DNA of 37,003 nucleotides from a virus: positions 1-37,003 of the IMG/VR virus record IMGVR_UViG_3300030390_001078; one strand, 5' to 3'. Under the pieces are notes generated by a model. The model searched no databases, was not told the DNA's origin, and was given only the letters and a program-made list of their open reading frames with translations. Below are positions 1 to 37,003 of the stretch, piece after piece; the stretch's first letter is position 1; every line of letters begins with the position of its first letter. Both the position numbers and the translations under genes were made by a program.

Positions 1-1
1 A

Positions 2-637
2 ACAACAGCGGGTATAACTCTAGGGTCAACTGCCATTGCTTCCACAGGTGCAGAGCTTAACATCCTAGATGGGGTAACTAGCACAGCCGCTGAATTAAAC
101 CTTCTAGATGGTGTGACATCAACTACAGCAGAGCTTAACATATTAGATGGAGTGACCAGTACTACAGCAGAGCTTAATATACTTGATGGGGTTACCAGTA
201 CAGCAGCAGAACTTAATATCCTAGATGGAGTTACATCTACAGCGGCTGAACTTAACATCATGGATGGAGTTACAACTACCGCAGCAGAAATTAACTTAAT
301 AGACGGTGGCACTGCAAGAGGCACAACAGCCTTAGCTGATGGCGATGGTGTATTAATTAATGACGCTGGAACAATGCGTATGACTACAGTGCAAACTGTT
401 AAAACATACATGGGTACTAGTACGGCCTTTAACGCTGTTGGAACTTATGGGCTTTTGTTGCTGCCATCACCAACAGGCTCTGACATTGCACCGGGAGTTA
501 ACGTAGCAGGTTCCGCTTTAAAGTACGCTAATACCAATAATGGTTATTACGGTAGCGCACCAGCAGGTACATGGAATACTAGGGGCTTTTTAGACAGCGG
601 TCAATCTATTGCTACCGTTTTAGTAAGGATTGCTTAA
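2..637 (+). CDS. Tail fibre protein, 5' truncated by window edge
   Basis: The frame is open from base 2, so the N-terminus lies outside the window; 211 residues are visible. Residues 14-103 are seven tandem 13-residue repeats of the form TSTAAELNILDGV, a repeat common in tail-fibre proteins of marine phages. They are followed by a linker (GTARGTTALADGDG, then TMRMTTVQTVKTYMGT) that recurs in the fibre at 1084. The C-terminus (GTWNTRGF then TVLVRIA) resembles the end of other phage fibre heads, which would contact the host receptor. The stop abuts the next gene's ATG directly. A role as fibre or receptor-binding protein is family inference; no enzymatic motif is seen. Confidence 0.85.
   Translation, partial: TTAGITLGSTAIASTGAELNILDGVTSTAAELNLLDGVTSTTAELNILDGVTSTTAELNILDGVTSTAAELNILDGVTSTAAELNIMDGVTTTAAEINLIDGGTARGTTALADGDGVLINDAGTMRMTTVQTVKTYMGTSTAFNAVGTYGLLLLPSPTGSDIAPGVNVAGSALKYANTNNGYYGSAPAGTWNTRGFLDSGQSIATVLVRIA
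41..310 (+). repeat. Seven tandem 39-bp coding repeats (AELNILDGV type)
   Basis: Seven in-frame copies of a 39-bp unit encode variants of TSTAAELNILDGV. The codons differ between copies (ctt/cta/tta for Leu, aac/aat for Asn), so the array is old rather than freshly expanded, although the second to sixth copies stay very close. The seventh unit drifts to TTTAAEINLIDGG. Confidence 0.9.
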
Positions 638-1051
638 ATGACAATAACAATTACACAAGTCCGAAATGCAAAGTCATTACAGGCAAACAATGCTAGTATG
701 GACGTAGAAATTAATCACCCTGATTACGGTTGGATACCTTACACGGTTGAGCCTACTGACACTGACACAACCATTAACAACGATGCAATATTAGCTTTAA
801 TCAGTACAGACTTCGCTGCTTATGTTGCTCCTACCGCCGCAGAAATAGCTACAGCTTTAGCAGTAACTGAACGATCTAAACGTGACAGCATCCTAACGAC
901 AGTTGTTGATCCGATTGCAGGTAATGCACTGCGCTGGGCTGCATTAACATCAGAGCAACGAACTGCATGGGCCACATATAGAACCGCTCTTTTAGATGTA
1001 CCTGCACAGGCTGGGTTTCCTAGTAGCATTACATGGCCCACTGCGCCTTAA
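638..1051 (+). CDS. Tail fibre assembly chaperone-like protein (copy 1)
   Basis: This 137-residue protein ends with YRTALLDVPAQAGFPSSITW followed by PTAP. That matches the C-terminal signature (YRxALRDIPxQxGFPxxIxWP) of phage tail-fibre assembly/tail assembly chaperone proteins, which help fibres fold or trimerise. It starts with ATG immediately after the stop of the upstream fibre gene, so the two are probably co-translated and partners. Two paralogues lie at 2012 and 4309. The N-terminal half is more divergent and may set fibre specificity; that is inference. Confidence 0.8.
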   Translation: MTITITQVRNAKSLQANNASMDVEINHPDYGWIPYTVEPTDTDTTINNDAILALISTDFAAYVAPTAAEIATALAVTERSKRDSILTTVVDPIAGNALRWAALTSEQRTAWATYRTALLDVPAQAGFPSSITWPTAP

Positions 1052-1083
1052 AACCCTAAAATATACAATACGGAGTATGCAAT

Positions 1084-2019
1084 ATGAGTAAGATAGCCTT
1101 CTCACCAAACGCCAATGGGAACGGTGTTTTTACAATATCCTCACCAAACTCTGGTACGAATAGGGCTATTGCTCTACCCGATGCTGCGGGTACAATTCCA
1201 CTACTAGCAGCCGCAAGTAACACAGCCATTACATCCACACCAGCAGAGCTAAACATATTAGACGGTGTGACTAGCACAGCCGCAGAGTTGAATATTCTTG
1301 ATGGCGTAACTAGTACTACTGCGGAACTAAACATACTTGATGGTGTTACAGCTACAGCAGCAGAAATTAACTTGATTGATGGTGGTACAGCACGAGGTAC
1401 TACTGCTGTTGCAGACGGTGACGGTTTTTTAACAAACGATGGTGGTACAATGCGTATGACCAAAGTTGAGACTTTGGCTACTTATATGGGTACTAAAGTT
1501 GGCGGCGGGGCAAGGGTTTTTATTGCCTCATCTGGCGTTGTTAGTGACGTTGCAGCTATTGCATTTACCAACGTATTTGATTCAAGTAAGTTTGATTACT
1601 ACGTATTTACAATGCTATCTGTAACACCTGCCAATGATGGTCCAGATTTAATATGCCAAACTAGTACTGATGGTGGAAGTAATTTTGAAACTACTAATGG
1701 ACGATATGCACACGGGGGGAATAATGATGCCACTGGCCTTATTGTGTCAAGCCAAGCAGGCTCTTCATCTAATGAGGACGGAGTTTTTGGAGACTTTCAA
1801 ATATTTGAAGTTGAAACCTCTAACAAGTTTACAAGAAGCCTCAGCTTAACTTTTAATATACAAAATAACAGTTCACAAGATCACTTTGCTCAAATGAGCA
1901 ATTCCAACGCTGCTAGTAGTCGAGTAACTGCTGAAGATAATAACGCTGTTAGGTTTCTTTGGACTGCTGGCAATGTAGAATCAGGAGAAATTGTAATGTA
2001 TGGGATAGCCAATGCCTAG
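1084..2019 (+). CDS. Tail fibre protein (cassette 2)
   Basis: This 311-residue protein starts with ATG behind a GGAG at about 1072. Residues 50-100 hold four AELNILDGV-type repeats, followed by the same GTARGTTA / GTMRM linker as the fibre that ends at 637. The C-terminal 190 residues are unrelated to that fibre. They look like a beta-sandwich receptor-binding domain, with features such as TSTDGGSNFETT and a final NVESGEIVMYGIANA that resembles common fibre-head ends (GNIxSGxFxLYG). It overlaps the following chaperone gene by 8 bases. The conserved stem with a swapped head suggests modular exchange of host-range domains. Confidence 0.85.
   Translation: MSKIAFSPNANGNGVFTISSPNSGTNRAIALPDAAGTIPLLAAASNTAITSTPAELNILDGVTSTAAELNILDGVTSTTAELNILDGVTATAAEINLIDGGTARGTTAVADGDGFLTNDGGTMRMTKVETLATYMGTKVGGGARVFIASSGVVSDVAAIAFTNVFDSSKFDYYVFTMLSVTPANDGPDLICQTSTDGGSNFETTNGRYAHGGNNDATGLIVSSQAGSSSNEDGVFGDFQIFEVETSNKFTRSLSLTFNIQNNSSQDHFAQMSNSNAASSRVTAEDNNAVRFLWTAGNVESGEIVMYGIANA
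1231..1383 (+). repeat. Four tandem 39-bp coding repeats, fibre 2
   Basis: Four in-frame units encode S-T-x-A-E-L-N-I-L-D-G-V variants, the last being TATAAEINLIDGG. The final unit and the sequence after it are closely similar to bases 275-420 of the first fibre gene. This is homology that could support recombination between the two genes. Confidence 0.85.
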
Positions 2020-2296
2020 ATATAATAACATTAATGGTGTGAGGGTCCAGTGTACTGCTGAAGAAGAAACTTACTTTGACGCCTTAGATCAAACACATAC
2101 TGACACAGCAGTAGCCCGTCTTGCTGCTGAAGTTCGTGCAAAACGAGATAAACTAATTGCAGCCACTGATTGGACGGGCAACAGTGATGTAACTATGACT
2201 TCCGCCATGACCACATACAGGACTGCCTTACGAAATGTACCTGCACAGGCTGGTTTTCCTAGCAGCATTACATGGCCGACCTTGGGGGGATCATAA
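2012..2296 (+). CDS. Tail fibre assembly chaperone-like protein (copy 2)
   Basis: This 94-residue protein is the shortest of the three chaperone paralogues. Its C-terminus, YRTALRNVPAQAGFPSSITW then PTLGGS, is nearly identical to copy 1. Over 43 bases (998-1040 against 2237-2279) the DNA differs at only three positions. The start overlaps the end of fibre 2 by 8 bases, and the stop overlaps the next start as TAATG. It probably serves the fibre just upstream. Confidence 0.78.
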   Translation: MPRYNNINGVRVQCTAEEETYFDALDQTHTDTAVARLAAEVRAKRDKLIAATDWTGNSDVTMTSAMTTYRTALRNVPAQAGFPSSITWPTLGGS

Positions 2297-2901
2297 TGTC
2301 CACACTACGAGCAGACGCAATCGTTGACGCAGCGGGTAACGGTAAGCCTGACTTGAGTAACGGCGTTCAGATTGGTGGCGTTGCGGTTACTTCTACAGCC
2401 GCTGAACTTAATGTACTAGATGGCATTACAGCAGTAGTAGGTGAGCTTAATGCACTGGACATTGGTAGCACAGCAGTAGGCACAGCAGTTGCTTCTAAGG
2501 CTGTAATACTAGACTCCAACAAAGACTATGCAGGGATGCGTAACGTCACCACAACAGGACTATTTAAACCTGTAACATACCAAGAGACATATATAGCTAA
2601 ATCAGCAGCATCTACAATTACCTGTGACCTGGCGACAGGTACACACTTCTCTGTGACAATATCGGCTAACACTACATTCGCATTTAGTAACCCACCTTCT
2701 AGTGGTACTTCTTACTCCTTCGTACTTATCATAACTCAGCACAGTACGGCTGTTACATTAACTTGGCCAAGCAGTGTAGACTGGGCGGGGGGCAGCGCCC
2801 CTGACGCTGCGGGTGATAATGAAGTGCAAGCGTATGCCTTTATAACTCGTGATGGTGGCACTACATATTACGGGTTCTTAGGAGGAACCGCCATTGGCTA
2901 A
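2296..2901 (+). CDS. Tail fibre/structural protein (cassette 3)
   Basis: I choose the ATG at 2296 because it follows a run of six G (a strong Shine-Dalgarno) and overlaps the previous stop as TAATG. The resulting N-terminus, MSTLRADAIVDAAGNGKPD, is typical of marine phage fibre genes. An in-frame ATG at 2272 would add eight residues. The 201-residue product holds two degenerate AELN repeats. Its C-terminal beta-rich domain (VTYQETYIAKSA, VTLTWPSSVDWAGG and FITRDGGTTYYGFLGG) is of a type widespread in cyanophage and podophage fibres. It is probably a stem or adaptor with a carbohydrate-binding-like head. Confidence 0.8.
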   Translation: MSTLRADAIVDAAGNGKPDLSNGVQIGGVAVTSTAAELNVLDGITAVVGELNALDIGSTAVGTAVASKAVILDSNKDYAGMRNVTTTGLFKPVTYQETYIAKSAASTITCDLATGTHFSVTISANTTFAFSNPPSSGTSYSFVLIITQHSTAVTLTWPSSVDWAGGSAPDAAGDNEVQAYAFITRDGGTTYYGFLGGTAIG

Positions 2902-4282
2902 CTCATTTAAAACAATATTTATGGGTGCAGCGGGTACTTCTCTGGGCGACTATTGGATTTTTCATTACGGAGAAACACAAGCTCAGAACGCCAAGCCAAC
3001 TCAACCTTTCTCTATTGCGGTAGATTCAAATGACAACGTGATTACCGTTGGACAACAAAAAAGTAATTTCCCCTCAAATGCGGCGGGTGCGCCTTTTATA
3101 ACTAAAATTGCTACAGATGGTAGCCTTGTGTGGGCAAGGTATATTTACGCTTCTGCAAGTGGTACTGACAGGGGAGCAGCAAATGGTTTAGGCACAGACT
3201 CCGATGATAATGTGTTTATACTTGGCGCAGGCTTCTTCCCTAATAATAATCTATCCACTGTTATAAAATATAATAGTAGTGGCGCTTTACAGTATATAAA
3301 GGGTCTTAGCTCAGTTAAAGGAGAGTTTCTAGGCGGCGGTGTGTCTCCGAATGGTACGCCATACGGCGTTGGGTATATGTCGGTCGGTTATGGTGAACAG
3401 CCAGATTTGACCATACATAGATTTAATAATGCAGGTGCAGCAGTTGCGGGAGCGCAGCTAAACACTGACCGTGGTATTGGTACTGACGTGGCATTTGATT
3501 CCAGCAACAACTGCATTGCTATTGGTACGGGAAGAATTTCTGGTACTAGGACTGATGTATCTATTGTCAAAATGAACGCTTCTAATAATGCATTTGCATG
3601 GGGAAAAACTATATCTACAGCGGATGGAGCCTACAGTCTTACTTTAGGGAAACATCCCATAGGTGGCCCAGACAGTAACGGCGATTTTGCAATGATCTGG
3701 CAAAGCAACAGAGATTCGCAAGCTAATTCTTCATCTGTTATTCATAAATTTGCGGGTTCTAATGCCGCTCCCGTTTGGAAAAAAAAGATTGTTACAAGTA
3801 ACGGCAGGATACAAATAAAAGACGGTGTTGCAGTAGATGCTGATGATAATTGGTATCTGATAGGTCACAGCACAAAAGGCTCCGAGTCTGAGCGTGTATT
3901 AATAATGAAATTAAATAGCTCTGGGGCTTTGCAGTGGGCAAATAAGTTAACTATAAATAATGTGGCCACAGAGATTAATGGGCGTTTTACAGATATTAAA
4001 ATTGATTCAAATGGTGACATACTTGCCTGCGCTGCTGTGCAAATGGCAACCAGTGGTGTTGTAGATTCACAGCTAACTTTTAAAGTACCTGCCAGCGGAG
4101 CATTTACTGGGACGTTTGGAGACTTTGTTTTCACTTCTGTGACCAGTGACATTACTGTGTCTAATGACACAGATAACGCTTATAACAACACCACGACTAG
4201 GGTGAACGGGATTCCTGCTTATGGTAACGTAGGGCAAACTAGCGGCAGTCTCTCTCAATCGACAGAGTTGATAGACGTTTAA
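2894..4282 (+). CDS. Beta-propeller-like virion adhesin
   Basis: This 462-residue protein probably starts at TTG, seven bases after a strong GGAGGA, with an 8-base overlap with the previous gene. A later ATG at 2921 is possible but lacks that signal. At least six imperfect repeats pair a strand like K-x-N-x-x-G-x-x-x-W (ITKIATDGSLVWAR, IMKLNSSGALQWANK) with a turn like D-S-N-D-N-x-x-x-x-G (VDSNDNVITVGQ, TDSDDNVFILGA, VDADDNWYLIGHS). This spacing is characteristic of SBBP-type beta-propeller repeats. Lying between a fibre and a chaperone gene, it is best read as a virion surface protein, perhaps a receptor-binding propeller. No catalytic motif is seen. Confidence 0.7.
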   Translation: MANSFKTIFMGAAGTSLGDYWIFHYGETQAQNAKPTQPFSIAVDSNDNVITVGQQKSNFPSNAAGAPFITKIATDGSLVWARYIYASASGTDRGAANGLGTDSDDNVFILGAGFFPNNNLSTVIKYNSSGALQYIKGLSSVKGEFLGGGVSPNGTPYGVGYMSVGYGEQPDLTIHRFNNAGAAVAGAQLNTDRGIGTDVAFDSSNNCIAIGTGRISGTRTDVSIVKMNASNNAFAWGKTISTADGAYSLTLGKHPIGGPDSNGDFAMIWQSNRDSQANSSSVIHKFAGSNAAPVWKKKIVTSNGRIQIKDGVAVDADDNWYLIGHSTKGSESERVLIMKLNSSGALQWANKLTINNVATEINGRFTDIKIDSNGDILACAAVQMATSGVVDSQLTFKVPASGAFTGTFGDFVFTSVTSDITVSNDTDNAYNNTTTRVNGIPAYGNVGQTSGSLSQSTELIDV

Positions 4283-4308
4283 CCATCTAAGCATAGGAGC
4301 ATACACAG

Positions 4309-4755
4309 GTGGCATATATTAAAATTACAGATGGAAATCAGGTACGTTACAGCCTGAGCCAACTTCGCAAGGACAACAAAACAGTATCCTTTCCAAAGGT
4401 AATAGCAGAGGAAACGCTGGCAAACTACGGAGTTTATAGTTTTGTTTTTGCTGATGCGCCTTCCTATAATGTTTCGACAGAAGTTATTACTTTAAGCGAA
4501 ACAGCAACACAAGTTGGTGGACAATGGACTTATGTTTGGACGGTTAGGGACAAAACCTCTGCGGAGCTTACTGCTGATGCAGCCCATGCCGCTACTTCTG
4601 CAAGAAATGTACGAGATGGCTTGCTGGCTAAAACTGATTACTTGGCTCTAGCAGATTCTACTCTGTCTTCTGCTATGGCAACCTATCGTCAGGCTCTTAG
4701 AGATGTCCCAACTCAGTCTGGGTTCCCGACAGTTACTTGGCCTACTTCACCATAA
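4309..4755 (+). CDS. Tail fibre assembly chaperone-like protein (copy 3)
   Basis: This 148-residue protein starts at GTG behind AGGAG (4295-4299). It ends with YRQALRDVPTQSGFPTVTW then PTSP, the same C-terminal signature as the two upstream chaperone paralogues, though more diverged at the DNA level. The N-terminal half (MAYIKITDGNQVRYSLSQLR) is a small beta-rich domain shared by many fibre-assembly proteins. It follows the propeller protein and probably serves that protein or the fibre at 2296. The stop overlaps the next start as TAATG. Confidence 0.8.
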   Translation: MAYIKITDGNQVRYSLSQLRKDNKTVSFPKVIAEETLANYGVYSFVFADAPSYNVSTEVITLSETATQVGGQWTYVWTVRDKTSAELTADAAHAATSARNVRDGLLAKTDYLALADSTLSSAMATYRQALRDVPTQSGFPTVTWPTSP

Positions 4756-5012
4756 TGGAGGGCGAATGGCATCTTTCTAAATCAATCCCTGCAACATTCA
4801 TCCTGGCAATCGTAGGCCAGACAATAGCCTTAGTCTGGTTTGTATCGGCACTGAATAGCGACATACAAACAAACGCCCGTGAAATTGTACGTCACGAAAA
4901 TCGACTAATAGCCCTTGAAAATATAGTTCAAAGCCAAGCCGTTACGATGGCCAGAATGGATGAAAATATTAAAGCTATTAGAGTAGCGGTAGAGAAAATG
5001 TCTCGGCGGTAG
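4755..5012 (+). CDS. Small membrane protein with one TM segment and coiled coil
   Basis: This 85-residue protein starts at the ATG that overlaps the previous stop. An upstream TTG at 4737 is in frame but unlikely. Residues 10-33 form a hydrophobic segment (PATFILAIVGQTIALVWFVS). The rest is a charged helix with heptad-like spacing (IVRHENRLIALENIVQ). This architecture occurs in small phage holin-like or spanin-like proteins and in virion membrane adaptors. As the only single-TM gene before the lysis block it is a holin candidate, but the recognisable lysis genes lie 2 kb downstream, so the role is open. Confidence 0.6.
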   Translation: MEGEWHLSKSIPATFILAIVGQTIALVWFVSALNSDIQTNAREIVRHENRLIALENIVQSQAVTMARMDENIKAIRVAVEKMSRR

Positions 5013-5024
5013 GCTAAATAACCC

Positions 5025-5053
5025 TTGCTATTACACTAGTTAAGTGTTATTAT
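5025..5053 (+). promoter_or_regulatory. Candidate sigma-70 promoter
   Basis: TTGCTA at 5025-5030 and TATTAT at 5048-5053 are separated by exactly 17 bases. They sit in the only gap (72 bases) between genes from here to 14 kb other than very short ones. The spacer contains ACACT-AGTTA-AGTGT, an inverted repeat that could bind a regulator. It would drive the ejection/lysis genes from 5085 onward. Confidence 0.45.
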
Positions 5054-5084
5054 GCATGTATAACAAATGCATTAACAGGTACAC

Positions 5085-5552
5085 ATGACCGTATATGTTA
5101 GACGGCTGCGTGAAGATGATCTTCCCAAGGTACTATTGATATCAAAGTGGCTGCATCAAAACTCACGATACAAAGTTTTTAGTTACAACGAAGAAAAAGT
5201 TAAGAGCCTACTTTCCATGAGTATGGACCCTGAGCGACCAGTATATGTGTCCGTTGCTTTGGAAGAAGGCTCTGATGACATACTCGGTTATTTTCATGGG
5301 TATGTAGATTACCACTACTTCAGCGATATGAAATACGCGGGGGATTGGGCAGTTTGTGTCCTCCCACAGTACCGCAAAAAAGCTCCGACCATACTAAAGT
5401 ACATGGTTCAATCTTTTGAACAGTGGGCCAGAAGACACGGTGCAGAAGAGATATCCATAGGAGCTTCTACTGAGGCCTACGGCACTGGATACAAAAAGTT
5501 TCTTAAAAGAATGGGCTACAGGGACGTAGGTTTCCTTGCTGTGAAAGGATAA
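5085..5552 (+). CDS. GNAT-fold protein in the virion module
   Basis: This 155-residue protein has a GNAT acetyltransferase layout: an N-terminal strand-helix (VYVRRLREDDLPKVLLIS), motif A around residues 88-117 (WAVCVLPQYRKKAPTILKYM), and motif B near 138-146 (KFLKRMGYR). The acetyl-CoA pyrophosphate loop, normally Q/R-x-x-G-x-G/A, reads YRKKAPTI at 96-103 and lacks the glycines, so catalysis is doubtful. GNAT-like proteins sit at this position in many podoviruses, and T7 gp13 has been linked to this fold. A structural or assembly role is therefore as likely as acetyl transfer. Confidence 0.7.
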   Translation: MTVYVRRLREDDLPKVLLISKWLHQNSRYKVFSYNEEKVKSLLSMSMDPERPVYVSVALEEGSDDILGYFHGYVDYHYFSDMKYAGDWAVCVLPQYRKKAPTILKYMVQSFEQWARRHGAEEISIGASTEAYGTGYKKFLKRMGYRDVGFLAVKG

Positions 5553-5555
5553 GAT

Positions 5556-6971
5556 ATGAGCTTTAATAGAACCGCTGCCGCAGTCACTACTAATACGGGC
5601 CTAGGTGACGATCAATTTTCGGCACTTCAAACCAATCAAGGCAGCGTAGGAACGCAGCTTGAGGAAGGCTTTGGCGGGGTTGGTACGAGGCTTAATCAAG
5701 TAGATACTGGTATAACCGGAATACAGACCGATTTGGGTAATGTAACAGCAGACGTTAATGTAAATACTAACACTGGATTTTCAGACTTAGGAACTACCCT
5801 TAGCGGCTATAACGATGCCACCAACCTACGCCTAAATCAGTTCGATCAGAACTTCGCAAATAACAGTGCGGCTGTGGGTGCAAATAACACAGCCCTTACT
5901 AACTTGCAGGGCGATGTAACTGGTGGCTTTGGAGATCAGGCTACGCGGTTTAATCAAGTGGACGCTGCTAATACGGCAATGCAGGGTGACATCACTACGG
6001 GGTTTAATGATCAATCCCAAGGCTTCACAGACGCACAGACAGACCGCACAACCAATGCAGGGCTAAATGCTCAGGGTTTTGTAGATACAGGTGTCGCTTT
6101 AAATTCAGGCTTTGTAGACACAGCTACTCAGCTTGGGGGACTTTCCACCGATGTGGTAGATAGCCAAGCAAATATGGCCACTAGCCTAGATAATCTAAAC
6201 ACAGGGTTCAATAGCTATGCAACTCAAACTGCGGCAGACCAGGCATCGATTATAGCTAATCAAGAAAGTTTTGTATCCGACTTTGACACTTACACGGAGC
6301 GTTATGGTGAAGATACGACACTAGCAAATCAAACTCGTACTGACATGCAAACGGCTAATGCTAATTCTGCAAATAAAATGCGAGAAGACTTTGGAGCTTT
6401 TGCAGATAATACCTCCACTCAAATTGGTAACATTACGCAAGGTTTGGACAATCAGTTTTCCGCGTTAGAGGGGACAGTTGAGGGCGGATTCTCTAAGGCC
6501 CAGGCTACCGCAATAGCCAATAACGCCGCCAGAGCTAATGCTGCTAGCGATCTACAAGCTTCGCTTCAAGGCGGCGGTGGTACAGTGGGCGTAGAGCAAA
6601 TTGTAGCTGCCCGTAATATGGCTGCTATTGCATCTACACAGGCTGATATCAGCATGGACCTACGGCAGAACTTTAATCAATTAGGCTCTTCTTTTGATGA
6701 CGCAGGTTCTTTGATTGCAAGCAGCATCGATGCTCAGGGCAACACAATTAACCGCACTATGGATCAGCAGGGAAACCTTATTCTGAATAGATTTGATGGC
6801 TCTGGGGTTTCTCAGGGACGAAAAATAATAAATATTAACAATACCCTAACAGACCTAAGTAACCTAACTACTAGGGTCGGCTCTAATGCAAGTATGGGTA
6901 ATTTAACCGCAGCATCGTCAAGCGAACTACCCTCCAGTGGCTTTGCTGCCCCATTTGCAACTACGAGGTAA
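5556..6971 (+). CDS. Repeat-rich helical virion protein
   Basis: This 471-residue protein starts at ATG after AAGGATA, four bases beyond the GNAT stop. The first 330 residues are low-complexity, rich in Asn, Gln, Thr, Asp and Gly, with recurring motifs of the type GF-x-D-x-A-T-x-x-x-Q-V-D. Examples are GGVGTRLNQVDTG, GGFGDQATRFNQVDAA and TGFNDQSQGFTDAQ. That periodicity suggests an extended helical or trimeric coiled fibre. A Gly-rich spot (LQGGGGTVG) precedes a second helical stretch. I do not recognise a family. Its place between the GNAT and lysozyme genes suggests an ejection or tail component. Confidence 0.65.
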   Translation: MSFNRTAAAVTTNTGLGDDQFSALQTNQGSVGTQLEEGFGGVGTRLNQVDTGITGIQTDLGNVTADVNVNTNTGFSDLGTTLSGYNDATNLRLNQFDQNFANNSAAVGANNTALTNLQGDVTGGFGDQATRFNQVDAANTAMQGDITTGFNDQSQGFTDAQTDRTTNAGLNAQGFVDTGVALNSGFVDTATQLGGLSTDVVDSQANMATSLDNLNTGFNSYATQTAADQASIIANQESFVSDFDTYTERYGEDTTLANQTRTDMQTANANSANKMREDFGAFADNTSTQIGNITQGLDNQFSALEGTVEGGFSKAQATAIANNAARANAASDLQASLQGGGGTVGVEQIVAARNMAAIASTQADISMDLRQNFNQLGSSFDDAGSLIASSIDAQGNTINRTMDQQGNLILNRFDGSGVSQGRKIININNTLTDLSNLTTRVGSNASMGNLTAASSSELPSSGFAAPFATTR

Positions 6972-6973
6972 TC

Positions 6974-7708
6974 ATGCATCCAGTAACCGTATCACGAGCA
7001 GGCATAGAACTTGTTAAGAAGTTTGAAGGGCTACACACACTTAAAGACGATGGCTTAATACATTCATATCGCTGCCCCGCTGGGAAGTGGACAATAGCGT
7101 GGGGTCACTGTAGCGGCGTCCGTTCTGGAATGAAGATTACTATGGATGAGGCTGATCAGTTTCTACTTGATGATCTTAGCGAGGCTGGACGGTCTGTTAA
7201 AAAGTGCGTCAATGTACCGTTAACTCAAGGGCAGTACGATGCTCTTGTATCCTTTGTATTTAACTTGGGAGGAGGTAAGAACTTTCAAACCTCTACTCTT
7301 CTTAAAAAGCTTAATAAGGGCCTCTACGATGAAGTCCCAGAGCAAATACTGCGTTGGAATAAAGCCCGTGTAGACGGTCAGCTACAGGCTTTGAGAGGTC
7401 TTACAAGACGCCGTACAGCAGAAGCAGCTATCTTTAGTCAGGACGCTCAATTGCCGTCTGATGAAGGTGGGCCATTAATGGTTCAGAAGCCTACAGCAGA
7501 AAGCCCTAAGTCTCTTGCCAAAAGTAAGACTATGGCGGGTGCAGGTATTGCGGGTGCAGCTACGGCGATGAATGAGGTTGCAGGTCAGATGCAGGGGCTT
7601 ATTGCTTATGCACCTATGTTGAAAACTATATTCTTACTCTGTGCTATTGGAGGCATAGCTTTAGCGGCTTACGCACGATTTAAAGATAATAAGGACGGCG
7701 TCCACTAG
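6974..7708 (+). CDS. GH24 lysozyme/endolysin with C-terminal membrane anchor
   Basis: This 244-residue protein cleaves peptidoglycan, by family. Residues 6-45 carry the phage lysozyme core: Glu18 in KKFEGL, then SYRCPAGKWTIAWGH. The position usually held by the second catalytic Asp (T4 Asp20) is Cys34, and the Thr (T4 Thr26) is Thr40. Cys at this site is common in the YxCPAG group, and T4 D20C is known to stay active. Residues 214-235 form a hydrophobic segment (LKTIFLLCAIGGIALAAYAR) near the C-terminus, an unusual tail for an endolysin. The gene is followed directly by the spanins. It could act in host lysis, in entry, or both. Confidence 0.88.
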   Translation: MHPVTVSRAGIELVKKFEGLHTLKDDGLIHSYRCPAGKWTIAWGHCSGVRSGMKITMDEADQFLLDDLSEAGRSVKKCVNVPLTQGQYDALVSFVFNLGGGKNFQTSTLLKKLNKGLYDEVPEQILRWNKARVDGQLQALRGLTRRRTAEAAIFSQDAQLPSDEGGPLMVQKPTAESPKSLAKSKTMAGAGIAGAATAMNEVAGQMQGLIAYAPMLKTIFLLCAIGGIALAAYARFKDNKDGVH

Positions 7709-7947
7709 TGTTTATTTTCGGCAAGATTAAAACATACATCATAGCAGCATTAACAGTAGCTCTTCCCATTATCTATCTGATTGGGAGAGTTAAAGGCCAC
7801 GCCGCTGAGAAAAATAAAGTTCTCAAAGACGATTTACAGGCGCAGAAAAAGACAACTCAGTTTTATAAGAAAATGGCAGAGCATGAGACAGATGATATTA
7901 ATGACCGCGCTAGTCTTACTGACAGGCTGCGCGGGAACGGTCTATAG
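7708..7947 (+). CDS. i-spanin (Rz-like inner membrane subunit)
   Basis: This 79-residue protein starts at GTG, overlapping the lysozyme stop as TAGTG. Residues 8-27 form a transmembrane segment (KTYIIAALTVALPIIYLIG). A periplasmic helix follows, rich in Lys, Gln and Glu (NKVLKDDLQAQKKTTQFYKK). This is the classic Rz topology: an inner-membrane anchor plus a coiled coil that pairs with the outer-membrane lipoprotein to fuse the membranes at lysis. The o-spanin gene begins inside it in another frame. Confidence 0.82.
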   Translation: MFIFGKIKTYIIAALTVALPIIYLIGRVKGHAAEKNKVLKDDLQAQKKTTQFYKKMAEHETDDINDRASLTDRLRGNGL

Positions 7948-8125
7948 GACCAAGCTAGAAATCTACTGCCCTCCAATGGCAGAGTATTCACCTGAATATA
8001 ACCAAAAGCTTGCGGAAGAGATTGATAGTCTCCCTGCGTCAGCCACCGCCCTTGAAACGGCCCTCACCGATTATGTGAACTTGCGCGACAGGATCAGAGC
8101 CTGTGACGAAGAAAAGGATAAATAA
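7883..8125 (+). CDS. o-spanin (Rz1-like lipoprotein) embedded in the i-spanin gene
   Basis: I choose the ATG at 7883, giving 80 residues: MRQMILMTALVLLTGCAG and onward. LLTGC is a lipobox with Cys16 as the lipidated residue. The start is inside the i-spanin gene in another frame and overlaps it by 65 bases, the typical Rz/Rz1 arrangement. The mature part is a short helical, charged domain that would meet the i-spanin across the periplasm. The longer frame open from 7781 has no signal peptide at its N-terminus and is unlikely. The ATG at 7892 is a close alternative. Confidence 0.82.
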   Translation: MRQMILMTALVLLTGCAGTVYRTKLEIYCPPMAEYSPEYNQKLAEEIDSLPASATALETALTDYVNLRDRIRACDEEKDK

Positions 8126-10399
8126 ATGGGATTATGGTCAAGTACTTTCGGCGGTGGGAACAGCTTCACTGAGAGCGTTGCAAACGTATTTTCGACTACC
8201 GATGATGCTGTATACAGCAAAGGTAATCTCGTAACTCAGGCTAGCTATGATAATCAGCAATCTAACCCCTCAGCCAGCCTAGTGGCTATTCCAGTTTCGG
8301 ACATTGGACCGGGTAAGACATATTCTGGTAGGGGGAATGATGATACTAACGATGGCAACTTGCAATCTGACGGTACAGTTACACCTAAAGTACCCGGATC
8401 AGCCCCAGAGGCCCAATCTGCAAGTCAATTAGGCTTAGGCGCAGTTATGAATCCTTTGTCAGCTATCCCAAAAGTATTGGGGGGATTAGCGTCTTGGGCA
8501 AATGACCTAGACCCCGAATTGGATAATCCTAAAGAAGTAGATGGCCGAATGGTGTACACCCGTTCTGCTGAAGGTAAAAACTTTGAATACTCGTATAACT
8601 TCTTAGGAATGCCCTATCAGGTAGAGGTGCAGGGCGATAAGGTTGTAGACTTCCTTAAAATTGTTGAAGACCAAAACGGAAATAGAGAAGACTCTGCTCA
8701 ATTTAACCCTTCCACCGCAATGACAGGCTATCAGCGTAGCCAGGCTAGTTTCAACAACTCTAACGATAATGACGGCGCGGATCAGGTAGCTCAGTACCAG
8801 CAAAACAATGGGGTAGCATTTAGCTCTGGTGGCGGCGGCGGCGGTTTGGGCGGGGCAAGTGCTTCTGATATTGCTTCTATGGCTGAAAAGGCAGGCCTTG
8901 TTAAAGTTCAGTCTGATATGGATGAAATATTAGCAGACCCTAATAAGTTTTTATCAGACAGGGGTTTGAAACTTGCCGATCTTCAGCCGCAACTAAATGC
9001 AGATGCTGAAGGAGTTACTCTCGACCCTACTAACGAGGCATACAAGCTTGGAGGTGATATCGCCATCCAGCCCTCAACTGTAGGCTCTACAGCAACTGCT
9101 GATGCGGCTATTCAATCGGCAACCCCAACATACGAATCCAAGCTGACTGCTATGACGGATGCAGAAATGGTTCAGGCTGCTACAGGCGTTGTGAGCGACA
9201 ATGCACAAGTAGACGCCGATAAATTCACACTAGATATGACAGGCTCTGCCACTGGTGTGAATACCGATGGCACTAAAAACGAACTAGGATTAGCCTTAAA
9301 TAAATGGGCTAGTGTGGATGTTTCTAAAGTTATCGACACTAGTACAGCAGCAGGGAAACTTCTTGCTGATAAGTTAAGTAGCGAAGGCAAAGATTTTGTA
9401 GACGCGAAGGCTTCTATTCTGTTTCAAATGAAGACCATTACTTCGGAGTTTAAAGGGCCGAATAATGAGCCTGTGATCCCACCGTGGGCCGCTGCGTTAA
9501 GTAGAGATGCCCAAAGGTCTATTGCTTTTAGCGGGATCACTGGGACGGCAGCCATAGCCACGATGTCCAACGCGATCATGGAAGCAACTCTAGGCGTAGC
9601 TGAGAAAGAGGCCTCCTTCTTTCAGACGCTGACAACTAAAAACTTGGACAACAAACAAGAGTCGATCATCAATAAAGCAAACGTGCTATCTAAAATCGAT
9701 ATGACTAACTTAGACGTAAGGTCTCAGGCAGCAGTTTTGAACGCTAAGAACTTCATGCAACTTGATTTGAAGAATTTAACTAATGAGCAGCAGGCTGAAG
9801 TTGTGAACAAAGAGGCCTTAGTGCAGGCCATGTTTGACAATACAAAAGAAGTTAATTCAAATCGACTGTTCACGGCGAAGACTACAGCCGACAGAGATAC
9901 GTTTTATTCTGAGCTGAATGCGTCAATCCAACGACATAATTCCTCAGAGCAAAATATACTGGCAAAATTTAATGCGGGGGCGACTAATGGGGCGGTTGAG
10001 TTTAACGCCGACATGAAAAACGCCCGTGAGCAATTTGTTTCTAATATGCAATATAATATTGATGTCTCAAACGCTAAATGGAGACAGACAGTTGAGACTA
10101 CCAATACAGCCCTTGTTTCAGACGCCCATACCGCTGATGTTAAAGCTGCGTTGGACCTTACTCAAGAAGTGCAGAACAACATCTGGGACAGCGCAGACAA
10201 TCTTTTAGATTACATCTGGAAAACCGCTGACGCCGATCAGGAGCGTGAGATGCGTCTTCTAATGTCACAGATGCAGGCACAGTCTGCGACATCAGCCTCC
10301 GGAAACGGTTTCATGGACGGCTTACTGACACTGGGCGGGGCATACCTAGGAACTAGTAGTGGTTCAGGTTGGATTACCTCTCTACTTGGCGGAAAATAG
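8126..10399 (+). CDS. Large virion protein, probable ejection protein
   Basis: This 757-residue protein has an ATG directly after the o-spanin stop. The N-terminal 90 residues are low-complexity. A Gly run (SSGGGGGGLGGASAS) at about 233-247 separates an N-terminal domain (VEVQGDKVVDFLKIVEDQNG) from a long helical region. Residues 460-720 are Ala/Asn/Gln/Glu-rich with coiled-coil character. The C-terminus is Gly-rich and hydrophobic (FMDGLLTLGGAYLGTSSGSG). Such a tail occurs in phage pilot and ejection proteins that enter membranes. No family is recognised with certainty; position suggests the T7 gp14/gp15 role. Confidence 0.65.
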   Translation: MGLWSSTFGGGNSFTESVANVFSTTDDAVYSKGNLVTQASYDNQQSNPSASLVAIPVSDIGPGKTYSGRGNDDTNDGNLQSDGTVTPKVPGSAPEAQSASQLGLGAVMNPLSAIPKVLGGLASWANDLDPELDNPKEVDGRMVYTRSAEGKNFEYSYNFLGMPYQVEVQGDKVVDFLKIVEDQNGNREDSAQFNPSTAMTGYQRSQASFNNSNDNDGADQVAQYQQNNGVAFSSGGGGGGLGGASASDIASMAEKAGLVKVQSDMDEILADPNKFLSDRGLKLADLQPQLNADAEGVTLDPTNEAYKLGGDIAIQPSTVGSTATADAAIQSATPTYESKLTAMTDAEMVQAATGVVSDNAQVDADKFTLDMTGSATGVNTDGTKNELGLALNKWASVDVSKVIDTSTAAGKLLADKLSSEGKDFVDAKASILFQMKTITSEFKGPNNEPVIPPWAAALSRDAQRSIAFSGITGTAAIATMSNAIMEATLGVAEKEASFFQTLTTKNLDNKQESIINKANVLSKIDMTNLDVRSQAAVLNAKNFMQLDLKNLTNEQQAEVVNKEALVQAMFDNTKEVNSNRLFTAKTTADRDTFYSELNASIQRHNSSEQNILAKFNAGATNGAVEFNADMKNAREQFVSNMQYNIDVSNAKWRQTVETTNTALVSDAHTADVKAALDLTQEVQNNIWDSADNLLDYIWKTADADQEREMRLLMSQMQAQSATSASGNGFMDGLLTLGGAYLGTSSGSGWITSLLGGK

Positions 10400-10420
10400 T
10401 AAAGTACTGGATATTTAATT

Positions 10421-10624
10421 ATGACATTCGATGACGCAATAAAGAAATCTATCAAGGTATTTTTACAGGGTAAAATGCCAAGTAAGACCTCAGAGCTTAG
10501 TCCTGAAGGCTTGTTTTATACGCCTGAGTACTTTGACACGTTAGAAGCCGAGCTTCTGGACGGACCCACTGAAAGCACCAAAGACAAAGATGCTAAAGAC
10601 AAGGAGTCTATAGATGCAGCTTGA
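10421..10624 (+). CDS. Small acidic hypothetical protein
   Basis: This 67-residue protein has a helical N-terminus (MTFDDAIKKSIKVFLQGKMP) and a strongly charged C-terminal tail (STKDKDAKDKESIDAA). It overlaps the next gene by 11 bases and shares its strand and direction, which supports it as real. No family is recognised. It may be a small virion or assembly factor for the large proteins around it. Confidence 0.6.
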   Translation: MTFDDAIKKSIKVFLQGKMPSKTSELSPEGLFYTPEYFDTLEAELLDGPTESTKDKDAKDKESIDAA

Positions 10625-11189
10625 TGCACCAATACCCGGCGGTAATTACACTTCTGATACTCGAAATTATTCGTGGCACAGGCCACCTGATTTGGTGGAT
10701 TACGATCAGGCTGTTGATTATTTAATCAATAAGATTGATGAACCTGAGCAGATAGAAGTAGTGTTTGCGATGCTGGGTATAGATGCTCACATAACTACAG
10801 TCGTTACTACAATCCTCCTTCAGGCCGTATCCAAAGGGAAGATAGGTATTGACCTAGCAATCTTAGTAGCTGGTCCCCTAGCTAGGTACATTGAGATTTC
10901 CGCTAAAGATGTAGGCATGAAGTATGAATTGGGTATTGAGAACAAAGATCGAGTTATTATTACACCCAGCCTTCTAAAAGCTTCTCTAGGCATCATTGAG
11001 CAAGATGATGAGGAACTAGAAGAGCCTGAAGAAGAAGCCCCTTTAGAGGAGCCTACAGGGAGCCTGATGGCTATGCCTGCCGATATAACAGCACCTCAAA
11101 ACGAACAAGACGCAATGCTGGGTGGGGAAACTCTTGAAGAAGAAATTCCTGTTGAAGAAGCTGCTGTGTTGGAAGAGGAATTAGTATGA
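10614..11189 (+). CDS. Hypothetical virion protein with acidic C-terminus
   Basis: In this 191-residue protein, residues 1-125 look globular and helical (DYDQAVDYLINKIDEPEQIE, then a hydrophobic stretch TTVVTTILLQAV and DLAILVAGPLARYIEI). The final 55 residues are a highly acidic tail (EQDDEELEEPEEEAPLEEP and EEEIPVEEAAVLEEELV), which would be disordered. The hydrophobic part is too amphipathic to call a TM segment. It overlaps its upstream and downstream neighbours, the latter as ATGA, so it belongs to the same translational unit as the 1045-residue protein. Function unknown. Confidence 0.6.
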   Translation: MQLDAPIPGGNYTSDTRNYSWHRPPDLVDYDQAVDYLINKIDEPEQIEVVFAMLGIDAHITTVVTTILLQAVSKGKIGIDLAILVAGPLARYIEISAKDVGMKYELGIENKDRVIITPSLLKASLGIIEQDDEELEEPEEEAPLEEPTGSLMAMPADITAPQNEQDAMLGGETLEEEIPVEEAAVLEEELV

Positions 11190-14100
11190 GCTTTAAATCA
11201 GAAGCCGCGAATGTACGAGGCAAAATAGCCGCTGGGACATTTAAAAAAGCGGCCCCTAGTCCCTTCAAAGGTTTCTTTGAGCAGGTAAGTGCAGGTCTTA
11301 TACGATCTGACGAGGCGAAGAGACTAGAGGATATAGCGACTAGAAAAGAAAACAAGAGAATTGCCCGTGAGGTTAAGGCAGCGCAAGATATAGCAGATGC
11401 AAAGGCTAAAAAGATTGAAACTAATGCGGTTAGATTAGCTAATCAGTTTGCGGGTTCTGACGCAGGTTCAAACGCTAAGGTAATAGATTACTTCAGACAA
11501 AATCTTATTGCGACTGATAATGATTACAATGGTACGGTGACCGCCACTACTGGACTAATAGATAGTAACCAACTAACTTTTCTCCCGCAAGAATTGTATT
11601 CGGAAATAGTATCTACTTCAGGTGCTGCCCTCGACAAACCACCCGCAATGCGTCCTAACAACACGGTTACACTTCCTGAAGAATTTCCATTCAAAACCAC
11701 AAGCTATAATTATGAAACCGAATCTTATGATGCCGGAGGCCCCAGTAGAGTCATAGATGCCCGTGACCTTAAAAGGTTTGCCACCTATGACGGGAATGAT
11801 GAAACAAAGATTAAAGCTAGGGAACTAGCCCAGCAAATGATTGATTTAGGGTTGTCGGATGAGCGGCAACAAGCTGGGTATGATGACACTTCCACGACAG
11901 AGGTTCCTGTATATGGTGAAACAGAAGTTAAATTAGAGCCTTATAAAAAACCCCGATATGATACGGGTGATCTTAGAAAAGAAAATTGGAAAGGAATATA
12001 CCAAAGTATAGTCAACAACTCCTTAAAGGGTGATAAGGACCAAGACGCATTAGACATACAAGCTTGGGCTGTAGGACAGAAATTCTTTCCAGTAGCGGCG
12101 GGGTTAACAAAGGCGGAGCTTTTGGCTATGCCAGTAACTGGTGACGGCAAAATTGTAGGTTTGAATACAGTCTTAGGCACTTCCGTTTTAAACGCTGACG
12201 AAACTACAATAATTAATGATATAATAGTTGTTAAAAAAGCAGAAGAAGAAGACTCAAATATATATAATGATCTGGATAAGTTGATATTAAAAGAGGTCAG
12301 TGACTTGCGTGCTTTCGCAGCCATTTATGAAAAGACTACTGAATATGGTAAGAATATCCGTATCGCACTTACACGTAAGGAAGCCTTAGCTTCTGCGGAT
12401 AACCTACAAGCACTTTCCAGAGAGTTGGGTAAGGACGTTGATTGGTATGACCAAGCAATAGAAATCCAAGGTGTGCTAGATTTAGCTGATCCGTCCTATG
12501 ATCGAAACGTGGCATCTTTAAAAAGCCTCCTAATATTGCGCGGTCTGGCGGTAGAAAAATTGAACGCCGATGATATATTGGCTGACCAAAAGCTGACTGC
12601 TAAAGAGCGTTTCTTGAAAGCTAGCATTGAAGAAAAAGGCTCTATTACAGTAGGTGAAGATGGTAGTAACTCGCTGGGAGGGGAACCTCTTTCTATAGCT
12701 ATGGGTGCTATAGAGGCTTCATGGAAGCGTCTTACCGATATAACCGAGAAATCTAATTGGTATGAGGACGATAAACTTCTACAGTTAGATCAAAATGACT
12801 TAAAGGTTATTATCGATACGGGTTTGCTTACTGAACAGCCTGATGTTTTAAAACTTGTTGAAGATATGTACGAGTCTAGGGTCCAAATAGCAAAAGATAC
12901 TAAGCTATCAAAGATTTTAGACCCTACAGGTAAAACATTTAACTCAACAACTGAACTAGATGCGTTTTTAGCGGCACTGGGGCCAAAAGCATTTGAAGAC
13001 CCAACAAACGGGGCTGAGAGCCTAAAAAGTTTCACACGGGTTCGTGCCGTACTGGCGCAGGCTGAAGGATTGATTGCTAAAGGCAAACCCCTTGATACCT
13101 TCCAGTTATCTTTAGAAGAATATCTGCTCCTACCTGAGAATAAAGGCAAAAAAGGCCAGGAGTTTATAGATGTAATGACCAACTTCCAAACTTACTGGAA
13201 AGACAATACTGTTGCGACACCGGATGCACCAACCTTTAATACCGAATATGTAGCTGGAGAAATATTCAGAGCAAACGAATTACTTTCTTCTAATGATCCA
13301 ATTAAGAAAGCTGAGGGTCAAGCTTTCTTAGATAACACTCTCCCTAATATGATGAAGGGTCTAGTAGGCGTTAATAATACTACCCTTAATCAAGAAGCTC
13401 AATTACAATTTCTATTGAGCAGTGGCGTAGATGAAGCCTTTGCTAGGGCTACGGTTGGCGGTACAACCAAAATAGTTGCTGATCCAATCACTGGCGACAA
13501 AACTGTGGTTGACTTTTCTAGTTTCTCAGATGTGGCTCCCGCGGAGATTCAGACCCAAGTTGCAGGGATAGCGGCTAATATAACTCAGCTTGGTGAAACT
13601 GGCTTCCAAACGATTGTTGATGGTGAAGAAATTACTGTGTCCCGTAAAGACTTACTTGAATCACAAGCCTTTATGGACAGGGAGAAAAACCCAGGGGGTA
13701 ATTTAGATATTCGTAAGGCGTTTGGGTCAGGTGCATTCGTAAAGTGGGCGGCGTCTAACGCTACGGCCCTTATTGGTTGGGAGTCCTTCCCAGAGTTAAT
13801 TCAAATGCAAACATATATTAAGGGACTGAATAACGCAGCTATGCGTAGTATATCTGTGGCTATCGAAGGCTCCCGCGACAGTGTTATGAACAAGAATCTT
13901 ATTCTGGATACTTTACCTAAAGCTTCTACTTTGTTTGAAAGTAGAACAGCAGCAAAACAGAAGTTGAAAGGCACTGTAGGCGAATTAAAAAGGCAAATGG
14001 AAGTTTTGCAGGGTACTTTAGACGGGCGAACTACTCCCAAAGACAAATCAAAAGCATTTATACAACTTAATGCACTAAAACCATTATATAATTCTTATAA

Positions 14101-14323
14101 TACTCTCTTAACTGCTTGGTCAGAAGCCGAAAGCGGCGCTAGCGTGAGTGTCTCACCTGGTATGCAGCTTACCGAAACCGTAACTGTAGATGAAGAGGTC
14201 CCTGTGGAGCCACAATTCTTTGCCGTGACCGAGGAAATGATAGAACAATATCCGCATATGGTTAAATATAGGAATAAAAGAATACGGGCTGTCAATGGCA
14301 TTGTAGAAGTTGAAGGAGAATAA
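11186..14323 (+). CDS. Very large internal virion/ejection-type protein (1045 aa)
   Basis: This protein starts at ATG overlapping the previous stop by four bases. It is largely helical and charged, with few cysteines and no signal peptide. An N-terminal coiled stretch (ENKRIAREVKAAQDIADAKA) is followed by several globular-looking segments. The C-terminus ends with VTEEMIEQYPHMVKYRNKR, a small basic domain. I recognise no enzyme motif. Podoviruses encode two or three very large proteins after the lysozyme/GNAT genes that form the DNA-ejection channel (T7 gp15/gp16). Size, order and composition fit that role, but sequence homology is not evident by eye. Confidence 0.62.
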   Translation: MSFKSEAANVRGKIAAGTFKKAAPSPFKGFFEQVSAGLIRSDEAKRLEDIATRKENKRIAREVKAAQDIADAKAKKIETNAVRLANQFAGSDAGSNAKVIDYFRQNLIATDNDYNGTVTATTGLIDSNQLTFLPQELYSEIVSTSGAALDKPPAMRPNNTVTLPEEFPFKTTSYNYETESYDAGGPSRVIDARDLKRFATYDGNDETKIKARELAQQMIDLGLSDERQQAGYDDTSTTEVPVYGETEVKLEPYKKPRYDTGDLRKENWKGIYQSIVNNSLKGDKDQDALDIQAWAVGQKFFPVAAGLTKAELLAMPVTGDGKIVGLNTVLGTSVLNADETTIINDIIVVKKAEEEDSNIYNDLDKLILKEVSDLRAFAAIYEKTTEYGKNIRIALTRKEALASADNLQALSRELGKDVDWYDQAIEIQGVLDLADPSYDRNVASLKSLLILRGLAVEKLNADDILADQKLTAKERFLKASIEEKGSITVGEDGSNSLGGEPLSIAMGAIEASWKRLTDITEKSNWYEDDKLLQLDQNDLKVIIDTGLLTEQPDVLKLVEDMYESRVQIAKDTKLSKILDPTGKTFNSTTELDAFLAALGPKAFEDPTNGAESLKSFTRVRAVLAQAEGLIAKGKPLDTFQLSLEEYLLLPENKGKKGQEFIDVMTNFQTYWKDNTVATPDAPTFNTEYVAGEIFRANELLSSNDPIKKAEGQAFLDNTLPNMMKGLVGVNNTTLNQEAQLQFLLSSGVDEAFARATVGGTTKIVADPITGDKTVVDFSSFSDVAPAEIQTQVAGIAANITQLGETGFQTIVDGEEITVSRKDLLESQAFMDREKNPGGNLDIRKAFGSGAFVKWAASNATALIGWESFPELIQMQTYIKGLNNAAMRSISVAIEGSRDSVMNKNLILDTLPKASTLFESRTAAKQKLKGTVGELKRQMEVLQGTLDGRTTPKDKSKAFIQLNALKPLYNSYNTLLTAWSEAESGASVSVSPGMQLTETVTVDEEVPVEPQFFAVTEEMIEQYPHMVKYRNKRIRAVNGIVEVEGE

Positions 14324-14324
14324 T

Positions 14325-17300
14325 ATGGATCAAGAACTTTTGGATATACAAGCTCTCCAACAACAGGAAGACATAAAAGCTCTCCAACGACAGAAAGAAC
14401 TTTCCGAAATAGAAGCCCTCCAACAGCAGCAAAACATACAGGCCCCTGTAGCAGAGCCTGTAGTTCAAGAGACTGTAGCAGAGCCTGTAGTTCAAGAGAC
14501 TGCTTTTGTACCTAGGTTCCAAGGTGACAGCCAGTTTCAGCAAGATATGGTTGCTCGAAATCTGCCTGCGGAAGTTACCCAAACTGATGCGGCCCTAGTT
14601 GAAGCTCAAGTAGAACCCCAGATTACGGGTGAAAACTATAACGCTAAAGGTTTTCTTGCCGAATTGCAGCGAGGAGTAACCCCTGAAGACCTAGTCACTC
14701 TTATGTACGAAGGCGGTACAGACCTTCTAGAAGTAGATGGCGAGCCGTATGACTTTGCTGCGGATGTAGAAAAAAACGTACCCCCCCAAGAGATTATGGA
14801 TTATTTACTTACTGGGGAAACGGTTAGGGATGTTGGAGCAGTAACTTCAACCGTCATGGGCGTTAATACGGGTATTACAAACTTTGCAGGTATCCCCTTT
14901 GATTTAGCCAACTGGATAGCTAGGAAACTAGAGCAAGGTGGTAGAGCAGGTATTAATGCTGTTCTAGGAACTGACCTAAGCCTTGAGCCTGAAGATATGA
15001 TAGGTTCGTTTGCAGCTTCAGAAGGGGGTTATCCTTTAGGCTCTGTGGGCCTAAGAAAGGGATTGCGAACGGTTGGTATTGACATACCTGACAGCAAACG
15101 GGAAATCCCCGAAGAGTATAGGTCTCTGTATCAAGGTGGCCGTAGCGTAGGAGAAAATATTCTCCCTGCGGCGGCTCTCTATAAATTAGCCATTATAAAT
15201 GCAGGCAAAATAGCCTCAAACCCCAACATGCACCCTTTTGTCGCGCAGATGGCTAATAACCCTGCTGCATTTGCAAGAGGTGAAGCGGTAGCTATCTTAG
15301 GTGGCGCTATTGGCGCAGGCACTGCCGAGTCCCTAGCCCCTGACAACCCGTACTGGGCAATGGGTGGCGAAATAATAGGGGCTGTTGGCATAAGTCTAGT
15401 ACCTGCTGCGGCTAAAGCTACTTACAACGTCACCCCATTAGGTATGGCTACTAGAGGCGTGAAAAACATATTTAGTGGATTGAGTACAGAAGCAACTAGG
15501 AAAGCCGCTGGGCAAGAATTTTTGATTTCAATTGACGCGGCTAAGGCCGAACTTTTAGAGAAAGCTAGGGTAGCCACCAACGAAGGCAGAGAAGCAGATG
15601 CCACGGCACTTAAAACCGAGGCAGAGAGTTACGAGGTTAAAGCTGTTCTAAAATCTCTGGGCGAATTAAAAGAAAGTCAGGGCTTTGCATCCCTCCCCGC
15701 AGGCACAGGTACTGATAACGCCGGACTTTTAGGTATACAAAACTCATTAATGCAATCTAGTGAGAAGTATGGCACAGCCGTCAATAAGCAAATCGGCGAA
15801 GCTCTTGCAGGTATGTGGACTTTATCTTCTCAGCTACTAAAAAACGAAGGAACTCGGCGTGTAGGCGAGATAATGCAAGCTCGTTATATCCAAAACATCC
15901 TACAAAAAGAGATGATGGATAAAGCTCAGGCCATTCAGGATATCTTAAAGACTATCCCTAAAGGTGACATGGAAGCTGCATCATTAGCGGTGCAGTCTAT
16001 TCTCCGAGAGGGTAAAACTAATCTACGGAAAGCGGAAACATTCTGGTGGGACCGTATTAATAAGGCCACCCTTGTGGATGTATCTGAAGTTGCAAAGTCA
16101 ATTAGGGCGCAGCAAGCTAAGATGCCAGAAGGAGCTAACGTAGCTTCAGGTGAAGCCAATACAGTACTAAGTAACCTACTGGCACGGGCCGAAGCGGGGG
16201 AAGCACTTAGTGCAGGGGAAATTCTAAGTCAGCGCAGTTATTTTCTCGATCTTGCAAGGGAAGCTGGCGGAAATAGTCAATTTAAAGCTGCCGATAGGTA
16301 TGACGAGATTGCAGGTTCATTAATCGATGTATTAAACGCAATAGATGGCCCTGATAAAGATGTTATAGATATGGCTAGAAAGTTTAGTCTTAGATTAAAC
16401 GAAACCTATAACAGATACTGGATTAAAGACACCTTAGCGTCTGCTTCTAGTGGCGGCACTGTTAAAGACCCTAGACTTACTTTGGAAAGTGCTACGTCAG
16501 GAAGTGCGGCCCAAACAAATTTAAACTTACGCGATGCACAGGATGCCTCAGACCTGACTGATGCAGCCTCTGTTGGTACAGAACGTCAGCAAATGCTTGA
16601 TCTGGAAATCGCTGGGGCTAAGAACGCTGCTGATAATGTAGAGACAACTAGTGCTTCCGCTGGCGAAGCTACTGTACCAAGTGATACTCCTCCCAGTATG
16701 TTGGATGCCCTAACACAGTTCAGACAAGCATTTTACGAAAGTCCCAGCGCGATGGACCCGAAGGATGTCCCAACATCATCGGAAGCCCGTGTCATAGAAG
16801 ACGCAACAGGTAATATTACATATGAATCCACAAGTCCTGGGGTGAATAGGGACTCATCCAACTTCCCTGGCCCTGATGGACCGCGTAGACCAGACGCTGC
16901 CTCCCAGAGGCGGGATGCCGAGCAAGCTAGACGTGAAAAAACCTTTGAGGAATTTCCTGACGAGGGCATCTACACCTTAGATAACGAAGAAATATATGGG
17001 CAGTTAATGCCTCTTCCCGAAGGAATGTCTTTGGGGGCGGATATGAATGCCGCTCAATCTGTTGCTTTGCAGAATATGATCCGAAACCTTGCGGATAGTG
17101 CAGATAGATCAGGTATCCCTACCTCCGAAGCCCTTAACCGCTTTCTTACTGATAATGCCGAATTAGTAGAACGCTTCCCTGCCATTAAGACAAGGGCTGT
17201 GCAGTTAGTACAGGCACAGGAAGATGCTGCTATTTTAGTAGCTAACGTAGATAAGTTTAGTACTACTGAGAAGTTCAACAATTCAGTAGCTAAGGTATTT

Positions 17301-18125
17301 GCATCCGATAACCCTAGTCAAGGTTTTACCCAATTGGCAGAAGACATTCGGAGTGCCGCAGTACGCCAAGGAGAAGACCCCACCGAAGCTTTAGACCAAT
17401 TACGCGCATCCACGTTTGATATGATGTTAACTTCCGCAACAAAGGGGGATGACCTAGACTTCGTTAGTCTGTCTAACCAACTATTTGCTCCATTGGATAC
17501 TGCATCTACGGGTACATCTCGCATGGATATAATGATTCAAAACGGCCTAATGGATAACGATACTGCCGAGGCCGTAGCTTCCTTAATGTTTGAGTCTATA
17601 CGAATAAAGAAAAGTACTGCCGAGCCTGTTCAGTTCAACCAGATTATGCAGGACTCTGAGATGATGATAAATAACATTGCCCGTTTAGCAGGTGCTAATG
17701 TAGGGGTCCTGTTTGGGAAAGGTAATGCAAGCCTTCAAGCAGCTTCTATTGGTTCTGCCTTTATGAAGAACTTAGTGGATAGGCTGCCTAGGAAAAGAAA
17801 ACGGGAGCAGATGGAGTTCTTAATGTTAAATCCTAATATGTTACGGGACTATATTTCTAAAAACCCTACCATTCAGTTACGTGCAACTGACACGATAAAA
17901 GCAGGCTTGGGTAACATACAGGCAAGGTTTAAAGAGAAAGGCATTATAGGCGCACCCCTAAGTTATATCTGGGACGGTACAAAGTATGTTGCTTCCGGTA
18001 CTTTTAACACAGCGACTAAACCGCGAGTTGCTACTGTAGGTGCTTTAGAAGGTGACGGAGAAGTGGACCCCAACAACTTACCCTCTAGCCTAGATCAACA
18101 GATGCGTCAGGCGTTGCCACAATAA
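14325..18125 (+). CDS. Very large internal virion/ejection-type protein (1266 aa)
   Basis: The ATG at 14325 follows AGGAG (14314-14318) at six bases. An in-frame TTG at 14310 overlaps the previous gene but is less likely. The N-terminus is a Gln-rich repeat region (QALQQQEDIKALQRQKE) with an exact duplication of VAEPVVQET. Residues 150-370 include several Gly/Ala-rich hydrophobic stretches (AVAILGGAIGAGTAESLAP, GGEIIGAVGISLVPAAAK) that could insert in membranes, followed by long helices. The last 100 residues are basic (DRLPRKRKREQMEF). It is the last plus-strand gene before the terminator. By size and position it is the T7 gp16-like ejection protein; no transglycosylase motif was found. Confidence 0.65.
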   Translation: MDQELLDIQALQQQEDIKALQRQKELSEIEALQQQQNIQAPVAEPVVQETVAEPVVQETAFVPRFQGDSQFQQDMVARNLPAEVTQTDAALVEAQVEPQITGENYNAKGFLAELQRGVTPEDLVTLMYEGGTDLLEVDGEPYDFAADVEKNVPPQEIMDYLLTGETVRDVGAVTSTVMGVNTGITNFAGIPFDLANWIARKLEQGGRAGINAVLGTDLSLEPEDMIGSFAASEGGYPLGSVGLRKGLRTVGIDIPDSKREIPEEYRSLYQGGRSVGENILPAAALYKLAIINAGKIASNPNMHPFVAQMANNPAAFARGEAVAILGGAIGAGTAESLAPDNPYWAMGGEIIGAVGISLVPAAAKATYNVTPLGMATRGVKNIFSGLSTEATRKAAGQEFLISIDAAKAELLEKARVATNEGREADATALKTEAESYEVKAVLKSLGELKESQGFASLPAGTGTDNAGLLGIQNSLMQSSEKYGTAVNKQIGEALAGMWTLSSQLLKNEGTRRVGEIMQARYIQNILQKEMMDKAQAIQDILKTIPKGDMEAASLAVQSILREGKTNLRKAETFWWDRINKATLVDVSEVAKSIRAQQAKMPEGANVASGEANTVLSNLLARAEAGEALSAGEILSQRSYFLDLAREAGGNSQFKAADRYDEIAGSLIDVLNAIDGPDKDVIDMARKFSLRLNETYNRYWIKDTLASASSGGTVKDPRLTLESATSGSAAQTNLNLRDAQDASDLTDAASVGTERQQMLDLEIAGAKNAADNVETTSASAGEATVPSDTPPSMLDALTQFRQAFYESPSAMDPKDVPTSSEARVIEDATGNITYESTSPGVNRDSSNFPGPDGPRRPDAASQRRDAEQARREKTFEEFPDEGIYTLDNEEIYGQLMPLPEGMSLGADMNAAQSVALQNMIRNLADSADRSGIPTSEALNRFLTDNAELVERFPAIKTRAVQLVQAQEDAAILVANVDKFSTTEKFNNSVAKVFASDNPSQGFTQLAEDIRSAAVRQGEDPTEALDQLRASTFDMMLTSATKGDDLDFVSLSNQLFAPLDTASTGTSRMDIMIQNGLMDNDTAEAVASLMFESIRIKKSTAEPVQFNQIMQDSEMMINNIARLAGANVGVLFGKGNASLQAASIGSAFMKNLVDRLPRKRKREQMEFLMLNPNMLRDYISKNPTIQLRATDTIKAGLGNIQARFKEKGIIGAPLSYIWDGTKYVASGTFNTATKPRVATVGALEGDGEVDPNNLPSSLDQQMRQALPQ
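14448..14501 (+). repeat. Exact 27-bp tandem duplication
   Basis: Two identical adjacent 27-base units (14448-14474 and 14475-14501) encode VAEPVVQET twice near the N-terminus of the 1266-residue protein. Identity at every wobble base means the duplication is recent. It sits in a Gln/Pro-rich, probably disordered segment. Confidence 0.95.
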
Positions 18126-18131
18126 AAGAAA

Positions 18132-18157
18132 CCCCCCACTTCGTGCGTAGTGGAGGG
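18132..18157 (-). terminator. Terminator of the minus-strand operon
   Basis: CCCCCCACT (18132-18140) pairs with AGTGGAGGG (18149-18157) with one mismatch across an 8-base loop. Read on the minus strand, the hairpin is followed by a T-rich tract (TTTCTTTTATT). It lies beyond the RNR stop and just beyond the plus-strand stop at 18125. Confidence 0.75.
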
Positions 18158-18215
18158 CTTCAACCAACGAACCGATGACCAATTAACCAGTTCTACTTAT
18201 GTATACTTAAATAGA

Positions 18216-18248
18216 GGCTACAGGTCAAGCGATCTGTGGTCTTTTTTT
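18216..18248 (+). terminator. Terminator of the plus-strand late operon
   Basis: GGCTACAG (18216-18223) pairs with CTGTGGTC (18234-18241), eight pairs including two G-U, followed by seven T. It ends just before the minus-strand RNR stop at 18264. The two operons therefore read into each other slightly, and each has its own stop signal. Confidence 0.75.
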
Positions 18249-18263
18249 ATAAAAAACATGCAC

Positions 18264-20276
18264 TTATGCAGATATATCTACGATTTCGCACGAATCTCCA
18301 CTACACGCCATAGTACTCATGCCAGTAGTGGTATCTTCTAGCTCATACTCAGATAATTTACTCCAATCTATGCGCTCTGGCATCTTTGCAAGCAATTCAT
18401 CATAGGTATCTTTTGAGACATCTGTGTAAGGAGCTTGCTGATAGATATGCTCACTGAACGGTAGGAAGCTCACGCCTGACATCTCATCAAAATGCTTATA
18501 GACGTATGCCCCTACTTCGAGCCATTCATCCGTTTTCACATTAATCGTGACACTAGGTTTATGTTCGCACCAATGTCTCTGATACATTAGCCACATATCT
18601 AACTGCTCGATAGCACTCATGTCTTTTGTACAGACAGAGCCTTCAGGTGATTTTACTGGGAAGCTGAAAACTGTAGTTTTGTCTGGCTTCTGCATCTCTG
18701 GCTCTGACGGTATGCCTTGGTCTATCATAAACTGAGTCATAGGGTCTTTATTATCCCCACGAACAGTGCGGATATAATAGGGAGAATGCCGCGCATGAAT
18801 CCCGCTGGCGCATGATACCAATTGTGAAACGCTTCCACTTGGCTTGACACAAGAAATAGCAGCCGACTGCGGTATACCTAGCCGTTCAGCCCATAACTTA
18901 TTTGTATCCACCGCGACCTGTTTTAGATGCTCAAGGGTTTGTGCTAGTCCATCATTTGCTAAGGTCATTAAGGGGTTGTCCATGATACCTGTGAGAGAGA
19001 CTCCAAGAAGCCTTTCTTCAGCCGTGTTATTCTCCCATACCTTTCGCAAGTACGGGAATTTAACAAACGTAGACTGAATAGTACCCAATATTGTAGCTAG
19101 GCGTACTTTATTACTTAAAGTTTCAATCGTGTCGGTAGCCCTGACTACGCACTCTGTTAAATTACAAAACTGTCCCCCAGTACCTGGGATGGGGTTTCCA
19201 GTTTTTTCATCTATTCTTGGACCGCGTAAAATGATCTCGCTGCAAGGATTTGTTCCAAAGTCATAGTTAGCGTTACGCCTTCCATTCTTAGCCGCTTGGG
19301 TTTTAGCCGCCTGTCGATTGAATATACCTCGCTCACCGGAATTGCTTGCAATTAATGAGGTCCATTCCCGTATGAACGACAGAGCATCTGGCTTTTTAGT
19401 ATAAGCAGTAGAGTTGTTGGCTAAGGCGCGGTAACCGTGTCGTTTGATGCCCTTTGCCTCATCATCCCACCACTCACCAGATTTGGCATGGCGCATCTGA
19501 TCATCTGATAGATTAGACAGAGAGATCATTGCTGATCTACGGACACCTCCAACCACTACTACTTCCCCGACCTTGCACATTATATCATGGCATTCGAGGC
19601 TTGATAGCTGACGCTCTTGAGCGCCTTTGAATGTAGTGACTGCGAAATTAAACAGATCAATCAAAGGCGCTGGGCCTGATGCCCTGCCTCCAAAGGTCTT
19701 CAACTTAGCACCCGCTGGGCGAACTTTACTCACATCCCACTTTGGTATTTCACCAGCCCAGAGTAACGCTAACAAAGTCCTGAATGCTTTGGCCCAACCC
19801 TCTTTGCTGTCCTGAACAACAACAACCGTATCAGTCCACATGAGTTTAGGTACTTCAGGCAAGTTGTTAATGAATTGACGCTCTACACTAAAACCAACCC
19901 CCGTGCCACACAGCAGAATAAACATGGCCTCATCAAATGCTCTTGGGCTATCCACAGGCAAGTAGCTACAGTTGTACATGCATGTATTGTCACGGTCAGC
20001 CGCTGGGCCAGCCGTCATGAGTGACCTCATAGAAGGCATAACTTCTAAACCTAGAATTGCATCTCGAATTTCTATTTCCAAGTCACCTAGTGTATCGTGC
20101 CAATCTTTGGAATCCTTAGACCACATCCAATTAGGCAGAGCTTGATGTACGATGTTAAGCATATACCGCTCAACAGTTTCACCCCAGTTTTCACGGCGAT
20201 TTTCATTATCTAACCAACGGGCATAACGGCTTGTGGCGATAAAAGTTTGGTAGTCAGTTGGTAGATAGTTGCTCAT
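18264..20276 (-). CDS. nrdJ: Class II (B12-dependent) ribonucleotide reductase
   Basis: This 670-residue enzyme reduces ribonucleotides to deoxyribonucleotides using adenosylcobalamin, supplying replication. NPCSEI at 343-348 gives the thiyl-radical Cys345 with Glu347 and Asn343. Cys103 (MYNCSYL) and Cys371 (QFCNLTE) are the likely reducing pair. Cys658 and Cys663 (CSGDSC) form the C-terminal CX4C shuttle. The layout matches the monomeric Lactobacillus leichmannii type (about 739 residues) but is shorter. The host must provide B12 and thioredoxin. It is the last gene of the minus-strand operon. Class II RNR is frequent in marine podoviruses. Confidence 0.93.
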   Translation of the reverse strand: MSNYLPTDYQTFIATSRYARWLDNENRRENWGETVERYMLNIVHQALPNWMWSKDSKDWHDTLGDLEIEIRDAILGLEVMPSMRSLMTAGPAADRDNTCMYNCSYLPVDSPRAFDEAMFILLCGTGVGFSVERQFINNLPEVPKLMWTDTVVVVQDSKEGWAKAFRTLLALLWAGEIPKWDVSKVRPAGAKLKTFGGRASGPAPLIDLFNFAVTTFKGAQERQLSSLECHDIMCKVGEVVVVGGVRRSAMISLSNLSDDQMRHAKSGEWWDDEAKGIKRHGYRALANNSTAYTKKPDALSFIREWTSLIASNSGERGIFNRQAAKTQAAKNGRRNANYDFGTNPCSEIILRGPRIDEKTGNPIPGTGGQFCNLTECVVRATDTIETLSNKVRLATILGTIQSTFVKFPYLRKVWENNTAEERLLGVSLTGIMDNPLMTLANDGLAQTLEHLKQVAVDTNKLWAERLGIPQSAAISCVKPSGSVSQLVSCASGIHARHSPYYIRTVRGDNKDPMTQFMIDQGIPSEPEMQKPDKTTVFSFPVKSPEGSVCTKDMSAIEQLDMWLMYQRHWCEHKPSVTINVKTDEWLEVGAYVYKHFDEMSGVSFLPFSEHIYQQAPYTDVSKDTYDELLAKMPERIDWSKLSEYELEDTTTGMSTMACSGDSCEIVDISA

Positions 20277-20296
20277 GTATAAGGCTTTCTATTAAT

Positions 20297-21196
20297 TTAT
20301 TGGTTATCTTGTTTTTGTATTCGTTCACCTATCCAGCGCATAACTGGAACTGCCATGCTGTTCCCCAGAGCCTTGTAGCGTGGGCCAGCAGGGCAATCGG
20401 GAGGGTCTTTGTTACGCCAAGAAATTTGGGTGTAATTATCAGGGAAGCCTTGCAGACGTTCACACTCTATGGGGGTAAGGCGGCGTACAGAGTTTTTACC
20501 CTTAACAACGAGATCAGTAGCGTCCTTGTAGTCTCTAGCCTTCAGTGCGCTTGCGGAGCCGTCACAGGAGTAGTCTCCAAAGCCGCGCATTCTCGCAGTG
20601 CAGACTCCAGTATCATCGGCAGCACTTTTAACCTTCTTTCGGCACGGCGCAGAATCCCCAGACACGCTTTCGAACTCAAAAAGAACTTCTGCTGCACTTC
20701 TCCACTCTCCAAGACATCCGATAACGAACAAACGGCGGCGTCTTTGTGGTATTCCGAAGTATTGAGCGTCCAGCACTCTCCATGAAAACCCATACCCGAT
20801 TTGCCCCAACGCTGAGAGGAAGGTTCCAAAATCTTTTCCTCCGTTAGATGACAAGACGCCAGGGACGTTTTCCCAGACAAGCCACTTGGGTTTAAGTTGT
20901 TCAGCCATTGCAAGATAGGTGAGCATGAGATTGCCTCTGGGGTCTGCAAGCCCTTTGCGAAGCCCTGCGATTGAGAAGCTTTGGCAGGGGGTTCCCCCAA
21001 CGAGAAGGTCAATTGTGTGGGCATTCCATTCCTTAAAGTTATTCATGTCCCCATAGTTTGGGACGTCTGGATAATGATGGGCTAAGACCTCACTAGGGAA
21101 TTTATCAATTTCACTGACAAACTGAGCTTCCCAATCCAAAGGTTTCCAAGCAACAGATGCAGCTTCCACTCCACTGCAAACGCTTCCAAATCTCAT
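20297..21196 (-). CDS. DNA (cytosine-5) methyltransferase
   Basis: This 299-residue protein has all the core C5-MTase motifs: I FGSVCSGVEAASVAW (3-17), IV GGTPCQSFS (67-75, catalytic Cys71), VI WENVPGV (108-114), VIII QRRRRLFVIG (151-160), IX RRLTPIECERLQGFPDNY and X YKALGNSMAVPV near the end. The target-recognition region between VIII and IX is short, so the specificity cannot be read. The ATG follows the MazG stop directly. No partner endonuclease of a restriction system is next to it, so protection of phage DNA from host restriction is the likely role. Confidence 0.93.
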   Translation of the reverse strand: MRFGSVCSGVEAASVAWKPLDWEAQFVSEIDKFPSEVLAHHYPDVPNYGDMNNFKEWNAHTIDLLVGGTPCQSFSIAGLRKGLADPRGNLMLTYLAMAEQLKPKWLVWENVPGVLSSNGGKDFGTFLSALGQIGYGFSWRVLDAQYFGIPQRRRRLFVIGCLGEWRSAAEVLFEFESVSGDSAPCRKKVKSAADDTGVCTARMRGFGDYSCDGSASALKARDYKDATDLVVKGKNSVRRLTPIECERLQGFPDNYTQISWRNKDPPDCPAGPRYKALGNSMAVPVMRWIGERIQKQDNQ

Positions 21197-21523
21197 TTAT
21201 CTATTATCGCCAGAACCGCCGAGAACCCCACGGGCCATCCGACTGTTTACTTTATCCAAGTTGCGCTGGGCCACCACTTCAAGGCCAACGCCGATATCAG
21301 TACATAGAGCCGCAAGGTCCCAAAGTAAGTCACCTGCTTCGTCAGCAATAGCTTCAAGATGTTCAGGCAAAAAGATGCCATTGTTGTCCCGCATAATCTT
21401 ATGAATCTTACCTGCGATCTCTCCTGCCTCTGAGAAGAGGCCTATTGCGGGGTAGATAATCGCATCAGACCTGAGATAGATGGCAGTTTTACCTGCTTGG
21501 GTCTGGTAGTCTTGCATATTCAT
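21197..21523 (-). CDS. MazG-like nucleotide pyrophosphohydrolase
   Basis: This 108-residue protein has the all-alpha NTP pyrophosphatase metal motif: EAGE at 32-35 and, after a helix, EAGD at 62-65 (ExxE...ExxD). It is preceded by YPAIGLFSEAGEIAGKIHK and followed by WDLAALCTDIGVGLEVVAQR. The family hydrolyses (d)NTPs to monophosphates. Phage MazG is thought to lower damaged or excess nucleotides, or possibly host alarmones. The C-terminus RMARGVLGGSGDNR is conserved in phage members. It overlaps the upstream gene as ATGA and sits beside the methyltransferase and RNR, which suits a nucleotide-pool role. Confidence 0.85.
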   Translation of the reverse strand: MNMQDYQTQAGKTAIYLRSDAIIYPAIGLFSEAGEIAGKIHKIMRDNNGIFLPEHLEAIADEAGDLLWDLAALCTDIGVGLEVVAQRNLDKVNSRMARGVLGGSGDNR

Positions 21524-21810
21524 AGGTCAACCTCGATTTGTTTAATTAAGCGATCTAGGTAATAGCGGCACTTTCTCAGGTCAGTCAGGCTACCCTCAAC
21601 GGATGTGTGCTTGTATGGAAAACGCCACAAATACTTGAACGAGTTTTGCCAACAGTAGGCCGCGTGGGGGAGCATCTGAGTACCCTCGGCCATTGCTGCC
21701 ATCGCATCGATACACTCAATAGAACTGCTATTATAATGAGGCGGCTGATTTACCTGGTCAGGAGCCGATTGCGCTTTTTCCAGCGGCGGAATTTCACCCC
21801 ACTTAGCCAT
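21520..21810 (-). CDS. DUF3310 protein (T7 gp1.7-like nucleotide kinase family)
   Basis: This 96-residue protein carries the family signature: VNQPPHYNSSSIECIDAMAA at 20-39, a Gln-Asn-Ser-Phe-Lys-Tyr-Leu-Trp-Arg segment, and a final LTDLRKCRYYLDRLIKQIE helix. The family includes T7 gp1.7, a dGMP/dTMP kinase lacking a P-loop; whether this member is active is unknown. Its position in front of MazG supports a nucleotide-metabolism role. The start overlaps the upstream stop by one base. Confidence 0.78.
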   Translation of the reverse strand: MAKWGEIPPLEKAQSAPDQVNQPPHYNSSSIECIDAMAAMAEGTQMLPHAAYCWQNSFKYLWRFPYKHTSVEGSLTDLRKCRYYLDRLIKQIEVDL

Positions 21811-22175
21811 CAGTGCAACTTCTTTCCGTTAAAGAGAACTACTTTGCTGCCGTTCTTCTTTTCAGTAATTTTATCAACAAGATCATCATCTGGTTCAAAT
21901 TCTATTGAAAACCCACTATCATCGTCTTCCCAATCGCCATCATCTATAACGCTGCGAAGAGCATGTATCTCACTTAGAAAATAACCCTCTTTAGCAAACG
22001 AGTCTGGCTCAGTCTTGAGTTTGGATATGAGACCTTCTAAAACATTTTCGAAGTATTCCCGTTGATCTTCGGCCATTGTGCTAGAGAGATTACATTCTGC
22101 TTCTATGTCTATTCCACCAGTATCTTGATCAATGGTCAGTACGAACTTCACCGTATTGGTTGCAATCTTAGTCAT
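21810..22175 (-). CDS. Acidic hypothetical protein
   Basis: This 121-residue protein is strongly acidic in its second half (DDGDWEDDDSGFSIEFEPDDD), with a beta-rich N-terminus (TVKFVLTIDQDTGGIDIEAE). I recognise no family. It overlaps the nuclease upstream by four bases and the DUF3310 gene downstream by one, so it is clearly part of the operon. The acidic face could suit a DNA-mimic or an interaction partner of a DNA enzyme, but this is speculation. Confidence 0.65.
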   Translation of the reverse strand: MTKIATNTVKFVLTIDQDTGGIDIEAECNLSSTMAEDQREYFENVLEGLISKLKTEPDSFAKEGYFLSEIHALRSVIDDGDWEDDDSGFSIEFEPDDDLVDKITEKKNGSKVVLFNGKKLH

Positions 22176-22528
22176 GTGTCACCTCTAGTTGTCAGTTTAA
22201 AAAAATGTTCTGCGTCCACCACGGCAAGAGGCTTCTTGCGGTCACCTTTAATGATGACCAAAGGCTCTGATCCCTTGGGAGAATTAGCTGCGGCCTGTTC
22301 CATGATCTTGTAAAAGGCGAAGGATTTGTGGGCCTTACATTCTACGGAGTATGGAAAGAGGCGTCTGGCGGCAGGGGACAATTGAACGTCCTCACCGCCA
22401 GCGCCCATAGAGGTGCTTTTGACATCATCGGGGAGAAGTGCAGTGGGATGGAGAGCTAGTATTTGATCCCTAGTCCACTGCTGATGTTTGCGCCCCTTAG
22501 CCTTACCGCTGGCTGTAGTTATCCCCAC
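22172..22528 (-). CDS. PD-(D/E)XK-like phage endonuclease
   Basis: This 118-residue protein has GAGGEDVQLSPAARRLFPYS followed by VECKAHKSF, placing acidic residues at 46-47 and the E-x-K core at Glu63-Lys65. Glu77 sits in a following helix (MEQAAANS) and a final strand pair reads PLVIIKGDRKKPLAVVD. This pattern is shared by small nucleases in many T7-like and cyanophage replication modules. It probably resolves branched DNA or degrades host DNA. It overlaps the RecE-like exonuclease by 10 bases, which suggests joint action in recombination. Confidence 0.72.
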   Translation of the reverse strand: MGITTASGKAKGRKHQQWTRDQILALHPTALLPDDVKSTSMGAGGEDVQLSPAARRLFPYSVECKAHKSFAFYKIMEQAAANSPKGSEPLVIIKGDRKKPLAVVDAEHFFKLTTRGDT

Positions 22529-23289
22529 TTCGGCTTCTCAAGAATTGTATAATCGCCCCAGCCTGTGCCAAAATCTTCTTTGGAATTTGCTTCAGCCATT
22601 ACAGCCAGGGTGCGGTGCATATGTTCAGTAGCCCACTCCATAGCTTCTGGTCCTAAGACATGCAGATGAGAGACATACGGAGCGGATTTCTCACAGGCAA
22701 TGAAGTTAAATTCTTCAATGTCTAAGCCAGCCAACTTACAGACGTAAACGTAGAAGGCACCTTGGATGAAGTACGCATATTTTGAGCATTCTGAGGCAAA
22801 GCCTTTCGGGCTGGCGTCTTGAGTACTCTTAACATCATAGACCGTCTGTTGAGACTCAATCATCAAATCTGGGCGGCATTTTAACAGGAGTCCTGAGATA
22901 GGGTCTTCAGCAAAGATACTAACTTCGTTTCTACGGTCCTTATGCCTCAGTGCGTCCTTACACGTAGGGTTGTCTAAGGCTCCCTTAGCAATGCGATTAG
23001 CTACATTATACTCGACCTCTGTGAGGAGTACCTGATCCGCTGTAAGCTCTTCTTTCATGGACTTGAAAGCTGCACTGGCCTTTGTCTTAGGGCCTTTTAT
23101 AACAAGGTCTCTGTCTTCTTCGAGCAAGAGGCTGTGGATTGCAGTTCCCATTGTAAAAGCGGCTGTTTGAGACCTCTTCTCACCCTTCCAATGAGCCAGA
23201 GATTTCTTATAAACAGCTTTTACTGCGGAGGAAGATATACCATCCGTTGAATGGTACATCTCATTACTCATACCTTCCAGAATACGCAT
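22519..23289 (-). CDS. RecE/ExoVIII-like PD-(D/E)XK exonuclease
   Basis: This 256-residue protein has the nuclease core CRPDLMI (138-144, Asp141), VYDVKST (150-156, Asp152 and Lys154) and the helix YFIQGAFYVY with Gln176 and Tyr180. This is the RecE C-terminal/Cas4-like exonuclease pattern. The N-terminus (MSNEMYHSTDGISSSAVKA) also matches that family. It would resect dsDNA ends for recombination or replication. The start overlaps the stop of the SSB-like gene by one base. A separate RecT annealase was not recognised; the SSB-like neighbour could fill that role. Confidence 0.82.
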   Translation of the reverse strand: MRILEGMSNEMYHSTDGISSSAVKAVYKKSLAHWKGEKRSQTAAFTMGTAIHSLLLEEDRDLVIKGPKTKASAAFKSMKEELTADQVLLTEVEYNVANRIAKGALDNPTCKDALRHKDRRNEVSIFAEDPISGLLLKCRPDLMIESQQTVYDVKSTQDASPKGFASECSKYAYFIQGAFYVYVCKLAGLDIEEFNFIACEKSAPYVSHLHVLGPEAMEWATEHMHRTLAVMAEANSKEDFGTGWGDYTILEKPKWG

Positions 23290-24128
23290 TAAACGAAATC
23301 CGAGTCGAAAACATCCACCGACTCTAAGGCAGCTACAGCGAGGTCTTCCGTAGCCTCATCAGACTTCCCGCGCATAGAACTTTTGTATAGCTCTTCAATC
23401 TTCTTATTTTCATCTAGGACCAAACCTAAAACGTGATTTATACTATCAACAATAACTTGGTCCACTTCCAATTTGTTACTGTATTGAGGAGCAAAACGCA
23501 TAATATAGTACTTTTTCTGATACGAATTTGTTACAGTCTGTTTGGACAGTATGCTTTCGAAGTCCCAGATTTCCATCTTTTGAGGCATCTTACTAACTAC
23601 ATCGTCATAAAATTTTCCGTAGTTTTTACGCTTGCCGCTGAATATACAGGGATGATTTTCATAAGTTACTTCCCGACCATCAGGCGTCTTACCTGTGTAG
23701 GAAACTAGACCTCGAACAACGCGGTATTTTTCCTTACCCGAATGGGCTGCACGTTGATCGTCAGTCAAAGCCCATAAATCATCATAGTCAGGTAAACTAC
23801 ACCTGACCCCGCCTAATTGATCTCTAGCTTCTGAACGCATATTTTTTACCAGGAGTGACTTATTAGCTAATTCGTTATCTACCCAATGTTGCCATTGGAC
23901 ATGACTACTCAATGCTCTAAATCTCACATTTTCTGTGGCATAAGCATTGTCTTGGCAATTACCTGCCTTGCCCATTTTTAAATAGAATGCACCCATAGGA
24001 CCATTCTCACCATCATAATTCATTTGTAGACTAGGGATGCTAGGCCCTGCGGAGGTTGAACCTGAACCCAACGCCTCTGCCATTTCAGCTAGAGTATATC
24101 CATTTTCTTGTAGCATTAGTTCCGTCAT
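23289..24128 (-). CDS. Putative single-stranded DNA-binding protein
   Basis: This 279-residue protein sits between the DNA polymerase and the exonuclease, the place of T7 gp2.5. It ends in an acidic tail finishing ESVDVFDSDFV, reminiscent of SSB tips that recruit polymerase and helicase. The body is mixed alpha/beta with beta-rich stretches (YRVVRGLVSYTGKTPDGREV, KKYYIMRFAPQY), compatible with an OB fold. No signature is decisive, and it might instead be a strand annealase paired with the RecE-like exonuclease. Confidence 0.6.
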   Translation of the reverse strand: MTELMLQENGYTLAEMAEALGSGSTSAGPSIPSLQMNYDGENGPMGAFYLKMGKAGNCQDNAYATENVRFRALSSHVQWQHWVDNELANKSLLVKNMRSEARDQLGGVRCSLPDYDDLWALTDDQRAAHSGKEKYRVVRGLVSYTGKTPDGREVTYENHPCIFSGKRKNYGKFYDDVVSKMPQKMEIWDFESILSKQTVTNSYQKKYYIMRFAPQYSNKLEVDQVIVDSINHVLGLVLDENKKIEELYKSSMRGKSDEATEDLAVAALESVDVFDSDFV

Positions 24129-24180
24129 TAAGAAATATCCTTCTTGTGGACTTTCAGTATATCGTAGTTAAGTGGCGTAA

Positions 24181-26349
24181 TCAAGCATATTCCTCTTGGT
24201 CTAGCCAGTTTATACCTCCTGAAATCTCAATGTCTAATGGAACTACTAGTTTGTAATTAAACAGCTTTTCAGATTCCTCACCTACCTTGGTCATAGCCTC
24301 TGTTAAAATACTTTTAACTTGCTCTATTTCATCAGGATGAGTGTCTACAACGATACTATCGTGGACAGTTAAGATAAGCTTGGAGCGTAGATTATGAGCC
24401 TTAAATAACCTAAATGCGCGGATACAAGCTAGCTGAACAAGGTCGGCACTGAAGCCCTGCACTGGGTAGTTAAGTATTTGAGTAGCATTCGTGACGCGCT
24501 GGTTGCGAGTGCGCTCTACGTTAGGCCAAAAGTACTGGCGTCCTGACGGGGTCTGCACAGTCCCATCCTTCAGAGTGCCGTCCATCAGAGATTTGTGCCA
24601 GCCATGAATACCCTCATAGATATCGTAGAAGCCATCAAGATACGCAGCGATGTGAGGTGGATGTCCAAAGGAAGTCCCGCCAAAAAGGGGGAGAAACGAA
24701 AATGCCTTCGCTCGTTGTCTCGCATCCTTTGATACTTCGGTAGTACTGCATTGATTTATTATTGAGGCAGTCTGCCTGTGAATATCTTTACCGTCTAAAA
24801 TGTCAGATATGCCTTGGCTATCCCTAGACAGTTCGCAAGCCGTGCGAAATTCCAGCCCAGAATAATCACTCTCAATTATTTTCCCGTTTTCAAATCGACT
24901 GACTATACAAGCCCTAACAGGAAAACCTCTCTTAGGCATGTTCTGGAGGTTAAGTGTAATACCACCGCCTGAAGACAACCGACCTGTGGCTGCAACACAC
25001 TGATTGAAGTTAGCGTGAAGAAAGCCAGTTGCTCTAGTACCTCTCTGAATGCCAGCGCAAAAGCTGTCCAGGTATACAGTTACGGCTTTGAGCCTCGACA
25101 TCTTAGTCAGAAACTCAACAGCTTGCAGATTACCTTTGGCCTCTGCCCTTTTGATCAGTTCAAGAATTGTACCTTTATCGGTCTTAAATCCGTTAGCACT
25201 GGCATCATTTGGGCTTTTAGGTGACATCCTGAGTCCCGCTGATACTTCTGTACTGATATATAATGCACCAGCACCATCACAGACGGCACACTTTGTACGG
25301 TTTTTATAGGCTTCTCCGGTAGTGCGGTACTTCTTACCGAGCTTAGTTTTAGTAACCACTTTGTATTTCTGAATACTACCAGCGCCTCTACAGTCAGGGC
25401 ATTGAGAGGCTTGTGTACGCATCACGATGCTTGTGGAAGCTCTAACGGCGTCTGCAAATTGAGCATTGGACATAAAGGGAGGTCTCAGAGACTTACCCGC
25501 TGCATTTGTACCAATGTTAAACGCCTGAATGTGAGCTTCTCGGTTAGTGACATCACGCGAGTATATAACCTTGGTCATATCTCTACCTGAGTTGATGTTT
25601 ATAGGAGTGTCACCCATTACCAGTTCAATAATGCGAGATAGATCGTCCGTTAGTTGCTCCTTCTCAGCCCTAAATTTAAGCTCCACTAGGTTTAAGGCTT
25701 CAGTGTCTATCTTTACGCCATTCATTTCAATCTCACACAAGAACAGCATCATCTCCATCATGAAGGGGATAACTGTCTTTAGTGAGGTGTTGTGTTCACG
25801 ATCTAAAGCTTTGCGCTGGGCTAAGAACAGTTCCCCAGTAGCTTTAACATCAGCTTCTGCGTACTCCAGAACCACATCCAAAGGCATTTTTTCGAACCCA
25901 ATTCCACTATGGAAAAGCTCATCAACAAGGTCTGACTTCTTCAGGCTCTTAGTGGCATTACGAAGGCAACTCTCTTTCAGGCTTAACGGTCTGCGTTGGC
26001 CCTTAGATAATAGATATTCCACGATCATTGTGTCATAGATAAAGGGTGGTAACTTAAACCCCATCTCCATCAGCCACTCAGTGTCGAACTTAGCGTTGTG
26101 CATGATGCAGCCGTAAGCTTGAGCGAGATGATCCTCTAGCCTTTGTATCGGATCACAACCCTCATATTCAGTATGGTTCCACACATCTGCATGTACTAGA
26201 TCAACCGTGTCCTTACCCAGCCAGCCATAGTGACCAGACACGCACTTGTTTAAGGGGTTCTTGGGGGAGTTATCGATACGGCCTTCGATATGATCAACAG
26301 TTGTCTCTAAATCTAAAACTAACCACTTCTTGCCAGCATCAAACTCCAT
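24181..26349 (-). CDS. Family A DNA polymerase with DnaJ-like zinc insertion
   Basis: This 722-residue replicative polymerase has a 3'-5' exonuclease: DLETT (13-17), NAKFDTEWL (85-93) and YAEADVKATG (163-172). The polymerase domain has motif A SDYSGLEFR (494-502), motif B RQRAKAFSFLPLFGG (544-558) and motif C VHDS (662-665). Between them, residues 317-361 hold two CxxCxGxG motifs (Cys317/320 and Cys354/357) like the DnaJ zinc centre. This is the hallmark of HMO-2011-type phages. The position equivalent to E. coli Phe762 is Phe552, and that of Tyr766 is Phe556. The start overlaps the helicase stop by 11 bases. Confidence 0.95.
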   Translation of the reverse strand: MEFDAGKKWLVLDLETTVDHIEGRIDNSPKNPLNKCVSGHYGWLGKDTVDLVHADVWNHTEYEGCDPIQRLEDHLAQAYGCIMHNAKFDTEWLMEMGFKLPPFIYDTMIVEYLLSKGQRRPLSLKESCLRNATKSLKKSDLVDELFHSGIGFEKMPLDVVLEYAEADVKATGELFLAQRKALDREHNTSLKTVIPFMMEMMLFLCEIEMNGVKIDTEALNLVELKFRAEKEQLTDDLSRIIELVMGDTPININSGRDMTKVIYSRDVTNREAHIQAFNIGTNAAGKSLRPPFMSNAQFADAVRASTSIVMRTQASQCPDCRGAGSIQKYKVVTKTKLGKKYRTTGEAYKNRTKCAVCDGAGALYISTEVSAGLRMSPKSPNDASANGFKTDKGTILELIKRAEAKGNLQAVEFLTKMSRLKAVTVYLDSFCAGIQRGTRATGFLHANFNQCVAATGRLSSGGGITLNLQNMPKRGFPVRACIVSRFENGKIIESDYSGLEFRTACELSRDSQGISDILDGKDIHRQTASIINQCSTTEVSKDARQRAKAFSFLPLFGGTSFGHPPHIAAYLDGFYDIYEGIHGWHKSLMDGTLKDGTVQTPSGRQYFWPNVERTRNQRVTNATQILNYPVQGFSADLVQLACIRAFRLFKAHNLRSKLILTVHDSIVVDTHPDEIEQVKSILTEAMTKVGEESEKLFNYKLVVPLDIEISGGINWLDQEEYA

Positions 26350-27556
26350 AGCGGCTGGTGGCTCCGTTTAGATTACATATCACCGTACCGTGCCAGCCCG
26401 AAATCTTATTCTTCATGACGTTGATGTAGCGAGTAGGATCGTCAGGATTGTTTGGATCATCCGTTTTGCCTACGCCCAGCATGATGTCGCTCTCCGCAGC
26501 TTTTCCGAGCTTACTGCCTTCCATCATGGACATAGTAATGCGCGTCTTGCCTTCAGCCTCTGCACTAGCTTGCGATAGGGCCAACAGCGCACAATTATGA
26601 GTTTTTGCCAATTCTCTCAGCCGATAGTATAATTCTCGAAGACGAGCGTGACCGCTATCAAACTGTGTAGTCAGAGAAATTTTATCTCCCATGTCCACAA
26701 TTACTACATCAAAAGCTTGCTCAGTTATAAAGCCATCTAATTCTTGAATGTCCCAGCCCTGGGCGTCAGCAAATATTAATCTGTCCTTAATACCTAAGTA
26801 TCGTGCTGAAGCTGCACGGGGATCAAAGATAACCTCTTCTTTAGTTAGCCCACAAAAAGCTTGGATGGCTCTCAGCTTCGTCTTCTTACCGATTTCCTCA
26901 TTAGCAATGTATCCAACCTTAGCTCCTTGCTCACAGAAACCTCCTGGTGATGCACACAAGCTAATCGCGAAAGCTGTTTTACCTACATTCGAGTATGCTG
27001 CGATAACACCAAAGTCACCGCGTCCAATGCCATAGACATGACGGCTTAATGTTTCGATGTTGAACTTAAACTTATTCTCATCTGACACCGCTGCCAGCAT
27101 CTCGTAAATATCGTCTGTAACAATTGCATCTGCAAAGTTATTAGGAGCATATCCCCCTGATACTTTTTTAAGCAGAACATTCAATTGATCCATAGCCTGA
27201 ACATCACCCTCACTCATTTTTATTCCGAGGTCAGCAATGTCTAAGCCTATTGATTGCCGCCAAAGGTTCTCAATAACTTCTGTAGCAATCACGGGGGTTA
27301 ATATTTCAGCCTTGTCTATGGAGTGGACCAGCCCTTTTATTTCGTCATCCCAAGAGGCTGTTGAGGTAGGGTTTTTCGATTTCCAGAAGCTAAACATTTC
27401 CAGTGGGCTGATGTCTTGCTCAAACTTATCGTGCATAAAAGCTAATGTTTTATATATGTCTTTCAATGAGTCATCAAAAAGTGTGGGTCTTAATTTAGCC
27501 TTGTTACTGTTATAAAATTCGTAACTAAGGCAGCTTTTTAGTAAAGATTGGTCCAT
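26339..27556 (-). CDS. DnaB-like replicative helicase
   Basis: This 405-residue protein unwinds DNA at the fork. The RecA-type core begins with a Walker A motif, AYSNVGKT, at 187-194 (Ala in place of the first Gly, within family variation). Walker B is VVIVDMGD, then ALLALSQASAEAEG with the sensor region and finally MEGSKLGKAAESD. Unlike T7 gp4 it has no fused primase; that is a separate gene at 28488-29261. An SD-like GAAGGAA lies ahead of the ATG. A strong hairpin between this gene and the upstream small gene suggests attenuation or a separate promoter. Confidence 0.9.
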   Translation of the reverse strand: MDQSLLKSCLSYEFYNSNKAKLRPTLFDDSLKDIYKTLAFMHDKFEQDISPLEMFSFWKSKNPTSTASWDDEIKGLVHSIDKAEILTPVIATEVIENLWRQSIGLDIADLGIKMSEGDVQAMDQLNVLLKKVSGGYAPNNFADAIVTDDIYEMLAAVSDENKFKFNIETLSRHVYGIGRGDFGVIAAYSNVGKTAFAISLCASPGGFCEQGAKVGYIANEEIGKKTKLRAIQAFCGLTKEEVIFDPRAASARYLGIKDRLIFADAQGWDIQELDGFITEQAFDVVIVDMGDKISLTTQFDSGHARLRELYYRLRELAKTHNCALLALSQASAEAEGKTRITMSMMEGSKLGKAAESDIMLGVGKTDDPNNPDDPTRYINVMKNKISGWHGTVICNLNGATSRYGV

Positions 27557-27610
27557 TTACTATTCCTTCAACTAAATGTCTGTCAGCGCCACCTTAGATT
27601 ATTAAAATAC

Positions 27611-27646
27611 AAAAAAAAAGCCCCTCATTTCTGAAAAGCCCTTTTT
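27611..27646 (-). terminator. GAAA-tetraloop terminator or attenuator before the helicase gene
   Basis: On the minus strand AAAAAGGGCTTTTCA (27646-27632) can pair throughout with TGAGGGGCTTTTTTT (27627-27613). That gives 15 pairs with several G-U around a GAAA tetraloop, ending in a run of T. The same bases on the plus strand give A-C mismatches, so it acts on minus-strand RNA. It lies inside the replication operon, between the 67-residue gene and the helicase. Confidence 0.8.
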
Positions 27647-27669
27647 AGTCTTGAACGACTGTAGCTAGT

Positions 27670-27873
27670 TTAGTTAGCTCTAAATTTCATCGAACTGAGA
27701 TTTGGTGGGTTGTCTCCTCGGCGATCCCGTATCTCAGCTTGCCATGATACTACACCTTTCTGCTGATCACAGAAGTTTTTGATTGTAGCCTTCAGTACAT
27801 CTTCTATGTCTGCTGCGTCCCTAAAGCCGCCATCTATTTCTAAATCAATAATTGCTACCGCACGAATTTTCAT
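27670..27873 (-). CDS. Small hypothetical protein
   Basis: This 67-residue protein starts MKIRAVAIIDLEIDGGFRDA, behind an AGAGAG Shine-Dalgarno. It has a beta strand, an acidic helix (ADIEDVLKATIKNFCDQQ) and a second strand, a ferredoxin-like pattern common in small phage proteins. No family is recognised. It is followed by the strong terminator, so it may be the most abundantly expressed gene of this segment. Confidence 0.6.
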   Translation of the reverse strand: MKIRAVAIIDLEIDGGFRDAADIEDVLKATIKNFCDQQKGVVSWQAEIRDRRGDNPPNLSSMKFRAN

Positions 27874-27945
27874 TGGTCTCTCTTTTCATATCATATACAT
27901 TTTGGATGTATGCAGGGATTTACTGCACTTACTTAGTTATTATGT

Positions 27946-28200
27946 TTAAGTAAATATGATATGTGGGCCTGACCTAGCCGGGTTGCACCAGGACGTAACT
28001 GAATTTCCATGAAGGCTAGCGCCACATACTCCAGAAGATTGGTACGCTCGGCTAGATTCTCTGTCCACCCAATACTTTTGGTACATAACTCGCACCGAGC
28101 TAGTCTTTTTAATACTTAAATTCCGTGTCGCTCTCTTGCACGAAAAATTTACATCAATGCTTCGGTCGTCATTTTTTATTTCAATATAAGAAATTATCAT
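27946..28200 (-). CDS. Doubtful small protein
   Basis: This is an 84-residue frame with a good SD (GAAGGA, nine bases before the ATG). It starts inside the end of the upstream gene with a 20-base overlap. The N-terminal half looks like protein (MIISYIEIKNDDRSIDVNFS). The second half, rich in Ser, Arg and Gly with scattered Cys and Trp, looks less natural. I keep it mainly on its start signal. Confidence 0.4.
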   Translation of the reverse strand: MIISYIEIKNDDRSIDVNFSCKRATRNLSIKKTSSVRVMYQKYWVDRESSRAYQSSGVCGASLHGNSVTSWCNPARSGPHIIFT

Positions 28201-28462
28201 TTAATGATGTCCTTCTAAATTCGTCTTCAGCCAGTGTTGATCTCACTTTGATGATATCAAGTATGCCAATTGTAAGACTAAGACTGTGGCGGTTTTGATT
28301 TAAAACTGTCCACTTCAGCGTTGGGCCTCTAGACGGATTAGGCCACGGTTGCGCTTGCAAGAATGTTGTGTGTGGGGGGCCATTTTTATAGCAAATTCCT
28401 CTGTACACTTGTGCGGAGTTATTGATTGGATGGTCAACAACATCATTAAATACGTTTAACAT
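28181..28462 (-). CDS. Hypothetical protein
   Basis: This 93-residue protein starts at ATG behind GAGGGGGAT, a strong Shine-Dalgarno. The middle is Pro/Asn-rich (AQPWPNPSRGPTLKWTVLNQ) and the C-terminal third helical. No family is recognised. It lies 25 bases downstream of the primase stop in the same direction, so it is co-transcribed with the replication genes. Confidence 0.5.
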   Translation of the reverse strand: MLNVFNDVVDHPINNSAQVYRGICYKNGPPHTTFLQAQPWPNPSRGPTLKWTVLNQNRHSLSLTIGILDIIKVRSTLAEDEFRRTSLNDNFLY

Positions 28463-28487
28463 TAAATATCCCCCTCATATGTTTACA

Positions 28488-29261
28488 TCAAATTTTAAGG
28501 TTAAAGTCTAACAACTGACTTATTTGGCTTTTACTTAGTACTTTTAAATCCTGACTAAGTAGCCGCACCTTTAAACCCGCACCAAACTGGCGCTTTAAAA
28601 CAATAGCCTTAGCAGAAGCATCTTTGTCAAGGCATAAATATTTATTAAGGTACTTTTCCGTGGCTTTATTAAGTGCTTTAGTAATATTAGTTCCCAACAA
28701 AGCAACCCCAACTAATCCTTTAACTCTGGAAACTGAACATGCTGATGGTACGTCCTCAACTAATACAGCAGTTGTGCCGAGACCTACATGCACTCCTTCG
28801 ACCATAGTTCCTAAACTTATCCATTTAGGTCCGTAAGAACTTAGAGACCTAGCGACAGCCCCTTCACCACTATAAAACAGTACACGATCCTTAGAAGGGT
28901 CATATCTGATTTTTATGTATCCAGCTTCATAAGCTTCCAAACAGTTTACGCTAGCCAGGTAGTCGAGGGCTGGTTTGTGGTTCTCCACAGATGTTGTGAT
29001 CGATGGTAGAGGTCTCACATACACCTCACGCTTCCGTACTTGGCCGCTAAGATAGCTCTTAGCTGATTGCAGGTCTCTCTTACCCGTATGGATGCCTTTG
29101 CCCTCACAGGACGCTCTGTAGCAGTTCCACATTAACTTACCGTCTATCTTAGAAAGAGCTAACTTCTTCTGACCTCCACAGAAGGGACAGGTTATAACTT
29201 TTCTATCTCCATCTTTCAAAGGTATATCTTTAATTATCTGGAGTTGTTCAGCGTAGGTCAT
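28488..29261 (-). CDS. DNA primase (zinc-binding plus TOPRIM)
   Basis: I choose the ATG at 29261, behind AAAGG, giving 257 residues. The ATG at 29291 would add ten residues but has no ribosome site. The N-terminal zinc ribbon has Cys25, Cys28 (CPFCGG), Cys47 and Cys52 (CYRASCEG), as in T7 gp4 and DnaG, and reads the initiation site. The TOPRIM catalytic residues are Glu169 (LVEDVPSA) and Asp212-x-Asp214 (CLDKDASA). It lays RNA primers for the polymerase and works with the separate DnaB-like helicase. It appears to be the first gene of the replication operon. Confidence 0.9.
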   Translation of the reverse strand: MTYAEQLQIIKDIPLKDGDRKVITCPFCGGQKKLALSKIDGKLMWNCYRASCEGKGIHTGKRDLQSAKSYLSGQVRKREVYVRPLPSITTSVENHKPALDYLASVNCLEAYEAGYIKIRYDPSKDRVLFYSGEGAVARSLSSYGPKWISLGTMVEGVHVGLGTTAVLVEDVPSACSVSRVKGLVGVALLGTNITKALNKATEKYLNKYLCLDKDASAKAIVLKRQFGAGLKVRLLSQDLKVLSKSQISQLLDFNLKI

Positions 29262-29348
29262 TATAAGCCTTTGGCTATACTGCCCCTTCATAGGGACAGC
29301 GTCAGCTTATATGGCTAGCTCGATCTGTCAACAGTTAAGTGCGCCAAT

Positions 29349-29365
29349 TAGTAAATGATTTACTA
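29349..29365. promoter_or_regulatory. Perfect 17-bp palindrome, candidate operator
   Basis: TAGTAAATGATTTACTA is a perfect inverted repeat around a central G. It is about 90 bases upstream of the primase ATG and about 80 bases from the tRNA fragment. The size and symmetry suit a dimeric HTH regulator or an integrase/excisionase accessory site. Confidence 0.4.
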
Positions 29366-29438
29366 CGCCACCTAAAGTTAACAGGTATTTTAGAGATGTC
29401 TGAATTTATCGTTTAAAAACAATGTCTCCTACCACTCA

Positions 29439-29473
29439 ATTGGTCGTAGGTTCGATCCCTACCGCCGGAGCCA
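29439..29473 (+). other. Probable attP: 3' end of a tRNA gene
   Basis: GTAGG (29446-29450), loop TTCGATC and CCTAC (29458-29462) form a canonical T arm. They are followed by a seven-base acceptor strand CGCCGGA, discriminator G and CCA (29471-29473). The sequence 5' of this cannot fold the rest of a tRNA, so it is a 3' fragment, as expected for a phage core site that restores the host tRNA on integration. The G discriminator and the sequence resemble bacterial tRNA-Asn, which is a guess. The integrase gene lies 400 bases away. Confidence 0.8.
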
Positions 29474-29618
29474 TTGTATTGATTAATAACGATAATAGTG
29501 TGTTTATGATCACATAATGGCATGGCAGAACGTGCGGTGGCAGACTGCCATTTCTGCTATTTTTGTGTTGTAGGAGCCATACGATTTTGTAAAAGACACC
29601 GACTCACCCCCTAAACAT

Positions 29619-29648
29619 AAAAAAGGCCAGCCCCAAATTAGCTGACCT
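29619..29648 (-). terminator. Terminator after the integrase/zinc-ribbon unit
   Basis: On the minus strand AGGTCAGC (29648-29641) pairs fully, with one G-U, with GCTGGCCT (29631-29624) across a nine-base loop, followed by six T. It lies 36 bases past the stop of the zinc-ribbon gene and insulates attP from transcription. Confidence 0.75.
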
Positions 29649-29683
29649 CTTAGTTATATGTTACGGTAGCATCGTAAGGCGGT

Positions 29684-29893
29684 TTAATTTGCCTTTGCAT
29701 ATTCATATGGCATGGCTGGGTGATCGATTACTTCTTTAGTCCAGTATCTTGAATTGCATTTTAAACACTCACGTTTTCTGCGTGTAAAATGCGTATTGTT
29801 CTTAACCACTGGGCGAGAATCCGAAACAACCGTTTTCGCAGCCCCACAAATTATGCAGCCGATCAAGTCCATCGTTATGTGTTTTTTATGCAT
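29684..29893 (-). CDS. Stand-alone NrdR-type zinc ribbon
   Basis: This 69-residue protein has Cys13-x2-Cys16 and Cys43-x2-Cys46, framing VVSDSRPV and TRRKRECLKCNSRYWTKEV. This matches the zinc ribbon of NrdR (CxxC, VxDSR, RRRRxCxxCxxRFTTxE), the repressor of bacterial RNR genes. The ATP-cone domain of NrdR, about 100 residues, is absent. It overlaps the integrase stop by eight bases and is last in that unit. It may be a DNA-binding regulator or excision factor. Ogr/Delta-type activators also use a C4 zinc ribbon and are the main alternative. The start could instead be the ATG at 29872. Confidence 0.7.
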   Translation of the reverse strand: MHKKHITMDLIGCIICGAAKTVVSDSRPVVKNNTHFTRRKRECLKCNSRYWTKEVIDHPAMPYEYAKAN

Positions 29894-31142
29894 TTATTTT
29901 AAACCCCGATTGTGTCTCCCATTCCCCAGACAGGCCATCAACATTAGCGGTATGAGCCATCAACTTTTGTTGGGAAGCAAACAGTTCACCCTCCCTCAAC
30001 AGGCCACTGTCATACTTACTACGTTTGGCTTGAGCATGAGTACTTTCGATCTCACCTTCAATGGCATACACAACCAACATTTGCGGGTCACGATGTCCGG
30101 TTAAACTCATTAACTCTCTATCAGTACACCCCGCTCTAGCTGCATGAGTAGCCCCAGTACGCCTAAGATCAGAAAGCCATGTGGTAGAGTACTTTTGAGT
30201 ACCATCCTTGTTAAACTGACCTTTAATAAGCACTTCAGGAAGCCCATAACCTTTCGCCATCTTCCTAAATATCTTATTCGCACTGTCTTGCGTGTATGGA
30301 CGGCCTGTATTCTCATACGCACATATAAAATCATCTGTATTGCGTTTTAAATGCAGATGTAGACGCTGCTGAACTGCATTAGACATTGCAATAGCCATAT
30401 CTTTCTTAGTCTTTTGCTGAATGAAGTTACTCACGCCTGTCCGACCATTAATATGTGACCATTGGAACTTGCGTATATCGCCAGGGCGTTGGCAGAACTC
30501 AAAACACATCGTAATGATTGTACCCATGCTACTGTGTCCGTTTGCATCACAGTAATCTATCATTCCACGTATATCTTCGATCTCCCACATGACCTTACGA
30601 TCAGGTAATTTAGGAACTTTGAGTTCCCGAAAAACATTAGACTTCACCCGTTTAGATATAAGGCACAGCGACCAAATAATCTTTAAAACTTTGATACAAT
30701 GATTAGCCTTATGCTTACTGATGTCATCTCGAATGAACAGCCAAAGTTTTTGAGCATAATCATAGTCAACATCATCTACGTCCATAGCGCCAAACTCTTT
30801 GCGTCCAACATTTGCTTTCATCAGATAATCTAAATGATGTAGATACGATCTTCGACTGCTATCAGTGAGGTTCTCTTGAAAGGCCATAGAACCTTTATAG
30901 TAATCAATCATAGAATTTACTGTATTAGGGCCGTATTTATTGTCCGATGGACCCTTCTTCCACCACTCCTCTAACTTTCGCTTCCACTCATATCCAATAG
31001 AATTTGCATATTTCTTATCTGGGGTCGATTGGCGTTTTAATTCAGGGAACGCCTTCAGTAGTTCATCTGTAGGTCGCAGATCATAAACAATAGTGTCATT
31101 CGACTTAATTTTACGCGGTCTTACATATGGTGCTTTAATCAT
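29886..31142 (-). CDS. int: Tyrosine recombinase, phage integrase
   Basis: I choose the ATG at 31142, seven bases after TAGGAG, giving 418 residues; an upstream GTG at 31205 lacks such a signal. The N-terminal 180 residues are the arm/core-binding part. The catalytic set is Arg219 (CQRPGDIRKF), a Lys in QQKTKKDMAI (244-247), SDLRRT at 324-329 with Arg327, His350 (SLTGHRDP) and the nucleophile Tyr359 (MLVVYA). The usual His of the HxxR box is Ser324. It would integrate the phage at the tRNA site represented at 29439-29473, in the same direction as the replication genes. Confidence 0.93.
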   Translation of the reverse strand: MIKAPYVRPRKIKSNDTIVYDLRPTDELLKAFPELKRQSTPDKKYANSIGYEWKRKLEEWWKKGPSDNKYGPNTVNSMIDYYKGSMAFQENLTDSSRRSYLHHLDYLMKANVGRKEFGAMDVDDVDYDYAQKLWLFIRDDISKHKANHCIKVLKIIWSLCLISKRVKSNVFRELKVPKLPDRKVMWEIEDIRGMIDYCDANGHSSMGTIITMCFEFCQRPGDIRKFQWSHINGRTGVSNFIQQKTKKDMAIAMSNAVQQRLHLHLKRNTDDFICAYENTGRPYTQDSANKIFRKMAKGYGLPEVLIKGQFNKDGTQKYSTTWLSDLRRTGATHAARAGCTDRELMSLTGHRDPQMLVVYAIEGEIESTHAQAKRSKYDSGLLREGELFASQQKLMAHTANVDGLSGEWETQSGFKINA

Positions 31143-31248
31143 AACAATACTCCTAGTTAAGCGTCTAATCATTGGTTTAGTTAATAACTTAACCGTACAA
31201 AACACACTTAGTTAATACAAGCAAAAACTGTTAACTGTGTGTTGTAAC
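31143..31248 (-). promoter_or_regulatory. Integrase upstream region with TTAGTTAA-type repeats
   Basis: The region holds a near-perfect 21-bp palindrome at 31174-31194: GGTTTAGTTA, a central A, then TAACTTAACC, with only one mismatched pair per ten. It sits 32 bases upstream of the integrase ATG. Related half-sites are CTTAGTTAATAC at about 31208 and TGTTAACTGT at about 31230. Another TTTAGTTAAC lies at about 36496 in the divergent region. These look like operators of one regulator that controls both sites. Confidence 0.5.
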
Positions 31249-31277
31249 GAAAAAAGGCCCCTGTTAAGGAGCCTTTT
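31249..31277 (-). terminator. Terminator after the 85-residue gene
   Basis: On the minus strand AAAAGGCTCC pairs with GGGGCCTTTT (one internal mismatch) around TTAACA, followed by more T. It is close to symmetric and could also act on the plus strand. It separates the 31309 gene from the integrase, so the integrase needs its own promoter in 31143-31248. Confidence 0.7.
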
Positions 31278-31308
31278 AATATGTGTTGTTTAAATTGTTG
31301 CGGGCTGT

Positions 31309-31566
31309 TTACGGTGTCACCGTTGCTATGTGGTCCCATCCAAACTCCTCCCCCGCGAAAACTGTTTGCACGACTAGCACTGTTTGCAAAGTATCTATGT
31401 AAACAACTGAATAACTGTTTTTTTCTTCAACTGCTCTTTTGTTAGCTTCGATCAGGGCATATTTTATTTCACTAACTACCTGGTCGGCCATATGTTCTCG
31501 ACCTCCCGACAGGCGCGGAAATGAGCTACTGGTTAGTGGCGTCACCGTATTTATTGTGTTATCCAT
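31309..31566 (-). CDS. Small hypothetical protein
   Basis: This 85-residue protein has a polar N-terminus (MDNTINTVTPLTSSSFPRLS), a helix (QVVSEIKYALIEANKRAVEE) and two hydrophobic strands (YSVVYIDTLQTVLVVQTVF). No family is recognised. The SD before the ATG is modest (GCGGGA). It lies alone between two minus-strand terminators (31752-31777 and 31249-31277), so it must have its own promoter and may be expressed apart from both early blocks. Confidence 0.55.
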   Translation of the reverse strand: MDNTINTVTPLTSSSFPRLSGGREHMADQVVSEIKYALIEANKRAVEEKNSYSVVYIDTLQTVLVVQTVFAGEEFGWDHIATVTP

Positions 31567-31813
31567 TTATCATTCCCGCTTTACTACTGATCATACCTTA
31601 TCGTTTTACTTAGATATAATTATTATTAGCAGTGTTACCGCCAACATCAAGCACTTTGTTAGTGCTAAATTATTGAGAGACCTCCCACGTTAGTAAGCGC
31701 ATTGATTTAACAATGTATTTAGCTGCTAATTAATTAATAGCTTGTAGGCGTAAAAAAACCCCACATTAAGCGGGGTTCTCTATAGTTTGTAGCCAGGTAG
31801 GCGGTAAAGTCTT
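31567..31813. other. Gene-free spacer with terminator
   Basis: I see no convincing gene in these 247 bases. The AT-rich part (31600-31740, with TTAATTAATTAATAGC-like stretches) is where a promoter for the 85-residue gene should lie, but no clear hexamer pair stands out. The early-block terminator is at 31752-31777. Confidence 0.5.
31752..31777 (-). terminator. Terminator of the early small-gene block
   Basis: On the minus strand AACCCC (31777-31772 complement) pairs with GGGGTT (31762-31757 complement) around a nine-base loop, followed by five more T. It lies 37 bases beyond the last short gene of the block. Confidence 0.75.
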
Positions 31814-31921
31814 CTAAGAGTACGAGTGTATATTGTCATTGGCCCGAAAGATCACAGACACTTCAAATTCAGTCAGCTTATGATGTGCAGCCCACGCATC
31901 AAGTGAGGCATTATCAGACAT
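31814..31921 (-). CDS. Very short gene, 35 residues
   Basis: The frame encodes MSDNASLDAWAAHHKLTEFE then VSVIFRANDNIHSYS. The ATG overlaps the stop of the upstream gene by eight bases (ATGTCTGA). It is preceded by GGAG at seven bases, in the same GGAGCAAGCTGATG junction used by two other genes of this block. It is the last frame before the block terminator. No family is recognised. Confidence 0.55.
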   Translation of the reverse strand: MSDNASLDAWAAHHKLTEFEVSVIFRANDNIHSYS

Positions 31922-32225
31922 CAGCTTGCTCCATAAATTTACTGACAGATGTAATTATGTAGTCCATGTCACCTAGATACGCTTCTGCTTCTTCGTAACC
32001 ACAAGCCCCGCAGATATCGCCAAATCTGAAAGCAAGACTTTCTAATTCCTTTGCTGCATCAATCCAGACATGATCATCCTTTAACCAATCTTCTGGGTAG
32101 CCCATTTCGCAATCACCAGTCTCATTTTGATTGGTGGCTTTGATAGCCCCTTGCTCATGCAACTCGTATTGGCTCAGTTTTTTCTGACTTAAAAAAAGCC
32201 TCAATGTACCTTTAAGATCAGTCAT
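31914..32225 (-). CDS. Hypothetical acidic protein
   Basis: I choose the ATG at 32225 (103 residues), seven bases after AGGAG and overlapping the upstream stop as ATGACTGA; longer frames up to 32282 lack such a signal. The protein reads MTDLKGTLRLFLSQKKLSQY, then an acidic Trp-rich middle (MGYPEDWLKDDHVWIDAAKE) and FRFGDICGACGYEEAEAYLG with three nearby cysteines. No family is recognised. It belongs to the tightly overlapped early block. Confidence 0.6.
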   Translation of the reverse strand: MTDLKGTLRLFLSQKKLSQYELHEQGAIKATNQNETGDCEMGYPEDWLKDDHVWIDAAKELESLAFRFGDICGACGYEEAEAYLGDMDYIITSVSKFMEQADV

Positions 32226-32556
32226 CAGCTTGCTCCTTTTTTGATGGCTCATTGAAAGGCATATATAAAACATTAGCTTCAATCGTACTATGAGCTACAT
32301 CCTCAAGTTCCTTAAACCATTCGGGAGAGTTGTTTCGTAGCTTCTTTGAGGTCTCCCCCTCTAACTGATCTTCCCATTCCTCTAGAATTTCGGATTTAGA
32401 TTTGGGTAGTTCTAATGGGATTACCTCTAGTTGTAGTTCGTCCCCAGCCCTGTCCGACAACGCCTCTAAGGCGTCATCAGCCATAATGTTGGAGGTAAAC
32501 GGGTAAAGCCATGTGTCCCCATGACTGTCGATCACGCTCAGAATTACTTTAGTCAC
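32218..32556 (-). CDS. Hypothetical protein
   Basis: This 112-residue protein starts at GTG overlapping the upstream stop (GTGA), behind GGGGAG. The N-terminal part is beta-rich (MTKVILSVIDSHGDTWLYPF), the middle is a charged helix (SKSEILEEWEDQLEGETSKK), and it ends SKKEQADD. No family is recognised. Its end carries the GGAGCAAGCTGATG junction for the next gene. Confidence 0.6.
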   Translation of the reverse strand: MTKVILSVIDSHGDTWLYPFTSNIMADDALEALSDRAGDELQLEVIPLELPKSKSEILEEWEDQLEGETSKKLRNNSPEWFKELEDVAHSTIEANVLYMPFNEPSKKEQADD

Positions 32557-33233
32557 TGTACATGCTCCCCTTGTTTAATGATGTTTAACTTAAAGCCAAA
32601 GTCATTGATGGGTTTTCCATCTTCCATTTCAACAAGCACCCAATCAGAGCGAATGTGCCACTTGTGACCAAATACGCCCACTTTTATAAGCTTTTGATGA
32701 AGTCTCGCATTGCCTTTTCTTTGGTAAAACTCATCCATGTCTTTCTGATCGTGTACGGCACAAAGTAGTGACCATTCCAGTTGATATCGCAGAAAGTCTT
32801 TGACTGCCTCGAAATGGTCACCATTAAGCACGATTAAATCATGCTTTTCGCCCATGTTACCGCCACAGTCACCCGACACAGCAAGCAAGCCATAACCAAA
32901 CGGGTACTTACCCGTCAAAAACTTCTCAGCCCTGTCATGCTCGCCACTGTCTCTAAGAGAGGCTACATAGTCCTCGTTTAACGTATCAAAAGCCTTAGCT
33001 CTGACCTCTTTGGTCGCGGCAAAGGGTGACGCAGCATAAGGAATATCTGTGTAAGCTTCAAATGTGTCTGGACCACAAGGCAAAGTATAGCACTCAACCT
33101 CTTTAGTGCCATCCTCATCAAAGAGGTCTTTGCGGTACAAGAACAGCCAATTACCTACAGTTTTGAGGTGACTAGCCTTGATGTTTAAACCCATGTCACA
33201 AGACATAAGCTCTGCAATTTCTGTGCGGTTCAT
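32553..33233 (-). CDS. Hypothetical protein (226 aa)
   Basis: This protein starts MNRTEIAELMSCDMGLNIKA behind GAGGGTGGACCA and overlaps the previous gene's stop as ATGA. The core has a Gly-rich stretch (YPFGYGLLAVSGDCGGNMGE, then DLIVLNGDHFEAVKDFLRYQ), followed by a basic C-terminal part (LHQKLIKVGVFGHKWHIRSD). The alternation of strands and helices suggests one globular domain. I recognise no family and no catalytic motif. Confidence 0.65.
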   Translation of the reverse strand: MNRTEIAELMSCDMGLNIKASHLKTVGNWLFLYRKDLFDEDGTKEVECYTLPCGPDTFEAYTDIPYAASPFAATKEVRAKAFDTLNEDYVASLRDSGEHDRAEKFLTGKYPFGYGLLAVSGDCGGNMGEKHDLIVLNGDHFEAVKDFLRYQLEWSLLCAVHDQKDMDEFYQRKGNARLHQKLIKVGVFGHKWHIRSDWVLVEMEDGKPINDFGFKLNIIKQGEHVQ

Positions 33234-33526
33234 TGGTCCACCCTCATTTGCGCGTCATCTTGCTCCACTACTGAGTAGTTGTTGATGAAGTTTTCACCAG
33301 CCAAGGTGATATATGCATAACCGTCTGGTGCATCAATGTGACGTGAAATAAAACCAGCTTCGATAAGCTGCTCCATTTTACCACAATAGGTTGCATATGA
33401 TTTAGCGAAACCAGAAAGGTCTTTACCGAAGTTGCTGACGTGAATTGGCTTACGTACACCGTGCTGTGCTTCTGAAGACATTGCATTTTCAAGGATTTCA
33501 CGCTGGATTTTTACGAGCTTTTTCAT
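33230..33526 (-). CDS. Probable winged-helix DNA-binding protein
   Basis: In this 98-residue protein the pattern is helix (MKKLVKIQREILENAMSS), a second helix, recognition-like helix (YCGKMEQLIEAGFISRHI) and a beta wing (DGYAYITLAGENFINNY). This fits a winged HTH of MarR/IclR size, but without a diagnostic signature. It is preceded by GGAGGGTGGGCCA and overlaps the upstream stop. It may regulate early promoters or the lysogeny decision. Confidence 0.55.
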   Translation of the reverse strand: MKKLVKIQREILENAMSSEAQHGVRKPIHVSNFGKDLSGFAKSYATYCGKMEQLIEAGFISRHIDAPDGYAYITLAGENFINNYSVVEQDDAQMRVDQ

Positions 33527-33759
33527 TGGCCCACCCTCCCCAACCGTGCCACACTACGAGCAGCACAAAGATCGATTGCAGATGTCATGGCCCCGCCACT
33601 GGTGCTGCAATGTGGACCGGTGAATACTTTGCCAGACACTACCGCGACAGGAACCCATGCGCCTGCATATTTTCGGACGCGATATGTGCTGCCAGCCTCT
33701 GCAATTATGTTGAGTTTGTGGGCATTAAAGTCGCGGACTGTTTCTGTTTCAGTTTTCAT
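33523..33759 (-). CDS. Small hypothetical protein
   Basis: This 78-residue protein has a beta-rich N-terminal half (LNIIAEAGSTYRVRKYAGAW then VPVAVVSGKVFTGPHC), ending in a Ala/Arg-rich helix (AIDLCAARSVARLGRVGQ). GAGGGA precedes the ATG by eight bases. It overlaps the short gene upstream as ATGA. No family is recognised. Confidence 0.55.
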   Translation of the reverse strand: MKTETETVRDFNAHKLNIIAEAGSTYRVRKYAGAWVPVAVVSGKVFTGPHCSTSGGAMTSAIDLCAARSVARLGRVGQ

Positions 33760-33836
33760 GTGTTCATTCCCTCGCTCTTAAAAGGTATTTCCAAATAGTT
33801 ACTTTCTTCTAATTCAACCCAATACAACTTTTTCAT
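33756..33836 (-). CDS. Very short gene, 26 residues
   Basis: The frame reads MKKLYWVELEESNYLEIPFK then SEGMNT, with a strong AAAGGAG eight bases before the ATG, and its stop overlaps the next start as ATGA. An in-frame ATG at 33881, overlapping the upstream gene's stop as ATGA, would extend it to 41 residues but has a weak SD. The RBS region (33845-33860) is an exact 16-base copy of the one at 34237-34252. No family is recognised. Confidence 0.55.
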   Translation of the reverse strand: MKKLYWVELEESNYLEIPFKSEGMNT

Positions 33837-33877
33837 TATACTATCTCCTTTATCATCTTTAAAACCAGGACAAGCTT

Positions 33878-34228
33878 TCATGATGTCATCACTTTATGAA
33901 CGTGCGCGATTAAGAGGTCCACATCATCATAATTCCATTCTTCAGTGTACTCACCATCTGCATCACGCTCACCAAACATAAATTGTTTCATTCGCCCTAC
34001 GCTGTCCCATCCAATCAAGCGCTGGTCTGGGAACTCAGACTTAGTTAAATCTTTATAATCAACCCAGATAACCTGTTGGAAGCCATGATCGAGTTCCGAT
34101 ATAATGCAAGGCATGGCATCATTATGCCAAGAACAATCTTTGAAGCCATGAGCTTCTATTGCTGCTAGGATTTTATCAAAGGCTTCACCGTTGTCAAAGT
34201 CAGCAAATTCTTTTTGGTACGGTTTCAT
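33878..34228 (-). CDS. Hypothetical acidic protein
   Basis: I choose the ATG at 34228 (116 residues), eight bases after AAAGGAG and overlapping the upstream stop as ATGA; a longer frame to 34291 is less likely. It is acidic (MKPYQKEFADFDNGEAFDKI) with a beta-rich core (GFQQVIWVDYKDLTKSEFPD) and ends with a helix (DDVDLLIAHVHKVMTS). No family is recognised. It lies directly downstream of the XRE-type regulator. Confidence 0.6.
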   Translation of the reverse strand: MKPYQKEFADFDNGEAFDKILAAIEAHGFKDCSWHNDAMPCIISELDHGFQQVIWVDYKDLTKSEFPDQRLIGWDSVGRMKQFMFGERDADGEYTEEWNYDDVDLLIAHVHKVMTS

Positions 34229-34599
34229 TGCATTAACTCCTTTATCATCTTTTGGCGCGAGACAGACATATATTGACCCTGATTTTTCCACTTACTAATC
34301 TGGCCGGCGGAAACATTTAACAATCTTGCTAGCTCAACTTGTTTTAAATTTAACTTATGAAGTGCCATGATTACAAGCTGCTGAGGATCAGTAATCGTGT
34401 TAGGCTTACCAAGTCGATTACTAATAACGTGTGACAAATAGCTCGTTAGATTAGAGCAGGTCTCCGCATAAGCTCCGCCAGGACCTGTATCATCTCCGCA
34501 AAACCTAATATTGTGACTATGCAAGGCCGCGATAAGGAAGCGCACTTCACCCACCATCAATTGCGGGTGAGTTAGTTTTTGATCATCAGTTAATTCCAT
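34225..34599 (-). CDS. XRE-type HTH regulator
   Basis: I choose the ATG at 34599, preceded by GGAGGGGCAAGCTG, giving 124 residues. Residues 83-107 are a clear HTH (LNLKQVELARLLNVSAGQIS then KWKN), followed by YMSVSRQKMIKEL. The N-terminal 70 residues are a separate helical part (HPQLMVGEVRFLIAALHSHN). HTH at the C-terminus is reversed from CI-type repressors, and no S24 peptidase is present. It is the best candidate in the window for a Cro/CI-like switch and for binding the palindromes near the integrase. Confidence 0.72.
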   Translation of the reverse strand: MELTDDQKLTHPQLMVGEVRFLIAALHSHNIRFCGDDTGPGGAYAETCSNLTSYLSHVISNRLGKPNTITDPQQLVIMALHKLNLKQVELARLLNVSAGQISKWKNQGQYMSVSRQKMIKELMQ

Positions 34600-34870
34600 C
34601 AGCTTGCCCCTCCACCACTGGTACAACTACCATATTATCAGTTTCGGCTAGATGAAAATCTTGGCCTATGCCTACGCCGCGTAGAACATTTTCTACAATG
34701 CCGCTAAAATCGTCAAATTGATCTTGCGCGGCTTCAGTAAAAGATTGATCACCATTTTCATGCGTAACATACAAATCAGCCTCAGGTTTTGGGCTATGAA
34801 ATTCCAATAACATGGCCTCCGCGAGTTCTGAATAAAGGGTGACATAAGTAGTATTTGGTAAAAGTATCAT
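34586..34870 (-). CDS. Small acidic hypothetical protein
   Basis: This 94-residue protein has AGGAA eight bases before the ATG. The protein is acidic throughout (SELAEAMLLEFHSPKPEADL, FTEAAQDQFDDFSGIVENVL), with a short Val-rich strand near the end (NMVVVPVVEG). No family is recognised. It overlaps the XRE gene by 14 bases, so the two are translationally coupled. Confidence 0.55.
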   Translation of the reverse strand: MILLPNTTYVTLYSELAEAMLLEFHSPKPEADLYVTHENGDQSFTEAAQDQFDDFSGIVENVLRGVGIGQDFHLAETDNMVVVPVVEGQADGIN

Positions 34871-34874
34871 TGAT

Positions 34875-35084
34875 CTAGTTCCTTTTGATTATAGATTGTA
34901 AAAGTAGGTTGATAACTTGTTGGCGCTGCTCTTTGGCTTCAGTTTCAGTGATCAACAAATCAAGGTATTGCTGTTGAATGAATTTGTGTTCAGCTTCAGC
35001 AAAATGGATGACGTCCAAGCGGGTCACAAGAACACCTCCACAGCCCATAAGAAGGCCCAAGGAAGAAAGAAGAGAGAGGCGCAA
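34875..35084 (-). CDS. Small putative lipoprotein
   Basis: This 69-residue protein has a TTG start behind GGAGAGG. The N-terminus MRLSLLSSLGLLMGCGG is a short signal peptide with lipobox LMGC and Cys15. The mature part is a charged amphipathic helix (HKFIQQQYLDLLITETEAKE). It is not part of the lysis module, 27 kb away. Small early lipoproteins in other phages (for example T5 Llp) block superinfection, so a surface exclusion role is possible. The unusual start codon lowers certainty. Confidence 0.5.
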   Translation of the reverse strand: MRLSLLSSLGLLMGCGGVLVTRLDVIHFAEAEHKFIQQQYLDLLITETEAKEQRQQVINLLLQSIIKRN

Positions 35085-35122
35085 GCTAACACCTCTCCAG
35101 TGATCTCTAAGAACTTATTCAT
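35024..35122 (-). CDS. Very short membrane peptide, 32 residues, overlapping the lipoprotein
   Basis: This frame starts at an ATG inside the stop of the AbrB-like gene (overlap of eight bases). It reads MNKFLEITGEVLACASLFFL then PWAFLWAVEVFL, a single hydrophobic segment after a short charged N-terminus. Its last 61 bases overlap the lipoprotein gene's signal peptide in another frame. The SD is weak. It may be real, or a leader that couples translation of the lipoprotein with its TTG start. Confidence 0.4.
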   Translation of the reverse strand: MNKFLEITGEVLACASLFFLPWAFLWAVEVFL

Positions 35123-35423
35123 GGCCCACAGCCTCAATTGAGATCGAATTTGCTTTATAGTTAATTATGACATGATCACCTGATTTGAGATTGGCTTGAG
35201 TAAGCAATGCACCCACCAAATCTATCAAAGGCCGCTCGCCCTTGCCGCTCACCTTTCGGCTTCCTTCCACCGCAATAGTAAGTGTTAGGCCTCGATCACC
35301 CACAACAACATTGAATAGACAGCCACGCTGAAAACCAGCCGAAACAAGTCGCTTGCCCTCAATCCAAACTCTAGGCCGTCCACGGTTGGCACGAATTTGA
35401 TAGTTTTGAATTAGATTTTCCAT
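35115..35423 (-). CDS. AbrB/SymE-like small protein
   Basis: In this 102-residue protein the core pattern RGRPRVWIEGKRLVSAGFQR then GCLFNVVVGDRGLTLTIA, and later SGDHVIINYKANSISIEAV, matches the swapped-hairpin AbrB fold as seen in SymE-type proteins (R-W-L-x-x-A-G-F-x-x-G-x-x-x-x-V). Between them is a conserved-looking RKVSGKGERPLIDLVGALL. Members bind DNA or RNA; here a regulatory role is inferred. A poly-G stretch (GGGGACC) precedes the ATG. It is a neighbour of the Cys-rich GP88-like gene. Confidence 0.5.
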   Translation of the reverse strand: MENLIQNYQIRANRGRPRVWIEGKRLVSAGFQRGCLFNVVVGDRGLTLTIAVEGSRKVSGKGERPLIDLVGALLTQANLKSGDHVIINYKANSISIEAVGHE

Positions 35424-35445
35424 GAGATTGGTCCCCTTTGGTTGG

Positions 35446-36213
35446 TTAATGAGTAATGAAAACTACAGGCTTGGAAGCTGTCCAGCACAGGCCGCAAGCG
35501 CCACAATCTGGAACAAGTGTTTCCTCGCCCTTGGCTGCATAGCGTCCGGTTAATTTGCTGATCTGAGTAGGACACAAGAATGCGGCTTTAGCTTCCACAA
35601 GCGCCACAGATCGACTGTCGTCATTGCTAAGGGCTGTCATGCTAGTGCGGTCAAAATTGCCGCTAAAACGTACCGACCAACGCGCTTGGCAATTCTCGGA
35701 CAATGAAAGCAATGCAAGCCCTATGGCGCTCTCTGTGGCGTCCGTGGCGTCCGGTTGGTTGGCGGTGTAACCGTAGACATGCAAGGCTGGAAACATGCTC
35801 AACCACTTAGCCCACTTGGCAACGTAACCGACTGAATAAAAATCACCCAAAATATGCAATCTTACTAGAAAGCCGCTTGGGTATTTGGCTTGCAAGGCTG
35901 TTAGCTCAGTCTCTAACATTGCTTCCAAATCAGGACCCGCATTATAGCGAGTGGCGAACATCATATTGTTTCCGTAGCAATCAAACCAATGAGCGCATGA
36001 TTTAGGGCAAGTGGCTCTCTCTTCCAAAGTTAAGGTGAGAATAGGAAAGCCCTTCCACTTACCTTTGGTAACCCACTTTCCAAGCTTGATATTGGTTGAC
36101 TTCTTAATGAGCCGCTCAGATTTAGCCATTCCCTCAGATATAGATTTGACCCTATTGGAATAGACAGAACGATCATTCATTGCGGCCAGTTCAGTTTTAG
36201 AAAGGGCTTTCAT
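35446..36213 (-). CDS. Cys-rich GP88-like protein, possible metal/Fe-S enzyme
   Basis: This 255-residue protein has Cys69, Cys73 and Cys79 (ERATCPKSCAHWFDCYG), a lone Cys214 (AAFLCPTQ) and a C-terminal Cys237-x2-Cys240-x2-Cys243 (DCGACGLCW). In between is a Trp/Tyr-rich alpha/beta part (FLVRLHILGDFYSVGYVAKW, ALHVYGYTANQPDATDATES). The layout resembles phage GP88 proteins of mycobacteriophages, whose function is unknown, and recalls radical-SAM-like folds. The ATG overlaps the upstream stop. It is the largest early accessory gene. I do not know its substrate. Confidence 0.6.
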   Translation of the reverse strand: MKALSKTELAAMNDRSVYSNRVKSISEGMAKSERLIKKSTNIKLGKWVTKGKWKGFPILTLTLEERATCPKSCAHWFDCYGNNMMFATRYNAGPDLEAMLETELTALQAKYPSGFLVRLHILGDFYSVGYVAKWAKWLSMFPALHVYGYTANQPDATDATESAIGLALLSLSENCQARWSVRFSGNFDRTSMTALSNDDSRSVALVEAKAAFLCPTQISKLTGRYAAKGEETLVPDCGACGLCWTASKPVVFITH

Positions 36214-36377
36214 TGGTTTGCCCCCTTGTTGAATGCGTTGTTAGTTTCGATATCAAAGGCTCTTAACTCTGTAAGCATCGCTTCGATCTTTTCACGCGCT
36301 GCGGCAATTTTCTGATCATGCTCAATTCGTTCGGCTTGAAAATTGGCAAGAAAATCTTTGTGCTGTTCAATTGTCAT
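36210..36377 (-). CDS. Small coiled-coil protein, first early gene
   Basis: I choose the ATG at 36377, nine bases after CGGAG, giving 55 residues: MTIEQHKDFLANFQAERIEH and a long helix (AAAREKIEAMLTELRAFDIE). In-frame starts up to GTG 36458 would add a polar N-terminus but lack an SD. It is the promoter-proximal gene of the early block, overlaps the GP88-like gene as ATGA, and has no recognised family. Confidence 0.5.
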   Translation of the reverse strand: MTIEQHKDFLANFQAERIEHDQKIAAAREKIEAMLTELRAFDIETNNAFNKGANQ

Positions 36378-36839
36378 TGGCTTAGTCTCCGGTTGGTTGG
36401 TCATTGTGGGGCGTTGGCTCCCCTTACCCATGATCATAGTCACAAGTTTACTAAACACAATAACTAATTGGCTTAGTCAGCTAAAACAGACTGTATTTAG
36501 TTAACAGCCATTGTAAGAGCCTTAGAGCGACCAAACGTTCATTCGTGGGCGTTAGTATGTAGAAAAGGTTAACAGCCATTCAGCGGCGATTTAGGTGTTT
36601 GTTCCCGTTATGTTCCTGCCGAGGCATACGGTAAAATTATGATGCTCAAACGAGGTCCCTTATAGTAGTGTGTTTTAGTGGGCTGCTAAGGTGAGCGGCA
36701 AGGTTGGCTGAGGATATACAAAGCCGCGCTTACCTCACTGGATTTAAAACTGTCAGCCAATTGGATCGCTCGCGCGTTAAGATCGAAGGCCAATTATTTG
36801 TTGGCTGATTTTCTTCCGCAATATTCTGAGCGCAAATAA
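36378..36839. promoter_or_regulatory. Divergent, gene-free control region
   Basis: About 460 bases without a convincing gene separate the leftward early block from a rightward frame. It holds two exact copies of GTTAACAGCCATT (36500-36512 and 36568-36580), a TTTAGTTAAC like the integrase operators, and TTGGCTGA in three places (36704, inverted at 36753, 36801). An imperfect inverted pair, GGTGAGCGGC / GCCGCGCTTACC, lies at about 36689-36734. A weak minus-strand promoter (TTTAGC-17-TATTGT, ending near 36460) is possible. It probably holds the early and late promoters and their operators. Confidence 0.5.
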
Positions 36840-37003
36840 ATGGCAGATAATAATTCTGCCACTTTTATCCCAAGCCATTATTATGATGCGATTAAAAACG
36901 ATCGACCTACGACCCAACCAGTAACAGAACATAGAATAGCCCATAAAAATAAGGCCCTAAGATTGCCGCCAACCTTCCAATGGCCAACCCTAATTTTCTC
37001 TGG
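36840..37003 (+). CDS. Partial rightward gene at window end
   Basis: An ATG at 36840 opens 54 codons without a stop to the window edge: MADNNSATFIPSHYYDAIKN then DRPTTQPVTEHRIAHKNKAL. The composition looks coding and the frame is on the plus strand, opposite to the early block. If the phage genome continues to the right, this would be the first gene of the late operon. The SD is weak (GAGCG). No family is recognised from the fragment. Confidence 0.45.
   Translation, partial: MADNNSATFIPSHYYDAIKNDRPTTQPVTEHRIAHKNKALRLPPTFQWPTLIFS

Follow-up and report, generated by a model that had tools for sequence, protein, structure and literature searches.

The phage GP88 family as a candidate group of compact, divergent radical-SAM-type Fe-S enzymes

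The GP88 gene and its genomic context

The window, a 37,003-nucleotide stretch of viral DNA (IMG/VR record IMGVR_UViG_3300030390_001078, positions 1 to 37,003), encodes a GP88 protein as the second gene of a leftward operon. The first-pass annotation of this locus gave no strand; we found a single complete ORF within 35446-36213 on the minus strand, and stop codons crowd the plus-strand frame. The gene and its start region comprise the following features.

35446..36213, minus strand: GP88 gene, 255 aa, ATG start, TAA stop; PF17338 (E=5.4e-11), phrog_2554 (E=2e-22)
36210..36458, minus strand: upstream 82-aa ORF, first gene of the leftward operon, with a 4-nt overlap with the GP88 start
36220..36226 (approximate), minus strand: probable ribosome-binding site, AAGGGGG, 5' of the GP88 ATG, read directly from the sequence

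The overlap of the 82-aa ORF's stop with the GP88 ATG likely couples the translation of the two genes; the upstream ORF had no match in Pfam. The GP88 label given in the first-pass annotation is correct, as PF17338 matched the protein with 43.2 bits against a gathering cut-off of 24.4 bits. PHROGs placed it in two families, both of unknown function, and neither NCBIfam nor PADLOC gave a match. The defence models of PADLOC also did not match gp88 of mycobacteriophage D29, the namesake of the family, and HTH-fused GP88 relatives matched these models solely via their HTH parts. By sequence, the window protein belongs to a family that is already known but has no assigned function. More than 550 GP88 relatives came from each of two profile scans of IMG/VR. 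A search of a plasmid collection yielded zero relatives of window GP88 and, for the D29 type, weak Streptomyces matches only.

Downstream of GP88 the operon continues with a repressor-like HTH protein, integrase, primase, helicase, DNA polymerase, exonuclease, methyltransferase, and ribonucleotide reductase, and the position of GP88 as the second gene of such an operon fits the earlier assignment to a phage early region. In Roseobacter phages CRP-114 and CRP-361 (79% identical), GP88 is the first gene and precedes the phage RNA polymerase. RNA-seq of Mycobacterium phage Kampy showed that expression at 5 min after infection is largely confined to genes 82-88 (PMC4626039), and the GP88 protein of this phage, gp87, falls inside this range. 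From these observations we infer early expression of GP88 in the window phage as well.

When we looked to conserved neighbours for a clue to the substrate, we found only an opposite-strand terminase gene, an Xre-like HTH gene, and a PDDEXK nuclease gene, which look like ordinary genes of an early/late junction. The Sf6-like terminase gene lay on the strand opposite GP88 in all 33 IMG/VR cases (33/33), usually within a few genes upstream. As for the rest of the window, the tyrosine integrase (PF00589; 29886-31205, minus strand) belongs to the same leftward early operon and suggests a temperate phage. The ribonucleotide reductase gene (18264-20276, minus strand; phrog_367, E=1.6e-171) is about 71% identical in DNA to Roseobacter phage CRP-4; the first 20 kb had no other near DNA match. 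Three very large ORFs of 757, 1045, and 1271 aa occupy 8126-18125 on the plus strand; the 757- and 1271-aa ORFs had no Pfam match, and the 1045-aa ORF had a sub-threshold one only (E=0.08).

Conserved cysteines and the three GP88 types

We collected relatives of window GP88 from IMG/VR, bacterial genome contigs, and phage records, and aligned a close group of 82 sequences, a non-redundant set of 54 rows (<75% identity) that includes chromosomal copies from Rhizobiales, Sphingomonadales, Rhodospirillales, and Rhodobacterales, and a joint set of 76 rows covering three GP88 types. The conserved features map to the gene as follows.

35977..36009, minus strand: N-terminal three-Cys cluster C69-X3-C73-X5-C79 (followed by Y80), in the loop after strand 1; invariant in 76/76 rows across the three types
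35833..35871, minus strand: strand 2 and the RLHILGDFYS motif, residues 115-127; R118 in 76/76 and D124 in 75/76 rows; strand 115-119 in the model
35662..35766, minus strand: T150 through S184, the ends of strands 3 and 4, respectively; T150 is T/S in all rows, S184 is conserved in 76/76
35572..35574, minus strand: C214 in a CPxQ motif; 54/54 relatives, 58/58 including the D29 type
35485..35505, minus strand: C-terminal cluster C237-X2-C240-X2-C243 (followed by W244); 54/54, and 58/58 when the D29 type is included; missing in the Kampy type

Both cysteine clusters reported in the first-pass annotation were present as described, C69-PKS-C73-AHWFD-C79 being CX3CX5C and C237-GA-C240-GL-C243 being CX2CX2C, but C214, the fourth partner of the C-terminal cluster, had been overlooked. 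Cysteine makes up 8 of the 255 residues (3.1%), compared with 1.1% in the long ORFs of the window. Exactly seven cysteines (C69, C73, C79, C214, C237, C240, and C243) were invariant in the 54 non-redundant relatives, and the eighth, C175, was not conserved. Because the same seven, and no others, are invariant in 54/54 relatives, the pattern is not due to chance. The seven were also conserved in the close group of 82, one row of which is a fragment lacking the C-terminal part. Variable cysteines among homologues had been named beforehand as evidence against a metal site; we found instead that the cysteines are the most conserved residues of the family. Further residues invariant in the 54 rows were R118, H120, G123, D124, F125, Y130, W134, S184, Q217, W244, F252, and H255.

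GP88 proteins fall into three types. The D29 protein aligned with the window group by profile (hhalign, 97.9%). The third type is represented by Kampy gp87 (L377:2631-3515), which is GP88 by Pfam (E=1.4e-35), belongs to phrog_1617, and is located at the same end as D29 gp88 in a related phage. This protein and 17 non-redundant relatives have only the three N-terminal cysteines, in the motif CPMASKGCxxxC, and the four C-terminal ones are gone. In the joint alignment, C69, C73, C79, R118, and S184 were present in every row, and C214, C237, C240, and C243 in all 58 rows of two types and none of the third. The three-Cys site is universal in GP88 and the four-Cys site is an add-on. Because the Kampy type keeps only three cysteines, the universal site is a three-Cys site with one coordination position left free. 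The Kampy-type branch is also a naturally occurring control for what the second cluster does.

Some relatives carry additional domains. GP88 is fused to HTH repeats in Ruegeria phage 45A6 (L150:4077-5624) and to a winged HTH in Rhodobacter phage RcZahn (L151:4626-5591), and a Thalassobaculum litoreum protein (L172) has GcrA at the GP88 C-terminus. In a Caulobacterales MAG (JACRBD010000131.1; L185:8001-8486 and flanks), a Hint-type intein of about 250 aa splits GP88 exactly at the third N-terminal cysteine, with the junctions ADC/LAPGTRIL...AHN/CYGN. Inteins favour active sites as insertion places, and we count this insertion in favour of the enzyme reading proposed below.

Predicted structure

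An AlphaFold2 model of window GP88 built from 58 aligned sequences had a pLDDT of 94.8 and a pTM of 0.90. Its first half consists of strand 57-61, the Cys loop, helix 94-110, strand 115-119, and helix 128-140, and its second half of strand 144-150, helix 159-178, strand 179-184, strand 193-196, and a Cys-rich tail; T150 and S184 lie at the ends of strands 144-150 and 179-184. In the model, this alternating beta/alpha order with a Cys loop after strand 1 is what a shortened radical-SAM core would be expected to show. The structure prediction and fold search suggested in the first-pass annotation gave a divided answer, because the order of strands and helices fits the partial (beta/alpha)6 barrel of radical-SAM enzymes but a significant PDB neighbour was not found. 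Foldseek with the pLDDT-94.8 model against the PDB gave a best E of 0.027 and query-normalised TM scores below 0.31, with no radical-SAM enzyme among the top 50. Whether the model was shallow (pLDDT 85) or deep (pLDDT 95), its PDB fold neighbours were weak Rossmann or TIM matches only (TM <0.31 by query), and we rejected them. An earlier, weaker model searched against viral models retrieved GP88 relatives and, far down, three weak matches annotated as QueE-like, Fe-S oxidoreductase, and radical SAM.

Relationship to DUF5131 and radical-SAM families

By hmmscan, two DUF5131 proteins passed the GP88 cut-off with E=1e-7 and 5e-7; a further two reached E=5e-5 and 1e-4. We ran the PF17338 HMM over 249 and then 398 bacterial genomes, in which true GP88s were rare; the other intact long-frame matches down to E=3e-3 were all DUF5131, as were the best six intact non-GP88 matches in the 398 genomes. 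GP88 and DUF5131 are homologous by this curated HMM, a relation between families and not a membership, and the PF07505 (DUF5131) HMM itself gave no match to window GP88 in the Pfam scan. The GP88-DUF5131 step is the weak point of the chain. Direct hhalign of our GP88 profiles with single radical-SAM proteins, DUF5131, or an SplB-like radical-SAM family was no better than with decoys, and an HMM built from the three GP88 types did not reach DUF5131 significantly. Since our own profiles, made from fewer sequences, stayed at decoy level, the link rests on Pfam's deeper curated profile.

The next step of the chain joins DUF5131 to radical-SAM proteins, to which it is homologous. DUF5131 proteins matched NCBIfam TIGR04471, radical SAM mobile pair protein A, with E=3e-27. 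The SplB-like family comprises loci L347-L374, with founding members L223 and L224 recruited by PF04055, and we take it to be of the COG1533 type. Independently of the TIGR04471 match, the DUF5131 profile matched this family with E=1e-4 over 129 columns by hhalign, with the Cys motifs superposed; GC...GC..CYA fell on GC..GC.YCFA, SMSDLFH on NTDPYQP, and LTKR on TKS. For comparison, the best of 50 decoy families reached E=0.03, and, as a yardstick, two proteins from the same genome set that match PF04055 gave E=1e-4 and 5e-4 against the SplB-like family. In GP88, the residues GDF, YTA, and S184 occupy the places corresponding to the DUF5131/SplB-like motifs, and the T150-S184 stretch is the counterpart of LTK...S in both families. 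The DUF5131 genes at L203:439-1353 and L206:49-1206 each adjoin another conserved gene, which in the former is TcmP, the three-Cys-motif partner (TIGR04474, E=8e-56), and in the latter looks similar.

The first-pass annotation had also proposed a search for conserved SAM-binding residues, and the 76 rows gave a mixed picture in which D124 after strand 2 and S184 at strand 4 are conserved but GGE is replaced. The RLHILGDFYS region sits where the radical-SAM GGE motif would be, and the place of GGE itself holds GDF, with an Asp also there in DUF5131 and the SplB-like family. C69, C73, and C79 are invariant, as the [4Fe-4S] motif of the radical SAM superfamily requires; the canonical CX3CX2C spacing was absent, being CX3CX5C in window GP88 and CX6CX3C in the D29 and Kampy types. 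Departures from the canonical spacing occur in some radical-SAM enzymes. In the Pfam scan, PF04055 gave no match to window GP88 at E<=1, and sequence searches of the PDB with the window protein and with two GP88 profiles and one DUF5131 profile returned nothing meaningful. In the literature searched, mostly outside subscription journals, one paper contained both 'gp88' and 'radical SAM', and none named PF17338, a protein of the GP88 family, or DUF5131 together with radical SAM.

Discussion

We propose that GP88 is probably a compact, divergent radical-SAM-type Fe-S enzyme made early in infection, a reading based on sequence comparison. The first-pass annotation had suggested bound Fe-S or zinc and perhaps a radical-SAM-like enzyme; the chain from GP88 through DUF5131 to radical SAM and the Asp and Ser at the expected places speak for this suggestion, but the cysteine spacing, PF04055, and the PDB fold search speak against it. 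Since neither the canonical spacing nor a direct PF04055 match was found when sought, we withhold the formal label of radical SAM enzyme and propose that GP88 probably works in the same way and is a remote homologue of DUF5131, a family that the NCBI models class as radical-SAM.

In the proposed mechanism, the loop that follows strand 1 would carry a [4Fe-4S] cluster on C69, C73, and C79, and the free iron of this cluster would hold S-adenosylmethionine. The SAM site, where the (beta/alpha) core is open, would be lined by the Asp after strand 2, the Thr after strand 3, and the Ser at strand 4. The [4Fe-4S] cluster would cleave SAM reductively to give a 5'-deoxyadenosyl radical, a reaction that we attribute to GP88 from its sequence relationships. 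C214, C237, C240, and C243 may hold an auxiliary [4Fe-4S] cluster, which the Roseobacter/alphaproteobacterial and D29 types would have and the Kampy type would lack, although for this four-Cys site zinc is also proposed. A universal three-Cys site together with an optional four-Cys site is the pattern that would be expected of a radical-SAM cluster plus an auxiliary [4Fe-4S] cluster. The radical chemistry would then modify a host or phage target, perhaps a nucleic acid or a protein bound to nucleic acid; the nature of this target is suggested by the HTH fusions only and is put forward tentatively.

The main rivals of this proposal are a zinc protein and an Fe-S protein outside the radical-SAM class. 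The same cysteines could be read as zinc ligands, with C214, C237, C240, and C243 forming a Cys4 zinc knuckle and the N-terminal cysteines and a His forming a second structural zinc site. GP88 would then carry out no redox chemistry and would serve host takeover by binding DNA or protein. Zinc sites, too, commonly show CX2CX2C plus a distant Cys, the HTH fusions suit a regulator, and no significant radical-SAM fold match was found in the PDB. However, the sole universal site has three cysteines without an invariant His partner, H120 being replaced by Asn in the Kampy type, and the chain of homologies runs through DUF5131 to radical-SAM families and not to zinc fingers. Because the universal three-Cys site stands without the four-Cys site, Fe-S explains the pattern better than zinc, and we consider a zinc protein unlikely.

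An Fe-S protein that is not a radical-SAM enzyme, such as a redox or oxygen sensor of the early switch like the WhiB-type proteins in mycobacteriophages, appears quite improbable; a conserved beta/alpha core of about 180 residues with invariant polar residues at the strand ends (R118, D124, and S184) exceeds the needs of a sensor, even though seven conserved cysteines, HTH fusions, and early expression would suit one. It is very improbable that GP88 descends from a radical-SAM-like fold and, SAM chemistry having been lost, does no more than bind a target. The shift of Cys spacing between types (CX3CX5C versus CX6CX3C) and the disappearance of GGE could be taken as signs of such a loss, but decay would not have kept the three cysteines, R118, and S184 invariant, and D124 nearly so, across very distant phages.

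If GP88 is a radical-SAM-type enzyme, GP88, DUF5131, and TIGR04471 would be united as one mobile-element radical-SAM-like group. It is conceivable, though doubtful, that GP88 and DUF5131 form a very widespread, unrecognised phage radical-SAM clade that, in the first minutes of infection, chemically modifies a nucleic acid of the host or a protein attached to one, as a host-takeover or counter-defence enzyme. Such a clade would span mycobacteriophages to marine Roseobacter phages, some branches having their own auxiliary Fe-S cluster. GP88 is among the commonest unknown proteins of tailed phages and is present in the much-used mycobacteriophage D29, and with a testable enzyme class (anaerobic Fe-S, SAM cleavage) and a list of residues to mutate, what is now a 'hypothetical protein' would become the subject of a defined experiment.

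Comparison with known systems

D29 gp88 shares the seven cysteines and the RxHxxGDF motif with window GP88 at about 20% identity, but differs in its N-terminal spacing (CX6CX3C versus CX3CX5C) and in its C-terminus, where a lysine-rich tail stands in place of His255. The Kampy type has the D29-like CX6CX3C spacing and keeps the D and S motifs, whereas GDF is changed to TSD and the C-terminal four-Cys site is missing.

DUF5131 proteins (PF07505, phage Gp37/Gp68-like; TIGR04471) resemble GP88 in having three cysteines ending in CYA, S-D-L-F after strand 2, and LTK after strand 3, but their spacing is CX6CX2C, their C-terminal half is different, and they lack a GP88-like auxiliary four-Cys site. 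The SplB-like family likewise has a Cys loop after strand 1, an Asp after strand 2 (TDPYQP), and TKS after strand 3, while its spacing is the canonical CX3CX2C and its direct match to GP88 is at decoy level only. SPASM/twitch enzymes have extra C-terminal cysteines beyond the SAM cluster, as GP88 does. Window GP88 had no SPASM/twitch match in Pfam or NCBIfam, and its C...CX2CX2C spacing differs from the SPASM pattern, CX9-15GX4C...CX2CX5CX3C...C.
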